A program made the translations under genes and the position numbers. From contig NZ_CP100763.1 in NCBI RefSeq assembly GCF_024296685.1, positions 2,170,001-2,234,000 on the forward strand: DNA of 64,000 nt, in the 5' to 3' direction. Numbering within the stretch: the stretch's first letter is position 1; every line of letters begins with the position of its first letter. A model generated the notes under the pieces. The model made no database searches. It saw nothing but the letters and a program-made list of their open reading frames with translations, and had not been told where the DNA came from. Below, piece by piece: positions 1 through 64,000 of this stretch. Source of the DNA: Natrinema marinum. GTDB lineage: Archaea; Halobacteriota; Halobacteria; Halobacteriales; Natrialbaceae.

Positions 1-661
1 GGTCGTGGAAGCGCTCGATCGTCAGATCCGGCTCGCCCGCGACCGGCTCCCACGGCCGGCCCTTGCGATCGACCCACGCACCCTGCATGCCGGCGTGTTT
101 GGCCCCCATCACGTCGTACCAGCCGGCGGTGACGTGGACGATCTCGTCGATCGGCGTCCCGGTTCTGCCGGCCGCGTGGCGGTAGAGATCGGCCGCGGGC
201 TTGTACGTCTCCACTTCGTCGGCGCTGATCGCGTCCTCGAGGAGGTCGCCGATATCGGCGTGGTCGATCATCGACGACAGCATATCGGGGTCGCCGTTCG
301 AGACGACGTAGCAGTCGTAGCCGCCCTCGCGCAGGCGCTCGATGCCGTCGCGAACGTCGTCGAACACGTCGAGTTCGTGGTAGACGGCCAGCACCTCGTC
401 GCGCTCGGCTTCGGTGACATCGGCGTCGAACACCTCGAGCGCGTACTGGAGCGCGTCGCGGTTCATCTCGTAGAACGGCTGGTAGGCGTCGACGTGGTTC
501 GCGACGAGCGTGTACTCGAGCGAGCGCAGCCGCCACAGGGTCGAGATCGGTTCGGGATCGGCGACGTGATCGGCGAGCGCGCGGACGGCTGCGTCGACGT
601 CGACGAGGGTGCTGTAGGAGTCGAACGTGATCGTCTGCACGCGGTCGGGATCGAACGTCAT
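1..661 (-). CDS. HAD hydrolase, haloacid dehalogenase type II-like (3' end cut by window edge)
   Basis: The reverse frame opens with ATG at 661 and runs off the left edge, so the C-terminus is missing. The N-terminus carries FDSYSTL, the HAD motif I with the nucleophilic Asp. Later come VVSNGD (motif II region), YKPA (motif III Lys) and VTAGWYDVMGA, close to the motif IV region of type II 2-haloacid dehalogenases. The family hydrolyses carbon-halogen or phosphate-ester bonds in the cytoplasm, and the true substrate cannot be told from sequence. A TATA-like TACTATCAC on the reverse strand lies about 27 nt before the ATG, which suits a leaderless transcript. It runs in the same direction as the permease gene that starts at 1845, but the two are separated. 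Confidence 0.85.
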   Translation of the reverse strand, partial: MTFDPDRVQTITFDSYSTLVDVDAAVRALADHVADPEPISTLWRLRSLEYTLVANHVDAYQPFYEMNRDALQYALEVFDADVTEAERDEVLAVYHELDVFDDVRDGIERLREGGYDCYVVSNGDPDMLSSMIDHADIGDLLEDAISADEVETYKPAADLYRHAAGRTGTPIDEIVHVTAGWYDVMGAKHAGMQGAWVDRKGRPWEPVAGEPDLTIERFHD

Positions 662-753
662 GGGGCAGACTGTCGGCTCGCGTCGTGATAGTACCCACGC
701 GCCGTGGTAGCTCGTCGTCCGGGGGTGGGCGTTGCGACGGCGGTCGGTCGCGG

Positions 754-1845
754 TCACGATTCCAGAAACGTGCTGGCGAGGTCGGGGAAGCGCTGGTCGG
801 CGAAGTGGACGGCGAGAACGACGACGATCGGGCCGAAGAACAGCCCCCACCAGCCGAAAGCGAGCGTGCCGAGGAAGTAGCCTAGCAGGACCAGTCCCAT
901 GTGGACGCCGCTTCGCGCGGACAGGTACGATCGCGCGAAGAAATCGGGGATAGTGTCGACGACGACGAACGTCAGCACCAAGAAGGCAACCGGGTGCCAA
1001 AACGGCGTCGGCGTCGCCACTGCGGCGCCGACCAGGAGCAAGCCGTACGGAACGTAGACGATTTTCATGCCGACTGCCGGAACCAGCGTCCCGATCCCGA
1101 TGAGCAACGAGAGCAGAATCGGTGTCGCGACGACGGCCCCGCTCGAGGAGAGGACGTTGAGCCCGTAGAACGTGACGGCGGCGACGCTGGCCGCAACCGC
1201 GATAACCGCGAGATTGCTGACGAACACGGTCTCGAGGTCGTCGTCGACTGACTGGGTGTACGAGATGATGCCGTCGTCGTGGTCGATGCTCTCGTAGAAC
1301 CATCGTCGCAACTTCTGGTCGTCCCGGAGCAGGTAAAAGAGGAACGTGAGCATGAGAAAGAACTGGGCGAGGATCGAAAAGGCGGTCCCCACGATCGACC
1401 GTAGCTGTCCGACGACGCTCGGCACGCCCTGACGGAGGGCGCTGCCGATCGAGCCGCCGGCTCCGCCCGTGATCGTCTCCCGAAGCCGACCGATGTTTCC
1501 CTCCTTGGCCAGCCGCAGATACGGCTGGAAGAGCGACCGGTACGCCTCGAGGTCGCTCGCGGCGAGGAACTGATCGAGTTCCCTGAGCGCGACGACGACC
1601 GCGTAGGCGACGACGGCCAGCATGGGGACGATGACGAACAGTATCGTGGCAGTCGCCGTCACGTTCGGATGGTCGACGTACCGCTCGAGGTGGCGGTAGA
1701 GCGGACGCGTCGCGTAGTAGACGAAGATCGCGAAGAGAAACGCCCCGAAGTATCTGTAGAGGGCGAGTCCGATCAGCGCTACGAGGACGACGCCGAGCAC
1801 GACCCAGACGACGCGCTTGCCATCCCATTCGTCGAACACGCCCAT
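754..1845 (-). CDS. AI-2E family transporter (UPF0118-type permease)
   Basis: This 363-residue polytopic membrane protein has about eight hydrophobic segments: two near the N-terminus (about 12-45), one near 58-85, one near 160-185 and a dense C-terminal group from about 215 to 350. The C-terminal section with LVPAVGMKIVYVPYG and a DTIPDFFARSYLS-like stretch is typical of the AI-2E transporter family. Members export or exchange small molecules, and some act as Na+/H+ antiporters, so the family name should not be read as a proven autoinducer function. The long soluble stretch between about 85 and 155 is also typical. No operon partner is evident. Confidence 0.85.
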   Translation of the reverse strand: MGVFDEWDGKRVVWVVLGVVLVALIGLALYRYFGAFLFAIFVYYATRPLYRHLERYVDHPNVTATATILFVIVPMLAVVAYAVVVALRELDQFLAASDLEAYRSLFQPYLRLAKEGNIGRLRETITGGAGGSIGSALRQGVPSVVGQLRSIVGTAFSILAQFFLMLTFLFYLLRDDQKLRRWFYESIDHDDGIISYTQSVDDDLETVFVSNLAVIAVAASVAAVTFYGLNVLSSSGAVVATPILLSLLIGIGTLVPAVGMKIVYVPYGLLLVGAAVATPTPFWHPVAFLVLTFVVVDTIPDFFARSYLSARSGVHMGLVLLGYFLGTLAFGWWGLFFGPIVVVLAVHFADQRFPDLASTFLES

Positions 1846-1981
1846 GGTCTACTACACGGCCACGACTGGCAAAAACGCCGGTCTTGCCATCGAATGCGGT
1901 GATCGACGCGTGACTGTCGGGACGTAGTGACAGTCGTCCTGACGACGGATATCGGGACTGCCTGCGAGCCACCGGGTCGGG

Positions 1982-2488
1982 TCACTCGTCGATCTCGATC
2001 GGGTTCGGGAGCGGATAGAGGGTCGGGACCGTCTCGTCCTGCTCGACGGTCCGGACCGTTCGTCCGTCGACTGTGACGACGAAATCGGGCGCTGAGAGGG
2101 CTGTCGCGACGGTGAGACGGCTCTCGGCTCGGCAGCCTTCGGCGAGGGATTTCCCCCGATCCGTCTCGGTCGTTCGGAGCGCGATCTCGTAGGTGTCGGT
2201 CGATCGCCGGACGACATCGACATCCACCTCGGTTCCACGGGGATGGACGACCGTGGCGTTCAGCGTCGTCGTCCACGCCTCGCCGTTCGCGACGACGTGG
2301 AGCCAGCCGTCGTTCGCTCGCGGGCCGTCGTAACAGGACGGGCCGACGCTCGTGTAACTCGTCGGCGGGTCCGAGGCGTCCGGAGCCGATGCGTCGGAAC
2401 TCATCACGATCCCGCCGACGACGCCCCCGATCAGCAGACCGACGACGAGGCCGAGAAGCAGCGGTCTCGACGGCGGAAAGTCGATCAT
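1982..2488 (-). CDS. Hypothetical membrane-anchored protein
   Basis: The family was not recognised. The 168-residue protein has one strongly hydrophobic N-terminal helix (about residues 9-29, rich in Gly, Leu and Val), followed by an acidic extracytoplasmic domain that probably forms beta strands. Only two Cys residues stand out (YDGPR and EGCRAE regions). The start is supported by a reverse-strand TATA-like element (GATATGTTTA, around 2515-2524) about 30 nt upstream. That region is shared with the divergently transcribed SDR gene. The topology suggests a signal anchor with the bulk of the protein outside the cell, which is inference. Confidence 0.6.
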   Translation of the reverse strand: MIDFPPSRPLLLGLVVGLLIGGVVGGIVMSSDASAPDASDPPTSYTSVGPSCYDGPRANDGWLHVVANGEAWTTTLNATVVHPRGTEVDVDVVRRSTDTYEIALRTTETDRGKSLAEGCRAESRLTVATALSAPDFVVTVDGRTVRTVEQDETVPTLYPLPNPIEIDE

Positions 2489-2582
2489 CGACTCGAGCTA
2501 GGGATTCTGGTTAGTAAACATATCTGTTTTCCGACCCGACGGCGACACCCACCGTTTTGGGGATCGGCCCCGTCCGAGGGGT

Positions 2583-3284
2583 ATGACGCGAACGGCCGTC
2601 ATCGCCGGCGTCGGTCCCGGCCTCGGTGCATCGCTCGCGCGCAAATTCGTCGCCGAAGGCTGCGAAGTGGGACTGTTCGCCCGCTCTGCGGACTACCTCG
2701 AGGAACTCGCGGACGAACTCGGTGACGACGCCCTCGCGGTCCCGACGGACATCACGGACCCCGAGGCGGTAGCGGCCGGGTTCGAGGCAGTCCGCGATGC
2801 GTTCGGTCCCGTCGATATTCTCGTCAATCACGCCAGCGGCGGGTCCTGGTCGGGTCTGCGGGACATCTCGCTCGAGGCGTTCGAACGCGCGGTGCAAACG
2901 TCGGCCGCCGGTGCGCTGCTGTGCTCCCAAGAAGCCGTCGGCGACATGCTGGCCGGCGATGGCGGAACGATAGTCTTCACCGGCGCGACCTCGGCGGTCC
3001 GCGGCCGCGGCGGCGCGATCGGGTTCAGCGCGGCCAAGTTCGCCGTTCGGGGGATGGCTGAATCCATGGCCCGTGAACTCGGCCCCGAGGGGATCCACGT
3101 CGCCCACGTCGTGATCGACGGCGGGATCGAGACACCCTCGGTCCGCGAGTCCCGGCCCGACCGCGACGAAGCGGCGTTTCTCGACCCAGACGCCATCGCC
3201 GACTCCTACTGGCACCTCGTCGAGCAGGATCGGTCGGCCTGGACGCTCGAACTCGATCTCCGGCCGTACGTCGAGGAGTTCTGA
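2583..3284 (+). CDS. SDR-family oxidoreductase-like protein lacking the catalytic Tyr
   Basis: This 233-residue protein has the short-chain dehydrogenase Rossmann fold. It shows a GVGPGLG nucleotide-binding loop (residues 9-15), an NHASG segment equivalent to NNAG (82-86) and a Ser at position 137 in TGATS. The usual Tyr-x-x-x-Lys pair is changed: residues 148-152 read FSAAK, so the general acid Tyr is Phe while Lys152 remains. The C-terminal part is short, with no obvious extension. Either the protein binds NAD(P) without classical dehydrogenase activity, or it uses another residue. The nearest neighbours do not suggest a pathway. Confidence 0.8.
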   Translation: MTRTAVIAGVGPGLGASLARKFVAEGCEVGLFARSADYLEELADELGDDALAVPTDITDPEAVAAGFEAVRDAFGPVDILVNHASGGSWSGLRDISLEAFERAVQTSAAGALLCSQEAVGDMLAGDGGTIVFTGATSAVRGRGGAIGFSAAKFAVRGMAESMARELGPEGIHVAHVVIDGGIETPSVRESRPDRDEAAFLDPDAIADSYWHLVEQDRSAWTLELDLRPYVEEF

Positions 3285-3330
3285 GCCGTGCCCCGCCCTC
3301 CGGGCGAGCGCCTCGTCGGGGCCGAGGACG

Positions 3331-3340
3331 CCATTTTATT
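3331..3340 (+). promoter_or_regulatory. TATA-like box for the antiporter regulatory-subunit gene
   Basis: CCATTTTATT is centred about 28 nt before the ATG at 3365. This is the distance expected of a haloarchaeal TATA box driving a leaderless mRNA, and it supports that start codon. Confidence 0.6.
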
Positions 3341-3364
3341 AGCGCAGCCTCGCTCGGTTCCAGT

Positions 3365-3862
3365 ATGACCATCTACGAGAGCGACCTCCCCGGCGTCGGC
3401 AAGAAGTTCGAGGTCGAACTGGACGACGGCGAACGGCTCGTCATCGTGACCCACAACACTGGCAAGCGAGAGGTGTATCTGAAAGCGAACCCGGACGCGG
3501 ACGGCGACAAGCTGTTCGAAGTCTCGGACCAGCTCGCCCGGAAGATCGGGACGATTCTCGAGGGAGCGTACTTCCAGCCGGTCGAGACCGAGCAGGTGGA
3601 GACGATGCTCGGCGACGACACGTTCCTCGAGTGGTACGGCGTCACTGGCGAGTCCGATATCGCCGGCGAGAGCCTCGCCGACGCGCGAATTCGCGAGCGG
3701 ACGGGCGTCTCTATCGTCGCGATTCAGCGCGGCGACAACCTGATCTCGCCGCCGACGCCGGAGACGACCATCGACGCCGGCGACACGCTGGTCGTCATCG
3801 GCGACCGGGAGGACTGCGCCCAGTTCGAGGAGTTGCTCGGCGGCGGGACCGAATCGGAGTGA
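3365..3862 (+). CDS. Cation:proton antiporter regulatory subunit (RCK-C/TrkA-C domain, KhtT-like)
   Basis: This 165-residue soluble protein has a distinctive N-terminal half and a C-terminal RCK-C (TrkA-C) domain at about 95-160. That domain includes a RTGVSIVAIQR strand and a GDTLVVIGD turn. KhtT-like proteins bind ligand at the membrane face and gate a partner CPA2 antiporter. The next gene, starting at 3898, encodes such an antiporter, so the two should form one K+(Na+)/H+ exchange unit. A TATA-like box 28 nt upstream supports the start. Confidence 0.88.
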   Translation: MTIYESDLPGVGKKFEVELDDGERLVIVTHNTGKREVYLKANPDADGDKLFEVSDQLARKIGTILEGAYFQPVETEQVETMLGDDTFLEWYGVTGESDIAGESLADARIRERTGVSIVAIQRGDNLISPPTPETTIDAGDTLVVIGDREDCAQFEELLGGGTESE

Positions 3863-3897
3863 TCGAGGCGCATGCACGCAGTCGGAGGTGACCGATA

Positions 3898-5229
3898 GTG
3901 GCGACCGAGACGGCACTCGTCGACGTCGGAATTCTCTTTACGGCGGTCGCGCTCGCTGGCGTACTGGCGAGCCGGCTCGATCAGTCGGTGATCCCGCTGT
4001 ACATCCTCACCGGGATCCTCGTCGGCTCGAACGTCCTCGGCGAACTGCCCGCGCTGGCCGGCAGCGAGGTCGGGATCGGCGGCACCACCGTTACGGTTCC
4101 CGAACTGACCCTCGGCGGCGTGGACCTCCTCGCAGCGACGGGCGGCCTCGCGCTCACCGACACCGACTTCGTCGTCGTCGGCGCGGAGATCGGGATCGTC
4201 CTCCTGTTGTTCTTCCTCGGCCTCGAGTTCAACTTAGAGCGGCTGCTCGCGAGCCGGAACCGGATCGGGAAGGCGGGCACGGTCGATCTCGCCGTCAACT
4301 TCACGCTCGGGTTCGGGTTCGGCTATCTCGTCTTCGGCGGGCCGCTCGCGGCCGTGTTGACCGCCGGTATCGTCTACATCTCCTCGAGTGCGATCATCAC
4401 GAAGTCGCTGCTCGATCTGGGCTGGATCGCCAACGACGAGGCCGAGCCGCTGCTGGGGATCCTCGTCTACGAGGACCTGTTCATCGCGGTCTATCTGGCG
4501 ATCGTGTCGGCGCTCGTCCTCGGGGGCGGCGATGTCGCGACGGCCGCTGGACAGATCGGGATCGCGATCGGCGTCATCCTCGCCTTGCTCGCGCTCGTCT
4601 CGTACGGCACCGGCTTCTTCCAGCGGTTCCTCGACGCCGACACCAACGAGTTCGTGGTCGTCCGCGCGCTCGGGGTGACGATCCTCGTGGCCGGGATCGC
4701 GTACGCGCTGGGCGTCAGCGAGGCCGTCGCGGCCTTCTTCGTCGGGATGGCCTTCTCCGGGACCGACCACGTCCACGACCTCGAGCGGCTGCTCGAGCCA
4801 CTTCGGGACGCGTTCGCGGCGATCTTCTTCGTCTGGATCGGCCTCGTCACCGATCCGGGGTTGTTCTCGCCGTCGGTGCTCGCCACCATCGCCGCCGCGG
4901 CGATCCTGACGGCACCGACGAAGATCGTGAGCGGCTACCTCGGCGGGAAGATCTACGATCTCGACGACCGCCGGTCGCTCCGGGTCGGCCTCGGGATGGC
5001 CACCCGCGGCGAGTTCTCGCTGATCATCGCGAGCCTCGCGCTCTCGGGTGCCGGTACCGGTCTCGCCGCCGGTACGGCGGAGACGATCTACGCGTTCGCC
5101 GTCGGCTACGTCCTCGTCATGAGCGTCCTCGGCACCTCGCTCATGGGGTACTCGAGCCGGATCGAACCCGTCGTCGTCGGGGTGCTAGAGCGGCGCCGCG
5201 TCGGCTCCGCTCAGCCGGCCGAAGAGTGA
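3898..5229 (+). CDS. CPA2-family cation:proton antiporter (KhtU/KefB-like)
   Basis: This 443-residue membrane protein has about twelve transmembrane helices. FLGLEFNLE and ITKSLLDLG segments and the Gly-rich helices match monovalent cation:proton antiporter-2 proteins. It starts with GTG at 3898, 35 nt after the regulatory-subunit stop. A strong Shine-Dalgarno sequence GGAGGTG at 3884-3890 decides this start, which is notable because most genes here appear leaderless. The RCK domain is not fused but supplied by the preceding gene. The likely role is K+ or Na+ efflux coupled to proton uptake for pH and ion balance in high salt. Confidence 0.88.
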   Translation: MATETALVDVGILFTAVALAGVLASRLDQSVIPLYILTGILVGSNVLGELPALAGSEVGIGGTTVTVPELTLGGVDLLAATGGLALTDTDFVVVGAEIGIVLLLFFLGLEFNLERLLASRNRIGKAGTVDLAVNFTLGFGFGYLVFGGPLAAVLTAGIVYISSSAIITKSLLDLGWIANDEAEPLLGILVYEDLFIAVYLAIVSALVLGGGDVATAAGQIGIAIGVILALLALVSYGTGFFQRFLDADTNEFVVVRALGVTILVAGIAYALGVSEAVAAFFVGMAFSGTDHVHDLERLLEPLRDAFAAIFFVWIGLVTDPGLFSPSVLATIAAAAILTAPTKIVSGYLGGKIYDLDDRRSLRVGLGMATRGEFSLIIASLALSGAGTGLAAGTAETIYAFAVGYVLVMSVLGTSLMGYSSRIEPVVVGVLERRRVGSAQPAEE

Positions 5230-5239
5230 ACCGGCCGCG

Positions 5240-5662
5240 TCAATCGCCGTCCGCCGGGTACTGTGTGGCGGGACTCGAAGCGGGAGCGTTCGAATCGCTT
5301 TCGACGCGTTCCAGGACGGCGAGCGTCCCCGCAGCGTACGCGACGAGCCCGGCGCCGATGACGAGGAAGCCGAGTCCGAGTCGAAGTTCGCTCGCAAGCG
5401 GGAGCAACGGACTCACACCGACGAGGGCCGCGAGCGAAACGAGTCCGGTACTCAGCCCCGTCCATCGTTTGTCGGCCCACGTCTCGCCGGTGGCGTATGC
5501 CGGATAGCGCCACCCGATGTGGAGGGTGAGTTTGAGTCCACAGGCCCAGCAGAGACCGGTCACGAGCGCGAGACTGGCATAGCCGCCGAGCCAGTAGAGG
5601 CCGCCGGCGATTCCTGCGCCTGCCACGAGTGCGATGAGTGTATCGCGAGTCGATCGGTTCAT
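5240..5662 (-). CDS. Small four-helix membrane protein, unknown function
   Basis: The family was not recognised. The 140-residue protein has four hydrophobic stretches at roughly 9-27, 29-47, 72-92 and 97-117, with short polar loops and an acidic C-terminal tail. The ATG at 5662 is preferred because a reverse-strand GTTAAC element at 5687-5692 lies about 27 nt upstream, as in leaderless haloarchaeal genes. A much longer open frame that includes this gene extends rightwards antisense to the K+ channel, and it is not supported. It converges with the antiporter gene, leaving only 10 nt between the stops. Confidence 0.6.
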   Translation of the reverse strand: MNRSTRDTLIALVAGAGIAGGLYWLGGYASLALVTGLCWACGLKLTLHIGWRYPAYATGETWADKRWTGLSTGLVSLAALVGVSPLLPLASELRLGLGFLVIGAGLVAYAAGTLAVLERVESDSNAPASSPATQYPADGD

Positions 5663-5758
5663 ATCTTCCAGAACGCGTGCTCGCCCGTTAACTGTTCCTG
5701 GGAAGACATGACTGTGGAGCGTGGGCAAATGAGGAATAATATCCCGATAGAAGAAATG

Positions 5759-5791
5759 TTGTCCAAGAGAACAGTATTGAGTGTGGGACAA
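5759..5791. repeat. Short inverted repeat TTGTCC/GGACAA upstream of the K+ channel gene
   Basis: TTGTCC at 5759-5764 and GGACAA at 5786-5791 are perfect inverted arms separated by 21 nt, about 70 nt before the channel start. This could be a regulator site, but arms of this size occur by chance. Confidence 0.25.
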
Positions 5792-5860
5792 TTTGTGCGT
5801 TAGGTAAAGCCAGTCATTTAATCGTTCAGAGCGACTACTGATAGAGACCGGGGCCACTCG

Positions 5861-7519
5861 ATGCGTGCACTCCGAGACAGCGACGGACTCCACCCGCGAA
5901 ACCTCACGAAACGACAGCGACTGCTGGTGCTGTTCGTAGCCGGGCTCGGTCTCACCGTTCTCTTCTACACGATCGTCTACAACTGGGGAATGTACGCGCT
6001 CGAGAACCGTCCCCAGTCCGTCTTCCGGTCGTTTCAGACGGTGGTCGAGACGATGACGACGACCGGGTACGGTGCCGATTCGCCGTGGTCGACGCCGATG
6101 ATGAACGTGTTGATGGTGACGATTCAACTGACCGGCGTCGTCATCGGCTTCATCACGCTGCGCGTCCTCGTCATTCCGCTCTTCGAACGGACGCCGCTGA
6201 ACCTCGACGACCGGCTCACGATCAAGAACGACCACGTCGTTATCGCGGAGTACCAGCACGACACCGAGATACTGCTCGGCGAACTCGAGGAACTCGATAT
6301 CGATTACGTCCTCATCGAATCCGACGAGGAGGAAGCAAAGCGGCTCTCGGACGACGGCTATCAGGCGATCCACGGTGACCCGGAGCGACGATCCGACCTC
6401 GACCGAGCGACGATCGACCGGGCGTCGCTGCTGATCACCGACGCCGGCGACAAAACTGCCAGCGTCGTCCTCACTGCGCTCGAAGCGAACGAAGCCCTCC
6501 GCGTGATCAGTTTCACGGCGTCGACGCGCCGCAAAGCGGCGCTCGCGGAAGTCGGCGTCGACCGGAGCGTCGCCCCGCACGCGCTGATCGGGCAGCGACT
6601 GGCGGAGAAGGCGGCGACCCCCATCGCGGTCAACGGTCGCTCCGAGGCGGACGAAGTCGACGTTCGCGAGATACTCGTCCGTCGGGACAGTCCGCTGCAC
6701 GGCGTCCGAGTGCGCGACTCGCCGATCGTGGCCCATCCGAACTTGACGCTGGTCGCCGGCTGGTTCGACGGCGTGCTGCACGTGCCGCCGACACCGGATG
6801 ACCGACTGACGCCGAACACCGTGCTGGTCGTTGCCGGGCCGGAGAGCGAACTCGACGAGATCGCAAACGAGGTCGCCGGCGTCCGGTCGCGACGCATCAC
6901 GACCCCATCTGAGATCATCGTCGCCGGCCTCGGAGAGGGCGGTACCGCGGCCGTCGAGGCGCTCCCGTCGGACGTGTCGACGACGACCGTCGACGAATCG
7001 GCGGCTCGGAATCCCGATCTCGTCGGCGATATCACCGAACCCGAGACGCTTCGCGACGCCGGCATCGCGGACGCCTCGGCACTGGTCGTCACCGTCGACG
7101 ACGATTCGACCGCCCTGTTGACGATCGCCATGGCTCGATCGCTCTCGGACGAGGTAGAGATCCTCGCTCGAGTGACCGACGGCGAGAAGACGAAGGCGGC
7201 GTTCAGAGCGGGCGCCGATTACGTCCTCTCCATTCAGCAGGTGGCCGCGCGGCTGGTCGCGACGGAGGTACACGGCGAGCGAGTGATCGATCCGACGAGT
7301 CAGATTCGCCTCGTTCGGGCCGATTCGGAGCCGTTCGTCGGTGAGACGGTAGCGGACGTCCGTCGCGAGACCGACCGTGGTTGGACGCTCGTCGGCGTTG
7401 CCCGTGCCGATACCGTCTACACTGACGAACGCACCGCTATCGAAACGGGCGACGAAGTGATCGTCGCGGGAAGCGACGACGCGATCCAAGCATTCGAGCG
7501 AACCGTCGACACGGTCTGA
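5861..7519 (+). CDS. Two-TM potassium channel with two RCK (TrkA-N/TrkA-C) domains
   Basis: This 552-residue protein begins with a helix at about 22-40, a pore loop with the selectivity filter TTTGYGA (TGYG at 68-71) and a second helix at about 85-105, making a minimal K+ channel pore. Two cytoplasmic RCK modules follow: TrkA-N at about 125-240 with TrkA-C at about 262-345, then TrkA-N at about 350-460 with TrkA-C at about 475-550. The second TrkA-N keeps a dinucleotide-binding loop (AGLGEGG). In the first, that loop is VIAEYQHDT and has no glycines. The role is gated K+ conductance, important because haloarchaea hold molar KCl inside. A TATA-like CATTTAAT lies about 41 nt upstream. Confidence 0.92.
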   Translation: MRALRDSDGLHPRNLTKRQRLLVLFVAGLGLTVLFYTIVYNWGMYALENRPQSVFRSFQTVVETMTTTGYGADSPWSTPMMNVLMVTIQLTGVVIGFITLRVLVIPLFERTPLNLDDRLTIKNDHVVIAEYQHDTEILLGELEELDIDYVLIESDEEEAKRLSDDGYQAIHGDPERRSDLDRATIDRASLLITDAGDKTASVVLTALEANEALRVISFTASTRRKAALAEVGVDRSVAPHALIGQRLAEKAATPIAVNGRSEADEVDVREILVRRDSPLHGVRVRDSPIVAHPNLTLVAGWFDGVLHVPPTPDDRLTPNTVLVVAGPESELDEIANEVAGVRSRRITTPSEIIVAGLGEGGTAAVEALPSDVSTTTVDESAARNPDLVGDITEPETLRDAGIADASALVVTVDDDSTALLTIAMARSLSDEVEILARVTDGEKTKAAFRAGADYVLSIQQVAARLVATEVHGERVIDPTSQIRLVRADSEPFVGETVADVRRETDRGWTLVGVARADTVYTDERTAIETGDEVIVAGSDDAIQAFERTVDTV

Positions 7520-7600
7520 GCGGTACTGCGAGCGGACCGTGACGAATGAACCTCGATCGGAAGGGATAGCTTCAACCCGCTCGAGCACCCCATACCGTCT

Positions 7601-8254
7601 ATGCCACGGGCGGTCGTCTTCGACCTCGATTACACGCTGGCCGTTCCCCGACGCGATCGGGCGACCATCCTCGACGAGGCCACGACGACCACCGGCGCGC
7701 CCTCGCTATCGCGCGACGACTACCTCGAGGCCCACCGCCGGAACCTCACCACCGAGACGCGCGAGCCCATCTTCGCCGACCTGCTCGCAGACAGCGACGC
7801 CGACCCGGCCGCGGTCGCGACGGCCTACCGCGAGACGATCGCCGACGACCTCGAGCCGTTGCCCGGCGTCGAGGCCATGCTCGCGGATCTGCGCGGCGAG
7901 TACCGCGTCGGCCTGCTCACGAACGGCCCCGTCCGCGCCCAGCGGGACAAACTCGAGACGCTCGGTTGGGAGGACGCCTTCGACGCCGCCCTCGTGACGG
8001 GTGAACTCGAGGCTGGGAAACCCGATCCGCGCGCGTTCGAGGCGATCGCGGACGAACTGAGCGTCGACCCCGCCGAGGCGGTCTACGTCGGCGACGAGGT
8101 CGAGGCCGATGTTCGCGGCGCGACCGAGACGGGACTGCGCGCGATTCAGGTGCTGCTCGCGGACGGCCCCGGCCCGGATCAGCGCGCCGTCGCGCACGTC
8201 GAGCAACGGGAGATCGCGACCGCGCTACCGGGGCTCGTCGCCGACCTCGAGTGA
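7601..8254 (+). CDS. HAD superfamily hydrolase
   Basis: This 217-residue HAD phosphatase-like protein has motif I FDLDYTL (Asp8 nucleophile, Asp10 acid/base), motif II LLTNGP, motif III Lys in GKPDP and motif IV VGDEVEADV. An alpha-helical cap lies between motifs I and II (C1 type). It resembles phosphoglycolate phosphatase and YjjG-type enzymes that dephosphorylate small metabolites, and the substrate is not predictable. The small membrane-protein gene at 8258 follows after three bases, so the two are probably co-transcribed. Confidence 0.85.
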   Translation: MPRAVVFDLDYTLAVPRRDRATILDEATTTTGAPSLSRDDYLEAHRRNLTTETREPIFADLLADSDADPAAVATAYRETIADDLEPLPGVEAMLADLRGEYRVGLLTNGPVRAQRDKLETLGWEDAFDAALVTGELEAGKPDPRAFEAIADELSVDPAEAVYVGDEVEADVRGATETGLRAIQVLLADGPGPDQRAVAHVEQREIATALPGLVADLE

Positions 8255-8257
8255 GCC

Positions 8258-8677
8258 ATGGCCGTCCGCCGCCGGTTCTGGTCGCGACACGCGAACCCGT
8301 GGAGCGTCTGGACGCTAATGGGTGCGTATCCGACGCTCGTCTGGGCGATCTACCGGCGGGATCGACGGCTGCTCGTCGGCACGCTCCTGTTCGTCGCGGC
8401 GAATCCGTTCGTCTCCCCGCCGCCGGAAACCGACGACGCGTGGGCGACGCGCGTCGTCCTCGGTGAGCGGGTCTGGCTCGAGCGTGAACCGCTGCGCTCG
8501 AGGGAGACCCTGTTCGCGGCCGCGTCTGCCCCGGTCTATCTGTGGACGTTGCGAGCGGCCGTCGACCGCCGGCGCGTCGAAACCGGCGTCGGTGTGGCGC
8601 TCTCGATGGCGCTGATGCTCGTCTTTTTCCGGCGAATGGTTCGACTGTACGACGAAGAGAACGAAGCGAGCGCGTAA
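8258..8677 (+). CDS. Small membrane protein (DUF6653-like)
   Basis: This 139-residue protein has a basic N-terminus with an RHANPWSVWT segment, which I associate from memory with the haloarchaeal DUF6653 family. Hydrophobic stretches lie near 22-32, 40-52, 88-99 and 110-125. The function is unknown. The ATG is three bases after the HAD hydrolase stop, so it is probably translated from the same mRNA. It converges with the gene ending at 8683, leaving almost no space for a terminator. Confidence 0.65.
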   Translation: MAVRRRFWSRHANPWSVWTLMGAYPTLVWAIYRRDRRLLVGTLLFVAANPFVSPPPETDDAWATRVVLGERVWLEREPLRSRETLFAAASAPVYLWTLRAAVDRRRVETGVGVALSMALMLVFFRRMVRLYDEENEASA

Positions 8678-8682
8678 GGCCG

Positions 8683-9075
8683 CTAGACGCGTTCGTCCTC
8701 GAGCCGCCGGCTCACCGCCTGTACCACGTCCGTCGCCCGCTTGACTTCGGCTCCGCTCTCGACGAAGACGAGCGTCCGCGGGGGCGTCGTCGCCTTCGGG
8801 CGCACCCGGAGGTCGACCTCGGCCGCCGCCTCGGCGGCCGCGTCTTGGCCGGCTTCGAACTCGAGGCGGGCGCGGTCCTCCTGGACGAACGCTCGGGCGA
8901 ATCGGTCGTCGTCGCGGGTGATGTCGTAGGCGCGAGCGCCGTCCGTCGTCGGCTCGACATCTCTATCGGCGTTCGTTACCGAAAAGCGCGCGAGTTCGCC
9001 GTCTTCGCGGCCGTCGATCTCGCTCGAGAGGAGTTCGGCGATCCGGCGGCCGTCGGTGATCCGCTCTTCGACCAT
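8683..9075 (-). CDS. Conserved haloarchaeal hypothetical protein
   Basis: The 130-residue soluble acidic protein was not assigned to a named family. Its composition (Glu, Asp and Ala rich, no Cys or His clusters, no hydrophobic segment) and high third-position GC fit a real haloarchaeal cytoplasmic protein. It sits 24 nt downstream of the DUF2240 gene on the same strand, so the two are probably one transcript. The C-terminal stretch TLVFVESGAEVKRATDVV could form a beta-alpha unit. No catalytic motif was found. Confidence 0.6.
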   Translation of the reverse strand: MVEERITDGRRIAELLSSEIDGREDGELARFSVTNADRDVEPTTDGARAYDITRDDDRFARAFVQEDRARLEFEAGQDAAAEAAAEVDLRVRPKATTPPRTLVFVESGAEVKRATDVVQAVSRRLEDERV

Positions 9076-9099
9076 GCGAGTCGGTCGGCCCGCGAGGGA

Positions 9100-9558
9100 T
9101 TAACCGTCTTCGGTGTCGAGGACGGCCTCGCGGGCGACCGGCGCGAGGTCGTCGACCGCGATCCCCTGCCGGCGCGCGTAGACGACCGCGGCGGCCTCGA
9201 TCGTGAGTCCGAGCTCCCCCTGCAAGGCGTTGATCGCGCCGACGGCCTCGTGTTTCTCCATGCCCTCGGCGACCAGCGAGTCGAGGACGCGCTCGAACGC
9301 CGACCGCTCCCGCAGGAGGTCCTCGTCGGGGACGAACTCCTCGGGGACCGTCACCTCGCCGGGGTCGAACGCGACCGCGAGGCCGTCGTCGTCGCGCTCG
9401 AGTAAGCCCTCCCCGGTGGCCACGTCGATCAGTCGCTTGGCCTGATCGGGTGAGAACCAGTCCCGATCGAGCGAGAGGGCGACGACGAACTCGTTTTCCT
9501 TGAGGCGGCGAGTGCCGTTCTGGATGAACGGCGCGGCGACCGCGACGCGAAGGCTCAT
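9100..9558 (-). CDS. DUF2240 family protein
   Basis: This 152-residue archaeal protein begins MSLRVAVAAPF and continues with a helical domain. The repeated pattern of an N-terminal winged-helix-like region (about 20-65) and a helical C-terminal region with AINALQGELGLTIEAAAVVYARRQG matches DUF2240 (COG3612), a family of unknown function widespread in Euryarchaeota. A role in DNA or RNA binding is sometimes suspected because of the helix-turn-helix-like part, but it is unproven. It is followed on the same strand by the hypothetical gene ending at 8683. Confidence 0.75.
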   Translation of the reverse strand: MSLRVAVAAPFIQNGTRRLKENEFVVALSLDRDWFSPDQAKRLIDVATGEGLLERDDDGLAVAFDPGEVTVPEEFVPDEDLLRERSAFERVLDSLVAEGMEKHEAVGAINALQGELGLTIEAAAVVYARRQGIAVDDLAPVAREAVLDTEDG

Positions 9559-9639
9559 CGGAGACGACTCTCTCGAGGCGCGAGAAAACGATGGCGGTTC
9601 CGGGTGGATCGAGCGAAAAAGCGTGGCGGCTACCGGCGA

Positions 9640-10275
9640 TCAGTCGGACGCGCGGCCACCGCCGTTCCGATCCGCGCGGGACGGCGGCGGGAACTCGGTC
9701 GTCGTTGGCTCGGGTGTCTCCGGAAGGACACACCGTTCGGGCTCACGGTTGACGTGGCGGTACTGCTCGGGCGCGTTCGCGAGCGGATGCGCCGGGTTCT
9801 GATCGCTGTCGATGCGGGCGGCTCGAACCTCCTCGAAGCCGCTGAGGCGCGCCTGAATGCCGCGCCAGTGATACCGCGTCGCCGCCGGGATCGAGACCGG
9901 TCGGGGCGATTTGCCGTCCGGGTGCTGGGTCGCGAGGATCGCGTTGTTGACGTTGCTGGCGAGCACGTCGTGGTCGATGAGGACACCGACCGAGGCGTCC
10001 CGCGGCGCTCGAGCCGCGAGGACGTCGAGGCCGAGATGCAGCGCCCGATATTCGGCGACGTTGTTGTCCGGCGGCGCGTCCGCGGTCGCGACGCGTGCGA
10101 CGCGGGTGCCGTCGCGCGTTTCGATGACGGCGCCCAGCCCACCGCCCGAGTCACGGAAGGACCCGTCGGTAGCGACGTAGAAATCACGATGGTGGGTCCG
10201 AGGGGGATGGGCAATGTGAGGGGTGGGCGACTCGTCGAACAGGTCCCGCAGTGCGGGCCGGCCGTGAGCGGCCAT
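9640..10275 (-). CDS. rnhA: Ribonuclease HI, archaeal type 1
   Basis: This 211-residue protein has an RNase H fold: ATDGSF with Asp37, NNVAEYRAL with Glu75, LIDHD with Asp101 and a late DSDQNPAH with Asp157 and His163. Together these give the D-E-D-D metal site. The enzyme cuts RNA in RNA-DNA hybrids. The frame is open upstream to 10332, but the ATG at 10275 is chosen because a TATA-like box at 10301-10308 is centred 29 nt before it. About 45 C-terminal residues rich in Pro, Thr and Arg lie beyond the catalytic core. A perfect 12-bp inverted repeat abuts the promoter. Confidence 0.88.
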   Translation of the reverse strand: MAAHGRPALRDLFDESPTPHIAHPPRTHHRDFYVATDGSFRDSGGGLGAVIETRDGTRVARVATADAPPDNNVAEYRALHLGLDVLAARAPRDASVGVLIDHDVLASNVNNAILATQHPDGKSPRPVSIPAATRYHWRGIQARLSGFEEVRAARIDSDQNPAHPLANAPEQYRHVNREPERCVLPETPEPTTTEFPPPSRADRNGGGRASD

Positions 10276-10300
10276 ACCAGCGTGTAAGCCAGTCACCCAC

Positions 10301-10308
10301 TTAATTAT
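10301..10308 (-). promoter_or_regulatory. TATA-like box for rnhA
   Basis: The reverse strand reads ATAATTAA here, centred about 29 nt before the ATG at 10275. It selects the internal start codon over the upstream frame opening and implies a leaderless message. Confidence 0.65.
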
Positions 10309-10309
10309 G

Positions 10310-10348
10310 TCGCCCGTGATAACAAATGACAATGTATATCACGGGCGA
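10310..10348. repeat. Perfect 12-bp inverted repeat next to the rnhA promoter (candidate operator)
   Basis: TCGCCCGTGATA (10310-10321) and TATCACGGGCGA (10337-10348) are exact reverse complements separated by 15 nt. The left arm begins one base beyond the rnhA TATA box, at the position of the TFB-recognition element, so a bound protein would directly affect promoter use. It also lies upstream of the divergent HTH gene that starts at 10551. Confidence 0.7.
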
Positions 10349-10550
10349 TGACCGAGCGACGCAATATACTTCTATACTCGTTCTCGAGAAATAAATAGTC
10401 AATAGAACTGACCGAATACGCACGGGTGCGCCCCAGAAAGCCCCGAAGTACGGAATTCGGCGGATTCAGTACGCGCGGATTACGACCGATCGATCGGGAC
10501 CCAATTTGTGTTGGCAGTAGGTGTAATACCACTGGGTGCTTGGGAGATGT

Positions 10551-10916
10551 ATGAACCAGACGAACGCCAGTCGGATGGAAGTAGCCTGTTCCCTGCTCTC
10601 GGAACCCGAACGGCGGTTCCTGCTCTACGAGTTGGCGACCGACCGGACAGCGAACATAGAGGACCTCGTGAGCCAGATCGCGGCCTGGGAACTCGACGCC
10701 CGCATCGCCGGGATCGACAAAGAAACCCGACAGCAGGTGTACGTCTCGCTGGTCCACAACCACCTGCCTCGACTGGCCGATTACGATATCATCGAGTACG
10801 ACCTGCGCAGCGGCGATATCGTCCTCGAGGAGGGGTTCGACGACATCAAGCCCTTGCTCGAGCAGTTCCGACAGACCGAAGAAGAGCCAGAACTCCGCGA
10901 GCGGGCGCCGCTCTGA
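10551..10916 (+). CDS. Winged-helix protein of the DUF7344 type
   Basis: This 121-residue protein has a helix-turn-helix-like core. ACSLLSEPERRFLLYELA resembles the first helices of haloarchaeal DUF7344 regulators, and VYVSLVHNHLPRLADYDIIEYD resembles the recognition helix plus wing. These proteins are presumed DNA-binding regulators, mostly uncharacterised. The ATG at 10551 is preferred over a GTG fifteen bases upstream because it places MNQTNAS at the N-terminus. It is divergent from rnhA, with the 12-bp inverted repeat in between. Three relatives of the same type occur within this window or next to HalOD1 genes. Confidence 0.72.
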   Translation: MNQTNASRMEVACSLLSEPERRFLLYELATDRTANIEDLVSQIAAWELDARIAGIDKETRQQVYVSLVHNHLPRLADYDIIEYDLRSGDIVLEEGFDDIKPLLEQFRQTEEEPELRERAPL

Positions 10917-11151
10917 GACGAGTTACCGACCGGCGGTCGAGCGCCATTTCTCCATCCCGTTGCATTCGGCGGGTACGGACCCGCCGAATACGTCTATTGT
11001 CGAGTCAGATAGGGAGTCCCTGCCAGAGCGGTCCTCGAACGCCGTTGGCACGGCCCTCGTAATCGCTGCTTATCGTGCGTTACGGTCCGTCGGACAGTGA
11101 GCGTCGAGCCTGCTGCCGACCGATCCCGCGCTCATCGCGAACGGCTTCCGC

Positions 11152-11427
11152 CTATCGGCGATGTGCGTGGCCGACGTACAGTGCGAGGAAGTGGCCGGCG
11201 AGCAACGCGAGGAAGAGGAGCCCGTCGAGCGACGAAGACAGGCCGGTCACGAGCAACGGGACGTACAGGATCGGCATGGCGATCGCCGCCCAGAATCCGA
11301 CCGCGCGAATCGGGGTGGCGAACCCCGGCGCTGCTCGCTCGAGGCGGCCGCGCTGGTCGTCGCGGCGTTCGCTCGGCGTGTTCGAACCGGTCGACCGCTG
11401 ATCGGAGAGAGAGGGTGGACTCGCCAT
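11152..11427 (-). CDS. Small two-helix membrane protein
   Basis: This 91-residue predicted membrane protein starts at ATG 11427. The N-terminal 40 residues are polar and basic. Two hydrophobic helices follow at about 45-63 (GFWAAIAMPILYVPLLV) and 68-86, ending HAHRR. The frame is open further upstream, but that part is Arg- and Pro-rich and unconvincing. No family was recognised. The composition fits a haloarchaeal gene, but its short length leaves some doubt. Confidence 0.5.
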   Translation of the reverse strand: MASPPSLSDQRSTGSNTPSERRDDQRGRLERAAPGFATPIRAVGFWAAIAMPILYVPLLVTGLSSSLDGLLFLALLAGHFLALYVGHAHRR

Positions 11428-11591
11428 CGGAGGTGCTGCTGGTAGTTTCGTTGGTGACGAGACCCCAAATACCGGCCTAACCGTTTCGACCGGTTCGAGC
11501 GGATTCAGCCGAATCCGGGCGGTCTGAACGCGTCGTTTACGACGAAAAGGTAGGTTGGACGCGGGCCGCCCGAGCGGTAGCCACAGCCGAA

Positions 11592-12353
11592 TCACTCCTC
11601 CCGGCCGTCGGGACCGGACGCGAGATCGAACACGCCGTCGGGGTCGCCGGCGGGCGACTCGAGAACGACGGTCTCCCCGGCGGTCATCGAGTCGCCGACG
11701 TCGACCGCGACGTCCGCGAGGTCGACCGCGGGCGGAAAGAGGAGGTCGACGCGGCTGCCGAAGGCGATGTGGCCGATCCGGTCGCCGCGCTCGACGGCAT
11801 CGTCTCGCTCGAGGTAGGGGTGGATGCGGCGGGCGAACGCGCCGGCGATCAGCGTCACCTCGGCGTCGCCGACCGACTCCGCGGGCGGCGTCGACGCATC
11901 GTCCGCGACCGATTCGCCGCCGTCATCGGCGATCGTCTCGTCCCGTTCGTCGCCCGCGGCGGGCAGGTTCGGGGAGTCGGTCTCGAGGCGGACGTGGACC
12001 CGCTCGTTGCGGTCGGACTCCTTCGAGAAGGCGGGGCGGTTCGCGCCGGGGACGTGCTCGACTTCGGTGACGCGGCCGGCGAAGGGGGCGCGGACGACGT
12101 GGACGTGCCAGACGTTCATGAAAACGCCCAACCGAACCCGGTCGCCCTCCTCGCGGAGGACGGAGACGGTCCCGTCGGCGGGCGAGACGACGCCCGTCGG
12201 GGGCGGAGTGCGATCAGGGTCGCGGAAGAACGCGAGGGTGCCGACGCCGACCGCGAGCGCGACGAGACTCGCGGTGACGCTGATGATGAAGGCAAACGGG
12301 GCGGCGAGCAGGGGAAGGATGGCGTACTTCCAGGCCCCGGGTGCGAATTTCAT
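11592..12353 (-). CDS. Phosphatidylserine (archaetidylserine) decarboxylase-type protein
   Basis: This 253-residue protein has two N-terminal hydrophobic segments (about 10-42), then FFRDPDR, SPADGTV and a VFMNVWHVHVVRAPFAG block, all typical of short archaeal-type phosphatidylserine decarboxylases. The self-cleavage site is the Gly-Ser of HIAFGSRVDLLFP, where Ser becomes the pyruvoyl cofactor. The reaction converts archaetidylserine to archaetidylethanolamine at the membrane. A low-complexity acidic insertion of about 45 residues (around 125-165) sits between the core blocks. No archaetidylserine synthase gene is next to it. Confidence 0.88.
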   Translation of the reverse strand: MKFAPGAWKYAILPLLAAPFAFIISVTASLVALAVGVGTLAFFRDPDRTPPPTGVVSPADGTVSVLREEGDRVRLGVFMNVWHVHVVRAPFAGRVTEVEHVPGANRPAFSKESDRNERVHVRLETDSPNLPAAGDERDETIADDGGESVADDASTPPAESVGDAEVTLIAGAFARRIHPYLERDDAVERGDRIGHIAFGSRVDLLFPPAVDLADVAVDVGDSMTAGETVVLESPAGDPDGVFDLASGPDGREE

Positions 12354-12741
12354 GGACGAACTGACGACACCGCGTCGTATGGCCGTTACGGATCGCTGGC
12401 CGGGAAACAGACGCGTTCGCGCGACTTACCGTCCCGGTTTCGACGGCGGTACGGTCGCGCGTGGCCGCACGCATCGGTTCTCGGTACGGGACGATCGCCG
12501 TCGATAGCTGGCGAACTCGAGTGCGGTAGGGGCACCGCACACCGCGGTTGCTCGGCTGCAACGTGGATAGTCGGTGCGTATTCGACACCGACGCCGAGCG
12601 CCCGCGGCAATTCGGCAATGCGACCGCTATCGCGGTGACCGCGCTGTCTCGAGGGAGTTTCGCTCGGTCTATCGACGGAAATTCCCCGTTGACAATCGAG
12701 AATAACAATACGGCCCTCCGTCGGGGAGGCGGTCGTCAGCG
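12354..12741. other. 388-bp intergenic region between divergent genes
   Basis: No convincing gene was found on either strand. It holds the promoters of the decarboxylase gene (leftward) and the deacetylase gene (rightward). GAATAACAATAC near 12700-12711 is a TATA candidate for the latter. Confidence 0.5.
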
Positions 12742-13938
12742 ATGAAACGACGAACGTATCTCAGCGCAGCGCTGGTGGCCACGCTGGCCGGTTGCTCCAG
12801 CACGGAAGAGTCGGGCGACGGCCCGGACGGGAGACGGGCGGACTCGAGCGGCGGCGAGCCGTTCGACGACTTCGAAACGCTCGAGGCCTGGACCGCGCCC
12901 CTCGGGACGCTCACGGCGGACGCGGATCGAGCCGTCACCGGCTCGCAGTCCGCGAAACTCGAGTCGGGCGAGGACGATCAGGTCAGGATCGTCCGGGAAC
13001 TCTCCGAGCCGCATGATCTCTCTGGACTCCGGCCGAGCCTGGCGGTCACGACGGACCACGAAGCCGATATGGTCGTGCAACTGCTCGACGGCGACGGAAA
13101 CCGGCTGGTCTTCAGGCAGCGCGCTCACAGCGACACGCCGCTCGTCCGGCACAATTTCGGCGTCGCGACCGTCGACGGCGAGCCGGACCTAAGCGCCGTC
13201 CGCGAGGTCCAGATCCTCCGCTGGACGGGCGACGACGACAAGGGCGCAGTGTGGATCGACGATCTCCGATTCGTCCCCGCGCCGGACACGGGGAAGGTCG
13301 TCTTCCAGTTCGACGGCGGCTACGAGACGGACTACACGGGCGCGCTACCGGTCTTATCTGAGCACGGCTATCCCGCCGTCTCCTTTGTCACCCCGAGTCG
13401 GATCCGCGAGGACCGCCGCGCCGAGGGAGACCACCTGCTCCGCGACCACCTCGACGAACTCGCCGACGCCGGCTGGACGATCGGGAGCCATTCGATGCAC
13501 GGCCTCGCGCTCTCGGGGTCGGCGGAGTACGATCCCGAGGCGGAGGTCGCCGACGCCAAGGCGTGGCTCGAGGACGAGGGCTTCGAAGACGGTTCCCAGT
13601 ACTTTTCCTACCCACAGGGGCGGTACGACGGAGATGCACTCGAGGCTGTTGCGAACAACCACGACCTCGCCTTCGCCGGGCGCTATCCATCGCAGGGCGT
13701 CGCCACGAACCCGCACCTCTGTACGCGGATCTCCGGCCCGGACGCCGCTACAGCGCGATCGGCGCTCGAACTCACCGCGCAGATGGGTGGCATCACGTCG
13801 CTCGCGTTCGGCCAACTCGACGAGACGTCCGTGTCGGTCCTCGAGGAGGCCGCCGGATACGCCAGCGAACTCGAGTCCGCCGGGAATCTCGAAGTCATCG
13901 GGCCGGGAGACGTGGCGGAGTCGTTCGTTCGGGACTGA
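12742..13938 (+). CDS. Lipoprotein with polysaccharide deacetylase (NodB-like) domain
   Basis: This 398-residue protein has a signal MKRRTYLSAALVATLAGC with a lipobox Cys at residue 18, so it is predicted to be lipid-anchored outside the cell. Residues 30-175 form a beta-rich domain that could bind sugar, and the NodB-like deacetylase domain spans about 185-330. The usual TFDDG metal motif reads QFDGGYETD, and the His motif reads GSHSMHG, so the metal site departs from the standard D-D and H-x3-5-H pattern. GSQYFSYPQGRYD is a normal deacetylase block. The likely target is surface polysaccharide or N-glycan, but activity is uncertain. Confidence 0.82.
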   Translation: MKRRTYLSAALVATLAGCSSTEESGDGPDGRRADSSGGEPFDDFETLEAWTAPLGTLTADADRAVTGSQSAKLESGEDDQVRIVRELSEPHDLSGLRPSLAVTTDHEADMVVQLLDGDGNRLVFRQRAHSDTPLVRHNFGVATVDGEPDLSAVREVQILRWTGDDDKGAVWIDDLRFVPAPDTGKVVFQFDGGYETDYTGALPVLSEHGYPAVSFVTPSRIREDRRAEGDHLLRDHLDELADAGWTIGSHSMHGLALSGSAEYDPEAEVADAKAWLEDEGFEDGSQYFSYPQGRYDGDALEAVANNHDLAFAGRYPSQGVATNPHLCTRISGPDAATARSALELTAQMGGITSLAFGQLDETSVSVLEEAAGYASELESAGNLEVIGPGDVAESFVRD

Positions 13939-14030
13939 TCGCCTTCGTTCGCGAACGATCTCACGCGGTCCGGCAACACCCGTCGGCGTTGCTATCGCCG
14001 GTGCGGTCGCGACGTGGCGGCGACCGTCGG

Positions 14031-16871
14031 TCAGTCCCAGAACGCCTGCGTTCGGGCGTACTCGCGCTCCTTCGAGAGGATGTCACGGTAGAACTCGGCC
14101 TCGTCCTCGCGGAGTTTGTTGATGATCTGGGCGGCGTTGTGCGGGCCGACGCCGCGGGCGGCCATCGCGATCACGGCCCGCTTCCCGTGGCTCTGGACGA
14201 GACTCGCCGCTCGAAACGCGCGCTCGGTCATCTGGCGTTGCTCGTCGTCTTTCTCCTCGGCGCGGACCGCCTGCACCACCTCGTCGGCCCACGGGTTCAG
14301 CGAGGCGATCCGGGTCGAACCGCATTCGGGACACTCGGGCTGGTCGGCGACCCGCTTGACCTTCGTCGTCACTTTCCACTCCTTGCAGTGGGTACACAGC
14401 AGGATGACCCGGTCGTCCTGAATCCGCTCTTTGACCGTCTCGATGACGCTCGCGTCGGCGTTTTCGGGCGCGAGCAGTTCCTTGCCGCCAGACGAGCGAC
14501 CGCCCTGTCCGACCGGGGTCCGGCCGCGGTGGGTCACCAACTCGAGGTCGCCCGACTGGATCCCCTCGAGCACGGCGCTCGCGCGCTCGACATCGAGATC
14601 CTCGTGGAACACCTCTCGGATCGCCTCCTCGTACATCGGCGTGTCCTCGAGCGCCGCCAGTAAGCGGTCGTTCGAGATGCGGCCCGATCCGTTCGCCTGC
14701 CAGCGCTTCAACGCGCCGAACTTCGCCGAGACCTGCGCGAGCCGGAATGCGAGCGCGTCGGAGTTTTTGAGCCCGAGTTCGACGATCGCCTCGACGTGGC
14801 CGGGGTCGGTCTCCTCGAGCACCTCGAGCACCTCGCTGGTGGCGATCGAGGTGGGCACCTCGAGTTCGATCCGGTACGGGTCGGTCTCGAGGCCGACCGA
14901 GGAGCCCGCGCGCTGGCCCAACAGTGCGGAGAGTATCCGACCGAGCGTCTCGTTGGCCGTGTGACCGAACGGGGCGTTGAGCACGATCGTCCGGCCCTGT
15001 CGCTCGAGGACCAGTCGCTCCGCCGTCGGCATCGGCGACTCGCTCTCGACCTGGCGCTCGAGTTGGCCGCAGGCCTCGGTCAGCGTGTACTCGTCGGCCG
15101 GGTAGCGGCCGGCGAGTTCGCGGCCGACGGCGGCGGCGTCGGCTCCGGCCTCGAGTTGGGGTTGCGCAACGGCGCGGATCTCGCCGACTTCGCCGGCGAC
15201 CGCGGCGGGGACGGGGATCTCCTGGCCGATCCAGGAGGGCACCTCGCCGGCGGGATCTTCGATCGGACTGACCTTGACCCGTCCCTCCTCGTCGTCGATC
15301 TCGGCGATGCGCCACATCTCGCCGCGCTGGATGAACACCTCGCCGGGCTGGGCGAAGTTGACAACGAACCGCTCGTCTAGGGTCCCGATCTGACCACCAG
15401 AAGCGATGTCGTGGACCTCGTAGGTCTCCTCGTCGGGGATCATCGAGAGGTTCGCGTAGACGTACTGCCAGGTCCCGCCCGTCGTCTCGATGCGGTCTTC
15501 GCCCTCGTCGAACCAGAGGATTCGATTGCGGTGGAGTTCGGAGACGATCTCGCGGATCGTCTCCTCGGGCACGTGTCGGAACGGATAGGCGCGCGTAACG
15601 GTCTCGACGGCGTCGTCGACGGAGGTATTGCCGCGGCTCTGGACGATCGCCGGCAACTGGTTCGCGACCACGTCCAGACTGCCCTCGTGGATCGCCGCCG
15701 GCTCGACCTCGCCGTCGCGGGCCCGCCGGGCGATCGACAACGCCTCGAACGTGTCGTCCGGCCGGGTCGTGACGATCGTCCCCCTCGAGACCTCGTCTTG
15801 CCGGTGGCCCGCGCGGCCGATCCGCTGGAGCAGTCGCGTGACCTGCCGCGGGCTCTTGTACTGGATCACGTGATCGACCTGGCCCACGTCGATCCCGAGT
15901 TCCATCGACGAGGTACAGAGCAGCCCGTCTAGCTCGCCGGCCTTGAACCGGTCCTCCACGTCGATCCGCGCCTCCTTCGAGAGCGAGCCGTGGTGGACCC
16001 CGATCGGGAGCTCGAGTTCCTTGAACCGCGAGCCCAGCGCCTCGGCGGTCTGGCGCGTGTTAACAAATATGAGCGTCGACTCGTTCTCGGCGACCAGATC
16101 GCGGATCAGCCGGACGTGGCTGGCCGTGTCGGGCTCGGTCATCAGCTCGCCGGCCAGCCGCTCGTCCGCTTCGGTCACCTCGGGCTCGCAGACCGCTACA
16201 TCGACGTTGCTCCCAACGTCGATCTCGCGGATCTCACAGGGCCGCCCGCCGGTGAGGAACTTCCCCACCTCGCCGGGATCGCCGACGGTCGCCGAGAGCC
16301 CGATCCGCTGGAACGGCCCCGCGAGGTCCCGCAGGCGCTCGAGACCGATCGCCAACTGCGCGCCCCGCTTCGAGGCGGCAAGTTCGTGAACCTCGTCAAT
16401 TACGACGTGGGAGACGTCTTCGAGCGCCTCCCGGAGTCGCTCTCCGGTCAACATCGCCTGCACGGTCTCCGGCGTCGTGATCAGGACGTCCGGCGGGTTC
16501 TCGGCCTGCTTCCCCCGCTGGTACTGCGTCGTGTCGCCGTGGCGAACGTCGACTGCGAGATTCAGGTAGTCGCCCCACCACTCGAGGCGCTCACGCATGT
16601 CGCGGTTGAGCGCCCGCAGCGGCGTGATGTAGAGCACGCCGAACCCCTCTGGCGGCCCAGCGTCTGCGACGAGGTGGTCGAAGACGGGCAACATCGCCGT
16701 CTCGGTCTTGCCGCTCCCGGTGGGCGCGATCACGAGCGTGTTTTCGCCGGCAGACAGCGGCGGAATCGCCAGTCGCTGCGGTGCCGTCGGCGTCGAAAAG
16801 CCGCGTTCGGAGAGCGCCCCGCGAACCGTCGCTCCGAGGTGCGTAAACGCCGCGACGTCCCCGTCAGTCAT
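14031..16871 (-). CDS. lhr: Lhr-type DEAD/DEAH ATP-dependent helicase
   Basis: This 946-residue superfamily 2 helicase has Walker A APTGSGKT (residues 49-56), DEVH at 160-163, a SAT motif III in LSATVGD, and second RecA-domain motifs including IQYKSPRQVTRLLQRIGRAGH. The remainder matches the Lhr core: winged helix and Lhr C-terminal region. A four-Cys zinc-binding element (CTHC then CPEC) lies near residue 820, followed by a helical tail. Archaeal Lhr proteins unwind DNA and RNA-DNA hybrids with 3'-5' polarity and act in genome maintenance. The small membrane-protein gene at 16935-17438 lies just upstream on the same strand. Confidence 0.93.
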   Translation of the reverse strand: MTDGDVAAFTHLGATVRGALSERGFSTPTAPQRLAIPPLSAGENTLVIAPTGSGKTETAMLPVFDHLVADAGPPEGFGVLYITPLRALNRDMRERLEWWGDYLNLAVDVRHGDTTQYQRGKQAENPPDVLITTPETVQAMLTGERLREALEDVSHVVIDEVHELAASKRGAQLAIGLERLRDLAGPFQRIGLSATVGDPGEVGKFLTGGRPCEIREIDVGSNVDVAVCEPEVTEADERLAGELMTEPDTASHVRLIRDLVAENESTLIFVNTRQTAEALGSRFKELELPIGVHHGSLSKEARIDVEDRFKAGELDGLLCTSSMELGIDVGQVDHVIQYKSPRQVTRLLQRIGRAGHRQDEVSRGTIVTTRPDDTFEALSIARRARDGEVEPAAIHEGSLDVVANQLPAIVQSRGNTSVDDAVETVTRAYPFRHVPEETIREIVSELHRNRILWFDEGEDRIETTGGTWQYVYANLSMIPDEETYEVHDIASGGQIGTLDERFVVNFAQPGEVFIQRGEMWRIAEIDDEEGRVKVSPIEDPAGEVPSWIGQEIPVPAAVAGEVGEIRAVAQPQLEAGADAAAVGRELAGRYPADEYTLTEACGQLERQVESESPMPTAERLVLERQGRTIVLNAPFGHTANETLGRILSALLGQRAGSSVGLETDPYRIELEVPTSIATSEVLEVLEETDPGHVEAIVELGLKNSDALAFRLAQVSAKFGALKRWQANGSGRISNDRLLAALEDTPMYEEAIREVFHEDLDVERASAVLEGIQSGDLELVTHRGRTPVGQGGRSSGGKELLAPENADASVIETVKERIQDDRVILLCTHCKEWKVTTKVKRVADQPECPECGSTRIASLNPWADEVVQAVRAEEKDDEQRQMTERAFRAASLVQSHGKRAVIAMAARGVGPHNAAQIINKLREDEAEFYRDILSKEREYARTQAFWD

Positions 16872-16934
16872 CGAAATACGGTAGGGCCGAGCGGCGGATA
16901 AGAGCCACGTTTCCGGCGGCCTCGAAGGTCGAAC

Positions 16935-17438
16935 CTACTCCTCGGACGCCGCGGATTCCTCGTCGCCTTCGTCCTCGGATTCCGCCTCGAGTTCGTCCTC
17001 GACCAGTTCGTCCGCGATCTCCTCGTCGACCGCCATCTCGCCGGGCTCGGCCGGGTCGGCGCTGGCGTCCGCGTCCGCGCGCTCGTCGGCGAACGCTGCG
17101 TTCGTTTCCGTCTCGTCGACCGTGTCGCTGCCCTCGTCCGCAGTGGACGCCTCCGTTTCGGACTCGTCGCCCGGCTCCCCGATCGGGATCGTCGCGACGG
17201 GCTCGGAGAGTTCGTCGGGGACGGCCTCGGCCGCTCGCTCCTGAAATTCGTCGACCGATCGAATGCCGTCGCCGTCCCCGCTCGAGCTACGAATTCGCCT
17301 GGCGGCGTAGGCGAGCGCGAGGACGCCGCCGGCGACGAGCGCGTATCTGGCGAGTCGACCACCGAACGAAGTGTCGGCCGTCGATTCCGTACTGGACGAC
17401 GATTCCGCGCGATCGCTGGCGGGCGTTCGAATTCGCAT
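16935..17438 (-). CDS. Single-pass membrane protein with long acidic tail
   Basis: The function is unknown. From ATG 17438 the product is 167 residues: a Ser/Thr-rich N-terminus, one transmembrane helix at about 31-48 (ARYALVAGGVLALAYAARR), then about 115 residues dominated by Glu, Asp and Ala with no globular motif. Such acidic tails are common in haloarchaeal proteins. A second ATG directly before (17441) is an equal alternative start. It lies 63 nt upstream of lhr on the same strand and may share its transcript. Confidence 0.6.
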   Translation of the reverse strand: MRIRTPASDRAESSSSTESTADTSFGGRLARYALVAGGVLALAYAARRIRSSSGDGDGIRSVDEFQERAAEAVPDELSEPVATIPIGEPGDESETEASTADEGSDTVDETETNAAFADERADADASADPAEPGEMAVDEEIADELVEDELEAESEDEGDEESAASEE

Positions 17439-17543
17439 CATGGGACGTACGGCCTCCCCCGGCAAGTGGGTTCGGGGTGTTCGAGCCGGGAACGGACAGT
17501 GTGGAGAGCGGGACACCGCTGTGGACGGCGGGCGCGGCGACAC

Positions 17544-18776
17544 TCAGATCTCGAGGTGCTCGATACGCGCGTACCGGCCGGCCCGCCAGCCGGCGACGAG
17601 CGCGACGACCGTGCCGACACAGAGTGCGAGCGCGAAGCCGCCGGCGTAGACCTCGGGCGGCGTTCGCAGGAGGCGCTCGAAACCGAGCACCGCCGTCGAG
17701 AACCGGTTCAGTCCGAGGACGACCAGCGGCGTCATCGCGAGCCCGGCGAGCCCGCCGGACAAGCCGATGATGAGCCCCTGCGCGCCGATCGTCCCGGCGA
17801 GGACCCGCCGGGAGAGACCCACGGCTCGCAGCGCCGCGAGCTCCTCGCGTTGCTGGTGGGCCACGAGCGCGAACAGGTTCGCGGTCAGGATGACGCCGCC
17901 GACGATCGCCAGCCCGACCAGCGTCGCGCCGCTCGCGAGGACGACCGTGCGCTCCTCGAGCATCCCCTGGACCTGTTCGTCGCTGGTGCGGACCTCGTAG
18001 GTGGGGTAGGCCGCGCCGAGCTCGTCCGCGACGACGTCCCGGTCGGCATCTGCCGTCACGTCGGCGGTGACGAACGTCGCTCGGTCGGTTCCCGACGTGC
18101 CGGCGACGGCCTGTAGGTCGCCCAGCGGCACCGTCATCGCCGGCGAGCCCAGATACTGCGAGTAGTACGAGGACGTGCCGACGACGGTGAATTCGTAGCT
18201 CGAGGCCGTCTGGCGGCTCGTCCCGATGTGGACGGTGTCGCCGACGGAGACGTTCAGCGCCGCGGCGGTCCGCGGATCGAGCACGATCTCGCCGGTCCGC
18301 GGCTCTGCCGGCGGCGGGCTGAGGGCGGCCTCGCGGTCGACCCTGAACCCCTCACCCGACCGGAAGTCGAACCCCTCGTGAGTCTCCTGGACGCCGACCG
18401 CGGGCCTGCGTCGCAGGTCGGACTCGTTCGTCCCGATGTAGATGTCGTACATCGCGATCGGCGCGGCGCTCTCGATGTCTTCACGCGCGGTGAGTTCGGC
18501 CGCCATCCCGTGTGCGCCCACGATCGGGTTCTCGCTCCCGCTCGCGGACGGATCGACGGGATCGCGCGAGATCCAGATGTCGCGGTCGGCGCTATCGAGC
18601 CCCTGCTCGCCTTTCTCGACGACGCCGATTCCGAGGCTCGCCAGCACCGTCACCGAGAGGACCGCCAGCGTGACCGCACACACGGTGAGGACGGTCCGAC
18701 CGGGCGAGCGCCGAAGCTGTGCGAGCGCGAGGCCCACGACGGCCCGCATTCGGACGATCGCTCCCGCCGCGCTCAT
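17544..18776 (-). CDS. ABC transporter permease, FtsX/MacB-like (second permease)
   Basis: This 410-residue permease has one N-terminal helix (about 25-50), a large extracytoplasmic domain (about 55-270) and three C-terminal helices (about 280-390), the MacB-type arrangement. The start overlaps the stop of the first permease by 4 nt (ATGA). With the two upstream genes it forms an ATPase-permease-permease unit. Such type VII ABC systems move lipoproteins, peptides or cell-envelope substrates rather than importing solutes, and no separate binding protein is encoded here. Confidence 0.88.
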   Translation of the reverse strand: MSAAGAIVRMRAVVGLALAQLRRSPGRTVLTVCAVTLAVLSVTVLASLGIGVVEKGEQGLDSADRDIWISRDPVDPSASGSENPIVGAHGMAAELTAREDIESAAPIAMYDIYIGTNESDLRRRPAVGVQETHEGFDFRSGEGFRVDREAALSPPPAEPRTGEIVLDPRTAAALNVSVGDTVHIGTSRQTASSYEFTVVGTSSYYSQYLGSPAMTVPLGDLQAVAGTSGTDRATFVTADVTADADRDVVADELGAAYPTYEVRTSDEQVQGMLEERTVVLASGATLVGLAIVGGVILTANLFALVAHQQREELAALRAVGLSRRVLAGTIGAQGLIIGLSGGLAGLAMTPLVVLGLNRFSTAVLGFERLLRTPPEVYAGGFALALCVGTVVALVAGWRAGRYARIEHLEI

Positions 18777-20038
18777 CGGCCCACCTCCTCGAGCACCGAG
18801 GTTCGCGCGGCCACCGCGAGCGGGTAGGGCGCGGCGACGAGCCCCGAAAAGAGGGCGACCGCGATCGCGTAGGGGACGAACACCGGGTGGAACTGCGCGA
18901 CCGCTCCCGGCGCGACGGTCGCGCCGGCAATAGCGTTGACCCCGACGATCCCCGCCGCCCCGAGGCCGACGCCGACGAGCCCGCCGACCAGCGTGGTGAT
19001 CCCCGTCGACACCGCGACGATGGCCAGCCGACCGCGAGTCGGGACGCCGACGGACTCGAGGACGGCGAGGGTACGCCGATCTTCGTCGACGGTCATCCCC
19101 ATGGTCGTCGCGACGAACGAGGCGCAGATCGTCACGCCGACCACGAGCGCGATGACGCTGGTCGCGAAGGCCAGCCCGTCATCGAACAGCGACGACGGGT
19201 CGGTCGTGCCGGCGACCTCCACCGCAGCGGCTGGGTAGGCGTCCGCGGCGGCCGACTGCGCCGCCGTCGGCTCGCCCCAGACGAGGACGCGATCGGCCAG
19301 TCCGCCGTCGGCGGCACCCGAAAGCGACTGGAGGTCGCTCAGGTGAACGAGCGCGACCGGCGCGTCTGTCCCGCCCGCTCGGCCGTCCGCGACCGCGGTC
19401 ACCGTCACCGAGGGGCCGCTCGAGCGCGTCGGTCCCGTCGAGACGGTTAGCTCGTCGCCCGTCGACGCGTCCAGCCGCTGTGCCGCGGTCTCCGAGAGGA
19501 CGATCTCGCCCGTCCGCGGGCCGTCGTACGAGCCGTCGGCATAGCGGGGATCGCCCGGCTCGAGGCCGGCCGTCGACAGGCCCGCGACGGTCCGCGGCTC
19601 CTCGTCGGGGACGACGCCGACCAGTCGGACGGTTCTCGCGTCGCCGTTCGGCGGTCCGAGTCGAACCGTCTCGACCAGCACCGGCGAAGCGTGGTCGACG
19701 CCGTCGCGGTCGCGGATCGCCGCGGCTCGCTCGTTGGTCGCGCCGAGTCGCGGCCCCTCGACGCCGTCGACCGACGAGAGCGTGCCGCTGGCCTCCGGCG
19801 TGACGGCGACGGCCGCGTCGTCTCGCCCCGTCACGCCGCCGTCGGCCAGCGCCAGCGCGACCCCGGTCACGACCACCAGCAGCGCGATCGTCAGCGCGAC
19901 GGTTCCGACCGTCGAGACGATGCGGCCCGTCGTCGTCCGCGTCGCTCGCTGCCACCACCGCGCGAGCGTCAGGCGGACGAGTCCCGACCAGCGCGTTCGT
20001 CGGTCCCCCTCAGTGCTGCCGGCGACGCCGTCAGCCAT
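18773..20038 (-). CDS. ABC transporter permease, FtsX/MacB-like (first permease)
   Basis: This 421-residue protein has the same topology as its downstream partner: a transmembrane helix at about 38-65, a large outside domain, then three helices at about 280-410. The two permeases are diverged and likely form a heterodimer. The start lies 8 nt inside the ATPase gene, so translation is probably coupled. The region between about 70 and 270 is Ala-, Asp- and Thr-rich, as expected for an exposed haloarchaeal domain. The exported substrate is unknown. Confidence 0.88.
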   Translation of the reverse strand: MADGVAGSTEGDRRTRWSGLVRLTLARWWQRATRTTTGRIVSTVGTVALTIALLVVVTGVALALADGGVTGRDDAAVAVTPEASGTLSSVDGVEGPRLGATNERAAAIRDRDGVDHASPVLVETVRLGPPNGDARTVRLVGVVPDEEPRTVAGLSTAGLEPGDPRYADGSYDGPRTGEIVLSETAAQRLDASTGDELTVSTGPTRSSGPSVTVTAVADGRAGGTDAPVALVHLSDLQSLSGAADGGLADRVLVWGEPTAAQSAAADAYPAAAVEVAGTTDPSSLFDDGLAFATSVIALVVGVTICASFVATTMGMTVDEDRRTLAVLESVGVPTRGRLAIVAVSTGITTLVGGLVGVGLGAAGIVGVNAIAGATVAPGAVAQFHPVFVPYAIAVALFSGLVAAPYPLAVAARTSVLEEVGR

Positions 20039-20795
20039 TCCCGACCACCCGCCCGTCGCGGAGGGTGACGACCCGGTCGGCGACGGACAGCGTGGCCTCG
20101 TCGTGCGACGCGACCAGCACCGCCCGATCGCGCCCGATATCGGTCAACAGCTCGAGGACATCCGCGCCGGTCGCCGTGTCGAGTTCCCCCGTCGGCTCGT
20201 CGGCGACGATCACGTCCGGATCCGTCGACAGCGCCCGCGCGATCGCGACCCGCTGGCGCTCCCCGCCGCTGAGTTCGCCGGGCAGGTGTGTCGCGCGGTC
20301 GCCGAGGCCGACGGCCTCGAGCAGCCGCTCAGCCCGCGCTCGCCGATCACCCCGCGGGACGCCGGCCTGCACGAGCGGAAGCGCGACGTTCGCGCGGGCC
20401 GACAGCGAGGGCAACAGGTGGAACCGCTGGAAGACGATCCCGATGTGTCGACGCCGTAGCCGCGTTCGCTCCGCGTCCGACAGCTCCGTCATGTCGGTCC
20501 CCCGCAGTTCGACGCGCCCCGCCGTCGGCACCAACAGCCCCGTGACGGCGTGGAGGATCGTCGACTTCCCGCTTCCGCTCGGTCCCTCGAGCCCGACGAT
20601 GGTCCCCGACGGGAGCTCGAGGGAGACATCGCGGAGCGCGGTCACCGTTCGCTCGTCGCTCGAGCGAAATCGGCCGCCAGTCGCGCCGTACTGGTGGCTG
20701 ACGCCCTCGAGTCGAACGGCCGCCGTCGATTCGCCCTCGTCGCGGTCGCCCCTCGCGGCCGACGAGCCCGAATCCTGTACTGATTGATCGAACAT
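20031..20795 (-). CDS. ABC transporter ATP-binding protein, LolD/MacB type
   Basis: This 254-residue ATPase has Walker A GPSGSGKS, Q-loop IVFQRFH, signature LSGGE, Walker B VIVADEP and the switch His in LVASHDE. A GTIVGLEGP strand and the RLRRRHIGIVFQ segment place it with the LolD/FtsE/MacB group. It opens a three-gene leftward operon with the two FtsX-like permeases and powers them by ATP hydrolysis. The N-terminal 25 residues are acidic and poorly conserved, so the exact start is not certain. Confidence 0.9.
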   Translation of the reverse strand: MFDQSVQDSGSSAARGDRDEGESTAAVRLEGVSHQYGATGGRFRSSDERTVTALRDVSLELPSGTIVGLEGPSGSGKSTILHAVTGLLVPTAGRVELRGTDMTELSDAERTRLRRRHIGIVFQRFHLLPSLSARANVALPLVQAGVPRGDRRARAERLLEAVGLGDRATHLPGELSGGERQRVAIARALSTDPDVIVADEPTGELDTATGADVLELLTDIGRDRAVLVASHDEATLSVADRVVTLRDGRVVGNG

Positions 20796-21272
20796 CCCAA
20801 GAGTCTCACTGTCAGCGGACGGTCCACCGACTCATTGTTTCGACCCGGTTACCCCTGCCAGCAGGCAGTTACCGTCGGTTCGCGATCAGAAACCGTCACC
20901 CGTGTCGGGTCCGAGCGACGCTTCGCTACCGTTTCCACCCGTCACGGGCCGTCTGGGACGCGTGACCGGCGATCGGTCGTCCCGACGCTAGATCCGCGAG
21001 TAGGGAGCGCCTTTGGGCCGACTGGCTCCTGAAACGGCGACGTACAGGTTAGCGCGCAGTCACGTCACCGCCCGCGGCCGGCGGCCGCCGACCGTCGACG
21101 CCCGAGGCGACCGCTGGAACCGACTTCGTCCGAAGGCAAAGCGAAGCCGCCTCGGTCCGAAAACGGGGCGGAACCGACGCAGCGCTGCTCGAGTCGCCGG
21201 GACACGGTCGGGTCGAAGAGAACGGAATCGATGCTCGCGTCGCTCGACGGCGACGACATCGACCGCGTCCGC
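20796..21272. other. 477-bp region without a recognisable intact gene
   Basis: No convincing coding frame with a start, normal composition and a family signature was found. It separates the MacB-like operon from a decayed gene on the reverse strand and probably contains the operon promoter near its left end. Confidence 0.4.
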
Positions 21273-21550
21273 CTACTGAGAGGTCTGCCACCAGTCTTGA
21301 TTGCCGGGGATGTTGTCTTCTTCGTCCTCGCCGACGGGACTGGCGTTGACGGTGACGAATCAGTTGTTGCCGCTGAAGGGAGTCCACTCGCGGTTCATCT
21401 CGAGCATCTGGGGCCGGTGTTGGTCGTCGTCGGCATCGGGAATGACCCCGAGATCGGGTCGTACGCCCCGATATTGGCGTCCTGTGGGACGTACCGCGGA
21501 ACGACTCGAACGATCGACGTGAGTCACTGGGTCGTTCGATCGGTAGTCAT
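21273..21550 (-). pseudogene. Decayed gene of unknown family (two stops, one frameshift)
   Basis: Reading leftward from ATG 21550, the first frame gives MTTDRTTQ, a TGA stop, then a protein-like run including VVPRYVPQDANIGAYDP and SFPMPTTTNTGP. A one-base deletion in a run of C near 21405-21412 moves the frame. The new frame then gives QMLEMNREWTPFSGNN, a TGA, then FVTVNASPVGEDEED and NQDWWQTSQ before a proper TAG. Both internal stops are TGA and could each come from TGG (Trp) by one substitution. High third-position GC continues across the lesions, so this was probably a gene of about 92 codons or more. Open sequence continues upstream. The family is not recognised. Confidence 0.5.
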
Positions 21551-21929
21551 CGGGAGTCTCCGCCAGCGGGTAGAAACCGATGAGTAAGGGAAAGTACCAG
21601 CCGTGCAACCTACGTAGTCACCCGGTACCACAGGTAATCGGATCTGTCGGCCGAAGAGGATGTAGGCGACCAGCCGACGCCATCTCCCCTGAAACCGGCT
21701 TCACCCCATCGAAAGTGAGGGAAGTCATCCGCCTGGGTAGCGATGGACGACGGACCGCCCGGTATACCTGGTCCGACGGCGATTCGGCCACGTCTCTGCG
21801 GAAGTGCGTCGTCGACCTACGCGATACTCGGACTCTGCTCGAAATATTTTTTCCAATGTCTAATTTCATACCTGCCAGCCTTCGTGTGATGGCAAGTACT
21901 CTTGGGTGACCACGTCATAGAGACTACGA
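21551..21929. other. 379-bp intergenic region upstream of the Bat-type regulator
   Basis: No intact gene was identified. The left part may still belong to the decayed reverse-strand gene, since an open frame continues there. The right part is AT-rich (ATATTTTTTCC near 21844-21854, CTAATTTCATA near 21859) and probably holds the promoter for the gene at 21930. Confidence 0.4.
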
Positions 21930-22595
21930 ATGAGTGTAATCGCCGAGTTCACTATCAAATCGAGCGAGTTCATTCTCGGCCAAGTGCTCGCTCGAGATCC
22001 GGAAACACACATCGAGATGGAACGCGTCGTGCCCGCGTCCGGCCGCGTGATGCCGTATCTCTGGGTTCACGGCGGCCACTTCGAGGAGTTCGAAGCGGCC
22101 GTCCGGTCGAGTGACCACGTCAAGAAACTCACCGCGCTCGACGTGGTCGAAGACGACGCGCTCTACCGGGTCGAGTGGGAAGACCCCATCGAAAGCCTCA
22201 TCTACGGCATGTCCGAGACTGATGCGACGATTCTGGAAGCCAGAGGAAACGAAAAGTGGTACTTCCGAATTCGATTCGATACCCACGCGGGTCTCACCCA
22301 ATTCCATAATTACTGTACGAGCCACGAAATCCGGTTCCAGTTAAACCGTGTCTACACGCTCGAGGAAGAACAACAGGGAAGCTACGCGTTCAACCTCAGC
22401 GACGCCCAGCGACGCACGCTGGTCCTCGCCGTGGAAAACGGGTATTTCGAAGTACCGCGCCGAGCCACGCTCGGAGACCTCGGCGGGGAACTCGGAATTA
22501 CCGAACAATCCGCTTCGGAGAACGTCCGCCGCGGTGCTGACAGGGTATTGAAAAAAGTTCTCCTCGAGCGGTCCGCCGCTGACGTTCAAGAATAA
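21930..22595 (+). CDS. Bacterio-opsin activator-type HTH regulator (HTH-10)
   Basis: This 221-residue protein has an N-terminal sensor-like domain (about 1-150), which in this family resembles the Bat C-terminal region. A C-terminal HTH-10 domain spans about 160-215, with LSDAQRRTLVLAVENGYFEVPR, LGDLGGELGITEQSASENVRRG and a terminal helix. This is the usual architecture of haloarchaeal one-component regulators related to Bat. Targets are unknown. It opens a run of five small putative regulators on the same strand up to 24485. A remnant of the same HTH-10 family is present at 47854-48054. Confidence 0.88.
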   Translation: MSVIAEFTIKSSEFILGQVLARDPETHIEMERVVPASGRVMPYLWVHGGHFEEFEAAVRSSDHVKKLTALDVVEDDALYRVEWEDPIESLIYGMSETDATILEARGNEKWYFRIRFDTHAGLTQFHNYCTSHEIRFQLNRVYTLEEEQQGSYAFNLSDAQRRTLVLAVENGYFEVPRRATLGDLGGELGITEQSASENVRRGADRVLKKVLLERSAADVQE

Positions 22596-22679
22596 TTTCG
22601 TATTATAAGGGGGAGGGACTTAACGCGGCTGAAATAACAAGCGGTATCTTCTGGCATACTTGCTCAGATTATTCGATGT

Positions 22680-23036
22680 ATGTACACAGACGACCAGATC
22701 GATTGGACGAGTGTGTTCAGCGCATTGACCAACGAGCAGCGCCGAAACGTAATTCGGCGTCTAATGCAAACAACGGGTACTACGACGCTTACCGAGCTCG
22801 CGGAACATCTGTCCGGAGACGACCATATCAGGGGAGAAGGGAGCGATGCTGATTGCCTCAGGACGGAACTGTACCACGTCCATCTCCCGAAGCTCGCGGA
22901 TGCCGGCCTCATCGTCTGGGATCGGTCGCAGGAAACGGCCAGTCTCACGACGCTCGTTTCGCACCTCCCAGTGGGTGTGATTCTTCCCCACCCAGCCACT
23001 ATCAAAAGTACCGCGAGAAAACAATCGAGCGACTAA
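22680..23036 (+). CDS. DUF7344-type winged-helix protein
   Basis: This 118-residue protein has VFSALTNEQRRNVIRRLMQTT and LYHVHLPKLADAGLIVWD, the two halves of the winged helix found in haloarchaeal DUF7344 proteins. The C-terminal 30 residues lack structure cues. Fourteen bases separate its stop from the HalOD1 gene. A DUF7344 protein next to a HalOD1 protein is a frequent haloarchaeal pair, which suggests that one supplies DNA binding and the other sensing or output. This is inference. Confidence 0.75.
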   Translation: MYTDDQIDWTSVFSALTNEQRRNVIRRLMQTTGTTTLTELAEHLSGDDHIRGEGSDADCLRTELYHVHLPKLADAGLIVWDRSQETASLTTLVSHLPVGVILPHPATIKSTARKQSSD

Positions 23037-23050
23037 TACATGATGGGAAG

Positions 23051-23347
23051 ATGGGAAGTGAAATTACTCGCACGGAAGAGACGGAGGCGATATACGATCC
23101 GGTGCTCGGAGACGACGGCGAATCGATAACCGCGCGGATAGTGCGATGCGTCGCAACGACGCTGGACAGGGATCCGACCGGACTCCCACCGATGTTCTAC
23201 GCGATCAACACCAACGCGCTCGACAAGCTGTATCCGCCGATCGGTAACGGAAACGCCAACGTCTGGTTTCGGTACGCCGGCGTCGAAGTCCACGTGCGAA
23301 ACGAGGGATCGATCTGGATCGTCGCCCCGGAATCCCTTCTCGACTGA
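23051..23347 (+). CDS. HalOD1 output-domain protein
   Basis: This 98-residue protein consists almost entirely of a HalOD1 (halobacterial output domain 1) module: VRCVATTLDRDPTGLPPMFYAIN, then ALDKLYPPIG and FRYAGVEVHVRNEGSIWIV. HalOD1 domains are found alone or attached to response regulators in haloarchaea, and their molecular role is undefined. The start ATG 23051 gives a compact protein. The frame remains open upstream, but it overlaps the preceding gene. It is probably co-transcribed with the DUF7344-type gene. Confidence 0.82.
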   Translation: MGSEITRTEETEAIYDPVLGDDGESITARIVRCVATTLDRDPTGLPPMFYAINTNALDKLYPPIGNGNANVWFRYAGVEVHVRNEGSIWIVAPESLLD

Positions 23348-23656
23348 TTCGTAACTCTATCCGCGCGTGAGAACAATCGCTAGGTAGACGGCGGCCACCT
23401 CGAGGCGGCGAGCAGTTCCGGAGTCGCGGCCTGGGAATCCTGCTGTGACGGTAGTGAACACCGATAGCGGCCGGCCGCAGCAGGGGGCCGCTCGGACTAC
23501 CGTCGTCGACTGACAAGACCACGGCAGCGATGGACTCGGGCCATCGACGGCTGACACGTAGAGCCGCCGTGGTGATCGACACGATCGCTTCCTGTTATTT
23601 GTATTAGAACAGCTGATCTCGGAATTTTTATCCACCGAGAAATAGACGTTCACGGC
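23348..23656. other. 309-bp intergenic region with PadR promoter
   Basis: No gene was seen. The right end contains TTTTATCC at 23625-23632, centred about 29 nt before the GTG at 23657, a good leaderless-promoter match for the first PadR gene. Confidence 0.55.
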
Positions 23657-23950
23657 GTGTACGATCTCACCGCATTCCAACGCGACCTGCTGTACGCGAT
23701 CGCTGGCCAGGACGAGCCACACGGACTCGCGATCAAAGAGGAACTCGAGGACTACTACGAAAAGGAGATCCACCACGGGCGACTCTATCCGAACCTCGAC
23801 GACGTTGTCGACAAGGGGCTCGTCGAGAAAGGCGAACGCGACCGCCGCACGAATTACTACACGATCACTGCTCGCGGCCAGCGGGAACTCGAGGCCCGTC
23901 GCGAGTGGGAAGACCAGTACATCGGCGAGTCATTCGCAAACTCCGAGTGA
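23657..23950 (+). CDS. PadR-family transcriptional regulator (copy 1)
   Basis: This 97-residue protein has a PadR winged-helix domain: LTAFQRDLLYAIAGQDEPHGLAIKEEL, then HGRLYPNLDDVVDKGLVEKG and RTNYYTIT, followed by a short C-terminal helix. PadR proteins are usually homodimeric repressors that respond to small ligands. The start is GTG, supported by a TATA-like box 29 nt upstream. A second PadR gene (24213-24485) shares the same core sequence, so the pair arose by duplication. A homo- or heterodimer is possible. Confidence 0.87.
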   Translation: MYDLTAFQRDLLYAIAGQDEPHGLAIKEELEDYYEKEIHHGRLYPNLDDVVDKGLVEKGERDRRTNYYTITARGQRELEARREWEDQYIGESFANSE

Positions 23951-24177
23951 GTGGACGAGCGGATCACATCGTCATAGCGGTGGAACCCTGGGGTAGACGG
24001 TCTCGAACGGGGTCCCACGTGATCGTCGAGTTGTCGCCCCTCGAGACCGGAACGACGTGATGACGGCTCAGTTGCCGCTCAGCGAGACGGGGGTGTTGAG
24101 CGACGAGTGGGTCGAAGCAGCGCTCGAACGGATAAAACGACAACTAGTTGCCTCACCGTACGGACGTGTACGGACGA

Positions 24178-24186
24178 GATTACAAA
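24178..24186 (+). promoter_or_regulatory. TATA-like box for PadR copy 2
   Basis: GATTACAAA is centred about 30 nt before ATG 24213. It supports that start, and the longer open frame from 24057 is probably not translated. Just upstream, CGTACGGACGTGTACGGACG (24157-24176) is a near-tandem repeat that could be an operator. Confidence 0.55.
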
Positions 24187-24212
24187 CTCCGAAACGATCG
24201 GAGTGGTTGTCT

Positions 24213-24485
24213 ATGGACGGCCTCACAGGGTTTCAGCGAGACCTGTTGTACGTGATCGCTGGTGCCGATCGACCATCCGGGCAAGATGTCAAAGACGAAA
24301 TCGAGCAGTACTACAGCGACGAGATCAATCACGGCCGGCTGTATCCGAATCTCGATACCGTCGTCAACAAAAACCTCGTCGAAAAGGGCCAGCTCGATCG
24401 GCGAACGAACTACTACGCGATCACCGAAGACGGCGAGGAAGCCATCGAGAACCGACAGGCGTGGGAGTCACGGTATCTCGACTAG
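24213..24485 (+). CDS. PadR-family transcriptional regulator (copy 2)
   Basis: This 90-residue PadR winged-helix protein closely parallels the gene at 23657: LTGFQRDLLYVIAGADRPSGQDVKDEI, HGRLYPNLDTVVNKNLVEKG and RTNYYAIT. The promoter position indicates the start at 24213 rather than any upstream in-frame codon. Tandem paralogues with separate promoters suggest subfunctionalised repressors, perhaps cross-regulating each other. No obvious target operon lies downstream, because the next gene is on the other strand. Confidence 0.86.
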   Translation: MDGLTGFQRDLLYVIAGADRPSGQDVKDEIEQYYSDEINHGRLYPNLDTVVNKNLVEKGQLDRRTNYYAITEDGEEAIENRQAWESRYLD

Positions 24486-24683
24486 ACGGGTTCGCTGTTG
24501 GGTCCCGCTACGTCTCAGTTCCCGGCGGACAGCGTGCTCGCTGTCAACCTCGAGAAGTATCTCGTTGTCGGTGCCGTGTTCGATGGGACGATACGAAGTT
24601 CCGTCTCGTGAAGAGCGCGGGGGCCGGCCGACCCCCGTGCAGACGCTCGAGTGTGACCCGCCTCGGGGTCACGCTCCGAAGCG

Positions 24684-25496
24684 CTACACGAACGCTCGAA
24701 GCGATGAAATGTCGTTGCCGGTTACTGCTCGCTGGGCCGCTGCGAGCAGCGAATCCACATCGTGGACGTGCCAAAAGTCCGTATACGAGGCGAGAATGGG
24801 GTCTTCACCGTAGTCCGCTGCCCAGTGCCCCGCGGGAACCATTGCAACCGACTCGAGATAGACGAACGCCGTTCGATCGACCGTCACAGTGAGCGGCTCC
24901 GCTGACAGTGATTCGGCGGGAAGGGCAGTCAGCGGAGCGAGTGTGGCACAATGATTCGGTGGGAAGACGAGTCCCGTTTGGTACTCGAACGGTGGGCGAG
25001 AAAGGAGCCCGGCGAGGAGAACGGCTTTGTCGTCACAGTCGCCCTCACCGTCCACGAGGGTCTCTGATGGACGGCGGACGTATTCGGTGCGCCCCGTCGA
25101 CTCCTGGTCCGTGGCGTAGTCGATCGAATCGACGAAGGATCTGACGGCACGAAGCGCCTCGTGAAGAGTGGCGGCTGCGGCTGTGAGACGCTGCACGAGA
25201 TCAGTGAGAAACGTGCTATTCCGGGCCGCGGTAAGAGCGTCTGGAATCGCGGCCGTTGCTTCACGGGCGGCCTGATACACGGATTTGGGAACGGCTATGC
25301 GAACCGTCTCGTTTCCGGTCGATGTAGAAACAGCATAGTGACGGACGATCGTCTCTCGGTCTCGCTCGTTTGCACTCGACACACAGCCCGCGACAGCACC
25401 AATACCGGTCGCGAACGTCGCAAGCACCGCTCGTCGTCCGTGGCGACCGGTCTCACTGTGCTCTTCTCGAGGAGTTTCAGGCATTCGTGTGGGCAT
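24684..25496 (-). CDS. Transglutaminase-like lipoprotein (Tat signal)
   Basis: This protein of about 270 residues has an N-terminal Tat-type signal with twin Arg (GRRAVLATFATG) and a lipobox-like AVAGC, so it is predicted to be exported and lipid-anchored. A transglutaminase-like core follows: VDGEGDCDDKAVLL carries the catalytic Cys, and FPPNHCATL a His. Related haloarchaeal proteins are annotated as transglutaminase domain lipoproteins, with protease or cross-linking roles unproven. The start is ambiguous: ATG 25496, ATG 25484 or GTG 25559, the last being about 34 nt below a TATA-like GCATATGTA. Confidence 0.72.
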   Translation of the reverse strand: MPTRMPETPREEHSETGRHGRRAVLATFATGIGAVAGCVSSANERDRETIVRHYAVSTSTGNETVRIAVPKSVYQAAREATAAIPDALTAARNSTFLTDLVQRLTAAAATLHEALRAVRSFVDSIDYATDQESTGRTEYVRRPSETLVDGEGDCDDKAVLLAGLLSRPPFEYQTGLVFPPNHCATLAPLTALPAESLSAEPLTVTVDRTAFVYLESVAMVPAGHWAADYGEDPILASYTDFWHVHDVDSLLAAAQRAVTGNDISSLRAFV

Positions 25497-25718
25497 CGTG
25501 ATGGGGCCTGGCAGCTGTGAGAGTCCAACGGCCCTGATTGGAGCGAGGGCATGTGACACGGAAAACGGCTGCTATGAGGGCTCCTATGTGATACATATGC
25601 AGAACGGCCGTCCGTAGCTGAATCGCTCTTGCGGACGGAACGATTGGGATCGATTCCCGTGGTGGTCCGAAGTGGCGTGACGGCGGTGCTCAGGCAGGCC
25701 ACCGTCGGGACCGATCGC

Positions 25719-26735
25719 TCACTCGAGAGAGTTACACTCACGGGCGCACTGCTGGATGCCGATTCCGGCGATGTTCGCGCCGTACTCGCCGGTGCGGCGG
25801 ATGCTGTTGAGCAAGAGACCGACCACGTAGGCCTCGGCGGGATCGTCGTGGCCGTAGAGGTCCCGATCGAGCGCCCCAAGCTCTGCGGCCAGTTTGTTGC
25901 GCTCGGTGAGCGCTGTTTGCGCACCCTCGACCCCAGCGTCCGCGAGGATCACGTCCGCGGCCGCGTCGATGATCTGTCTGGAACTCGAGGCCAGCGAATC
26001 GATCCGATCCTCGAAATTCGCCGGAATCGTTACCTCGGGATCGAGGGTGAAGCGGGCGATCTTCTCGGCGTGGTCGGCGATCCGCTCGAACTGCCGGCAG
26101 ACGTAGTAGTATTCGAACAGTTCGTCCCGGGTGTACTCGAGCTTCTCGACCTCGTGGAGGCTCGTCAGGGCCCGCCGGAAGTGGCGAGTTACCATCGCGA
26201 ACAGCTTGTCGGCCTCGCTGTCGCGGTCGATGACGCGCTGTGCCAGCGTCTCGTCGTCGGTCAGAACGGCGCTCACCGCGTCACGGTGCATCCCGAGCAT
26301 CACGAGGCGGAGCCGGAGGGTCGACTTGCGGATATCGACGTTCTCGGCGTCGATGAGGTTCGTCAGCCGGATCGTCGTATCGCCGGCCTCGAGCAACTCG
26401 AACCCGGAGAGGTTCGCGACCGTGTCTTCGATGACTCCCCGACGTTCAGCGGAGTGACCCGTTCGGTCGACCAGCGCCACCGTATCGAAGCCGACGGCGT
26501 GCAGCGCGTAAATCCACTGTCTGATGGCGCTGTCCGAGTCGGTCGAGACATCCACCGTCGTCGACTGCGTCTCTTTCGTTCGGTCGGCCTCTGCTTCGAC
26601 CAGTAGCGATCCGTCGCCGTTTGGATACAGCGAGAGCGCCGATCCGGCGCTGATGCCGTGTTCCTGTGCCCACGCCTTCGGAAGCGAGATCGTATACGTC
26701 GTTCCCCCGGAGAGCTGGACTTTCCGTGTCTCCAT
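25719..26735 (-). CDS. PhoU-type phosphate regulator with N-terminal AbrB (SpoVT) DNA-binding domain
   Basis: This 338-residue protein starts METRKVQLSGGTTYTISLPKAW, an AbrB/SpoVT swapped-hairpin DNA-binding domain (about 1-45). Two PhoU-like three-helix-bundle units follow (about 110-215 and 225-330), with FERIADHAEKIA as the typical metal-binding PhoU signature. Such proteins in haloarchaea are annotated as phosphate uptake regulators. The start at 26735 fits a TATA-like element at 26761-26768. The gene is divergent from a second PhoU-type regulator, and both lie about 2 kb from the phosphonate locus, which suggests control of phosphorus acquisition. No pst genes are in the window. Confidence 0.88.
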   Translation of the reverse strand: METRKVQLSGGTTYTISLPKAWAQEHGISAGSALSLYPNGDGSLLVEAEADRTKETQSTTVDVSTDSDSAIRQWIYALHAVGFDTVALVDRTGHSAERRGVIEDTVANLSGFELLEAGDTTIRLTNLIDAENVDIRKSTLRLRLVMLGMHRDAVSAVLTDDETLAQRVIDRDSEADKLFAMVTRHFRRALTSLHEVEKLEYTRDELFEYYYVCRQFERIADHAEKIARFTLDPEVTIPANFEDRIDSLASSSRQIIDAAADVILADAGVEGAQTALTERNKLAAELGALDRDLYGHDDPAEAYVVGLLLNSIRRTGEYGANIAGIGIQQCARECNSLE

Positions 26736-26760
26736 ACACGAACTGCCACCCACCAAGAAT

Positions 26761-26768
26761 CCCTTAAC
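26761..26768 (-). promoter_or_regulatory. TATA-like box for the AbrB-PhoU gene
   Basis: The reverse strand of CCCTTAAC lies about 30 nt before ATG 26735, which suggests a leaderless message. The frame upstream to 27092 is therefore not part of the gene. Confidence 0.55.
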
Positions 26769-26905
26769 GTTGATATGAACGGTCCGTGCCGATACTGAGA
26801 CCCATATATCAGCACGATACGATAAATGGGCATACGGCTCGGGCCGGAATTCGCTCGATCGGATCACGAGGCTATAGAGTCGTCCGGACAGTCTGTGGAC
26901 CAACT

Positions 26906-26913
26906 CTAATATC
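26906..26913 (+). promoter_or_regulatory. TATA-like box for the HTH-PhoU gene
   Basis: CTAATATC is centred about 25 nt before ATG 26934. Together with the element at 26761-26768 it defines a compact divergent promoter region between the two PhoU-type genes. Confidence 0.5.
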
Positions 26914-26933
26914 GGGAGCCGAGACCGGCAGGT

Positions 26934-27839
26934 ATGTCCCGTCGAACGTGGCAACGCCCGCTCGGAGCGGGCGGCCGTGACGCGACGCGTGCCCAGGTCG
27001 TCGAAGCGATCGACAGGACCGCGCCCGAGACCAAAGAGGAACTGGCGAGCGCGGTCGGCATCTCCGAACAGTATCTCTCGGAACTGCTCCAAGAGCTCAA
27101 AGCCGCGGACGTAGTGCGCAAGGGCTACGTCGTCGACGACGCGGCCCTGTACGACAATTCAGGACAGATCTCGAAACTGTACGGCTCCGATTCCGGCGTC
27201 GCGGAGATCGTCTCGAGCGAGGAGGTGGGTGCTCACGGAACGGCAGTACTGGAACTGCTCGACCGCCTTGAGTCAGTGACTACTCGCCAGTACGACGCCG
27301 CTCGCGCGGCGTTTCTCGGCGAGAGCGTCGAGCATTCGGCCAAGACGCTGGAGTCGCTCACCAACGAACGCTACTCGGCGGTTCTCTCGGAACTGAAATC
27401 GTACACGTTGACGACCGACTGGCCGGGCAACCGCGTCGCAGCGGATCTGTCGACCATCGCGACGAACCTCGAGATCGTCGGCGATCGGGCCTGTTTCATC
27501 GCCGATGTCGTCGACCGCGAAGCGGGCGACGCGAACGGGATCGTCGGCGAGCGCATGGCTGACATCTTCGCCTCGGGGGCACAGATCAACGAGTACTTCT
27601 CGCAGATCCTGTTCGACTGTGAACTCGCGGTCCACCACCAACTCCGCGATCAGGAGGAGACCGTCCACCGAGATCTGGACGAGCTGTTCGAGCTCGTCAC
27701 GGCGTACGATCCTGACATGTACGGCTATCTGGTGGCGATTACGCGGGCGCTCGAGCGAGCGATCTACTACTGGGTCGACGCCGCGGAACTGGCGGTGAAG
27801 ATTCACTCCGGCCACCAGCCGGATCACGTCGAAATCTGA
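26934..27839 (+). CDS. PhoU-domain protein with N-terminal helix-turn-helix
   Basis: This 301-residue protein has an HTH at about 18-65 (AQVVEAIDRTAPETKEELASAVGISEQYLSELL contains the turn and recognition helix). A linker and two PhoU-like helical bundles follow (about 100-190 and 200-295), with NLEIVGDRACFIADVV in place of the usual metal-binding pattern. It is predicted to be a phosphate-responsive regulator. It is divergent from the AbrB-PhoU gene, so two PhoU proteins with different DNA-binding heads share one intergenic region. The 3' end overlaps the convergent membrane-protein gene by 16 nt. Confidence 0.85.
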   Translation: MSRRTWQRPLGAGGRDATRAQVVEAIDRTAPETKEELASAVGISEQYLSELLQELKAADVVRKGYVVDDAALYDNSGQISKLYGSDSGVAEIVSSEEVGAHGTAVLELLDRLESVTTRQYDAARAAFLGESVEHSAKTLESLTNERYSAVLSELKSYTLTTDWPGNRVAADLSTIATNLEIVGDRACFIADVVDREAGDANGIVGERMADIFASGAQINEYFSQILFDCELAVHHQLRDQEETVHRDLDELFELVTAYDPDMYGYLVAITRALERAIYYWVDAAELAVKIHSGHQPDHVEI

Positions 27840-28501
27840 GGCGCGCGGACCGACCCCCAGCCGCGAGCGACCAGTCCGAGCCCCAGCAGGAACTGACCGA
27901 GCGCACTCACGCCTCTGACGAACGGAGACCCCGTCTCGACGCGCTCGCTCGTGAGGACGACGTAGCCGTCGTCGACGGCGACGACCGTTCCGCCGCCAGA
28001 GAGGGGACGGTCGCTCGTCACGGACCCGTCGAGCGCACGCCGTTCCGGCTTCGAGAGCGATCCGGGGTCGACCGCGAGCTCGGCGAAGACCGTCCGCTCG
28101 TCGACGGGGTCGAGCACGAGCGTGTTCTCCCGTTCGTGTCGGTGGTAGAATGTTCCGTCGTGGTACGCAAACCGGGCCGACTGGCCGCGGGTGACATCAT
28201 CGGCGGGCAGGGTCAGCAGCTCCCCATCGCTGTGGGTGGCGAGCAGCGAGCGCTCGAGGCCACAGAGCCAGTCGCGTTCGAACTCGTCGAAACAGTCGAT
28301 GCCGGCGATCCGATCGGGCGTCCGCTCGGAAAAGAGCGCGTCGTCCCCCGGTGTGACTGGGGTGGCCGAATGACGATACGTCTCGGTACCGACCTGGACG
28401 ACACCCCACGCGACGTTGACCAGTAGCGCGACGCCGAGGACGACGATCAGCGCACCAAGGAGGCGGATGGCCCGTTCCTCGGGCGGGAGGGTGCTACGCA
28501 T
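27824..28501 (-). CDS. Membrane protein of unknown function
   Basis: This 225-residue protein has a transmembrane helix at about 13-35, an extracytoplasmic domain of about 155 residues with one Cys pair (GIDCFDEFERDWLCG), and a second helix near 195-215. No family was recognised. It lies between the PhoU regulators and the phosphonate transporter operon, but on its own transcript: 64 nt separate it from the acyltransferase stop at 28566. It could be co-transcribed at the end of the phn transporter operon, which would make it worth testing for a link to phosphorus uptake. This is inference only. Confidence 0.6.
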   Translation of the reverse strand: MRSTLPPEERAIRLLGALIVVLGVALLVNVAWGVVQVGTETYRHSATPVTPGDDALFSERTPDRIAGIDCFDEFERDWLCGLERSLLATHSDGELLTLPADDVTRGQSARFAYHDGTFYHRHERENTLVLDPVDERTVFAELAVDPGSLSKPERRALDGSVTSDRPLSGGGTVVAVDDGYVVLTSERVETGSPFVRGVSALGQFLLGLGLVARGWGSVRAPQIST

Positions 28502-28565
28502 ACATGTGCTGGCGTTGAGAGAGTAAAACCAGTTGCTATGAGTACGCTGTACGGGTCCGGACGCG

Positions 28566-29231
28566 TCAGTCCCGGATCATCTGCTCGGGGTCTTCGGGCG
28601 CGTACTGCGAGAGAAACGTCTCGAGGTCGCGGAACGCGTCGAGGCGCTCGGCCAGCGTCTCGTGGTCCCACTGCCACCACTCGGTCGCCTCGAGACGAGC
28701 GGCCACGTCCTCGGGGAACCGCCGGCGGATCGGTTCGGCGGGGACCCCGGCGACGATCGTGTAGGCGGGGACATCCCTGGCGACGACGGCGCCGGCACCG
28801 ACGACCGCCCCGTTGCCGATGGTGACCCCGGGCAGGACGATCGCGCCGTGGCCGATCCAGACGTCGTGACCGACCTCGACCGGCTGATCGGCCCGCCAGT
28901 CGAAGATCGACTCGTCGTCGCTGCCGAGGTCGTACATCGCCGCCCGGTAGGTGAAGTGGTGGGCCGTCGGGCGGTCGATCGGATGGTTCGTCGGGCCGAG
29001 CCTGGCGTCGGCCGCGACGTTGCCGAACGTTCCGACGGTGGCGTAATCGAGTTGGACCCGCTCCATGAGATAGGTGTAGTCGCCGATCGCCGACTCGTTG
29101 AGCCGCGCGTGCCGTCGGACTTCGGTCCACGCACCGAGTTCGCTCTCGCTGATCGAGACGGGGTCGTGTAGCGTCGGTTCCGGCCCGAGCGTGCGCGTCC
29201 TGTCGGGCCCGTAGTCGTCGTAGTAGGTCAT
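28566..29231 (-). CDS. Phosphonate-locus hexapeptide acyltransferase (DapH/LacA fold)
   Basis: This 221-residue left-handed beta-helix protein has hexapeptide repeats ([44 protein letters not shown]), ending in [17 protein letters not shown]. This matches the phosphonate-metabolism transferase hexapeptide family (TIGR03308-like), which accompanies C-P lyase operons in bacteria and probably acetylates amino-phosphonates or a related intermediate. The start overlaps the phnE stop by 4 nt (ATGA), so it is the last gene of the phnD-C-E unit. Substrate and acyl donor are not shown by sequence. Confidence 0.88.
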
Positions 29232-30259
29232 CGTTCGCGTCGCCCCATCGTGGACGCGAGGATTTTCTTCGGCGAGTCGAGGAACGCCTCGAGGACGCCG
29301 GAGGTCTCGACGGTATCGTCATCGCGGAGCATCGACCGAACCCGCTGGCTGATCAGTTCGACCGAGCCCGCGAGCAGGAAGATCAGGATGATGCAGGCCA
29401 TCATCTCGGTGTAGTGGAAGGTCTGGCGCTGGATGTACAGCTCCAGCCCGAGGCCGCCGGCACCGATGATACCGAGTCCGATCGCCGCCCGGACGTTGTG
29501 CTCGAGGTCGAAGGCGATCCAGGCGATGAACTGCCGGACCACCTGACTCAACATACCGAAGGAGACGACCTGCGAGCGGCTCGCGCCGGTCGAGCGGATC
29601 CCTTCGATCGGGCCGTCCTCGATCTCCTCGAGTTCGTCGGTGAACAGCCGCCCGAGGTAGCCGGTGGTGTCGACCATGATCGCCAGCGCGCCGGTAAACG
29701 GCGTGACGCCCGCCAGCGGAATCAAGATCAGGAACCACACGAGTCCCGGGATCGCACGGATCAGGCTCATGGTGGCCCGGAAGACGAAGTTGAACGGATA
29801 GGGGACGACACGTTCGCTTGACATAACCCCGAAAAACAGCGCCAGCGGTAGCCCAAGCACCGTCCCGGCGAAGGCGACGGCCATCGTCACGAACATCGCA
29901 CCCCAGACGATTCGGCCGTTCTCGATGGAGAGAATCAGGTTCTCCTCGACGATGAAGCTCACGTACGCGCCCAGATCGACGAATGGGATCCCGAAGTACG
30001 TCGTCGGCGGGAAGTACTCCAGTAGCGCCTCGTAGAACTGACCGAACTGCCCCACCAGCTCCGCGAGATTGAACTCGATGACGCGCAGGCTGGCGTAGAA
30101 CAGGAAGGCGGTGCCGATCAGTCCGATCAGCGTGTAGAGTCGCCGCCGCGTCTTGCGACGCTTCATATTCTGTAGTTTCTGCTCGGCGGGCGAATCACCG
30201 ATCTCGGCGTAGCCGAAGTAGGCCGCGATGGAGTCGTCCTCCGAAGGCGGCGTGCTCAT
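29228..30259 (-). CDS. phnE: Phosphonate ABC transporter permease
   Basis: This 343-residue inner-membrane permease has a long polar N-terminus and about six transmembrane helices. The ABC permease EAA loop is recognisable as [20 protein letters not shown], followed by a C-terminal [16 protein letters not shown] helix. It carries phosphonates, or phosphate or phosphite, delivered by PhnD. The gene overlaps phnC by 4 nt and the acyltransferase gene by 4 nt. It is longer than bacterial PhnE (about 260 residues) because of about 70 extra N-terminal residues. Confidence 0.93.
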
Positions 30260-31086
30260 GGTTTGATCCCTCTCTCGACGTTCTCGGTGGACCGGGCGTC
30301 GGTGTGATCGGCGTCACCGATGTCGTCGAGGATCGCCTCGACCGACTCGTCCTGTTCGGCGAGTCCGACCGTCTCGACGCTCCCGTAGAGATCGTCGATC
30401 AACTCGGGCGAGAGTTCGCCGCGCTCGACGTCGAACAGTTTTTGTCCGTCGCGCAGGCCGATGAATCGGTCGCCGAAGTAGGCGGCGATGTTGACCTGAT
30501 GGAGGCTGACCAGCGCGGTCACGTCGTGTTCCTTGGCGGCTTTCCGCAGGTAGCCCATCACCGTCTCGGCGCTCGAGGGGTCGAGACTGGCGACCGGTTC
30601 GTCGGCCAGCAGCAATCGCGGATCCTGCACGAGCGCTCGAGCGATGCCGACGCGTTGCTGTTGGCCGCCGGACATCTGCGAGACGCGCTGGTGGCTCTCC
30701 TCGAGCAGGCCAACGGTTTCGAGCGCTTCTAGCGCGCGGAGTTTGTCCTCCTGTGACTGCCACTGGAGCAGGCTTCGGAGCGTCGAGACGCGGGTGAGCG
30801 AGCCCGTGAGCGCGTTGAGATACGCCGACATCCCATCGACGAGGTTGTGCTGCTGGAAGATCATCCCAACGTCGGTCTGGGAACCCGTGATCTCCGCCTC
30901 GTCGAGATAGATGGCCCCGTCGGTCGGGTCGGTCAGTCCGTTGATACACCGCAGCAACGTCGACTTGCCCGCGCCGGATTCGCCCAGCAGGACGGCGAAT
31001 TCGTCCTCGATTTCGAAGGATACGTCCTCGAGGGCGGTCACGTCCCCGTACTGCTTCGATACGTTTTCGACTTTGAGTGTACTCAT
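30256..31086 (-). CDS. phnC: Phosphonate ABC transporter ATPase
   Basis: This 276-residue ATPase has Walker A GESGAGKS, Q-loop MIFQQHN, signature MSGGQQQRV, Walker B LLLADEP and the switch His in SLHQVN. LRCINGLTDPTDG and SYLNAL-type segments are typical of PhnC. It energises the PhnE permease. It lies 27 nt downstream of phnD and overlaps phnE by 4 nt. The C-terminal 35 residues are an acidic extension beyond the usual ATPase end. Confidence 0.94.
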   Translation of the reverse strand: MSTLKVENVSKQYGDVTALEDVSFEIEDEFAVLLGESGAGKSTLLRCINGLTDPTDGAIYLDEAEITGSQTDVGMIFQQHNLVDGMSAYLNALTGSLTRVSTLRSLLQWQSQEDKLRALEALETVGLLEESHQRVSQMSGGQQQRVGIARALVQDPRLLLADEPVASLDPSSAETVMGYLRKAAKEHDVTALVSLHQVNIAAYFGDRFIGLRDGQKLFDVERGELSPELIDDLYGSVETVGLAEQDESVEAILDDIGDADHTDARSTENVERGIKP

Positions 31087-31113
31087 TGTGATGAAAACGA
31101 AAGCGGACGGTGG

Positions 31114-32142
31114 TTAGGCCGCAGGGTCGATGCCGACGGCGTTCATGCGGTCGATGACCGGTTGGTAGTCCTCTACGGACGTGTCGCGCAGCGTGGTAAA
31201 GGGCAGTTCCTCCTCGTTGTAGTCGTCGGGGTAGTACTCCGTGATCTGCTCTTTCGTGGAGTTCCGGAGGACTTCGCCGATCTCTTCTTTCTTGTCCGAC
31301 TCCCAGGATTTCCGGGCGTACATCGGCTGCTTCGGGATCGGGAACGACCACCAGATCGGCTTGAACTGCGGCGTCTCGGTGCCCATCGTGTCCAGAAACG
31401 AGCTCTTGTCTTGGACGCGCTGGGGCACCTCGGTGCCTTCCGGGAGGTGCGGGATCCCGTTGCCACCCCACGTGGTCGCGCCGGCTGCCTTGCCCTGGGC
31501 GAGTCGCTGGAGCGCCTGGTCGTGGTCGGTCCAACTGCCCTCGAAGTCGACCGGGTCCCCCTTGGGCGCTTCGCCGATGTCGAGTCCGGCTTCCTGAAGC
31601 GTGTACAGCGCAAAGATAGAGCCACTGGTCGACAGGCGGTCGGCGAACGCCCACGTCTTGCCCTCGACGTCGGTACGCTCGTCGATCTCCGAATCCGGGT
31701 TAACGAGCATCATCGAGAAGTAGAACGCCGAGCCGCCGGTCACGGTCGTCCCGTAGACGTCCATGAGGTCCGGGTTCGAGAGCAGCGTCACGTCGTCCAT
31801 CCCGATCTCGGCCTGCTCGCTCTCGAGGGCGGGACGGATCGCCGAGTAGTCCTGCGGGACCTGCATCTCGACCTCGATGTCGTCGATTTCGCCGTTGAGC
31901 AGGTTCTGGACGGGCTTGTACCGCCGACGGGCGTCGGCCGGCGTGCCCGGTGTCAGGAGCATCGTGACGGTCTCTGCACCGGACGTATTACTGCTGCTGA
32001 GGCCCAGACAGCCGGCGAGTCCTGCGGTGCCGACGATCGCAGCGCTGCTAGCGATGAACGTTCGTCGGCCGGCCGATCCCGTATCGAGACTGCTGTTCGG
32101 TGTCGATACCCCTAATCCGTCGTCAGTCGGGTCCTCGGACAT
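31114..32142 (-). CDS. phnD: Phosphonate-binding lipoprotein
   Basis: This 342-residue periplasmic-binding-type protein starts at ATG 32142. A twin-Arg signal (GRRTFIASSAAIVG) and a lipobox AGC predict Tat export and lipid anchoring. The mature part has the PhnD fold: LLTPGTPADARRRYKP, then the GMDDVTLLSNPD and FYFSMMLVNP segments and a PIPKQPMYARKSW C-terminal region. It presents phosphonate to PhnE-PhnC. A TATA-like element at 32166-32173 lies 28 nt upstream and fixes the start. The open reading frame continues far to the right antisense to phnG-phnJ, but that extension is spurious. Confidence 0.92.
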   Translation of the reverse strand: MSEDPTDDGLGVSTPNSSLDTGSAGRRTFIASSAAIVGTAGLAGCLGLSSSNTSGAETVTMLLTPGTPADARRRYKPVQNLLNGEIDDIEVEMQVPQDYSAIRPALESEQAEIGMDDVTLLSNPDLMDVYGTTVTGGSAFYFSMMLVNPDSEIDERTDVEGKTWAFADRLSTSGSIFALYTLQEAGLDIGEAPKGDPVDFEGSWTDHDQALQRLAQGKAAGATTWGGNGIPHLPEGTEVPQRVQDKSSFLDTMGTETPQFKPIWWSFPIPKQPMYARKSWESDKKEEIGEVLRNSTKEQITEYYPDDYNEEELPFTTLRDTSVEDYQPVIDRMNAVGIDPAA

Positions 32143-32368
32143 CAACTCAGTTCTGGGAGAAGGGTCGAATAACGATTGGCTGTGTAGAGTCCGAATCGTC
32201 CGTCTCGGGTGCCGATCGGTCCGGCTCGAGACGGGGGCTGGAAAAACGAGTCCGTACTCGTCCGTACTTCGGATTCTGGTGTGGGGAATGAACCCCGAAG
32301 GCGAGCGAACCATAGAGAGTACCGAGAGAATCCTTATGCAGTCGTTTGGGCGTGTTTCGACCGAGTGT
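32143..32368. promoter_or_regulatory. Divergent phn promoter region with candidate operators
   Basis: This 226-bp region drives phnD leftward and phnG rightward. CGAATAAC at 32166-32173 is a TATA candidate for phnD (28 nt before the ATG). TCCTTATGC at 32331-32339 is one for phnG (about 34 nt before). Between them lie an inverted repeat, CCGTCTCG (32200-32207) and CGAGACGG (32227-32234), and a 10-bp near-perfect tandem repeat, TCCGTACTCG/TCCGTACTTC (32251-32270). Either could bind a phosphate-responsive regulator, which is inference. Confidence 0.55.
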
Positions 32369-32812
32369 ATGGTTGATCCACACGACAGATCCGATCGGTT
32401 CGAGTTGATCGCCGCCTGCGAGGAGGCGACGCTCGCCCAGTTCGCCGACGACGTGCTCGAGGGGGACCCGCCGCTGTCGGTCCGCCAAGAACCGCGGCCG
32501 CAGTTGCTGATGCAACGGGTACGCGAGCCAGTCGAACGCCGCCCGTTCAACCTCGGCGAGGTACTGGTGACGCCAGCGGAGGTCGAACTCGAGGGGACGC
32601 GCGGGTTCGCCATGGTGGCAGGCAAGCGCGAACGGGCCGCGCTCTCGGGTGCGATCGTCGACGCCGCCGTCGCCGCGGGCCGCGAGGAGACACCCGCGAT
32701 CGTCGCCGCTTTGGAGGACGTAGCCACCCGCCAGCGCGAGCAGCGACGCCGGGAATGGGCCCGGAGCAAACACACCGCCGTCGAGTTCGAGACGATGGAG
32801 GGCGAAGAGTGA
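32369..32812 (+). CDS. phnG: C-P lyase subunit PhnG
   Basis: This 147-residue protein is a subunit of the PhnGHIJ core complex that attaches phosphonate to the ribose of ATP. It has the PhnG-like EATLAQFADDVL, RQEPRPQLLMQRVREPVERRPFNLGEVLVTPAEVEL and GYAMVAG-type (here GFAMVAGKRERAALSGAIVDA) blocks. The start ATG 32369 is about 34 nt below a TATA-like element. Its stop overlaps the phnH start (GTGA), so this is the first gene of the nine-gene rightward operon. Confidence 0.92.
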   Translation: MVDPHDRSDRFELIAACEEATLAQFADDVLEGDPPLSVRQEPRPQLLMQRVREPVERRPFNLGEVLVTPAEVELEGTRGFAMVAGKRERAALSGAIVDAAVAAGREETPAIVAALEDVATRQREQRRREWARSKHTAVEFETMEGEE

Positions 32813-33351
32813 GAGCCCTCGGCATCGACCCCGTTCACGACACCCGCCGGACGTTCGACGGGCTCCTCGAGGCGATGAGTCGGCCCGGAACCGTCCACGC
32901 CGTCCCGACGCCCGCAGACTACGCCGTCGTCGCGACCCTCGTCGACCACGAGGTGACGCTGGCGACCGACGACGAGATGTTGCGAGACGCCCTTGCCGAT
33001 CAGGGCCGATTCGAGGGTGCCCCGCGCGAGGAAGCGGACATCGTCCACGCCCGCGAGTACACGGGGTGGGACGTACGGGACTGCGAACGCGGCTCGCTGA
33101 CCGAGCCAAGCGACGGGGCGACCGTCGTCTACCGCGTCGATGCGCTCGAGGACACCGACGACGGACCCACGCTCAGTCTCTCGGGTCCCGGTGTCGACGG
33201 AACGGCACCGCTGTCGGTGGCCCTGCCCGAGGCGGAACTGTCCGCGCTCGCGGCGGCCCAGTCCGACTACCCGCGCGGCGTCGACGCCGTCTTCGCCACC
33301 GAGGATCGCGTGGCCGCACTCCCGCGGTCCGTAACGATGGAGGTGGTCTGA
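32809..33351 (+). CDS. phnH: C-P lyase subunit PhnH
   Basis: This 180-residue PhnH-family protein has DPVHDTRRTFDGLLEAMSRPGTV at its N-terminus, the family hallmark, and a C-terminal FPRGVDAVF-like block (YPRGVDAVFATEDRVAALPRS). It is a homodimeric part of the PhnGHI-J core with a PLP-transferase-like fold but no PLP. The start is GTG at 32809, overlapping the phnG stop by 4 nt. The product ends immediately before phnI. Confidence 0.92.
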   Translation: MRALGIDPVHDTRRTFDGLLEAMSRPGTVHAVPTPADYAVVATLVDHEVTLATDDEMLRDALADQGRFEGAPREEADIVHAREYTGWDVRDCERGSLTEPSDGATVVYRVDALEDTDDGPTLSLSGPGVDGTAPLSVALPEAELSALAAAQSDYPRGVDAVFATEDRVAALPRSVTMEVV

Positions 33352-34485
33352 GTGGGCTACGTCGCGGTTGCCGCCGGCGAAGAACTCATCGAGCGCGCCG
33401 AGCAACTGTTCGAGAAACAGCGCATCGACGACGAGACCGACGATATCGGCGTCGAGCAGCTCGAGGGCCAACTCGGCCGTCTCACCGCACAGGCGATGAG
33501 CGAGGGGGGCCTCTACACGCCGCGACTGGCCGCACTGGCGGTCAAGCAGGCACAGGGCGACACCGTCGAGGCCGCGTTCCTGTTGCGGGCGTACCGCTCG
33601 ACGCTGGAGCGGTTCGACGAGACGACCACGGTCGAGCCGGGCGAGATGATCGCCAGTCGGCGGGTTTCGCCGGCGTTCAAGGACGTCCCCGGTGGGCAGA
33701 TCCTCGGCGCGACCAAAGACTACACCCAGCGACTGCTGGATTTCGACCTCGTCGACGGCGAGCCCGAAGACCCCACCGCCGAGTGGGACGTAGACGACGA
33801 GGGCGATCCCGAGCGACTGACCAACGTCACGGAACTGCTCCGGGACGAAGGGCTGTTGCACGAACCCGACGAGCCGGCGGTCGACGAACCGAACGACACG
33901 ACCCGGGAGTCGGTCACGCATCCGCCCGAGCGCGACGAAGTCCTGCAGGAACTGGCCCGCGGCGAGACCGGCGCGGTGACCGCGCTGGGGTACTCCGCGC
34001 TGCGAGGGTACGGCCAGGTCCACCCGACGCTGGCGGAGGTTCGGGTCGGACGCCTGCCCGTCCGGATCGAACACCCCTACACCGGGGACGAGGTGACCGT
34101 CACCCACGCCGAGGTCAGCGAGTCCGAGGCGGTCGTCCCCGTCTACGAGAAGCGCGAGGACCCCCAGTTCGCGTTCGGCTACGGGCTGACCTTCGGCCGC
34201 AACGAGCGCAAGGCGATCGGGATGACCATCCTGGACGCCTCGGTCCAGCTCGACGGCGACGACGAACCAGCCGAGAACGCCGAGTTCGTCCTCGATACGG
34301 TCGACGGGATGGACTCCTTTGGCTTCATCGAACACCTCAAACTCCCCCACTACGTCACCTTCCAGTCGATTCTGGACCGCATCCGCGCCATCAGAGAGCG
34401 CACGGGGGTAAGCGAGGACGGCCGCGTCGAATCCGACGAACAGCCTGCGGACCCGGCAGTCGCGAGACCGAGTGACGATGACTGA
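33352..34485 (+). CDS. phnI: C-P lyase subunit PhnI
   Basis: This 377-residue PhnI, the nucleosidase-like subunit, displaces adenine from ATP with phosphonate. The N-terminus MGYVAVAAGEELIERAEQLF, then LGRLTAQAMSEGGLYTPRLAALAVKQAQGD and the C-terminal FGYGLTFGRNERKAIGMTILD and FIEHLKLPHYVTFQS blocks are strongly PhnI-like. It begins with GTG directly after the phnH stop, with no intergenic base. Its 3' end overlaps phnJ by 8 nt. Confidence 0.95.
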   Translation: MGYVAVAAGEELIERAEQLFEKQRIDDETDDIGVEQLEGQLGRLTAQAMSEGGLYTPRLAALAVKQAQGDTVEAAFLLRAYRSTLERFDETTTVEPGEMIASRRVSPAFKDVPGGQILGATKDYTQRLLDFDLVDGEPEDPTAEWDVDDEGDPERLTNVTELLRDEGLLHEPDEPAVDEPNDTTRESVTHPPERDEVLQELARGETGAVTALGYSALRGYGQVHPTLAEVRVGRLPVRIEHPYTGDEVTVTHAEVSESEAVVPVYEKREDPQFAFGYGLTFGRNERKAIGMTILDASVQLDGDDEPAENAEFVLDTVDGMDSFGFIEHLKLPHYVTFQSILDRIRAIRERTGVSEDGRVESDEQPADPAVARPSDDD

Positions 34486-35542
34486 ACACGCACCCACCGA
34501 CGACGTATCGCCCGACGGGGGCACGCCCGTCGCGACCGACTCCGTCGACGCCGCTCTCGAGTCGCTGAACAGCGACGGGCTCGAGGGGTACAACTACGCG
34601 TACCTCGACGAACACACCAAACGCGAGGTCCGGCGCTCGATACTGAAAGCCGTCGCCATCCCCGGCCATCAGGTGCCTTACGCCTCCCGGCCGATGCCGC
34701 TGGCCCGCGGGTGGGGCACCGGCGGTATTCAGGCCTCGCTGTCGATCCTCGGCCCCGAGGACAGCTTCAAGGTGATCGATCAGGGCGCAGACGAGAGCGT
34801 CAACGCCGCCAACATCCGGCGGCTGGCCGAGAACACCGCCGACGTGGCGACGACGACCGACACCACCGAGGCGGACCTGATCCAGAGTCGCCACCGCATC
34901 CCCGAGGAGGTACTGACCGACGAGCAGCGCCTGGTGTTGCAGGTTCCGATCACCGACGCGCTGCGGAAGGTCGACCCGTCGGACGCGGCCAACCGTCGGC
35001 GACACGCCCACAAGAACTACGGGAAAATGTGGGTCCACCTCTACGAGAACGTCGTCGAGTACGGCGAGATCAAGATCGCCTCTCGGTACCCGACGATGGT
35101 CGCCGGACGCTACCTGATGGATCCCTCGCCGATCCCGCGGTGGGACGTGCCGAAACTCGACCACGCGGACCATCTCACTGTGCTGGCCGCGGGCCGGGAA
35201 GCGCGTATCTACGCCGTCCCGCCACACACCGAGGTCGAGCCGCTGGCCTTCGAGGACCGCCAGTTCACCGTCGAGCGTTTCCCCGACGAGGCCTGTCACG
35301 CCTGCGGGTCGACCGACACCTACCTCGTCGAGGTCTCGGAGGAGGCCGCCGCGGACGTGGACGACGCCTTCGAGACCCGCTACGCCTGCAACGACTCGAG
35401 TTTCTGCGAGAAGCGCCGCGAGGCTCCCGACATCGCGAAGGACCACCACCTCGACGAGACGGTCGACTGGGGTCCGGGCACGCCCGACGCGGCTGGGGAC
35501 GCTGCCGGAACGGCGACCGAACGGGGAGGTGACGGGGAATGA
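34478..35542 (+). CDS. phnJ: C-P lyase radical SAM subunit PhnJ
   Basis: This 354-residue enzyme cleaves the C-P bond of ribosyl alkylphosphonate 5-phosphate, releasing alkane and the 1,2-cyclic phosphate. From ATG 34478 the conserved cysteines are Cys273, Cys276, Cys304 and Cys310, spaced C-x2-C-x27-C-x5-C. This matches the E. coli arrangement (C-x2-C-x21-C-x5-C) in which three Cys hold the 4Fe-4S cluster and the last forms the thiyl radical. It is longer than the E. coli protein (281 residues), with about 30 extra residues at each end. A GTG six bases upstream is an alternative start. Confidence 0.95.
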   Translation: MTEHAPTDDVSPDGGTPVATDSVDAALESLNSDGLEGYNYAYLDEHTKREVRRSILKAVAIPGHQVPYASRPMPLARGWGTGGIQASLSILGPEDSFKVIDQGADESVNAANIRRLAENTADVATTTDTTEADLIQSRHRIPEEVLTDEQRLVLQVPITDALRKVDPSDAANRRRHAHKNYGKMWVHLYENVVEYGEIKIASRYPTMVAGRYLMDPSPIPRWDVPKLDHADHLTVLAAGREARIYAVPPHTEVEPLAFEDRQFTVERFPDEACHACGSTDTYLVEVSEEAAADVDDAFETRYACNDSSFCEKRREAPDIAKDHHLDETVDWGPGTPDAAGDAAGTATERGGDGE

Positions 35543-36369
35543 CGCTGCTGGAGGCACAGGGCCTGCAGACGCGCTACGGTCCCGGCTGTCCCCGCTGCGT
35601 CGAGTCGACCGGCGACCGCGCGGGGACGAACCAGTGTCCCCACTGCGGAACCGTCGTCGCCTGCGCCGAGGCCGACCTCAGCGTCGAGGCCGGCGAGGTG
35701 CTTGGCATCGTCGGCGAGTCCGGGTCCGGCAAGTCCAGCCTCGCGGAACTGCTCGCGCTCGAGCGCGACGACGACGCCACGACCGCCGGCGAGGTCGACT
35801 ACGCGGGCCGCGACGGCAATCTGCTCGAGGTGGACTACGAGACGCGCCACGACCTCCGTACGGGAGAGATCGCGCTCGTCCACCAGCACATCCGGGACGG
35901 CCTGAACCTCGAGTTCACCGGCGGCGGCAACGTCGCGGAGAAACTGCTCTCGGCCGGTCAGCGCTCCTACGAGGATGTCCGCGCGCGAGTTCGTGACCTC
36001 TTCGACGAGACGGAGATCCCGGTCGCCCGGATGGACGACCCAACCAGTACCTACTCCGGGGGGATGCAGCGTCGCGTCCAGATCGCCCGCGCGCTGGCGA
36101 CCGACCCGGATCTGGTCGTGCTGGACGAACCGACCACGGGCCTCGACGTGAGCGTCCAAGCCCGCGTACTAGACATGTTCCGACGCGTCCAGCGCGAAGA
36201 GGGCGTCGCCGCCATCGTGGTCTCTCACGACCTGAGCGTCGTCCGCCTGCTCGCCGATCGGACGCTCGTGATGCGTCACGGCCGCATCGTCGAGTCCGGG
36301 CTCACCGACCGCATCATGGAAGACCCACACCACGAGTACACCCAGACCCTCATCAATTCAGTCATATGA
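35539..36369 (+). CDS. phnK: C-P lyase ATPase PhnK with a four-Cys insertion
   Basis: This 276-residue ABC-type ATPase associates with the PhnGHIJ core. Walker A is GESGSGKS (residues 59-66), signature YSGGMQRRV, Walker B LVVLDEP and switch VVSHDLS. Unlike E. coli PhnK, the N-terminal strand is followed by an insertion with CPRC (Cys17, Cys20) and CPHC (Cys33, Cys36), a probable zinc ribbon, before the Walker A segment. It starts with the ATGA overlap of phnJ and ends 4 nt into phnL. The insertion sits where contact with PhnJ would be possible, which is inference. Confidence 0.92.
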   Translation: MTLLEAQGLQTRYGPGCPRCVESTGDRAGTNQCPHCGTVVACAEADLSVEAGEVLGIVGESGSGKSSLAELLALERDDDATTAGEVDYAGRDGNLLEVDYETRHDLRTGEIALVHQHIRDGLNLEFTGGGNVAEKLLSAGQRSYEDVRARVRDLFDETEIPVARMDDPTSTYSGGMQRRVQIARALATDPDLVVLDEPTTGLDVSVQARVLDMFRRVQREEGVAAIVVSHDLSVVRLLADRTLVMRHGRIVESGLTDRIMEDPHHEYTQTLINSVI

Positions 36370-37103
36370 CAGTCCTGTCCGTCGACGGTCTCTCTAAGAC
36401 CTTCGACATGCACGTGCTCGGCGACACGCAGGTCGTCGGGCTCGACGACGTATCGTTCGACGTCCGCGAGGGCGAGTTTCTCGCCGTCGTCGGAGAGTCC
36501 GGTAGCGGCAAGTCCTCGCTGCTGAAGTGTCTGTACCGCACCTACGATCCCAGTTCGGGCGAGGTCGTCTACCGCGGCCCAGACGGCGACGTGGATCTGG
36601 CCTCGTGTCCCGACCGGACGATCATCGACCTCCGGGGGGACAGCATCGGCTACACGTCGCAGTTCTTAGACGAGATTCCGCGGGTCCCCGCGGTCGACGT
36701 GGTCGCTCGGCCGCTGGTCGAACAGGGGGCCGATCGCGAGGAGGCACGGTCGACCGCTCGAGACCTGCTGTCGGCGCTGTCGGTGCCCGAGGAACTGTGG
36801 CAAGCGTATCCGGCGACGTTCTCCGGCGGCGAGCGCCAGCGGGTGAACCTCGCGCAGGCGGTCGCGCCGAAACCGGCATTGCTCCTGCTGGACGAACCGA
36901 CCAGCGCGCTCGACCCCGATACCCGCCAGGCCGCGATCGACCTCCTGTCGACGTATCTCGGGTCGGAGACGACGGTCGTCGGCGTCTTCCACAACACGGA
37001 CGTGGTCGAAGCCGTCGCGGACCGCGTGGTCGTCTTGGACGACGGGCGTCTTCAGCGGGTCGTCCCCGCCGAGGCGTACGACGAGGAGGTGGTGATCGGA
37101 TGA
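36366..37103 (+). CDS. phnL: C-P lyase ATPase PhnL
   Basis: This 245-residue ABC-type ATPase has Walker A GESGSGKS, Q-loop YTSQFLDEIPRV, signature FSGGERQRVNLAQ, Walker B LLLLDEP and a FHNTD-type switch. TFDMHVLGDTQVVGLDDVSFDV at the start is typical of PhnL. It works with PhnGHI in making the ribosyl phosphonate intermediate. The gene overlaps phnK and phnM by 4 nt each. Confidence 0.93.
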   Translation: MTVLSVDGLSKTFDMHVLGDTQVVGLDDVSFDVREGEFLAVVGESGSGKSSLLKCLYRTYDPSSGEVVYRGPDGDVDLASCPDRTIIDLRGDSIGYTSQFLDEIPRVPAVDVVARPLVEQGADREEARSTARDLLSALSVPEELWQAYPATFSGGERQRVNLAQAVAPKPALLLLDEPTSALDPDTRQAAIDLLSTYLGSETTVVGVFHNTDVVEAVADRVVVLDDGRLQRVVPAEAYDEEVVIG

Positions 37104-38263
37104 GGTCGACCGCCCAGACCGCCGAGGAAAGCGTGGCCGTCGTCGGCGGACGCGTCGTCACACCCGAGACCGTGCTCGAGGGCGGCGTCCGAATCGAGGG
37201 CGACCGCATCGTCGACGTTGGAGCCGTCGACGACGACGCCGATACCGTGATCGAGGCCGACGGCCGCCTGATCGTGCCCGGCCTGATCGACCTCCACGGC
37301 GACGACATCGAGGGACACCTCCACCCGCGCTCGGGCGCTCGAATGGGGCTCCCGATGGCGCTCGCCTCGGCCGATCGTGCGAACATCTCGGCGGGTATCA
37401 CGACGAAGTTCCACGCGATTTCCTTCGAGCGCGACGAGGCGGAAGACCGCTCGCCCGAACTCGCGGCGACGCTGACGGCCGCCATCGCCGACGACGACGA
37501 CCTGCTCGCGGACCACCGCCTGCACGCCCGCTGTGAAGTCACCCAGAAACAATGCGTCGACGCGGTGCTGGATGTCGTCGAGGACGGTCACGCCGACCTC
37601 GTTTCGGTGATGAGCCACATCCCTGGGAAGGGCCAGTTCCGAGATATCGAGGCGTTCAAACGGTACTACGAGAACGCAAACGACCGCTCGATCGAGGAGG
37701 CAGAGGAGATGATCGAGGAACGAAGCGATGTCTCGATGGCGACGCTGCGCGATCGCATCGACCGGGTCGTCGGAGCCGCCCACGACGCCGGTGCGGTGAC
37801 GGCCTCACACGACGACGAGGACCCGACCGAGGTCGAGCGACTGGCCGACTCTGGGGTCGACATCACGGAGTATCCCATCACGCTCGAGACGGCCGAGCGC
37901 GCCGCCGACATCGGCATGACCACGGCGATGGGCGCGCCCAATCTCGTCCGCGGGGAGAGCCAGTGGGGCAACCTCTCGACGGCCGACGCCATCGACGCCG
38001 GCGTCGTCGACGCACTCGTCGCCGACTACCATCCACCGTCGCTGCTCGCGGCCGCGTTCGTCGACACCGGGGAACCCCTGCCCGAGCGGATCAACCGCGT
38101 CAGCGCCGCTCCCGCCGACGCAGTCGGGTTGGACGACCGCGGTCGGATCGAAGTCGAGGCGCGCGCCGACCTGCTCGTCGTCGACCGCGATCCGACGCCG
38201 ACGGTCGCCCGCGCGCTCGTCGCGGGCCGGCCGGTGTACCGCGCCGATCGGGTGACGCGATGA
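37100..38263 (+). CDS. phnM: Alpha-D-ribose 1-methylphosphonate 5-triphosphate diphosphatase PhnM
   Basis: This 387-residue amidohydrolase-fold enzyme removes pyrophosphate from ribosyl phosphonate triphosphate. LIVPGLIDLHGDDIEGHLHPR contains the metal-binding His/Asp cluster of PhnM. HARCEVTQKQCVD, VMSHIPGKGQFRD, SHDDEDPTEV and TTAMGAPNLVRG are further family blocks. The start ATG 37100 overlaps the phnL stop (ATGA). The length is close to that of E. coli PhnM (378). Its product feeds PhnJ, which is encoded in the same operon. Confidence 0.94.
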   Translation: MRSTAQTAEESVAVVGGRVVTPETVLEGGVRIEGDRIVDVGAVDDDADTVIEADGRLIVPGLIDLHGDDIEGHLHPRSGARMGLPMALASADRANISAGITTKFHAISFERDEAEDRSPELAATLTAAIADDDDLLADHRLHARCEVTQKQCVDAVLDVVEDGHADLVSVMSHIPGKGQFRDIEAFKRYYENANDRSIEEAEEMIEERSDVSMATLRDRIDRVVGAAHDAGAVTASHDDEDPTEVERLADSGVDITEYPITLETAERAADIGMTTAMGAPNLVRGESQWGNLSTADAIDAGVVDALVADYHPPSLLAAAFVDTGEPLPERINRVSAAPADAVGLDDRGRIEVEARADLLVVDRDPTPTVARALVAGRPVYRADRVTR

Positions 38264-39066
38264 CCGCGAGCATCGGCGCAGCGATGGACATCCGCTTCGG
38301 AGAGACCGTCGAGGAGTTCATGCGCTACGTCACCGACCTCGGACTGGACCACGTCGAGTTCAAACGCGAATACCTCGCGGGCCATCCGGAGACGCCCGGC
38401 CCCGAGCGGATTCGAGAGCTGTCCGAGCGCTACGGCGTCAGCCTTACGTACCACGCACCCTTTAGAGACTGGAACATCGGCAGCTACGACGAGGTGGTCC
38501 GGCAGGATTCCGTCGAGCGGGTCAAGCGAACCCTCGACGACGCCGCCGAGGCCGGGGCCGGAGCCGTCGTCGTGCACGGCGGATCGGTCCCGAAGCGCTA
38601 CCCCGAGTGGGTCCGCGACCGCGCGAAACGGAACGCGCTGCGCTCGCTCGCGGAGTGTGCCGAGTACGCGCAACTGGTCGGCGTGTCGCTGTGTCTGGAG
38701 AACCAACCCATCAACGAACAGAAGCAGCGCTATACCACGACGCCGGCGGCTCTCGCGTCGATGCGGAACACCGTCGACGTGCCACCCAAATACTTCGGCG
38801 TCACGCTCGACGTGGGCCACGCGAAGGTCAACGGCTACGACTGGCGCGCGTTCGTCGCGGAGTTCGGCCATCGGATCAGGGTCTGTCACCTCCACGACAA
38901 CGACGGTACCGCCGACCAGCACGAGCCGTTTCCCGACTACGAGCCGGTCGTCGAGGCGATTCCAGCGGACTACTTCGTCTTCGAGATGAAGTCCGTCGAC
39001 GACCTGGCGGCGAGCGTCGGCACCGATGAGACGCCCCCCGAAACGGAGGTGACGGGCCGTGAATGA
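38260..39066 (+). CDS. Phn-linked TIM-barrel protein (AP endonuclease 2 / COG1082 family)
   Basis: This 268-residue TIM-barrel metalloenzyme starts at ATG 38260, overlapping phnM by 4 nt. Database-style naming would be sugar phosphate isomerase/epimerase. Residues that align in order with the nine zinc ligands of endonuclease IV are present: His65 (YHAPF), His106 (VVHGG), Glu147 (LENQP), Asp184 and His187 (DVGH), His212 (LHDND), Asp219 and His221 (DQH), Glu242 (FEMK). Given its place after phnM and the lack of phnP, a phosphodiesterase or isomerase step on the ribose cyclic phosphate is plausible. That is inference, and an isomerase role for a C-P lyase product is the alternative. Confidence 0.82.
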   Translation: MTASIGAAMDIRFGETVEEFMRYVTDLGLDHVEFKREYLAGHPETPGPERIRELSERYGVSLTYHAPFRDWNIGSYDEVVRQDSVERVKRTLDDAAEAGAGAVVVHGGSVPKRYPEWVRDRAKRNALRSLAECAEYAQLVGVSLCLENQPINEQKQRYTTTPAALASMRNTVDVPPKYFGVTLDVGHAKVNGYDWRAFVAEFGHRIRVCHLHDNDGTADQHEPFPDYEPVVEAIPADYFVFEMKSVDDLAASVGTDETPPETEVTGRE

Positions 39067-39730
39067 CGGTTTGGCGGGCGACTACGACGCCGTCGTCTTC
39101 GACAACGACGGCGTGCTGGTCGCGCCGACCGACCGCGAGGTGCTCGTCGACGCCGTCGTGGACTCCTTTCGGGCCTTCGGCGTCGAGATCGACCGGTCGT
39201 TCGCACGGCGGACGGTCGCCGAAGACGCCGTCCCGGTCGAAGCGGCCCGCGAACACGGCCTCGATCCGGAAGCGTTCTGGCACCACCGCGAGTTGACCGC
39301 CAGCCTCGCCCAGCAGGCCCACGTCCGGGAGGGCGGCAAACCGGTCTACGACGACGTCGCGGCGCTCGAGCGGCTGGACCGTCCCCTCGGGATAGTGAGC
39401 AACAACCAGCAGGCGACGGTCGAGTTTCTGCTCGCACACCACGAGCTGGATCGGTTCGAGACGGCCTACGGTCGACGGCCGACGCTCGCGGGTGCGGCCG
39501 GACGCAAGCCGGAGCCGGACTACCTCGAGCGGGCGCTGGCGGACCTAGACGCGAGCGAGGCGCTATACGTCGGTGACTCCGAGAAAGACATCGTCGCGGC
39601 CCGACGCGCCGGTATCGACTCGGTCTTTCTCCGTCGGGACCACGTTGCGGACGTGGCGCTTTCCGTCGAGCCGACTGCTGAAGTGCCAGACCTCCGGACG
39701 TTGGTCGATGTGCTCCCTGCACAGCACTGA
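39059..39730 (+). CDS. HAD phosphatase at the end of the phn operon
   Basis: This 223-residue HAD hydrolase has motif I FDNDGVL, motif II GIVSNNQ, motif III Lys in GRKPEP, motif IV YVGDSEKD and a C1 helical cap (about 25-95). It begins with GTG at 39059, overlapping the TIM-barrel gene by 8 nt, so it is the last member of the phnGHIJKLM unit. It may dephosphorylate a ribose phosphate from C-P lyase, but similar HAD proteins occur widely in haloarchaea. A phosphonatase (PhnX) role is unlikely, because the PhnX cap-domain Lys signature was not found. Confidence 0.85.
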   Translation: MNDGLAGDYDAVVFDNDGVLVAPTDREVLVDAVVDSFRAFGVEIDRSFARRTVAEDAVPVEAAREHGLDPEAFWHHRELTASLAQQAHVREGGKPVYDDVAALERLDRPLGIVSNNQQATVEFLLAHHELDRFETAYGRRPTLAGAAGRKPEPDYLERALADLDASEALYVGDSEKDIVAARRAGIDSVFLRRDHVADVALSVEPTAEVPDLRTLVDVLPAQH

Positions 39731-39821
39731 CAACGACCGGCCGCTCTTGTCGCTGCGCAACCCGACGAAGTACGGACTCTACGGACGATACGTTCACGGT
39801 GAAACCGCTCGGGGATGGAGT

Positions 39822-40217
39822 ATGCACCGACGAGCCGTTCTCGGGACGCTTGCCGCGGGTTGTGGGACGCTGTTTGCGGGCTGCTCCGGGTCGAGAGTCG
39901 ACGGGGAAGTCGTCGCCAACGAAACGCCACTCGCCTTCTCCCACGAGTACGCGACGCAAGCGACGTACTCCGGCACTCGAGTCGTCGTCGAGGTGACGGC
40001 CGAAAACGACGGACACGAGCCGATCACTCCCAAAGAGTCGGTTCCGAACGTCGTCTGCACGTTCCTAGACGCCACCGGCGAAACGCTCCACCAGTCGGGG
40101 CTCAAACTGACGCAGTTCATCGGCGTCGGGGAGACGATCACGCTCGAGTTCACGCTGGCAGTCGATGTCGACGACGTGACGCGCTACGAACTCCGAAGCG
40201 AGTGGCTCGAGGCCTAA
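39822..40217 (+). CDS. Small lipoprotein with a beta-sandwich-like domain
   Basis: This 131-residue protein starts MHRRAVLGTLAAGCGTLFAGC. A basic twin-Arg start and a lipobox Cys near residue 21 predict export and lipid anchoring. The rest is beta-rich (FSHEYATQATYSGTRVVVEVTAEN, then TITLEFTLAVDVDDV), resembling FxLYD or DUF-type immunoglobulin-like domains in haloarchaeal lipoproteins, but no firm family. An upstream extension of the open frame overlaps the HAD gene and was discarded. Confidence 0.68.
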   Translation: MHRRAVLGTLAAGCGTLFAGCSGSRVDGEVVANETPLAFSHEYATQATYSGTRVVVEVTAENDGHEPITPKESVPNVVCTFLDATGETLHQSGLKLTQFIGVGETITLEFTLAVDVDDVTRYELRSEWLEA

Positions 40218-40360
40218 TATGCGTCGTGCCCTTCGGCGCTCCAGACTCCTGAGACGTGGTTCGAGGGGGTCGATCCGATCGACGTACTCCGTTCGGAGCG
40301 TCGATATCGCCTCGTCGACACCGACCGCGCGGAGTAAAACGATGCTTGCTGAGATGGACA

Positions 40361-40669
40361 CTACCCTTCACGACTGCGCAGCACTCGGAGGAGTTCCTCA
40401 CACAGTCGGTCGGGATAGTACTGAATCATCGATTCCTGTGTATGCCACTGGGCCCACTCGGACTCGTCCAACTTCGGCAGGAGAACGTGGTACAGCTCGA
40501 TATCCGATACCGATCCGACGGACGACGAGTCGAGATACTCGGTGAGTTCGTCTAGAGTCGCCGACTTATCCGGCTTCGTACGCAGCCAGTAGAGGATCTC
40601 CCGTCGGTGTTGGTGGCTCAACAGCTGGAGCAATTCGTCCGTTCGTTCTCTCTGGGTCGTCGTGGGCAT
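40361..40669 (-). CDS. DUF7344-type winged-helix protein
   Basis: This 102-residue protein starts at ATG 40669 (MPTTTQRERTDELLQLLSHQ). HRREILYWLRTKPDKSATLDELTEYL and IELYHVLLPKLDESEWAQW give the typical haloarchaeal DUF7344 winged helix. The regulator target is unknown. Upstream on its strand lie paired GTTTAC/GTAAAC motifs (40724-40756) that could be promoter or operator sequences. It is the third clear DUF7344-type gene in this window, and unlike the gene at 22680 it has no HalOD1 partner. Confidence 0.72.
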   Translation of the reverse strand: MPTTTQRERTDELLQLLSHQHRREILYWLRTKPDKSATLDELTEYLDSSSVGSVSDIELYHVLLPKLDESEWAQWHTQESMIQYYPDRLCEELLRVLRSREG

Positions 40670-40723
40670 AGTGTGTAGTCTCCATCTCACGGAGTGGTGG
40701 TAGACACGTGGTTCGATAGTGGA

Positions 40724-40743
40724 GTTTACGCCCTAGAGTAAAC
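40724..40743. repeat. Inverted repeat GTTTAC-N8-GTAAAC upstream of the DUF7344-type gene
   Basis: GTTTAC (40724-40729) and GTAAAC (40738-40743) form perfect inverted arms, and a further GTTTAC occurs at 40751-40756. They lie 55-90 nt upstream of the gene starting at 40669 and could be an autoregulatory site. Chance is not excluded. Confidence 0.35.
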
Positions 40744-40977
40744 GCTTTCTGTTTACCCGATCCCTCACAGCCGACTCGTCTGATACGTCGTCGGAGGACG
40801 ACCCGGATAATTGACGGATGAATCGTTGTCGGTCGCCGGTCCGACGACGAGCGCGGAATCGGCCGAAAGAAAACGATCAACCCTTCGCGTGGATCTGCTC
40901 GAGCCCACGACTCGGTGTCGCCGTCGCGTTCCTCGCGAACGCCCCTAGTTCCCCGTCAGTGGGTTCTAGAAAGGCGC

Positions 40978-41105
40978 TCATCGGCCGCGCGACACCGCAA
41001 GCAGATCGTGTGGGCCGTTCTCACAAACGCGACGGGGGAACCCACCGGGCGAAGTCTCGATTGTCATACGCCCACTGCAGTGCGGACAGTACCGGCTCAC
41101 ACTGC
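40978..41105 (-). pseudogene. Possible remnant of a Cys-rich (zinc-binding) regulator
   Basis: Read leftward from about 41105, one frame gives SRYCPHCSGRM and then RRVCENGPHD before a stop at 40978. A neighbouring frame would continue the same sequence as TICLRCRAADERL, so CxxC pairs appear only if a frameshift is assumed. There is no start codon in place. It looks like the end of a haloarchaeal HTH protein with a zinc ribbon, but the evidence is thin. Confidence 0.28.
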
Positions 41106-41251
41106 CCACCTCTCAGCTATTGAATTCGCCGGACGGCGCGGGGGCGCGTTTTGAAACAAATTCCACTCAGAATTTGCGGCCGGCTCGAGCGGGGTGAAAT
41201 CGCAAGACGGCGGGCTATTCGGTGTCTGCTGTACTTCGACGGGAAAGAGAG

Positions 41252-41325
41252 TCCGCCCTCCCCGATTTGAACGGGGGGCAAGTCGATCTACAGTCGACTG
41301 CTCTACCAGTCTGAGCTAAGGGCGG
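41252..41325 (-). tRNA. tRNA-Tyr (anticodon GTA)
   Basis: The reverse strand folds as a 74-nt cloverleaf without intron. The acceptor arm is CCGCCCT/AGGGCGG with discriminator A, the D arm is GCTC/GAGC, and the anticodon arm is GTCGA-CTGTAGA-TCGAC with GTA in the loop. The T arm is CCCCG-TTCAAAT-CGGGG. The C1-G72 pair is the archaeal tRNA-Tyr identity element. A TATA-like CCTTATGT (reverse strand, 41352-41359) lies about 31 nt before the 5' end. Confidence 0.96.
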
Positions 41326-41451
41326 GCACTCCAACGTAGCCGCCGAGGTGCACATAAGGGTTATTATTCTGGGCAGGGCGGACGTGTAATCGATCGTGAA
41401 CGGAAGAATGATTGATATAGGAGGCGTTACAATACGGGGAGTGATTCGCGT

Positions 41452-42099
41452 ATGAGCAAGATCACGTTCCGCGCCGACGACGACCTCGTCGACCGACTCG
41501 AGGCGCTCGACGCATCCAAGAGCGAAGCGATGCGGGAAGCGCTACGGGCGTATCTCGAGGGCGGTGCGACCGAGACAGACGAGGGCGACGCGGAACCGGA
41601 ACGCGATCGGTCGGGTGCGATAGACGACCTCGTTCGCGACCGAGTCGACGAGCGACTCGAGGAACGGCTGCGGGACCTCGGACTTGACGGGACCGACACA
41701 CGGTCGCGAGAACCGCTGTCGTCGACGGGACCGCAGGACGTCAACGTGTCCATCTCGCTCGAGAGTGGGAACCTCGCGTCGGACGAGCGTGTGACGGCCG
41801 ATCGCGAGCGCGCGCGTACGACGACCGAGGGGCACCGGGCAGACGGTCGATCGACGGATCGAGTCCAGGAGCGAGCGGAAACACGACCTCGAGACGACGA
41901 AGCCGGGCGACAGTGCAATCAGTGTGGCGACCGCCTCGAGGGCGAGCACGTATACTGTCCGAACTGCGGCGAGAAGGCATCGCGGCGGCTGTTCTGTGAT
42001 TGCGGCGACGAGATCCGATCCGACTGGTCGTTCTGTCCCGGCTGCGGGCGTCGGACGCCCGCGGCCGACGTCCTCGACGCTGAAAGTAACCAATACTGA
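41452..42099 (+). CDS. cdrL: CdrL, ribbon-helix-helix and double zinc-ribbon regulator
   Basis: This 215-residue protein has an N-terminal ribbon-helix-helix DNA-binding domain (MSKITFRADDDLVDRLEAL... to about 40), a charged low-complexity linker (about 40-150) and two C-terminal zinc ribbons with CNQC/CPNC and CDC/CPGC (about 155-205). Its place directly before the short RHH gene and ftsZ2 matches the cdrL-cdrS-ftsZ2 order known in haloarchaea, where CdrL and CdrS regulate cell division. A TATA-like TGATATAG at 41413-41420 is about 36 nt upstream of the ATG. Confidence 0.88.
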   Translation: MSKITFRADDDLVDRLEALDASKSEAMREALRAYLEGGATETDEGDAEPERDRSGAIDDLVRDRVDERLEERLRDLGLDGTDTRSREPLSSTGPQDVNVSISLESGNLASDERVTADRERARTTTEGHRADGRSTDRVQERAETRPRDDEAGRQCNQCGDRLEGEHVYCPNCGEKASRRLFCDCGDEIRSDWSFCPGCGRRTPAADVLDAESNQY

Positions 42100-42104
42100 C
42101 CAGT

Positions 42105-42276
42105 GTAAGACACGGAACGTCACCCCCGCCGGAAGTTTTATTATCCAAGACAAACATCACCTTAGTCGCGTAAGACGGATTGTCTTACACCCGTCGTCAA
42201 GACGGGAAATCGCCCGATGACGGGTGGTTCGAACGTAAGACACGCCGCGTCTGACAGGGGCGCGCCACCGTCTTAC
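42105..42276. promoter_or_regulatory. Cluster of five GTAAGAC/GTCTTAC sites and TATA box ahead of cdrS-ftsZ2
   Basis: GTAAGAC occurs at 42105-42111, 42170-42176 and 42235-42241, and its reverse complement GTCTTAC at 42182-42188 and 42270-42276. The pair at 42170-42188 forms a perfect 7-5-7 palindrome. TTTTATTA at 42136-42143 is the best TATA candidate and would place transcription start near 42167, right at the palindrome. The layout fits a ribbon-helix-helix operator array, and CdrL or CdrS are the natural candidates. Binding is inference. Confidence 0.75.
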
Positions 42277-42295
42277 CCCAACGGGGAATACAATC

Positions 42296-42475
42296 ATGGA
42301 GCGTGTGACACTGCGAATCCCGAAACAGCAGATCGAAGAGGTCGAACAACTAGTCGACTCGGGCGAGTTCCCGAACCGGAGCGAGGCGATCCGGTCGGCC
42401 GTCCGTGAGATGATCAACGAACAACAGGACGCACCCAGCGAGCAGTCCGGCAAACGCAACTGGGCGAAGGTGTAA
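42296..42475 (+). CDS. cdrS: CdrS, short ribbon-helix-helix cell-division regulator
   Basis: The ATG at 42296 begins a 59-residue protein. [20 protein letters not shown] and [16 protein letters not shown] form a classic ribbon-helix-helix (strand, helix, helix), and the tail ends GKRNWAKV. In Halobacterium and Haloferax, CdrS is the short RHH protein that is co-transcribed with ftsZ2 and controls division genes. Here it ends two bases before the ftsZ2 ATG, so the two must be co-translated. The five GTAAGAC-type sites lie directly upstream. Confidence 0.93.
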
Positions 42476-42477
42476 CG

Positions 42478-43662
42478 ATGCAGGATATCGTACAGGACGC
42501 CTTAGAGAACGCGGAGGAAGAAGCCCGAGACATGGACGTCTCGATGGACGACGACGAGTTCGGGGACCCCCGAATCGTCATCGTCGGCTGTGGCGGTGCC
42601 GGCAACAACACGATCAACCGCCTGTACAACATTGGCGTCGACGGGGCGGACACCGTGGCGATCAACACGGACAAACAACATCTGAAGATGATCGAGGCCG
42701 ACACCAAGATCCTCGTGGGCAAGTCGCTCACGAACGGGCTCGGTGCCGGCGGCGACCCGTCGATGGGCGAGCGAGCGACCGAGATGGCCCAGAGCACGAT
42801 CAAGGAGGTCCTCGGCGACGCAGACCTCGTGTTCGTGACCGCGGGCATGGGCGGTGGCACCGGCACGGGTGCCGCCCCCGTCGTCTCGGAAATCGCCAAG
42901 GATCAGGGCGCGATCGTCGTCGGGATGGTCTCCACGCCCTTTAACGTCGAACGCGCCCGCACGGTGAAAGCCGAGGAAGGCCTCGAGAAGCTGCGCGAGC
43001 AGGCCGACTCGATCATCGTGTTGGACAACAACCGGCTGCTCGATTACGTCCCGAATCTGCCGATCGGGAAGGCGTTCTCGGTGATGGACCAGATCATCGC
43101 CGAGACCGTCAAGGGGATCTCGGAGACGATCACCCAGCCGTCGCTGATCAACCTGGACTACGCGGACATGTCCACGATCATGAACCAGGGCGGCGTCGCC
43201 GTCATGCTGGTCGGCGAGACCCAGGACAAGAACAAGACCGACGAGGTCGTCAAAGACGCGATGAACCACCCGCTGCTCGACGTCGACTACCGCGGCGCGT
43301 CGGGCGGACTCGTCCACATCACCGGCGGCCCCGACCTCACGCTCAAAGAGGCCGAGGGCATCGCCGACAACATCACCGAGCGCCTCGAGGCCAGCGCGAA
43401 CGTCATCTGGGGCGCTCGAATTCAGGAGAACTACAAGGGCAAGGTCCGCGTCATGGCGATCATGACCGGCGTCCAGAGCGCGCAGGTGCTCGGCCCGACC
43501 ACCCAGAAGCAGGCCGACAAATCCCGTCGGAGCATCGAAGGCGTCAACGACGCCGACTTCGACGCGAGTAACAACGTCGACGGCGGCTCCGGCTTCGGCG
43601 CACAGAGCGACGGCGGCCGCAACGAACTCGAGCGAGAGAACGGCGTCGACGTGATCCGGTAA
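42478..43662 (+). CDS. ftsZ2: Cell division tubulin FtsZ2
   Basis: This 394-residue tubulin-family GTPase has the signature GGGTGTG at residues 125-131, an N-terminal GCGGAGNNT nucleotide loop, and the T7 loop LDYADM, where acidic residues drive GTP hydrolysis in the neighbouring subunit. The acidic N-terminal 30 residues and a disordered C-terminal tail (about 345-394) are typical of the archaeal FtsZ2 branch. FtsZ2 works after FtsZ1 in haloarchaeal ring constriction. It is preceded by cdrS with a 2-nt gap. Downstream lies convergent ncsA, beyond 263 nt of spacer. Confidence 0.96.
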
Positions 43663-43925
43663 GACGGCACGCGACCCACGACACACACCACTTTTCGCCG
43701 CGGCCGGATCGGTTTCGTCCGCGGTGTGCGGTCTCGATACGGATAGTCGCGACGCTCGCGAGGAGGGGGCCGCGAATCGTAGCACTCGAGACGAAGTCGT
43801 CTCTAAGAGGGACGAGACGCGTGTTTACGGCCGTATACGCGATTAAAAGCCGCGCTTCCGAGGCAACGCCGACGCCTCGAACGAACGGCTCGACGGATCG
43901 ATATCGACGGCGAGAAGACGGGAGG

Positions 43926-44885
43926 TCAGACCAGCGACTCGAGCAGCGAACACTTCCGGCAGACCTCGCGGGTGGTCGTCGAGCCACACTCGACGCACTC
44001 CCGGAGGTCGGCACCGTCGTCGCCGGCGTAGCGCTGGGCGGCGATCTCGGCCAGTTCCTCGTACCCCGAGAGAATGGAGTGGCGCGTACCGGGATGGTTC
44101 TCCTCGAGGTCGTAGAGCAACTGCTGAATTTCGCCTCGATAGGCCTCGCTGGCGTGGGGACACTCGGTGATGTGGGCCGGGAGGTCCTCGACGTGGGCGT
44201 AGAGTGCGACCTCCTTTTCCGGCACGTCCCGCAGGGGCTTCGCGCGGGGGACGAACTCGTCTTGCTCCTCGCGATCGGAGAGCGGCCCCAGGCTGGCGTC
44301 GAAGTGTTTGGCGATCTGTTCGACGTCGCCCTCTAAGAAGTTCATCAGCGCGGTCTGGGCCTCGTCGTCCAGATTGTGGCCGGTCAGGAGGAGATCGGCC
44401 TCGAGTTCCTCCGCGTACTTCGAGAGGAGATCGCGTCGGAAGACGCCGCAGTACGCGCAGGCGGCCATGTTCTCGGGGTCGTCCTCGACGACCTCGTCCA
44501 TGCGGACGCCGAACTCCTCCTCGTAGCTGACGAGTTCGTGGCGGATGCCCAACTCGTCACTGAGTTCGACGCAGGCCTCGACCGACTTGTCGCGGTAGCC
44601 CTCGATCCCTTCGTGGATCGTCAGCCCGACGAGTTCGATGCGGGGGTCCTCGGCGAACGTCTCGTGGAGGATTTGCGTGAGGACGACGCTATCCTTTCCT
44701 CCCGAGAGGCCGATCACCCAGGTCTGGGGATTCTCCGGCGTCGCGTCGTGGGGGACGAGGTCGTCCCGCCGGATTCGTCTCCGGACCCGCTTTTCGACCG
44801 ACTCGCGGAAGTGGGCCGCACAGAGGTGGGACCCGGAGTAGGCGGCGTGCATGATCGCCTCCTCGTCGCACCGGTTGCAGTCCAT
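43926..44885 (-). CDS. ncsA: tRNA 2-thiolation protein NcsA (TtuA/Ctu1 family)
   Basis: This 319-residue enzyme starts at ATG 44885. The N-terminal zinc finger has CNRC plus LCAAH, and the PP-loop is SGGKDS (residues 61-66). CAYCG (Cys143, Cys146), with a later Cys in TECPHA, matches the 4Fe-4S ligands of TtuA-type sulfurtransferases. A C-terminal zinc finger has CVECG and CRKC. It uses sulfur carried by a ubiquitin-like SAMP protein to thiolate wobble uridine of tRNAs. Its position beside ftsZ2 matches the Haloferax volcanii gene order. Confidence 0.94.
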   Translation of the reverse strand: MDCNRCDEEAIMHAAYSGSHLCAAHFRESVEKRVRRRIRRDDLVPHDATPENPQTWVIGLSGGKDSVVLTQILHETFAEDPRIELVGLTIHEGIEGYRDKSVEACVELSDELGIRHELVSYEEEFGVRMDEVVEDDPENMAACAYCGVFRRDLLSKYAEELEADLLLTGHNLDDEAQTALMNFLEGDVEQIAKHFDASLGPLSDREEQDEFVPRAKPLRDVPEKEVALYAHVEDLPAHITECPHASEAYRGEIQQLLYDLEENHPGTRHSILSGYEELAEIAAQRYAGDDGADLRECVECGSTTTREVCRKCSLLESLV

Positions 44886-45016
44886 CGCGGTCACGTTGCC
44901 GTCGGACGCGTATGTCCGTTTCGTCTCTCCGCCTCGCCGCGGGTCGAACGGTGCCGACACGGCGGCTGACCCGTATCGATCGAAACCTATTCCGGCCGCC
45001 CGTGCGACACCGACGC

Positions 45017-45715
45017 ATGGAGATCTACGACAGGACGCCGTCGACGGGCTTCGAACGGATCGACGCGTTCGACGGCGGCTTCGGCTGGCTCGCTCATCCC
45101 GACGAGGCCGGGCTGCGAGCGAGCCACGCCGTGCGCGGCGACGCGGGCGGCGTCTGGCTCTTCGATCCGCTCGAGGCCCCCGGGATCGACGCGGAGATCG
45201 ACGCGTTCGGCGACGTGGCGGGCGTCGTCGTCTGCTCGGCCTACCACACCCGCGACGCCGACCGGTTCGCCCGGCGGTTCGACGCGCCCGTCTACGTCCC
45301 GACGTGGCTTGGCCGCGTCTCGAAGCGGCTCGAGGCGCCACTCGAGCGCTTCGACGGCGATCTCGAGCGATCGGGGTTCGCGGTCCGCGAGGTGAGCCCG
45401 CTGCCGGGCTGGTCGGAAGCGATCGCCTATCGGCGGTCGGACGGGACGCTGTACGTGCCCGACCTCCTCGGGACCGCGCCGCCGTATCTGGCGGGCGACG
45501 AGCGACTCGCGGTCTACCTGCTCCTCCGGCCGGTCGTTCCGACGAGCGCGTTCGAAGGGATCGCGCCCGAACGGATCCTCCTCGGACACGGGACCGGCGT
45601 CTTCGTCGACACCGCGAGCCACCTCGCCGAGGCGCTCGAGACGGCACGACGGCGCTTTCCGCGCGCCCTGCTCGAGGGTGGATCGCAGTTGCGCGCACTG
45701 GTCGACGCGCTCTGA
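45017..45715 (+). CDS. Metallo-beta-lactamase-fold-like protein, metal site apparently lost
   Basis: This 232-residue protein has beta-lactamase-type layout. VVCSAYHTRDADRFARRF sits where HxHxDH is normally found but has only one His followed by Asp. A LLGHGTGVFVDTASHLAEAL end resembles the usual LPGHG-x-P motif. The rest fits the alternating strand-helix fold. With most metal ligands missing, it probably is not a hydrolase of the usual kind. It is divergent from ncsA (131 nt apart). The function is unknown. Confidence 0.6.
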   Translation: MEIYDRTPSTGFERIDAFDGGFGWLAHPDEAGLRASHAVRGDAGGVWLFDPLEAPGIDAEIDAFGDVAGVVVCSAYHTRDADRFARRFDAPVYVPTWLGRVSKRLEAPLERFDGDLERSGFAVREVSPLPGWSEAIAYRRSDGTLYVPDLLGTAPPYLAGDERLAVYLLLRPVVPTSAFEGIAPERILLGHGTGVFVDTASHLAEALETARRRFPRALLEGGSQLRALVDAL

Positions 45716-45744
45716 GAGCGCTCGATGGCCGCTTTTCGAACGCG

Positions 45745-46464
45745 TCAGGCCGGCACCGTCGGCCGCTCCTCGACGGCGTCGGAGCCGTCCTCGAGAGCGG
45801 CAAGCAGGAGGTCGACGGAGCGCTCGCGGGCGGCAGAAGAGAACAGTTCGTGGCCGCCGTCGTAGAGGACGACGTGGGCGGCAGGGACCCGCTCCCCGAT
45901 CGGTTGGAGATCGACGACGGGATCGCGCAGCGAGCAGAAGACGACCGCGTCGTGGTCGATCGTCAGCAGGTCCCGCTGGGCGCGGCGGGTCTCCCGGACG
46001 AACGCCGGGGAGACCCAGGAGGGCGTCGTCGCGATCTGGTGGTCGGTCGCCAGTTCGCCCAGCGCCTCCCTGTCGAGGTCGCCGATCGGTAGACACGGGA
46101 ACGTGGTCGGCACCGCCGACACCGCCTCGAGCACCGGGTCGGGAAAACCCTCGCCGTAGCCCCACCACGGGCTCAGATAGACGTGATTGTCCGCGCCGTC
46201 TAGGGCCTGAGCGATCAGCGCGCCGGCGCTGTGACCGAGCAACTGGTAGCCGTCGAGATCGCGGACGTACTCGGCGACGGGCTCGAGCCAGTCGGCTTTG
46301 AAATCGTCGATGTTGGTGGGGAGCTCGAACGCGTGGACGCGGTAGTCGGCCTCAGTCAGCGTCCCGAGGAGCCAGCTGACGTTCTCGTGGGTCCAGCGGT
46401 TCCCCCAGCCCATGACGAAGACGAGGTCCTCGTCGCCGTCGTCGTTGAAGATCCGGTGTCGCAT
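45745..46464 (-). CDS. Alpha/beta hydrolase
   Basis: This 239-residue protein starts at ATG 46464 (MRHRIFNDDG). VFVMGWGNRW gives the oxyanion region, and the nucleophile elbow is LLGHSAG with Ser in the centre. An Asp in FCSLRDPVVD and the late His in GGHELF complete a plausible catalytic triad. It is a typical small serine hydrolase (lipase or esterase-like), and the substrate is unknown. The upstream open frame adds 24 residues of doubtful coding value. Confidence 0.82.
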   Translation of the reverse strand: MRHRIFNDDGDEDLVFVMGWGNRWTHENVSWLLGTLTEADYRVHAFELPTNIDDFKADWLEPVAEYVRDLDGYQLLGHSAGALIAQALDGADNHVYLSPWWGYGEGFPDPVLEAVSAVPTTFPCLPIGDLDREALGELATDHQIATTPSWVSPAFVRETRRAQRDLLTIDHDAVVFCSLRDPVVDLQPIGERVPAAHVVLYDGGHELFSSAARERSVDLLLAALEDGSDAVEERPTVPA

Positions 46465-46596
46465 GGGAGGGCGTTCACCGGGCGACGGTAAAAATCTGCG
46501 CTCCTGACACAACTCCTGCCGATGCGAGCCGTTCAACGGTCGCCCACGCGCCCGTCGTTTGCCAACGGCTTTCGTCGCGCTCGATCGAATCGCCGT

Positions 46597-47070
46597 ATGC
46601 TCGAGTCCCTACGCGCTCGGCTCTATCGAATCGGGTTCAATCTCTTTCCGGCCTACCGCGGGACCGGCGCTCGCGTCACCCACATCGCGTCGGACTGGTC
46701 GGAGATTCGGGTGAAACTCCCCCTGAGCTGGCGGACCCGCAACTACGTGGGGACGATCTTCGGCGGCAGCATGTACGCCGCCGTCGACCCGTTCTACATG
46801 ATGCTGCTCCTGAAGAACCTCGGGGACGGCTACGTCGTCTGGGACAAGGAAGCCGAGATCCGCTTCAAAAAGCCCGGTCGAGAGACGCTGTACGCGACGT
46901 TTACGATCACCGACGAGGAGCTCGCGGCGATCCGCGCCGAACTCGCAGCCGACGACACCGACTCCGTCGACCGCCACTACACGGTCGACCTCGTCGACGC
47001 CGAGGGAACCGTCCACGCGACCGTTCGGAAGACCGTCTACGTGACGACGGACCGATCCAAAGGGGTCTGA
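46597..47070 (+). CDS. DUF4442 hotdog-fold protein (thioesterase-like)
   Basis: This 157-residue protein matches the DUF4442 family of hotdog-fold proteins. It has a DWSEIRVKLPLSWRTRNYVGTIFGGSMYAAVDPFYMMLL block followed by a FKKPGRETLYATF strand. The family is related to acyl-CoA thioesterases (PaaI/YiiD type) but substrates are unproven. The start ATG 46597 is preferred over an upstream in-frame codon because it gives the usual MLESLRARLYRIGFNLFP start. The next gene begins 93 nt later on the same strand. Confidence 0.82.
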   Translation: MLESLRARLYRIGFNLFPAYRGTGARVTHIASDWSEIRVKLPLSWRTRNYVGTIFGGSMYAAVDPFYMMLLLKNLGDGYVVWDKEAEIRFKKPGRETLYATFTITDEELAAIRAELAADDTDSVDRHYTVDLVDAEGTVHATVRKTVYVTTDRSKGV

Positions 47071-47163
47071 GGAGCCACGTGCTGAAGACGGGCGGCGTCG
47101 AGCTTCCACACCCTCGAGACGCGACGGGAAACCGTTTTGCGACTCGAGGTCCCAGCACAGCTA

Positions 47164-47853
47164 ATGAGCGACTTCGACCGGGCAGCGGCGGTCGGCCGTC
47201 TCGAGCGCCTCGTCGACACCGTCGCGAACGATCGGCTGCCGGTCCCCGTCCGCGAGGTGTGGGCGTTCGGCGACATCGCGCTCGGTCTCGATCCGGTCGA
47301 GCGACTGGACGTCTACGTGACGAAGGACATCTTGCTGCGCGACGACAGCGAGCCGACCGACTCGAGCGCCGACGGCAACGCGACGGACCCACACGAGCGG
47401 TTCCGCGAGTCCCACGGCATCGAGGGCGTCGGCAAATCGGTCCGAGCCGACTGGGCCCGCGAGCATCCCGACGACCTCCAGGCGAACGCGAACGGCCACG
47501 CCGCCCCCGAGCAGTGTCTCGCGGCCCACCTCCTCGAGGACGACGAACCCGTCCACCTCGAGGTCTGTAACGCATCGTTCGAGGACAATGTCACGCAGCG
47601 GCTTCGCGGGGCGCAGCTTCGCGAGGACTACACCCAATTGCTCGATCCGCGCGGGGTCTGTCTCTGGGCGGAGGGGACCAGAAGTGACGGGGCGTTCCGG
47701 AAGCTCCGCGAGGGCGAACTCGCCTTGCCGACGCTGTCGGCGGCCCTCGAGATGCTCGGCTTAGACGGCGACGAGGCCGAAACTGCGGCACGGGAACTCC
47801 ACGCCTGGCGCGACCGACAGGACGGCGTGACGGTCCGCGGCGACGTGGTCTGA
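47164..47853 (+). CDS. Conserved haloarchaeal protein of unknown function
   Basis: The 229-residue soluble acidic protein was not assigned to a named family. The early segment VREVWAFGDIALGLDPVERLDVYVTKD looks like a nucleotidyltransferase-type helix-strand (G-D-x-A), but the two Asp of a catalytic site are not evident, so this is only a hint. The start ATG 47164 (MSDFDRAAAVGRL) is preferred over a GTG 27 bases upstream. A remnant of an HTH-10 regulator continues in the same frame after the stop. Confidence 0.62.
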   Translation: MSDFDRAAAVGRLERLVDTVANDRLPVPVREVWAFGDIALGLDPVERLDVYVTKDILLRDDSEPTDSSADGNATDPHERFRESHGIEGVGKSVRADWAREHPDDLQANANGHAAPEQCLAAHLLEDDEPVHLEVCNASFEDNVTQRLRGAQLREDYTQLLDPRGVCLWAEGTRSDGAFRKLREGELALPTLSAALEMLGLDGDEAETAARELHAWRDRQDGVTVRGDVV

Positions 47854-48054
47854 CGCCGTCTCACTCCGCACCTCGTTCCGTTCCTGCGTCCTGCAGCCGT
47901 CGAGACCGGTTACCTCGACATTCCGCGGTCGTGTTCGCTGGCTGAGCTCGGCGATCGATTCGACATCTCGCCGAACGCGGCCTTCGAACGGTTCCGTCGG
48001 GGAGTCAAAGCGCTCGTCGAGAACACGGTACATCCGGACGACCGAGCGTCGTAA
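47854..48054 (+). pseudogene. Remnant of a Bat-type HTH-10 regulator
   Basis: Directly after the TGA at 47851-47853, and in the same frame, about 66 codons read as an HTH-10 domain: AVETGYLDIPR, LAELGDRFDISPNAAFERFRRGVKALVE, ending at TAA 48052-48054. There is no proper start codon, and the sensory half typical of the family is missing. It is best seen as a decayed or truncated copy of a bacterio-opsin activator-type regulator. The intact relative at 21930-22595 carries the matching VENGYFEVPR block. Confidence 0.65.
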
Positions 48055-48087
48055 GTCCCGCCGACGACCGAAACGAACGCGAGGGAG

Positions 48088-48876
48088 TCAGTCGATGTCC
48101 GTGCGCGTAAACCACACCTGCGCGACGACGAGCAACGCGACGGTCATCGCGATCAGGATGCCCGCGCCGGCGAAATCGTACCTACCCTCGAGCAGGATCG
48201 CGTTCGGGTCGTAGTAGCGCATGGGTGCGATCGCGCCGAGGACTTCGGCGTCGGTCCCGGTCAGCAGCGACTCCGAGAGGAACAGCGCGAACGTGACGCC
48301 GAGGGCGACCCGCTGGGCGATCGCCGCCCGGTCGACGGCGACCGAGGCCAGCAGGCCGATCCCGGCGCAGGCGAACAGGTAGGGGATCGACAGCAGGTGG
48401 ACCGCGAGCACGTCCGCGACGGCCAGCGGTTCGTCGATCAACTCGGCGCCGACGAGGACGACGATCGGCGGCAGGAGGTTCGCGCCGACGATCGGGACGG
48501 CCATCGAACCGAATCGCTCGCCGACCAGTCGGCGACGGGAGATCGGCATCGCGAGCAGCACGTCCATCCGACCGCGATCGACGTCGTCGGCGATCACGCC
48601 CGCCGTGCTGTAGGCCAGATACAGTCCGAGCAGGATCACCCAGCCGAACGTGTAGAGTTCGAACGAGAGGAAGCCGCCGAGACTGGCCATCGTCTGAATC
48701 CCCATGATCTGCAGGATCGGCTCCGGGTAGGCGGAGATAAACTGGTCCAGATCGATCTCGGCCGCAAAGGACGGGTAGACCCAGACGACCATCGCGGCGA
48801 GCAGGGAGAGCCCGACCGAGAGGTAGACGCTGCCGCGAACCCGCCGCCGGCCGTCGTACCGGGTCAGTTCAAACAT
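48088..48876 (-). CDS. ABC-2 type transporter permease
   Basis: This 262-residue permease has about six hydrophobic helices (about 17-36, 60-85, 112-140, 150-175, 180-200, 235-258). A YSTAGVIADDVDRGRMDVLLAMPISRRRLVGERF segment is the loop typical of ABC-2 permeases. The start ATG 48876 overlaps the ATPase stop by 8 nt, so it is the second gene of a two-gene leftward operon. Such pairs export drugs, lipids or polysaccharides, and the substrate here is unknown. A GTG nine bases upstream is an alternative start. Confidence 0.85.
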   Translation of the reverse strand: MFELTRYDGRRRVRGSVYLSVGLSLLAAMVVWVYPSFAAEIDLDQFISAYPEPILQIMGIQTMASLGGFLSFELYTFGWVILLGLYLAYSTAGVIADDVDRGRMDVLLAMPISRRRLVGERFGSMAVPIVGANLLPPIVVLVGAELIDEPLAVADVLAVHLLSIPYLFACAGIGLLASVAVDRAAIAQRVALGVTFALFLSESLLTGTDAEVLGAIAPMRYYDPNAILLEGRYDFAGAGILIAMTVALLVVAQVWFTRTDID

Positions 48877-49852
48877 CGTCGTCACCTCCGACGGCGTCCG
48901 ACGCGTCGACGCCGGCGGCCACGCGATCGTCGCGTGACTCCCGGTCGTCAGCGTTCTCGCCGCCGTAAAACCGCATGAATACCTCCTCGAGCGGCGCTTC
49001 CTCGATCGAGAGGTCGATTAGCCGGTACTCCCGGAGCGCCGCGAGCAGGTCGTTGACGTCGCCGGTGAACGTGAACGCGTACTCGTGGTCCGCGCTCGGC
49101 CCGGCGTCGACCTCGGCAGCGAGATCGTGGACGCCGTCGATCTCGAGGTCGCCGATCGGGACCGGCTCCGCGGCGTGTAAGCGGACGAGTTTGCCGCTCC
49201 GGTTTAGCAGCGATTCGACCGGCTCGACCGTGACCAGCCGGCCGTCCCGGATGATGCCGACCCGGTCGCACAGCTTCCGCACCTCGCTCAAGATGTGCGA
49301 GGAGAAAAACACCGTCAGGCCGCGCTCGCGTTCGGCCCGGACGAACTCCGTGAATCGCTGCTGGAGCAGGGGGTCCAGCCCGCTGGTCGGCTCGTCTAAG
49401 ATCACCAGCTCGGGGTCGTGCATGAACGTCGTCACGAGCCCCAGTTTCTGGACGTTCCCCCGCGAGTAGTCCCGAACCTCGCGGTCGAGCGGCGGCTCGA
49501 ACAGCTCGAGCAGTTCGTCGCTGCGCTCGTCGCCCTTGATCGAGCCGTGCAGATCGATGATCTCGCGGCCGGTCGCCGTCTCGTCGAACGCCGGGCTGTC
49601 AGGGAGGTAGCCCAGTGCTCGCTTGGCCTCGAGCAGGGCACCCTCGTCGGTCACGTCGTGGCCCAGCAGCCGGGCCGTCCCGGCGGTTGGCGACAGAAAC
49701 CCCAGCAGCGTCCGGATCGTCGTCGTTTTCCCCGCACCGTTCGGGCCGAGGTAGCCGAAAATCTCGCCGCGCTCGACGTCGAACGTGACGCCGTCGTTGG
49801 CGAGTACCTCCCCGAAATCCTTCGTCAGTCCCTCGAGTTCGATCGCGGCCAT
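48869..49852 (-). CDS. ABC transporter ATP-binding protein (ABC-2 exporter)
   Basis: This 327-residue ATPase has Walker A GPNGAGKT, a modified signature YSRGNVQKLGL (as usual in this group), Walker B LVILDEP and switch FFSSHIL. A C-terminal accessory domain (about 215-300) is followed by an acidic tail. It pairs with the downstream ABC-2 permease, overlapping it by 8 nt. The start ATG 49852 opens the operon. Confidence 0.92.
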   Translation of the reverse strand: MAAIELEGLTKDFGEVLANDGVTFDVERGEIFGYLGPNGAGKTTTIRTLLGFLSPTAGTARLLGHDVTDEGALLEAKRALGYLPDSPAFDETATGREIIDLHGSIKGDERSDELLELFEPPLDREVRDYSRGNVQKLGLVTTFMHDPELVILDEPTSGLDPLLQQRFTEFVRAERERGLTVFFSSHILSEVRKLCDRVGIIRDGRLVTVEPVESLLNRSGKLVRLHAAEPVPIGDLEIDGVHDLAAEVDAGPSADHEYAFTFTGDVNDLLAALREYRLIDLSIEEAPLEEVFMRFYGGENADDRESRDDRVAAGVDASDAVGGDDDV

Positions 49853-49961
49853 ACGCTCGTTTCACGCGGAGGGCATATCTGCGTGGCGGGTAGTTCCAAT
49901 CCGTGGCGACCCGGCCGGTCGCGATCGAGTGGGACGAAAAAAGTCGGTCGCGCGGGGCCGC

Positions 49962-50693
49962 TCACAGCATGACGCCCATCATCTGTTCGGCGACGTAGTT
50001 ACCGTCGATCTTGTAGTGGGCCTGCCGAATGGCCTCGGTCTCCCAGCGGTGGTCCTCGAGGAACCGGACGGCGTCCTGGTTCGTCGCGGGGACGCTCTGA
50101 TAGACCTTCTCGTAGCCGTTCGAGTCGGCCCACTTGAGCCCGCGCTCCATCAGTTGGCTGCCGATCCCGTGGCCGCGATACTCCTCGAGGACGCCCATCG
50201 TGAGTTCGGCGGTGTGGGCGAGTTTCTCGAAGTTGGGCGAGCGGAGGTGGACCCAGCCGACGACCTCGTCGTCGACGGTGGCGACGAAGAAGATCCGGGA
50301 TTCGATGTCGTTGTGCCGAAAGACGACCTCCTCGCGGTCGAGCAAGTCGACGACGGTCTCCGCGACGAGGTAGTCGTTCTCCTCGGCGACCTCGCGCATC
50401 ACGCTGACGAGCCCCCGCAGGTCGCTCTGCTCGGCTGGCCGGATCGTGAACGTGAGTCCCTCGATCGTGTGCTCCGTCTCCGCACCGGTCTCGATCGCGA
50501 TCCGAAGGAGGCCGTCGTCGGACTCGAGATAGCCGTCGGCCTCGAGCGCGGCGATCGACTCCGTCAGTCGGCGGGACTCCATCGAGAACGCCGCCTCGAG
50601 GTCGTCGGTGGTGACGGCGCCGTTTCGTTCGACGTAGTCGTAGAGCCGTTCCTGTGCGTCGGTTTCGAACCGGGGTTTTTCGATCGCCTGCAT
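49962..50693 (-). CDS. GNAT N-acetyltransferase with N-terminal winged helix
   Basis: This 243-residue protein has an N-terminal winged-helix region (about 10-60, with NGAVTTDDLEAAFSMESRRLTESIAALEADGYL). A GNAT domain follows (about 75-235) with the acetyl-CoA loop VLEEYRGHGIGSQLMERGL and a late RFLEDHRWETEAIR. The start ATG 50693 is chosen over the in-frame ATG at 50708 because a TATA-like CATTTAGA at 50717-50724 is centred 28 nt before it. The combination suggests acetyltransferase activity tied to DNA or protein binding. The substrate is unknown. Confidence 0.85.
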   Translation of the reverse strand: MQAIEKPRFETDAQERLYDYVERNGAVTTDDLEAAFSMESRRLTESIAALEADGYLESDDGLLRIAIETGAETEHTIEGLTFTIRPAEQSDLRGLVSVMREVAEENDYLVAETVVDLLDREEVVFRHNDIESRIFFVATVDDEVVGWVHLRSPNFEKLAHTAELTMGVLEEYRGHGIGSQLMERGLKWADSNGYEKVYQSVPATNQDAVRFLEDHRWETEAIRQAHYKIDGNYVAEQMMGVML

Positions 50694-50716
50694 GGGCAGT
50701 TGGTTCACCGGCCTCG

Positions 50717-50724
50717 CATTTAGA
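50717..50724 (-). promoter_or_regulatory. TATA-like box for the HTH-GNAT gene
   Basis: The reverse strand of CATTTAGA is centred about 28 nt before ATG 50693 and only 13 nt from the alternative ATG 50708. It therefore decides the start and suggests a leaderless message. Confidence 0.55.
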
Positions 50725-50801
50725 GATTGTCAGGTGTTACCATCCAACACAGTACGCGTCGCAGACAGACTGCCGCGGTTCCCGTGGGTCGTCGTCAGAA
50801 G

Positions 50802-51605
50802 CTACGACTCCGAAATCCGGCCGACGGTCACGTGAAACGGGACGACCTCCTCGCGGCGGTACTCGCGGTCGCGCATCTGCTCGATCACGTCCCGCCCCAT
50901 CTCGCGCCACGAGCCACGGAGGGCGTCGTACTCGCCCTCGGACAAGTCGCCCGCGAGCATCGTCTCCCGATCGTCGGCCAGCCCGTCGCCGGTTGCCTTT
51001 CGGCGGGCAGCGGTCAGTTCCCCTTCGCTGTACGGCGGTTCGACCGTTCGAACGTGATCGTACCGGCGGGTCGCCAGCACCTCGAGCCCCGCCGTCTCGA
51101 ACGCCGTGCGGGCGTCGGCACCCAGCGCCACGTCGGTATTCACGCCGTCGAGATACGCCCGCCGCGCCCGGCGCTCGAGGTCGCCTTCCGCGTCGACGCT
51201 CGAGTCGATTTCGACGGCGGCATTGTCGGGTTCGACGGCCGCGACGAGGTCCGTCGAGACACGGGCGAACTCGGCGACGGCGGCCGCGGGGTCGGGGAGG
51301 TTAATCAGCAAGGCCTGACAGACGACGAGATCGACTGCGTCGTCGGAAAACGGCAGTCGGAGGGCGTCGCCCGCGACGACGGGGACGTGCTCGGCGGCGG
51401 CCGAAAGCAGGTCGGGATCGGCATCGCAGCCGATCACTTCGCCCGGCGACTCCGCGGCCAGGACTCGACTCAACTCGCCGGTCCCACAGCCAACGTCGAG
51501 AATCCGGTCGCGAGCGTCGAGGGCCAGCGGCTCGAGGGCCGCCCGAGAGTCGGCCCACATCCCCTCGCGGGTCCGCTCGAGGTAGGATTCCGAGAACTCG
51601 CGCAC
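50802..51605 (-). CDS. SAM-dependent methyltransferase
   Basis: This 267-residue class I methyltransferase has motif I ILDVGCGTGELSR, motif II acid in IGCDAD, and VVCQALLINLPDP near motif IV. The C-terminal half is helical, with a less conserved substrate-binding region. It starts with GTG at 51605. It is isolated between the GNAT and endonuclease IV genes on the same strand, so co-transcription with nfo is possible (76 nt between nfo stop and this start). Substrate unknown. Confidence 0.87.
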   Translation of the reverse strand: MREFSESYLERTREGMWADSRAALEPLALDARDRILDVGCGTGELSRVLAAESPGEVIGCDADPDLLSAAAEHVPVVAGDALRLPFSDDAVDLVVCQALLINLPDPAAAVAEFARVSTDLVAAVEPDNAAVEIDSSVDAEGDLERRARRAYLDGVNTDVALGADARTAFETAGLEVLATRRYDHVRTVEPPYSEGELTAARRKATGDGLADDRETMLAGDLSEGEYDALRGSWREMGRDVIEQMRDREYRREEVVPFHVTVGRISES

Positions 51606-51681
51606 GGGTTCGAGTACCGGCAGCGCGGGTGAAAAACGGGTCGATTTCTCGAGAGGGCGGTGAGTCGGGCGGTCGGCTCGG

Positions 51682-52560
51682 TTACTCGTCGTCGCGCAGT
51701 TCTCGGACCTTCTCGATGTTCCACGCGAAGCCGCGGCCGTCCTCCGTCGGTGTCTCGAGCGCGAAGGGCAGGTCCCGCAGGTCGGGGTGGTTCACGATCG
51801 CGCGCATGCCGTCCTCGCCGATGTAGCCCTCGCCGATGTGGGCGTGCTCGTCCTTGTGGGTACCCACGTCGTGTTTCGAGTCGTTGAGGTGGATGTACTC
51901 GAGGTACTCGAGGCCCACCACGTCGTCGAACCGACCGACCGTCTCGTCGACGGCTTCGGGCGTCGTCAGGTCGTTGCCCGCGACGAGCGTGTGGGCGGTG
52001 TCGATGCAGATGCCGATATCCGTTTCGGTGCGGTCGATGATCCCCGCGAGGTGGTCGAACTCGCCGCCGAGTTTCGTTCCGCTGCCCGCGTCGGATTCGA
52101 TGAGGATCTGGACGTCCTCGGGCACCTCGAGGTCGTCGATGACGCCCGCGGCGTTGTCCAGTCCGCCTTCGACGCCCGCGCCAGTGTGGGCCCCGAGGTG
52201 GACGTTGACGTACGGGACGCCGAGGCGGTCGGCGGCGTCGAGTTCGGCCTGCATGCTCTCCATCGATTTCCGCCGGAGGTCCTCCTTGGGAGTACAGAGG
52301 TTCACGAGGTACGCCGAGTGGATCACCCACGGCCCCTCGAGTTCCTCGTCGGTCGCGTCTCGAAAGCCCTCGGCGGCCTCGCCGCCGATTTCGGGCTGGG
52401 CCCAGACCTGCGGCGAGGTCGTGAATATCTGCCCGCAGTTGCCGCCGAAGGCGCGCTGGCGGTGGACCGCGTTGCGGATGTCGTCGTACGGCGGCGTCTC
52501 CTCGTCCGAGGAGACGCGCGAGCCGGAGATCGAAACGTGTGCGCCAACCTTCATCGTCAT
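51682..52560 (-). CDS. nfo: Deoxyribonuclease IV (AP endonuclease)
   Basis: This 292-residue endonuclease IV repairs abasic DNA sites through a trinuclear zinc centre. Ligand motifs are present in order: [48 protein letters not shown] and ALETPTEDG. The start ATG 52560 is 27 nt below a TATA-like CCTATCAC (reverse strand, 52583-52590), with ATG 52554 as an alternative. It is a helpful local standard for judging the phn-linked TIM-barrel protein at 38260, which has the same ligand pattern. Confidence 0.94.
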
Positions 52561-52856
52561 GGATTCCCGTCAGTAGCGGGTCGTGATAGGTACTTCGGAG
52601 CGACCCGACGCTCGGTCGGAACAGGGGTCGACGGGCGGATCGAAGCAGACTGGTGTCTCGTTTCAAAAGCGGTCGGGCGAACGGTTCGCGTGGCAACAGG
52701 GGATTTCCACACCCTCCCCAGCCGATTCGCTCACTACCTTCGCACATCCCTCGCGCGGATTCGCGCGACGGTTCGCCAGTAGCGAACCGTCACACAGCAC
52801 GCGCCACCGCGGTAGTCACTCGAGCTACGTCCGGGCCGACGGCCGAACGGCGATGG

Positions 52857-53693
52857 TCACTGATCGTCCGCCTCGAGCACGTCTCGCTCCCGGACCCACG
52901 CGTCACTGGCGAACTTCCGCGCGGCGAGATCGCGGGCGGCCTCGAGTTCGTCCGTCCGCCACGTCGCTTCCGCGGCGTCACACCAGTCGCGAAGCGCTCC
53001 CGAAATCGCGTCGACGGCCGTCTCGCGGTCGATTCCCGCCTCGTCGCGGATGCTGGTCACGCGGTCGGTGAACGTCGACTCCGAGAGGTCAGCGTCGAAG
53101 ACGCCCACGTGTTTCCGGGGCTCGAGCGCGTAGCTGATCGAGCCGTGCTGGATGACGACATCGCGCTGGCGGTACTGGGCGTTCCCGCTGATCTTCTTCG
53201 CCTGCGTGCCCGCCCCCGCTGGCGCGACGATGTCGTGTGCCGGGTTGATATCGCGCAGGTAGCACGACGGCCGGTAGATCGCGTCTCGTTCGGCCGTCGC
53301 GAAATCGGCGTCGACGCCCATCCGATCGAACGCCGCGAGGATCGGCTCGCAGAACAGTTCGTAACAATCCATCAGATCGCCGGGGACCTCGTCGGCCGGA
53401 GCGACGATCGTATAGGAGATGTCCGCATAGCGGTCGTGATAGATGCCGCCGCCGCCGGTCTGGCGGCGCGTGACATCGATTCCCTCTCGCTCGCAAAACG
53501 CCCAGTCGACCGTGTCGGCGTCCTGTCGATACCCCAGCGAGAGCGTGCTCGGCTCCCACGGATAGGTTCTGACGGTTCGGACATCGTCCTCGAGCGCCGT
53601 TCGCGCGGCGACCTCCTCGAGCGCCATCTGGGTCGCCCCGTCGCGGGGTTCGTCTCGAATCAGCCGCCACTCCCGGTCGGCCAGCGTGGTCAT
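52857..53693 (-). CDS. lplA: Lipoate-protein ligase family protein
   Basis: This 278-residue ligase of the LplA/LipB/BirA fold has RRQTGGGGIYHD, the lipoyl-AMP binding motif, and TQAKKISGNAQYRQ carrying the catalytic Lys that contacts lipoate. It activates lipoate with ATP and attaches it to the lipoyl domains of 2-oxoacid dehydrogenase complexes or to glycine cleavage protein H. The start ATG 53693 was chosen because MTTLADREWRLIRDEP is the usual N-terminus, and the upstream open frame is shadow sequence. Confidence 0.9.
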   Translation of the reverse strand: MTTLADREWRLIRDEPRDGATQMALEEVAARTALEDDVRTVRTYPWEPSTLSLGYRQDADTVDWAFCEREGIDVTRRQTGGGGIYHDRYADISYTIVAPADEVPGDLMDCYELFCEPILAAFDRMGVDADFATAERDAIYRPSCYLRDINPAHDIVAPAGAGTQAKKISGNAQYRQRDVVIQHGSISYALEPRKHVGVFDADLSESTFTDRVTSIRDEAGIDRETAVDAISGALRDWCDAAEATWRTDELEAARDLAARKFASDAWVRERDVLEADDQ

Positions 53694-53880
53694 GGTCGAT
53701 TCAACGCGAACGAGATGGAAAGCGATTCCGACGGCGACGGCGTTTCGTATAGCGCTGGTCGCTTTATTCGAAGGAGCGGGCCACCTCGATCGGCCGGTAG
53801 CGCGACCACGAATCGGAGCGCGAGAGCGGGTCGGCCGTGATGCGTCCGTATCAATCCCTGCACCGGCCTTCGTCACGCTG

Positions 53881-53888
53881 TTTTTACG
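53881..53888 (+). promoter_or_regulatory. TATA-like box for the RIO2 kinase gene
   Basis: TTTTTACG is centred about 27 nt before ATG 53911, in line with a leaderless transcript. It confirms that the gene starts there and not at the upstream frame opening. Confidence 0.55.
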
Positions 53889-53910
53889 TACCCGCGGGCT
53901 ACCGACTCGT

Positions 53911-54819
53911 ATGGTGCGAAACGTCGCCGGATTGCTTCCGGAACTCGAGACGGAAGACTTCTATCTCCTCTCGGGGGTCGAACAGGGGATGCGCTTCTCC
54001 GAGTGGGTCCAACGCGAGAAGCTCCCGAAGTTCGCGGATCTGTCCGAAGAAGAGGTCGACTACCGCCTCGAGCGCTGTCTCAAGCGCGGACTGGTCGAGA
54101 AAAAGACGATCCAGTACGAGGGCTATACCCTCCAGTTCGAGGGGTACGACACGCTGGCGCTGCGAGCCTTCGTCGAACAGGACACGATCTCGGAGTTCGG
54201 CTCGCCGCTTGGCGTCGGCAAGGAAAGCGACGTCTACGAGGTCAAGTCCTACAAACCGCTGGCGCTGAAATATCACCGCGAGGGGTATACGAACTTCCGG
54301 GAAGTCCACAAGGAACGCGATTACACGTCCGACAACGACCACGTCTCCTGGATGTACACCGCCCGGAAGGCCGCCGAACGCGAACACGGCATCCTCGAGG
54401 AGCTCTATCCCGACGTGTCGGTCCCCCAGCCGATCGGCCAGAACCGCCACGCCATCGTCATGGAGAAGATGGACGGCGTCGAACTCTCGCGGACCCGGCT
54501 CGAGGACGACCAGGTGCTGGGCGTCCTCGACCTGCTGATCTCGGAACTCTCGCGCGCGTACGCGAAAGGGTACGTCCACGCGGACATGAGCGAGTACAAC
54601 GTCTTCGTCGACGAGGCGGGCGTGAAGATTTTCGACTGGCCCCAGGCGGTTCCGACCGACCACGAGAACGCCGATGAGTTCCTCCGGCGCGACCTGACGA
54701 ACATCGTGGGCTACTTCCGCCGTAAGTACCCCCAGCACGTCCCCGACGACCTTTCGAGCGACGAACTGGCGGTGGCGATCGCTGACGATTCGTTCGAGAC
54801 GGTCGCGGACTTCGTCTGA
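53911..54819 (+). CDS. rio2: RIO-type serine/threonine kinase Rio2
   Basis: This 302-residue protein has an N-terminal winged helix (about 1-80, MVRNVAGLLPELETEDFYLL...), typical of Rio2. The kinase domain has GVGKESDVYEV (ATP loop), LKYHREG (Lys), VHADMSEYNVFV (catalytic HxDx4N) and IFDWPQAV (DFG-equivalent metal-binding Asp). Rio2 acts in maturation of the small ribosomal subunit. The start is set by the TATA-like box. Confidence 0.93.
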   Translation: MVRNVAGLLPELETEDFYLLSGVEQGMRFSEWVQREKLPKFADLSEEEVDYRLERCLKRGLVEKKTIQYEGYTLQFEGYDTLALRAFVEQDTISEFGSPLGVGKESDVYEVKSYKPLALKYHREGYTNFREVHKERDYTSDNDHVSWMYTARKAAEREHGILEELYPDVSVPQPIGQNRHAIVMEKMDGVELSRTRLEDDQVLGVLDLLISELSRAYAKGYVHADMSEYNVFVDEAGVKIFDWPQAVPTDHENADEFLRRDLTNIVGYFRRKYPQHVPDDLSSDELAVAIADDSFETVADFV

Positions 54820-55047
54820 GACCGATCGCCGTCTGATAGCGAGTACTCGAGGGAATTCGACCTCACCCGGGCAACGATTTCTGTTCGTCGCCGAATAGCG
54901 GCTCGCAACGTGTTCTCGAGTACGGTCGGATAGGTGTAGTATCCGGTATTCGCCCCCATATACCGAATATCGATATATCAAATGGGGGTGTACGTAGCTC
55001 GGAAAAACAGCGGTCGTTCGCTCGAGCGATGGCTGCTCGTAGACCGC

Positions 55048-55767
55048 TCAGGCGGGCGTTCCGGCGGATCCGGGCTGCGGATCGGTCTCGACGGGGTGCT
55101 CGAGGCCGCGGAGCTGGTCGTACGCGCGGGCGGTAGTCGCGAGGGAGTAGACCGTGACGGCCGCGGCGACGAGTTGCGTGAGGACCACTCCGGCCACGTC
55201 CCCGAGGAAGACTGCCGGAACGACGGCGGTGGCGTTGACCAGGACACCGAGCGTGACGACGGCGAGGCCAAGCCCGAACAGGCGGAGGCGGCTGCCCTTG
55301 GTCAACCCCCAACTGCTGCGGAACGCCTGGACGAAGTTCTGGTCTTCGACTGCGACGAAGACGCCCCAGTAGTAGAGGGCCACGAGCAAGAACAGCCCCG
55401 GCACGAGCAGGAAGAGGCTGCCGAAGGCGACGAGCAACACGAAAACGATCGTACCGACGAAGGCGTTGAGCGTGGCCATTCCGAGCCGGCGGCGGCGGAA
55501 CTCTCGAGGGATCGTCTCCGTCTCGTCGGACACGAAGGTCCGAAGCGCGACGACGACGGCGGCGACTGTGACGAGCCCGATAGCGAACGACAGTAGGCCC
55601 CCGACGAGACCGGCGAGGCCGGACACGGGCTCCCCGTTGAACCCGGTCGGGACGACGAGCGCGTTCAGTACGGCGAGCACAGCAAATACGGCGACGAAGA
55701 CGAGTCCGTTGCGTTCGGTGGAACGGGAGAACCCGTCGGTCATCGCGTCGATGATGCTAAAGACCAT
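55048..55767 (-). CDS. Multi-helix membrane protein (DUF7847-like)
   Basis: This 239-residue protein starts at ATG 55767 (MVFSIIDAMTDGFSRSTERNG). It has about five to six transmembrane helices, with AFRSSWGLTKGSRLRLFGLGLAVVTLG, a segment frequent in haloarchaeal proteins of this type. The function is unknown. The reverse-strand GATATACAC (55791-55799, given here as on the plus strand) is centred about 27 nt before the start, which supports the short version over an upstream in-frame ATG. Confidence 0.72.
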   Translation of the reverse strand: MVFSIIDAMTDGFSRSTERNGLVFVAVFAVLAVLNALVVPTGFNGEPVSGLAGLVGGLLSFAIGLVTVAAVVVALRTFVSDETETIPREFRRRRLGMATLNAFVGTIVFVLLVAFGSLFLLVPGLFLLVALYYWGVFVAVEDQNFVQAFRSSWGLTKGSRLRLFGLGLAVVTLGVLVNATAVVPAVFLGDVAGVVLTQLVAAAVTVYSLATTARAYDQLRGLEHPVETDPQPGSAGTPA

Positions 55768-56056
55768 AGAAGTAGTACGCGCCCGGAGAAGATATACACA
55801 ATACACCAATAGATGTCAGAAGTTCCGATGGTACAGAGGCCGTGAGCGCCGAAAAGCGAGCGATCAAATGTGTTTGATATCTTATTCAACGCCATCGACG
55901 GCGGCGCAATGGAGAAACTCCCGACCAGTAGTGATCACGGCTGCGAGTCGGAGACTCGAGCGAAGACGAACGCCGAAACGACACTATCGTTCGATCGACT
56001 CTCACGGAAACGGGTCGATGGTGACATTGATCCGACTCCTGTCCGTAGCTCCAGCT

Positions 56057-56590
56057 ATGGGTGTTAATAACACGCATAAACTAGACGGCGTCGGCATCTG
56101 GGGCGGCGGCCTCGCGGGCGGGCTGGTCGGCGGGATCGCCATGGGGTTGGTCCTCCACCTCGGCGGGAACCAGATCGAACTGTTGGGCGGGCTCGCGGCC
56201 GAGCCCGAGATGGCGATCGGCGTCGGCTGGACCATCCACCTGATGCTGAGCATCGCGTTCGGACTGCTGTTCGCCGCACTCGTCTCGAGGCAGGCGATCC
56301 AGAACCAGATCGACGGGTTCAGCGACTACGTCATCGCCGGCCTCGTCTTCGGCACGGTCATCGGGCTCTTTGCCGGCGGCGTCGTGTTCCCGCTGGCGAT
56401 GAATCGAGCCGGCGTGGCGACGCTGCCGCTGCCCTACCTCCCGATTTCGGGGCCGGCGGCGGAGCTGTTCAGCGCGCTCCTGTTCGGCCTCGGTCACCTC
56501 GTCTACGGGCTCGTTCTGGGGACCGTCTTCGCGGCGGTCAACGGCGTCACGCCGAGGGGGGTGCGCGAGAGGGTGCCGCTCGTGCGGTGA
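56057..56590 (+). CDS. Four-helix membrane protein, unknown function
   Basis: This 177-residue protein starts at ATG 56057 (MGVNNTHKLDGVGIWGG). Four hydrophobic stretches (about 15-38, 55-75, 90-115, 140-165) are separated by short loops. The first stretch is a Gly-rich helix with GGGLAGGLVGGIAMGLVL. It resembles haloarchaeal membrane proteins annotated only as hypothetical. An in-frame ATG at 56018 is an alternative start. No operon partner is clear. Confidence 0.65.
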   Translation: MGVNNTHKLDGVGIWGGGLAGGLVGGIAMGLVLHLGGNQIELLGGLAAEPEMAIGVGWTIHLMLSIAFGLLFAALVSRQAIQNQIDGFSDYVIAGLVFGTVIGLFAGGVVFPLAMNRAGVATLPLPYLPISGPAAELFSALLFGLGHLVYGLVLGTVFAAVNGVTPRGVRERVPLVR

Positions 56591-56796
56591 GCCGGCCACC
56601 CCGTCGGCACCGCCGCAGCGAGTCGCGCTCGCGGAGTTCGAAGCGCTTATACTCGAGAGTTGGGAAGAAAGGGTAGACTCGCTGGTTCGCGGGCATCAGC
56701 GGGCACCTGTACGACGCCTCGTCACAGGTCGGGATGTGATCCGCGGGGGTCGGCCCCGGTCTGGATTGAACCAGGAAACGCCCGCGGGTGAAGACA

Positions 56797-57387
56797 ATGG
56801 CAAAGAGCTTCTATTCCCACATCAAGGACGCATGGAAAGACCCCGACGACGGAAAGCTCGGGGAGCTGCAGTGGCAGCGCAAGCAGGAGTGGCGCAAGCA
56901 GGGCGCGATCGAGCGGATCGACCGCCCGACGCGACTCGACAAAGCGCGCGAACTCGGCTACAAGGCCAAGCAGGGCATCGTCGTGACTCGGGTCTCGGTC
57001 CGGAAAGGGACCGCCCGAAAGCAGCGACACAAAGCCGGTCGGCGCTCGAAGCGCCAGGGCGTCAACCGCATCGGACGGCGCAAGAATATCCAGCGCATCG
57101 GTGAGGAGCGCGTCTCCCGTAAGTACCCCAACCTGCGCGTGCTCAACAGCTACTGGGTCGGGGAAGACGGCTCGCAGAAGTGGTTCGAAGTGATCCTCGT
57201 CGATCCGAACCACCCCGCGATCGAGAACGACGACGATCTGAACTGGATCTGTGACGACGCCCACCAGAACCGCGCGTTCCGCGGGCTCACCAACGCCGGC
57301 AAGGCAAACCGCGGCCTCAACAACCGCGGCAAGGGCGCCGAGAAGGTCCGCCCGTCCAACACCGGCGGCCAGGGCCGCGCGAAGTAA
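56797..57387 (+). CDS. rpl15e: 50S ribosomal protein L15e
   Basis: This 196-residue basic protein has the L15e family start MAKSFYSHIKDAWK, the WQRKQEWRKQGAIERIDRPTRL block, GRRKNIQRIGEERVSRKYPNLRVLNSYWVGEDG and a glycine/arginine-rich C-terminus. It is a large-subunit protein shared by archaea and eukaryotes. A TATA-like GCTTATAC near 56645-56652 lies far upstream, so unlike many neighbours this mRNA may carry a leader of about 120 nt. Confidence 0.97.
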   Translation: MAKSFYSHIKDAWKDPDDGKLGELQWQRKQEWRKQGAIERIDRPTRLDKARELGYKAKQGIVVTRVSVRKGTARKQRHKAGRRSKRQGVNRIGRRKNIQRIGEERVSRKYPNLRVLNSYWVGEDGSQKWFEVILVDPNHPAIENDDDLNWICDDAHQNRAFRGLTNAGKANRGLNNRGKGAEKVRPSNTGGQGRAK

Positions 57388-57543
57388 CGATATCGCCAAC
57401 GGGCGAACGCACGCACCGATTTTTCGCGAGTCGCTCCGAGAGAGGGAGCACGGCCGATCGAACACCGTCGGGTACCGCGGCGTCGGTCCCGCCGATCCGG
57501 TCCGAGAGGTGGACTTATTCCGCGGGCGGACGTATCACTGCGC

Positions 57544-57975
57544 ATGACACGGCACGTCCTCGTAGCGGTTGACGACTCGGCACAGTCGACTGCGGCGCTC
57601 GAGTTCGCCTGTACGGAGTATCCGGACGCGACGATCACCGCGCTGTACGTTCTCGACCCCGGTGACTTCTACGCCGTCGGCGGCGTCGAAGGGACCGCGA
57701 TCAACTACGACGAGGTACAGGGCCATCACGAGGAGCGCGCCGAGGGGATTCTGGACGATGCACGGGAACAGGCCGCCGAACACGGCCTCGAGATCGAGAC
57801 CGATCACGTCATCGGCGGCGTCTCACGGTCGATCGTCGACTACGCCGACGAGCAGGATATCGACCACATCGTGGTCGGCAGCCACGGCCGAACCGGCGCG
57901 AGCCGCATTCTGCTTGGCAGCGTCGCCGAGACGGTCGCCCGCCGGTCGCCGGTTCCGGTGACGATCGTCCGGTAA
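57544..57975 (+). CDS. Universal stress protein (UspA family)
   Basis: This 143-residue UspA-fold protein has VLVAVDDSAQS at the N-terminus and the ATP-binding signature VVGSHGRTGASRILLGSVAETVARRSPVPVTIV at the C-terminus (G-x2-G-x9-G-S pattern), so it probably binds ATP. Haloarchaea carry many copies, and the role of this one is unknown. No co-transcribed gene is visible. Confidence 0.93.
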   Translation: MTRHVLVAVDDSAQSTAALEFACTEYPDATITALYVLDPGDFYAVGGVEGTAINYDEVQGHHEERAEGILDDAREQAAEHGLEIETDHVIGGVSRSIVDYADEQDIDHIVVGSHGRTGASRILLGSVAETVARRSPVPVTIVR

Positions 57976-58116
57976 CGGACACACTTCGTTCGGTCGAGGG
58001 TCGCGAGTCGGGAGACGGCTCCTCGAGCGTGAACGCCGAACCGTGATCGGTCACGACGCGTAGCAAGCCAGCGGCTACGCGTTCGAAGAGCTACGAGAAG
58101 GCGCGACGCGGGTCGA

Positions 58117-58557
58117 TTACGCCGAGACGGTCTGGCTCTCCTGTTCGGTCGAGCGCATGTCCAGATCGGCCTTCAGGGCCTCGATGGCCTCCTCCGGATC
58201 GGTCTCGGAGTCGAAAACCCGGTCGAAGCCCATCTTCCGGAAGAACGATCGAGTTTCCTCGAAGTCGTCCTGTCCGACCGCGAGGTTGCCGCCGATGTAG
58301 GTGGTGACATCGAGGTCGGCCGCCGCGATCCGCTGGTGGAAGCCCTCGCAGTCCTGCTTGGCGTGGCCGTAGAGCGACGAGACGAGTACAGCCTCGGCGT
58401 CGTTGGCGGACGCGGCTTCAACGAACTCCTCCTGAGAGCTCTGAACCCCCAGGTTGACGACGTCGAATCCGGCTGCCTCCAGCGCCTGTTCCAGGATGGT
58501 GATCCCAACGACGTGGGCGTCCGACCCGATCACGCCGAGGATGACTGTCTTCGTCAT
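58117..58557 (-). CDS. mamA: Methylaspartate (glutamate) mutase small subunit
   Basis: This 146-residue B12-binding protein has the motif D-x-H-x2-G at residues 13-18 (SDAHVVG) for cobalamin base-off/His-on binding. LGVQSSQEEFVEAA, VLVSSLYGHA and TYIGGNLAVG complete the match to glutamate mutase sigma subunits. With the large subunit it converts glutamate to 3-methylaspartate in the methylaspartate cycle used by some haloarchaea for acetate assimilation. The large subunit and methylaspartase are not in this window. A TATA-like GGTTTATGG (reverse strand) lies about 33 nt upstream of ATG 58557. Confidence 0.88.
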   Translation of the reverse strand: MTKTVILGVIGSDAHVVGITILEQALEAAGFDVVNLGVQSSQEEFVEAASANDAEAVLVSSLYGHAKQDCEGFHQRIAAADLDVTTYIGGNLAVGQDDFEETRSFFRKMGFDRVFDSETDPEEAIEALKADLDMRSTEQESQTVSA

Positions 58558-58749
58558 GTGCGTACCACCACTAACTGCCGGGACCACCATAAACCTAATG
58601 ATTAATAATGTGCCAACCATTCACACGGTTCCCCTCCGGCGATTAGTTGACGGTTCTCGGCCGACGAGTCGCTCGAGAAGTCGTCCGTCGGCTTCGGCGA
58701 GCGATCGGCGGCCGATCGTTTCGGCGACGCCCGAAACGCGAGTCAGTCG

Positions 58750-59460
58750 TCAAACGCTCGTGAGCGCGCCGACTGGCGCGTCGGTTCGCTCGCGCGCGCG
58801 GTCGATTCCGTCCTCGCCGGCTGCGATGAGCGCGAAGACGCCGACGACGTCGGCGTCGGCGGTGTGAGCGATGTCTAACAGGAGTTCCTGGGTCTCGCCG
58901 GATCGGATGAGATCGTCGACGACCAGCACCGATTCGCCGGGACCGATGGCCGACGCGGGGAGGTAGTAGGTGAGTTCGATCCCCGACTGGAGTCGCTGGC
59001 GAGCCTCGATGAACTCCTCGACGGCGGTCTCCTTGCGTTTTTTCGCGTAGGCACAGCGGACGCCGTAGTAGCTCGCGAGCGCGGCCGCGAGCGTGATCCC
59101 GTCGGTCGCGGCCGTGAGGACGACATCCGGGCGGTCGAAATCGAAGCCGTTGGCCACGACCGGCGCTGCGAGATCGAGAAACGGCTGGTCGAAGACGGTC
59201 GCGCTGTTGTCGACGTATCCCTCGTCGTCGACGCTGATCCGCGCGTCGAGTTCCGCGGCCAGCGCCTCCCGGCCGAGGTCCTCGACGACCTCGCGCGCGC
59301 GGTCGGTTCCCGGGAGGACGTGTCCGTTGACGTACCGGTTGAGATCGCCCGCCGGGAGCCCCGTCGTCTCCGCGAGTTCGTCGTAGGTCCGCGTCTCCTT
59401 CAACATCCGCAACACGTCGACGGCCCGCAGCTGGAGGGCTGCTTTCTCGGCTCTGTTCAT
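58750..59460 (-). CDS. gfcR: Transcriptional regulator GfcR (HTH plus phosphoribosyltransferase domain)
   Basis: This 236-residue protein starts at ATG 59460. An N-terminal helix-turn-helix (about 10-50, with YDELAETTGLPAGDLNRYVNG) is followed by a PRTase fold whose PRPP loop reads VLVVDDLIRSGET. This matches GfcR, the orotate-phosphoribosyltransferase-like regulator that activates sugar-catabolism genes in haloarchaea. Upstream frame extension to 59712 is unlikely to be translated. The gene is next to mamA but separated by about 190 nt. Confidence 0.9.
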   Translation of the reverse strand: MNRAEKAALQLRAVDVLRMLKETRTYDELAETTGLPAGDLNRYVNGHVLPGTDRAREVVEDLGREALAAELDARISVDDEGYVDNSATVFDQPFLDLAAPVVANGFDFDRPDVVLTAATDGITLAAALASYYGVRCAYAKKRKETAVEEFIEARQRLQSGIELTYYLPASAIGPGESVLVVDDLIRSGETQELLLDIAHTADADVVGVFALIAAGEDGIDRARERTDAPVGALTSV

Positions 59461-60007
59461 ACCGATATGCACGATTCCGCAAGTATGGGTATTGCGATCG
59501 AAGCTGTGCCGTTGATAACCACAGACATGTGTTGTCCGCGGCGGCCACAGTCGAGTCGACTCGAAACACACACGCCTGTGGTCGTTGCGAGTCCCCACCC
59601 TTCCATGGATTTCGTCACGCTCGAGGCACCATAACTGTAGAACAACGCCGAAAAGGCGGTCGCCAGCGCCATCCCGTAACCGAAATCGGACGTCTCGAGC
59701 ATGTCCGTTCACATCCGCGTCTCGTTAGGGTACCGATGCTCTTCTCGTCGGTCGACACAGTCGTTGAGCAACGTCTACTGTGGGCATCGTCACGAATCAA
59801 TGAGCCTCGGTTGTAGATATCCGCTACTATTTCACCCTACTCAGCATAAACTATCATAATTAGAAATAACTAGAACGGATAGATTATTATCAACCAAATA
59901 GTCATTTATACGGCTTGATATAGTAATCTATCATTCATACAGTTAATTCATTTTTATAATTTAAATTAGAAATAGTTATATATTTAACTACACTTTGTAG
60001 GAATGGA
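59461..60007. other. 547-bp AT-rich intergenic region
   Basis: The first half resembles the neighbouring high-GC sequence. From about 59806 to 60000 the sequence is strikingly AT-rich (for example TTTTTATAATTTAAATTAG near 59951) and contains several TATA-like strings. TATATATTTAA at 59979-59989 lies about 25 nt before ATG 60008. An 81-codon reverse-strand frame at 59457-59702 with a hydrophobic N-terminal part was not accepted as a gene. Confidence 0.55.
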
Positions 60008-61039
60008 ATGGGAAAACTGAGTAGACGTATGATACTTCGATCGACAGGTGTTACACTTACTGCGCTCTCGGCCAGTGGTCAAGTAGTCGCCACCGACGAC
60101 GAGGACCCACGGCGACAGTTCGCACGGCAAATGGACAAAGCCAGACTAATCGGTAAACAAGAAGGTATGGATGCGCGGGATGACTATCTCGATAGCCTTG
60201 GGTTGCCCCACAGCGAAGGTACAGTCGGGTTAGCGAACGACGCTGAGATTAGAGGAATACAGAATAATGGTGTAGGGAGTGCTGGAACGGGAATCGAAAC
60301 TCAACATAGCGGAACAAGTGATCAAGAAGCACAACCAAACTATTGCGTTAAACCGCGTGTCTGTGGCGAAGATGCAAATATTGATGTCAAGTTCCAGTTG
60401 ACGTACAACCCCAGAGGGGAGATTTTCGATTATACGTTTTACACGAAGTACCGATATGGGTGGAGGTCAGACTACAAAAGTGGCTATCACCCTGAGGATC
60501 CAGAAGACTACCTCCGTCTGTGGAGAAGTTCTAACGCATATGAAGAATATATTGGGCCCAGATGGCCGACGGATGTCCTCACATTAGCCTGGGATGACGG
60601 CGATAGACTGATGCCGTACATGCCCCCTTGGGAAGGTTGCGACTCAGTTCCGTGTGCGATCGTCGAAGAAAAGCCGTACACGAGATTCATCGGAGGCAGC
60701 TATTCGGGCAAGGGCATCGGTATCGAGGTCGATGGCTACCACATGGCCTACGATAACGGTCCTACCGGCGATGAAACGGAGTGGACACCACCGGTGACGA
60801 CGGGAATTATGCTCGAGAAAGGACCCGAATTCGTCGATTACACTCGACTCTCCGCGGCGTTTACATACGTCTGGAAAGGAGAAAGGACGAAGCCAGATAT
60901 CACAGTTGGATATCCGCCGTCGTTCAGTATCTCGGCAACCTCGGAGCGATTCGAAGCGTATCAGCGCTTCCAACACACTCGAGGCGCGGACGACACTGAG
61001 CGGGATACGTTTGAAATACGGGTCGACGAGGTGCTCTAA
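60008..61039 (+). CDS. Tat-exported protein of unknown function in an AT-rich patch
   Basis: No family was recognised. The 343-residue protein starts MGKLSRRMILRSTGVTLTALS, a twin-Arg signal, with predicted cleavage after about residue 29. The mature region has four Cys in two pairs (NYCVKPRVCGED and EGCDSVPCAI), possibly two disulfides. It is rich in Tyr, Trp and Asp, with a beta-rich look (YTRFIGGSYSGKGIGIEVDG). Codon use is clearly more AT-rich than in neighbouring genes, which points to later acquisition. The start is 25 nt below a TATA-like run. The next gene encodes a lipoprotein on the same strand. Confidence 0.7.
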   Translation: MGKLSRRMILRSTGVTLTALSASGQVVATDDEDPRRQFARQMDKARLIGKQEGMDARDDYLDSLGLPHSEGTVGLANDAEIRGIQNNGVGSAGTGIETQHSGTSDQEAQPNYCVKPRVCGEDANIDVKFQLTYNPRGEIFDYTFYTKYRYGWRSDYKSGYHPEDPEDYLRLWRSSNAYEEYIGPRWPTDVLTLAWDDGDRLMPYMPPWEGCDSVPCAIVEEKPYTRFIGGSYSGKGIGIEVDGYHMAYDNGPTGDETEWTPPVTTGIMLEKGPEFVDYTRLSAAFTYVWKGERTKPDITVGYPPSFSISATSERFEAYQRFQHTRGADDTERDTFEIRVDEVL

Positions 61040-61147
61040 TCGAGCATACTGATTGATAATTAATCATATTTGACCCCCCGATTCAGCACATTTATTTACA
61101 CTCGAGGTCATGGTTATGAGATGGGATAGAAAGCCATCTAACCATCG

Positions 61148-61585
61148 ATGAACGAAAATAAATTGCACCGCCGGCGCGAATTTATAGGAATTGTAGTAGC
61201 CACAGTAATTACTGCAACTGCCGGCTGTCAAGACTTGCTCTACGACGAGGAGCCCGAATATGAGAATAAAGCACAGATTGTGCTAACCAATTCATACTAC
61301 GAGAACGAGACGACGACGTTCGAATTTACAGCCAGAGCGGAGAACGGCACCGTCATCTACGAAAGCCAACGTGAAGTGACAAAGAGTCACTCATTTATCT
61401 CCGACCCGATCCCCGACGAGGTCCGTACTGTCGAGTACCAAACCGATGACGGTGCAAACGGTGTCGTTTCTGTTCCTGCCGAACCTGAATGTCCACCACA
61501 TCCGAGCATTCCCCGGGGAATCATTCTGTACTATGGAGACGACCGAGAGATGACGTATCGAGAAGAAGTACCCAGCTGCGACTAA
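61148..61585 (+). CDS. Small Tat lipoprotein of unknown function
   Basis: This 145-residue protein has an RRREFIGIV twin-Arg start and a lipobox-like ATAGC near residue 27, so it is predicted to be exported and lipid-anchored. The mature part is an acidic beta-rich domain (IVLTNSYYENETTTFEFTARAENGTVIYES). It has two Cys near the end (PECPPHP and VPSCD). It shares the AT-rich codon use of the gene at 60008 and lies 108 nt downstream. No family was recognised. A surface partner or immunity role for the upstream protein would be speculation. Confidence 0.65.
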   Translation: MNENKLHRRREFIGIVVATVITATAGCQDLLYDEEPEYENKAQIVLTNSYYENETTTFEFTARAENGTVIYESQREVTKSHSFISDPIPDEVRTVEYQTDDGANGVVSVPAEPECPPHPSIPRGIILYYGDDREMTYREEVPSCD

Positions 61586-61642
61586 TTGCACGCGGATAAA
61601 TTCACGAGCGTCGAGGTGAACGGTGTAGTACAGCCTGCGACG

Positions 61643-63595
61643 CTACTCGTCCTGCAGGAAGTCCGGCGCCGTCCGCTGCTCGTCGCGCTCGGCCTCGAGA
61701 TGGTCGCGGAACGCCTGGATCTCGACATCGTACTCCTGGTCCTCGAAGCGGTCGCGAACGGAGATGTTGCCGTCCTCCTCCTCGTTGTCGCCGACGATGA
61801 TCTGGTAGGGGACCCGGTCGTCGTGGGCCGCGCGGATCTTCCGCTCTAAGGTGCTGTCGCGACCGTCGACCTCGACGCGGAAGTCGTCGAACTCGTTTGC
61901 GACGCGGTGGGCGTAGCCGAGGTTGTCGTCGGAGATGGGCAGCACGCGGACCTGCTCGGGCGCGAGCCAGAGCGGGAACCGACCTTCGTAGTGCTCGATG
62001 AGCATCATGAAGAACCGCTCGTAGCTGCCGTAGAGCGCGCGGTGGATCATGACGGGGCGGTGTTCCTCGTTGTCCTCGCCGACGTAAGAGAGGTCGAACC
62101 GCTCGGGCATGTTGAAGTCGAGTTGGACCGTCGGGCCGTCCCACGAGCGGCCGATGGCGTCCTCGAACGCGAAGTCGATCTTCGGCCCGTAGAACGCGCC
62201 GTCGCCCTCCTCGATCTCGTACTCGTGGGCTCGGTTCTCGAGCACGTTCTCGAGTTGTTCCTCGGCGCGGTCCCAGATTTCGTCGGAACCAACCGACTTC
62301 TCGGGACGCGTGGCGAGTGCCATCTCGTAGTCGAGGTCGAACGTCTCGAGCACGTCGGTGATCATGTCCATGATCTCCTCGACCTCCTGTCGGATCTGGT
62401 CGGGGCGGATGAACAGGTGGCCGTCGTCGATCGTAAAGGCCCAGACCCGCGAGAGGCCGGAGAGTTCGCCGCGCTGCTCTTTGCGGTAGACTTTCCCGTT
62501 CTCCGCGTAGCGGATCGGCAGGTCGCGGTAGCTCCAGGAGTGATCCTGGAAGATGGCGGCGTGGCCGGGGCAGTTCATCGGCTTCAGGCCGAACTCGTCG
62601 TCGCCGACGTCGAAGATGAACATGTCGTCGGCGTAGTTCTCGTAGTGACCCGACCGGTGCCAGAGGTCCGTCTTGAAGACGTGGGGCGTCTCGACGTAGT
62701 CGTAGCCCGCGTCCTCGTTGAGGTCCTTGACGAACTCCTCGAGTTCGGAGAGGACCGTCTTCCCGGCGGGGTGATACAGCGGCAGGCCCGGCCCCGTCAC
62801 GTCCTGAATCGAGAAGAGATCCATCTCGTTGCCGATCCGGCGGTGGTCGCGCTTTTCGGCTTCCTGCTTGCGCTCTAAGAAGTCCTCGAGATCGCTCTCG
62901 TCCTCGAAGGCCGTGCCGTAGATGCGCGTCTGCATCGTATTCTCCTCGTCGCCGCGCCAGTACGCGCCGGCGATCTCGAGCAGGTCGATCGCGCCGATCT
63001 CGCCCGTCGAGTCGACGTGCGGGCCGGCACAGAGGTCCTCCCACTCGCCCTGGCTGTAGAACGTGACCGTGTCGTTCTCCTCGGCGAACTCCGCGAGAAG
63101 TTCGAGTTTGTAGGGCTCGTCGGCCAGACGCTCCTCGGCCTCCTCGATCGAGACCTCCTCGCGTTCGATCTCGTAGTCTGCGGCGATGATCTCTTCCATC
63201 TCGGCCTCGAGGTCCGCGAGGTCCTCCTCGTCGATATCGAGGTTGTCGAAGTCGTAGTAGAAGCCCTCGTCCGTCGGCGGGCCGATCGCGAGCTTGACCT
63301 CCTCGGCGTCGTACAGACGCTCGACGGCCTGAGCGAGACAGTGAGCCGCGGAGTGGCGCATGACCTCGAGGGACTCCTCGGAGCCGTCGGTGACGATCTC
63401 GAGTTCGGCACCGTCGTAGACGGGCTGTTCCTTGGCGACTAAGTCGCCGTCGAGTTTGCCGGCGACCGTGTCGCTGCCGAGGCCGGGGCCGATCTCGTAG
63501 GCGCAGTCCTCGACCGTCGCGCCGGCGTCGACCGCGAGTTCCGAGCCGTCGGGCAGTACGACCGCTACCTGTTCCTGTGAATCTTGTTCTGACAT
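61643..63595 (-). CDS. thrS: Threonyl-tRNA synthetase
   Basis: This 650-residue class II synthetase is of bacterial type: an N-terminal TGS domain (about 9-70), an editing domain with HSAAH (His81, His85) and CAGPHVDST, then a catalytic core with [10 protein letters not shown] (zinc Cys), [15 protein letters not shown] and [14 protein letters not shown]-terminal anticodon-binding domain follows (about 545-650, with [19 protein letters not shown]). It charges tRNA-Thr and hydrolyses mischarged Ser-tRNA. Bacterial-type thrS is normal in haloarchaea. Confidence 0.97.
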
Positions 63596-63929
63596 GGCTG
63601 TGAGTGTGGTGAAAATCCCGGTGGCGCGTCCGCGTCCGCACGCTGGTCGACCGTGGCCGACGCAACACGCGGTAGGTGGGAGTTAAAAGCGGGCAAACGC
63701 CCCTGTAAAGCGGACACCTACCATCGTGGATACGCGTAGTCTCGAGCGGGATAAAAGCATTGTGATGGGCAGCGACAGCGGCGTCGCTCCTCGAGCGAAC
63801 GGGCGGCGTGACCGTGAAATCACAGTCGAGACGCCGCCCGCGTCGGTCCGTTCTTCGTTCCGTGCGACACGAAGATCGGACTATCGGCTATAGAACAGCT
63901 AATGTGTCACGAGCCGATAGCTGCCGACG
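63596..63929. other. 334-bp intergenic region between divergent genes
   Basis: No gene was seen. It should hold the thrS promoter (leftward) and that of the gene starting at 63930. CTAATGTG at 63898-63905 is centred about 28 nt before ATG 63930. Confidence 0.45.
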
Positions 63930-64000
63930 ATGGTCCTCGGAGGCTTCCTTCCGGACACGCCCCTCGTCAACGTGCTCGTCATCGTCGCAGCGACGGGCTT
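63930..64000 (+). CDS. Start of a gene cut by the right edge (perhaps sodium/calcium antiporter)
   Basis: From ATG 63930 the frame stays open to the edge and encodes 23 residues, MVLGGFLPDTPLVNVLVIVAAT and on. The hydrophobic stretch after a PDTP turn resembles the N-terminus of haloarchaeal sodium:calcium antiporters, but this is recalled only from general resemblance and cannot be confirmed on so few residues. A TATA-like element 28 nt upstream supports the start. Confidence 0.35.
   Translation, partial: MVLGGFLPDTPLVNVLVIVAATG

Follow-up and report, generated by a model that had tools for sequence, protein, structure and literature searches.

C-P lyase is a major microbial route of phosphonate use and converts methylphosphonate to methane. 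In Escherichia coli, PhnJ yields 5-phosphoribosyl 1,2-cyclic phosphate, the ring of which is opened by PhnP, and PhnN makes PRPP (PMC10574752). Bacterial C-P lyase operons also use unrelated stand-ins for PhnP, namely RcsF (PMC10574752) and, as we observed, a PHP gene that adjoins the phn operon of Mesobacillus. Both PhnPP, which is PHP-type, and RcsF, a 2H phosphodiesterase, are lineage-specific, like the replacement proposed here, but they have other folds and belong to other families (PMC8774927, PMC10574752). A 2023 review described archaeal C-P lyase operons, H. walsbyi among the examples, that lack phnNOP (PMC10574752). In the open-access literature we found no paper naming a PhnP replacement or a role for the gene described below, and nothing direct on haloarchaeal C-P lyase or on the relative MJ1311; a report in a subscription journal is possible. 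The AP_endonuc_2 superfamily already contains a demonstrated small-molecule phosphodiesterase with conserved His, Asp and Glu residues, the cobamide remodeling enzyme CbiR (NF041277; PMC7733943), which has cobamides as its substrates and is encoded among cobamide genes, whereas the gene described here lies in phn operons at all loci examined. This gene, the TIM-barrel gene that follows phnM, probably encodes a trinuclear-metal AP_endonuc_2 phosphodiesterase of small molecules that takes the place of PhnP when archaea degrade phosphonates by C-P lyase.

The phn operon and its TIM-barrel protein

The window of 64,000 nucleotides spans C1:2170001-2234000 in a haloarchaeal genome that is complete and 3.77 Mb in size. 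On its forward strand phnG-H-I-J-K-L-M are followed by a 268-residue TIM-barrel gene and a HAD gene, and the coordinates bear out the order and the overlaps of 4-8 nt given in the first-pass annotation. The open frame at 31877-32812, which precedes phnH, contains phnG, whose true start is further in; phnG was recognized by similarity only, through copies aligned by tblastn that occupy the same place in 37 loci. Pfam and NCBIfam models identified phnH (32755-33351; TIGR03292, 145.9 bits), phnI (33352-34485; PF05861, 447 bits), the C-P lyase radical SAM subunit phnJ (34472-35542; PF06007, 431 bits) and phnM (37100-38263; NF011990, 439 bits, cut-off 233). The best NCBIfam matches of phnK (35539-36369; TIGR02323, 214.8 bits) and phnL (36366-37103; TIGR02324, 241.9 bits) were below the cut-off of 302.85 and just below that of 256.3, respectively. 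The locus thus has the phnG-M core of a C-P lyase operon. The TIM-barrel gene (P0001; 38260-39066) starts 4 bases before the end of phnM at 38263, and the HAD gene (P0002; 39059-39730) starts with a GTG 8 bases before the end of the TIM-barrel gene.

Upstream of phnG-M and divergent from it lie phnD, phnC, phnE and a hexapeptide acyltransferase gene. On the reverse strand, phnC (30256-31086) is kept beside phnG-M in nearly all loci, and both it and the permease gene phnE (29228-30259) take their names from the same genes of Haloferax alexandrinus. The hexapeptide acyltransferase gene adjoining phnE (28566-29231, reverse strand; PF00132) was found in 32 of the 37 haloarchaeal phn loci and is a possible functional stand-in for phnO; the phn operon of Mesobacillus is also adjoined by a DapH/GlmU-like gene. 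Two PhoU-domain-like regulators (25719-27092 and 26934-27839) lie upstream of the transport genes, and the phn locus of H. alexandrinus is likewise flanked by two PhoU-type genes.

The TIM-barrel protein belongs to the AP_endonuc_2 superfamily, as it matched PF01261 with 113.7 bits against a Pfam gathering cut-off of 31.1 and folded as a TIM barrel in an AlphaFold model (pLDDT 92, pTM 0.91). This model also matched E. coli endonuclease IV, with a TM of 0.74. The closest structure was MJ1311 of Methanocaldococcus jannaschii (PDB 3wqo; Z 29.0, against 25.1 for the next; rmsd 2.6, 246 residues), and MJ1311 was also the best sequence match to the TIM-barrel profile (E 5e-32). Eight of the nine metal ligands of the TIM-barrel protein were visible in its alignment with MJ1311, which differs in lacking the set R12, R69, R113 and R157 and W71. 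The authors of the MJ1311 structure reportedly found all nine ligands conserved and described residues from the partner subunit as narrowing the active site.

The nine endonuclease IV-type ligands of the TIM-barrel protein (H65, H106, E147, D184, H187, H210, D219, H221 and E242) were located in an alignment that took in the Nfo proteins of this genome and of M. tuberculosis, MJ1311 and further relatives, and their columns line up with this genome's own Nfo. That protein is encoded at 51682-52560 (reverse strand), outside the phn system, and is a true endonuclease IV, as had been claimed (TIGR00587, 217.9 bits, cut-off 129.65). The earlier ligand list stands except for its sixth member. This had been H212, as in an hhalign alignment with a single Nfo sequence. 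We assign H210 instead, since column 212 is Asn in Nfo and Ser in one haloarchaeal copy. Column 210 is His in all aligned relatives. All nine ligands, H210 included, are invariant across the 35 full-length haloarchaeal copies, and so are R12, R69, R113, R157, Y114 and W71.

Distribution among archaeal phn operons

We found phnJ in 38 of 391 Halobacteria genomes. A TIM-barrel profile search detected the clade of the TIM-barrel protein in all 38, across several haloarchaeal families, and in none of the 353 Halobacteria genomes without phnJ. This co-occurrence is far above chance; both genes lie in one operon, and it therefore mainly shows operon membership. In the haloarchaeal genomes surveyed, the clade was met solely in phn operons. 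Wherever the operon end was visible (37 of 37), the gene lay directly 3' of phnM, in most cases overlapping it by 4 bases as it does here. In the remaining phnJ genome (G313), the assembly of which has gaps, a fragment of the TIM-barrel gene lies nearby. Divergence of the TIM-barrel protein was correlated with the divergence of PhnJ (Mantel r 0.78) and of PhnM (0.86), as expected for one inherited unit. Operon membership leaves the exact step of the enzyme unfixed. A contig scan with strict peptide patterns matched haloarchaea only, which is no proof of absence from bacteria.

In the tree, the phn clade itself was weakly supported (0.38), and its sister clade was well supported. Members of the sister clade share 40-55% identity with the TIM-barrel protein and occur at other loci, in some genomes without phnJ. 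They have all nine ligands (L119, L121-L132, L136 and L159; for example, L122:6006-6773), and their hosts mostly lack phnJ. Because this nine-ligand sister clade occupies unrelated loci, the substrate cannot be read from the ligand set by itself. Its neighbours are often a homologue of ComB-like 2-phosphosulfolactate phosphatase, ECF transporter genes or RimK-like proteins. The present genome retains a sister-clade remnant of ~61 residues (L135; G000:C1:2837072-2837254), fused in frame to a partial class III aminotransferase-like sequence. Third-tier haloarchaeal AP_endonuc_2 proteins (L150 and L152) keep most of the nine ligands, and their genes neighbour glycerophosphodiester phosphodiesterase-like and nucleotidyltransferase-like genes.

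A second lineage emerged when 393 genomes from the same phylum were searched. In a distant archaeon (G397), the last gene of the phn operon, directly after phnM, encodes an AP_endonuc_2 protein (L173:425-1339) that is far diverged from the haloarchaeal clade and has all nine ligands. In the tree it grouped with alphaproteobacterial proteins (support 1.00), apart from the haloarchaeal clade. That two AP_endonuc_2 subfamilies occur in one operon slot, the second lineage being represented by one genome, is the best indication that such chemistry is required at this position. Among the other phn operons inspected, the three bacterial plasmid operons of Thermus, Nostoc and Mesobacillus had no annotated AP_endonuc_2 gene beside the phn genes, and the sequence of the Dysgonomonadaceae phn locus is truncated after phnL.

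The nearest plasmid relatives of the G397 protein include one of these alphaproteobacterial proteins, a member of an agrocinopine (sugar phosphodiester) catabolic cluster, located beside accF and accG. This protein (L176:7959-8855 on pAtK84b) has all nine ligands, is annotated as a myo-inositol catabolism protein and may be a sugar phosphodiesterase. Such a relative would also suit an enzyme that acts before C-P lyase, hydrolyzing phosphonate esters, for example those in which methylphosphonate or aminoethylphosphonate is carried on sugars or glycerol, to free phosphonate. This reaction would require the same chemistry and the same metal site, and environmental phosphonates are often esters. 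We nevertheless consider this role unlikely, as the constant presence of the gene and its position after phnM suit a core step better than a broadening of the substrate range, and as it would leave the PhnP step without a visible gene of its own in 38 genomes.

Known PhnP-step enzymes and other assignments

The absence of phnP and phnN from the operon, noted in the first-pass annotation, extends to the whole genome, in which neither reached its curated cut-off. PhnP (TIGR03307) and PhnN were above cut-off in none of the 38 phnJ genomes. A search of the phnJ genomes for DUF1045/RcsF gave no match, a weak absence because the controls gave none either. PHP proteins are encoded in this genome, as in 14 of 14 controls. 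A phnP homologue elsewhere in the genome would have spoken against the proposal had other phnP-less operons lacked the TIM-barrel gene, but all those surveyed in haloarchaea carry it. With PhnP and PhnN missing and the TIM-barrel hydrolase constant, the latter stands out as the candidate to open the ring.

One metallo-beta-lactamase protein, P0004, encoded outside the window at G000:C1:2486042-2486863, resembles PhnP. It keeps a Cys-rich N-terminus and is encoded in all 38 phnJ genomes, so that it could serve in the PhnP reaction and leave another task to the TIM-barrel enzyme. Its match to the PhnP model was weak, however (55.9 bits, cut-off 272), and other metallo-beta-lactamase models scored higher. 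P0004 is also encoded in 41 of 42 genomes without phnJ, making it a core haloarchaeal gene, and this equal presence ruled it out as a dedicated PhnP. That P0004 performs the reaction is accordingly improbable.

Public records annotate the TIM-barrel gene as a sugar phosphate isomerase/epimerase, and the fold is common to sugar isomerases and epimerases. On this assignment the protein would follow the PhnP step and have ribose phosphates as its substrates. Every isomerase cut-off is far above the scores of the protein, however; among the sugar isomerase and epimerase models, which included IolO, psicose epimerase and xylose isomerase, none exceeded its cut-off, and the best score was 39.8 against 305. 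The protein also has four residues typical of the trinuclear hydrolases, H65, H106, D219 and H221, whereas at the first two of these positions the aligned sugar epimerases lack His. An isomerase role is thus quite improbable. Least credible of all is that the protein is an endonuclease IV paralogue or a CbiR cobamide phosphodiesterase placed in the operon by chance, for although it shares the TIM barrel and nine ligands with Nfo and has CbiR as its best NCBIfam match, it scored only 66 bits with CbiR (cut-off 105) and 21 and 35.7 bits with the Nfo models (cut-offs 129.65 and 244), has no DNA-repair context, belongs to a clade met solely in phn operons and occurs in a genome with its own nfo.

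The TIM-barrel enzyme most likely opens the cyclic phosphate released by PhnJ, its substrate, reaction and product being those we infer. It would share with E. coli PhnP the reaction and the place in the pathway and differ from it in fold, as the protein is a TIM barrel, unrelated to the metallo-beta-lactamase fold of the PhnP family. As a candidate lineage-specific, unrelated replacement for PhnP, the gene is well supported on genomic grounds. The proposal of a non-homologous replacement, made in the first-pass annotation, agrees with the constant position, the nine-ligand site, the lack of PhnP and PhnN and the second lineage, but the HAD gene, its other component, is not constant. A single gene that at present bears a generic sugar isomerase annotation would then likely supply the missing step in all haloarchaeal operons examined. 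It would add another case in which PhnP has been replaced by a non-homologous enzyme, and would extend the endonuclease IV superfamily by an activity on small molecules.

Possible fate of the product, and the HAD gene

In the proposed mechanism, PhnJ would leave 5-phospho-alpha-D-ribosyl 1,2-cyclic phosphate, and the TIM-barrel enzyme would open its ring with a metal-activated water at the endonuclease IV-type site. The phosphates are probably bound by R12, R69, R113 and R157, located at the end of barrel strands or just after them. One possible product is ribose 1,5-bisphosphate, which could pass to the ribose 1,5-bisphosphate isomerase of this genome. The isomerase is above cut-off, and its gene adjoins one for a PfkB-like kinase; the pair is comparable to the haloarchaeal pentose bisphosphate pathway (PMC9700705). 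In 7 of 36 genomes, however, neither the isomerase (above cut-off) nor an operon HAD gene was found, and ribose 1,5-bisphosphate would have no known exit there. A double hydrolysis like that of PhnPP is therefore possible, in which the TIM-barrel enzyme would also remove the phosphate and the products would be ribose 5-phosphate and phosphate. Endonuclease IV removes 3'-phosphates as well as cleaving diesters.

A wider reading is tentative and, on balance, doubtful. AP_endonuc_2 proteins could represent a fourth class of phosphodiesterase recruited independently to C-P lyase pathways, besides the metallo-beta-lactamase, 2H and PHP classes, with at least two subfamilies recruited separately. 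In archaea, the endonuclease IV-type metal centre would then catalyse diester and monoester hydrolysis in one enzyme (cyclic phosphate to ribose 5-phosphate and phosphate). If true, such one-enzyme double hydrolysis would explain the absence of PhnN everywhere and why the isomerase and the HAD gene are dispensable.

Whether the TIM-barrel and HAD genes follow phnM as a pair in other genomes had been asked in the first-pass annotation. The TIM-barrel gene did so in all 37 visible operons, but the HAD gene was present in only 18 of 36 haloarchaeal phn operons, and it was rejected as a constant partner. That the HAD gene makes up for the isomerase where the latter is absent was likewise set aside, as the data gave a trend only (Fisher p 0.32). 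The HAD protein belongs to the HAD-IA hydrolases, with matches to PF00702/PF13419, 53.6 bits with TIGR01549 (cut-off 23.3) and the motifs D15xD17, S114, K150 and GDS. This optional last gene likely encodes a sugar-phosphate phosphatase, which may serve as a helper on the sugar phosphates that result from ring opening.
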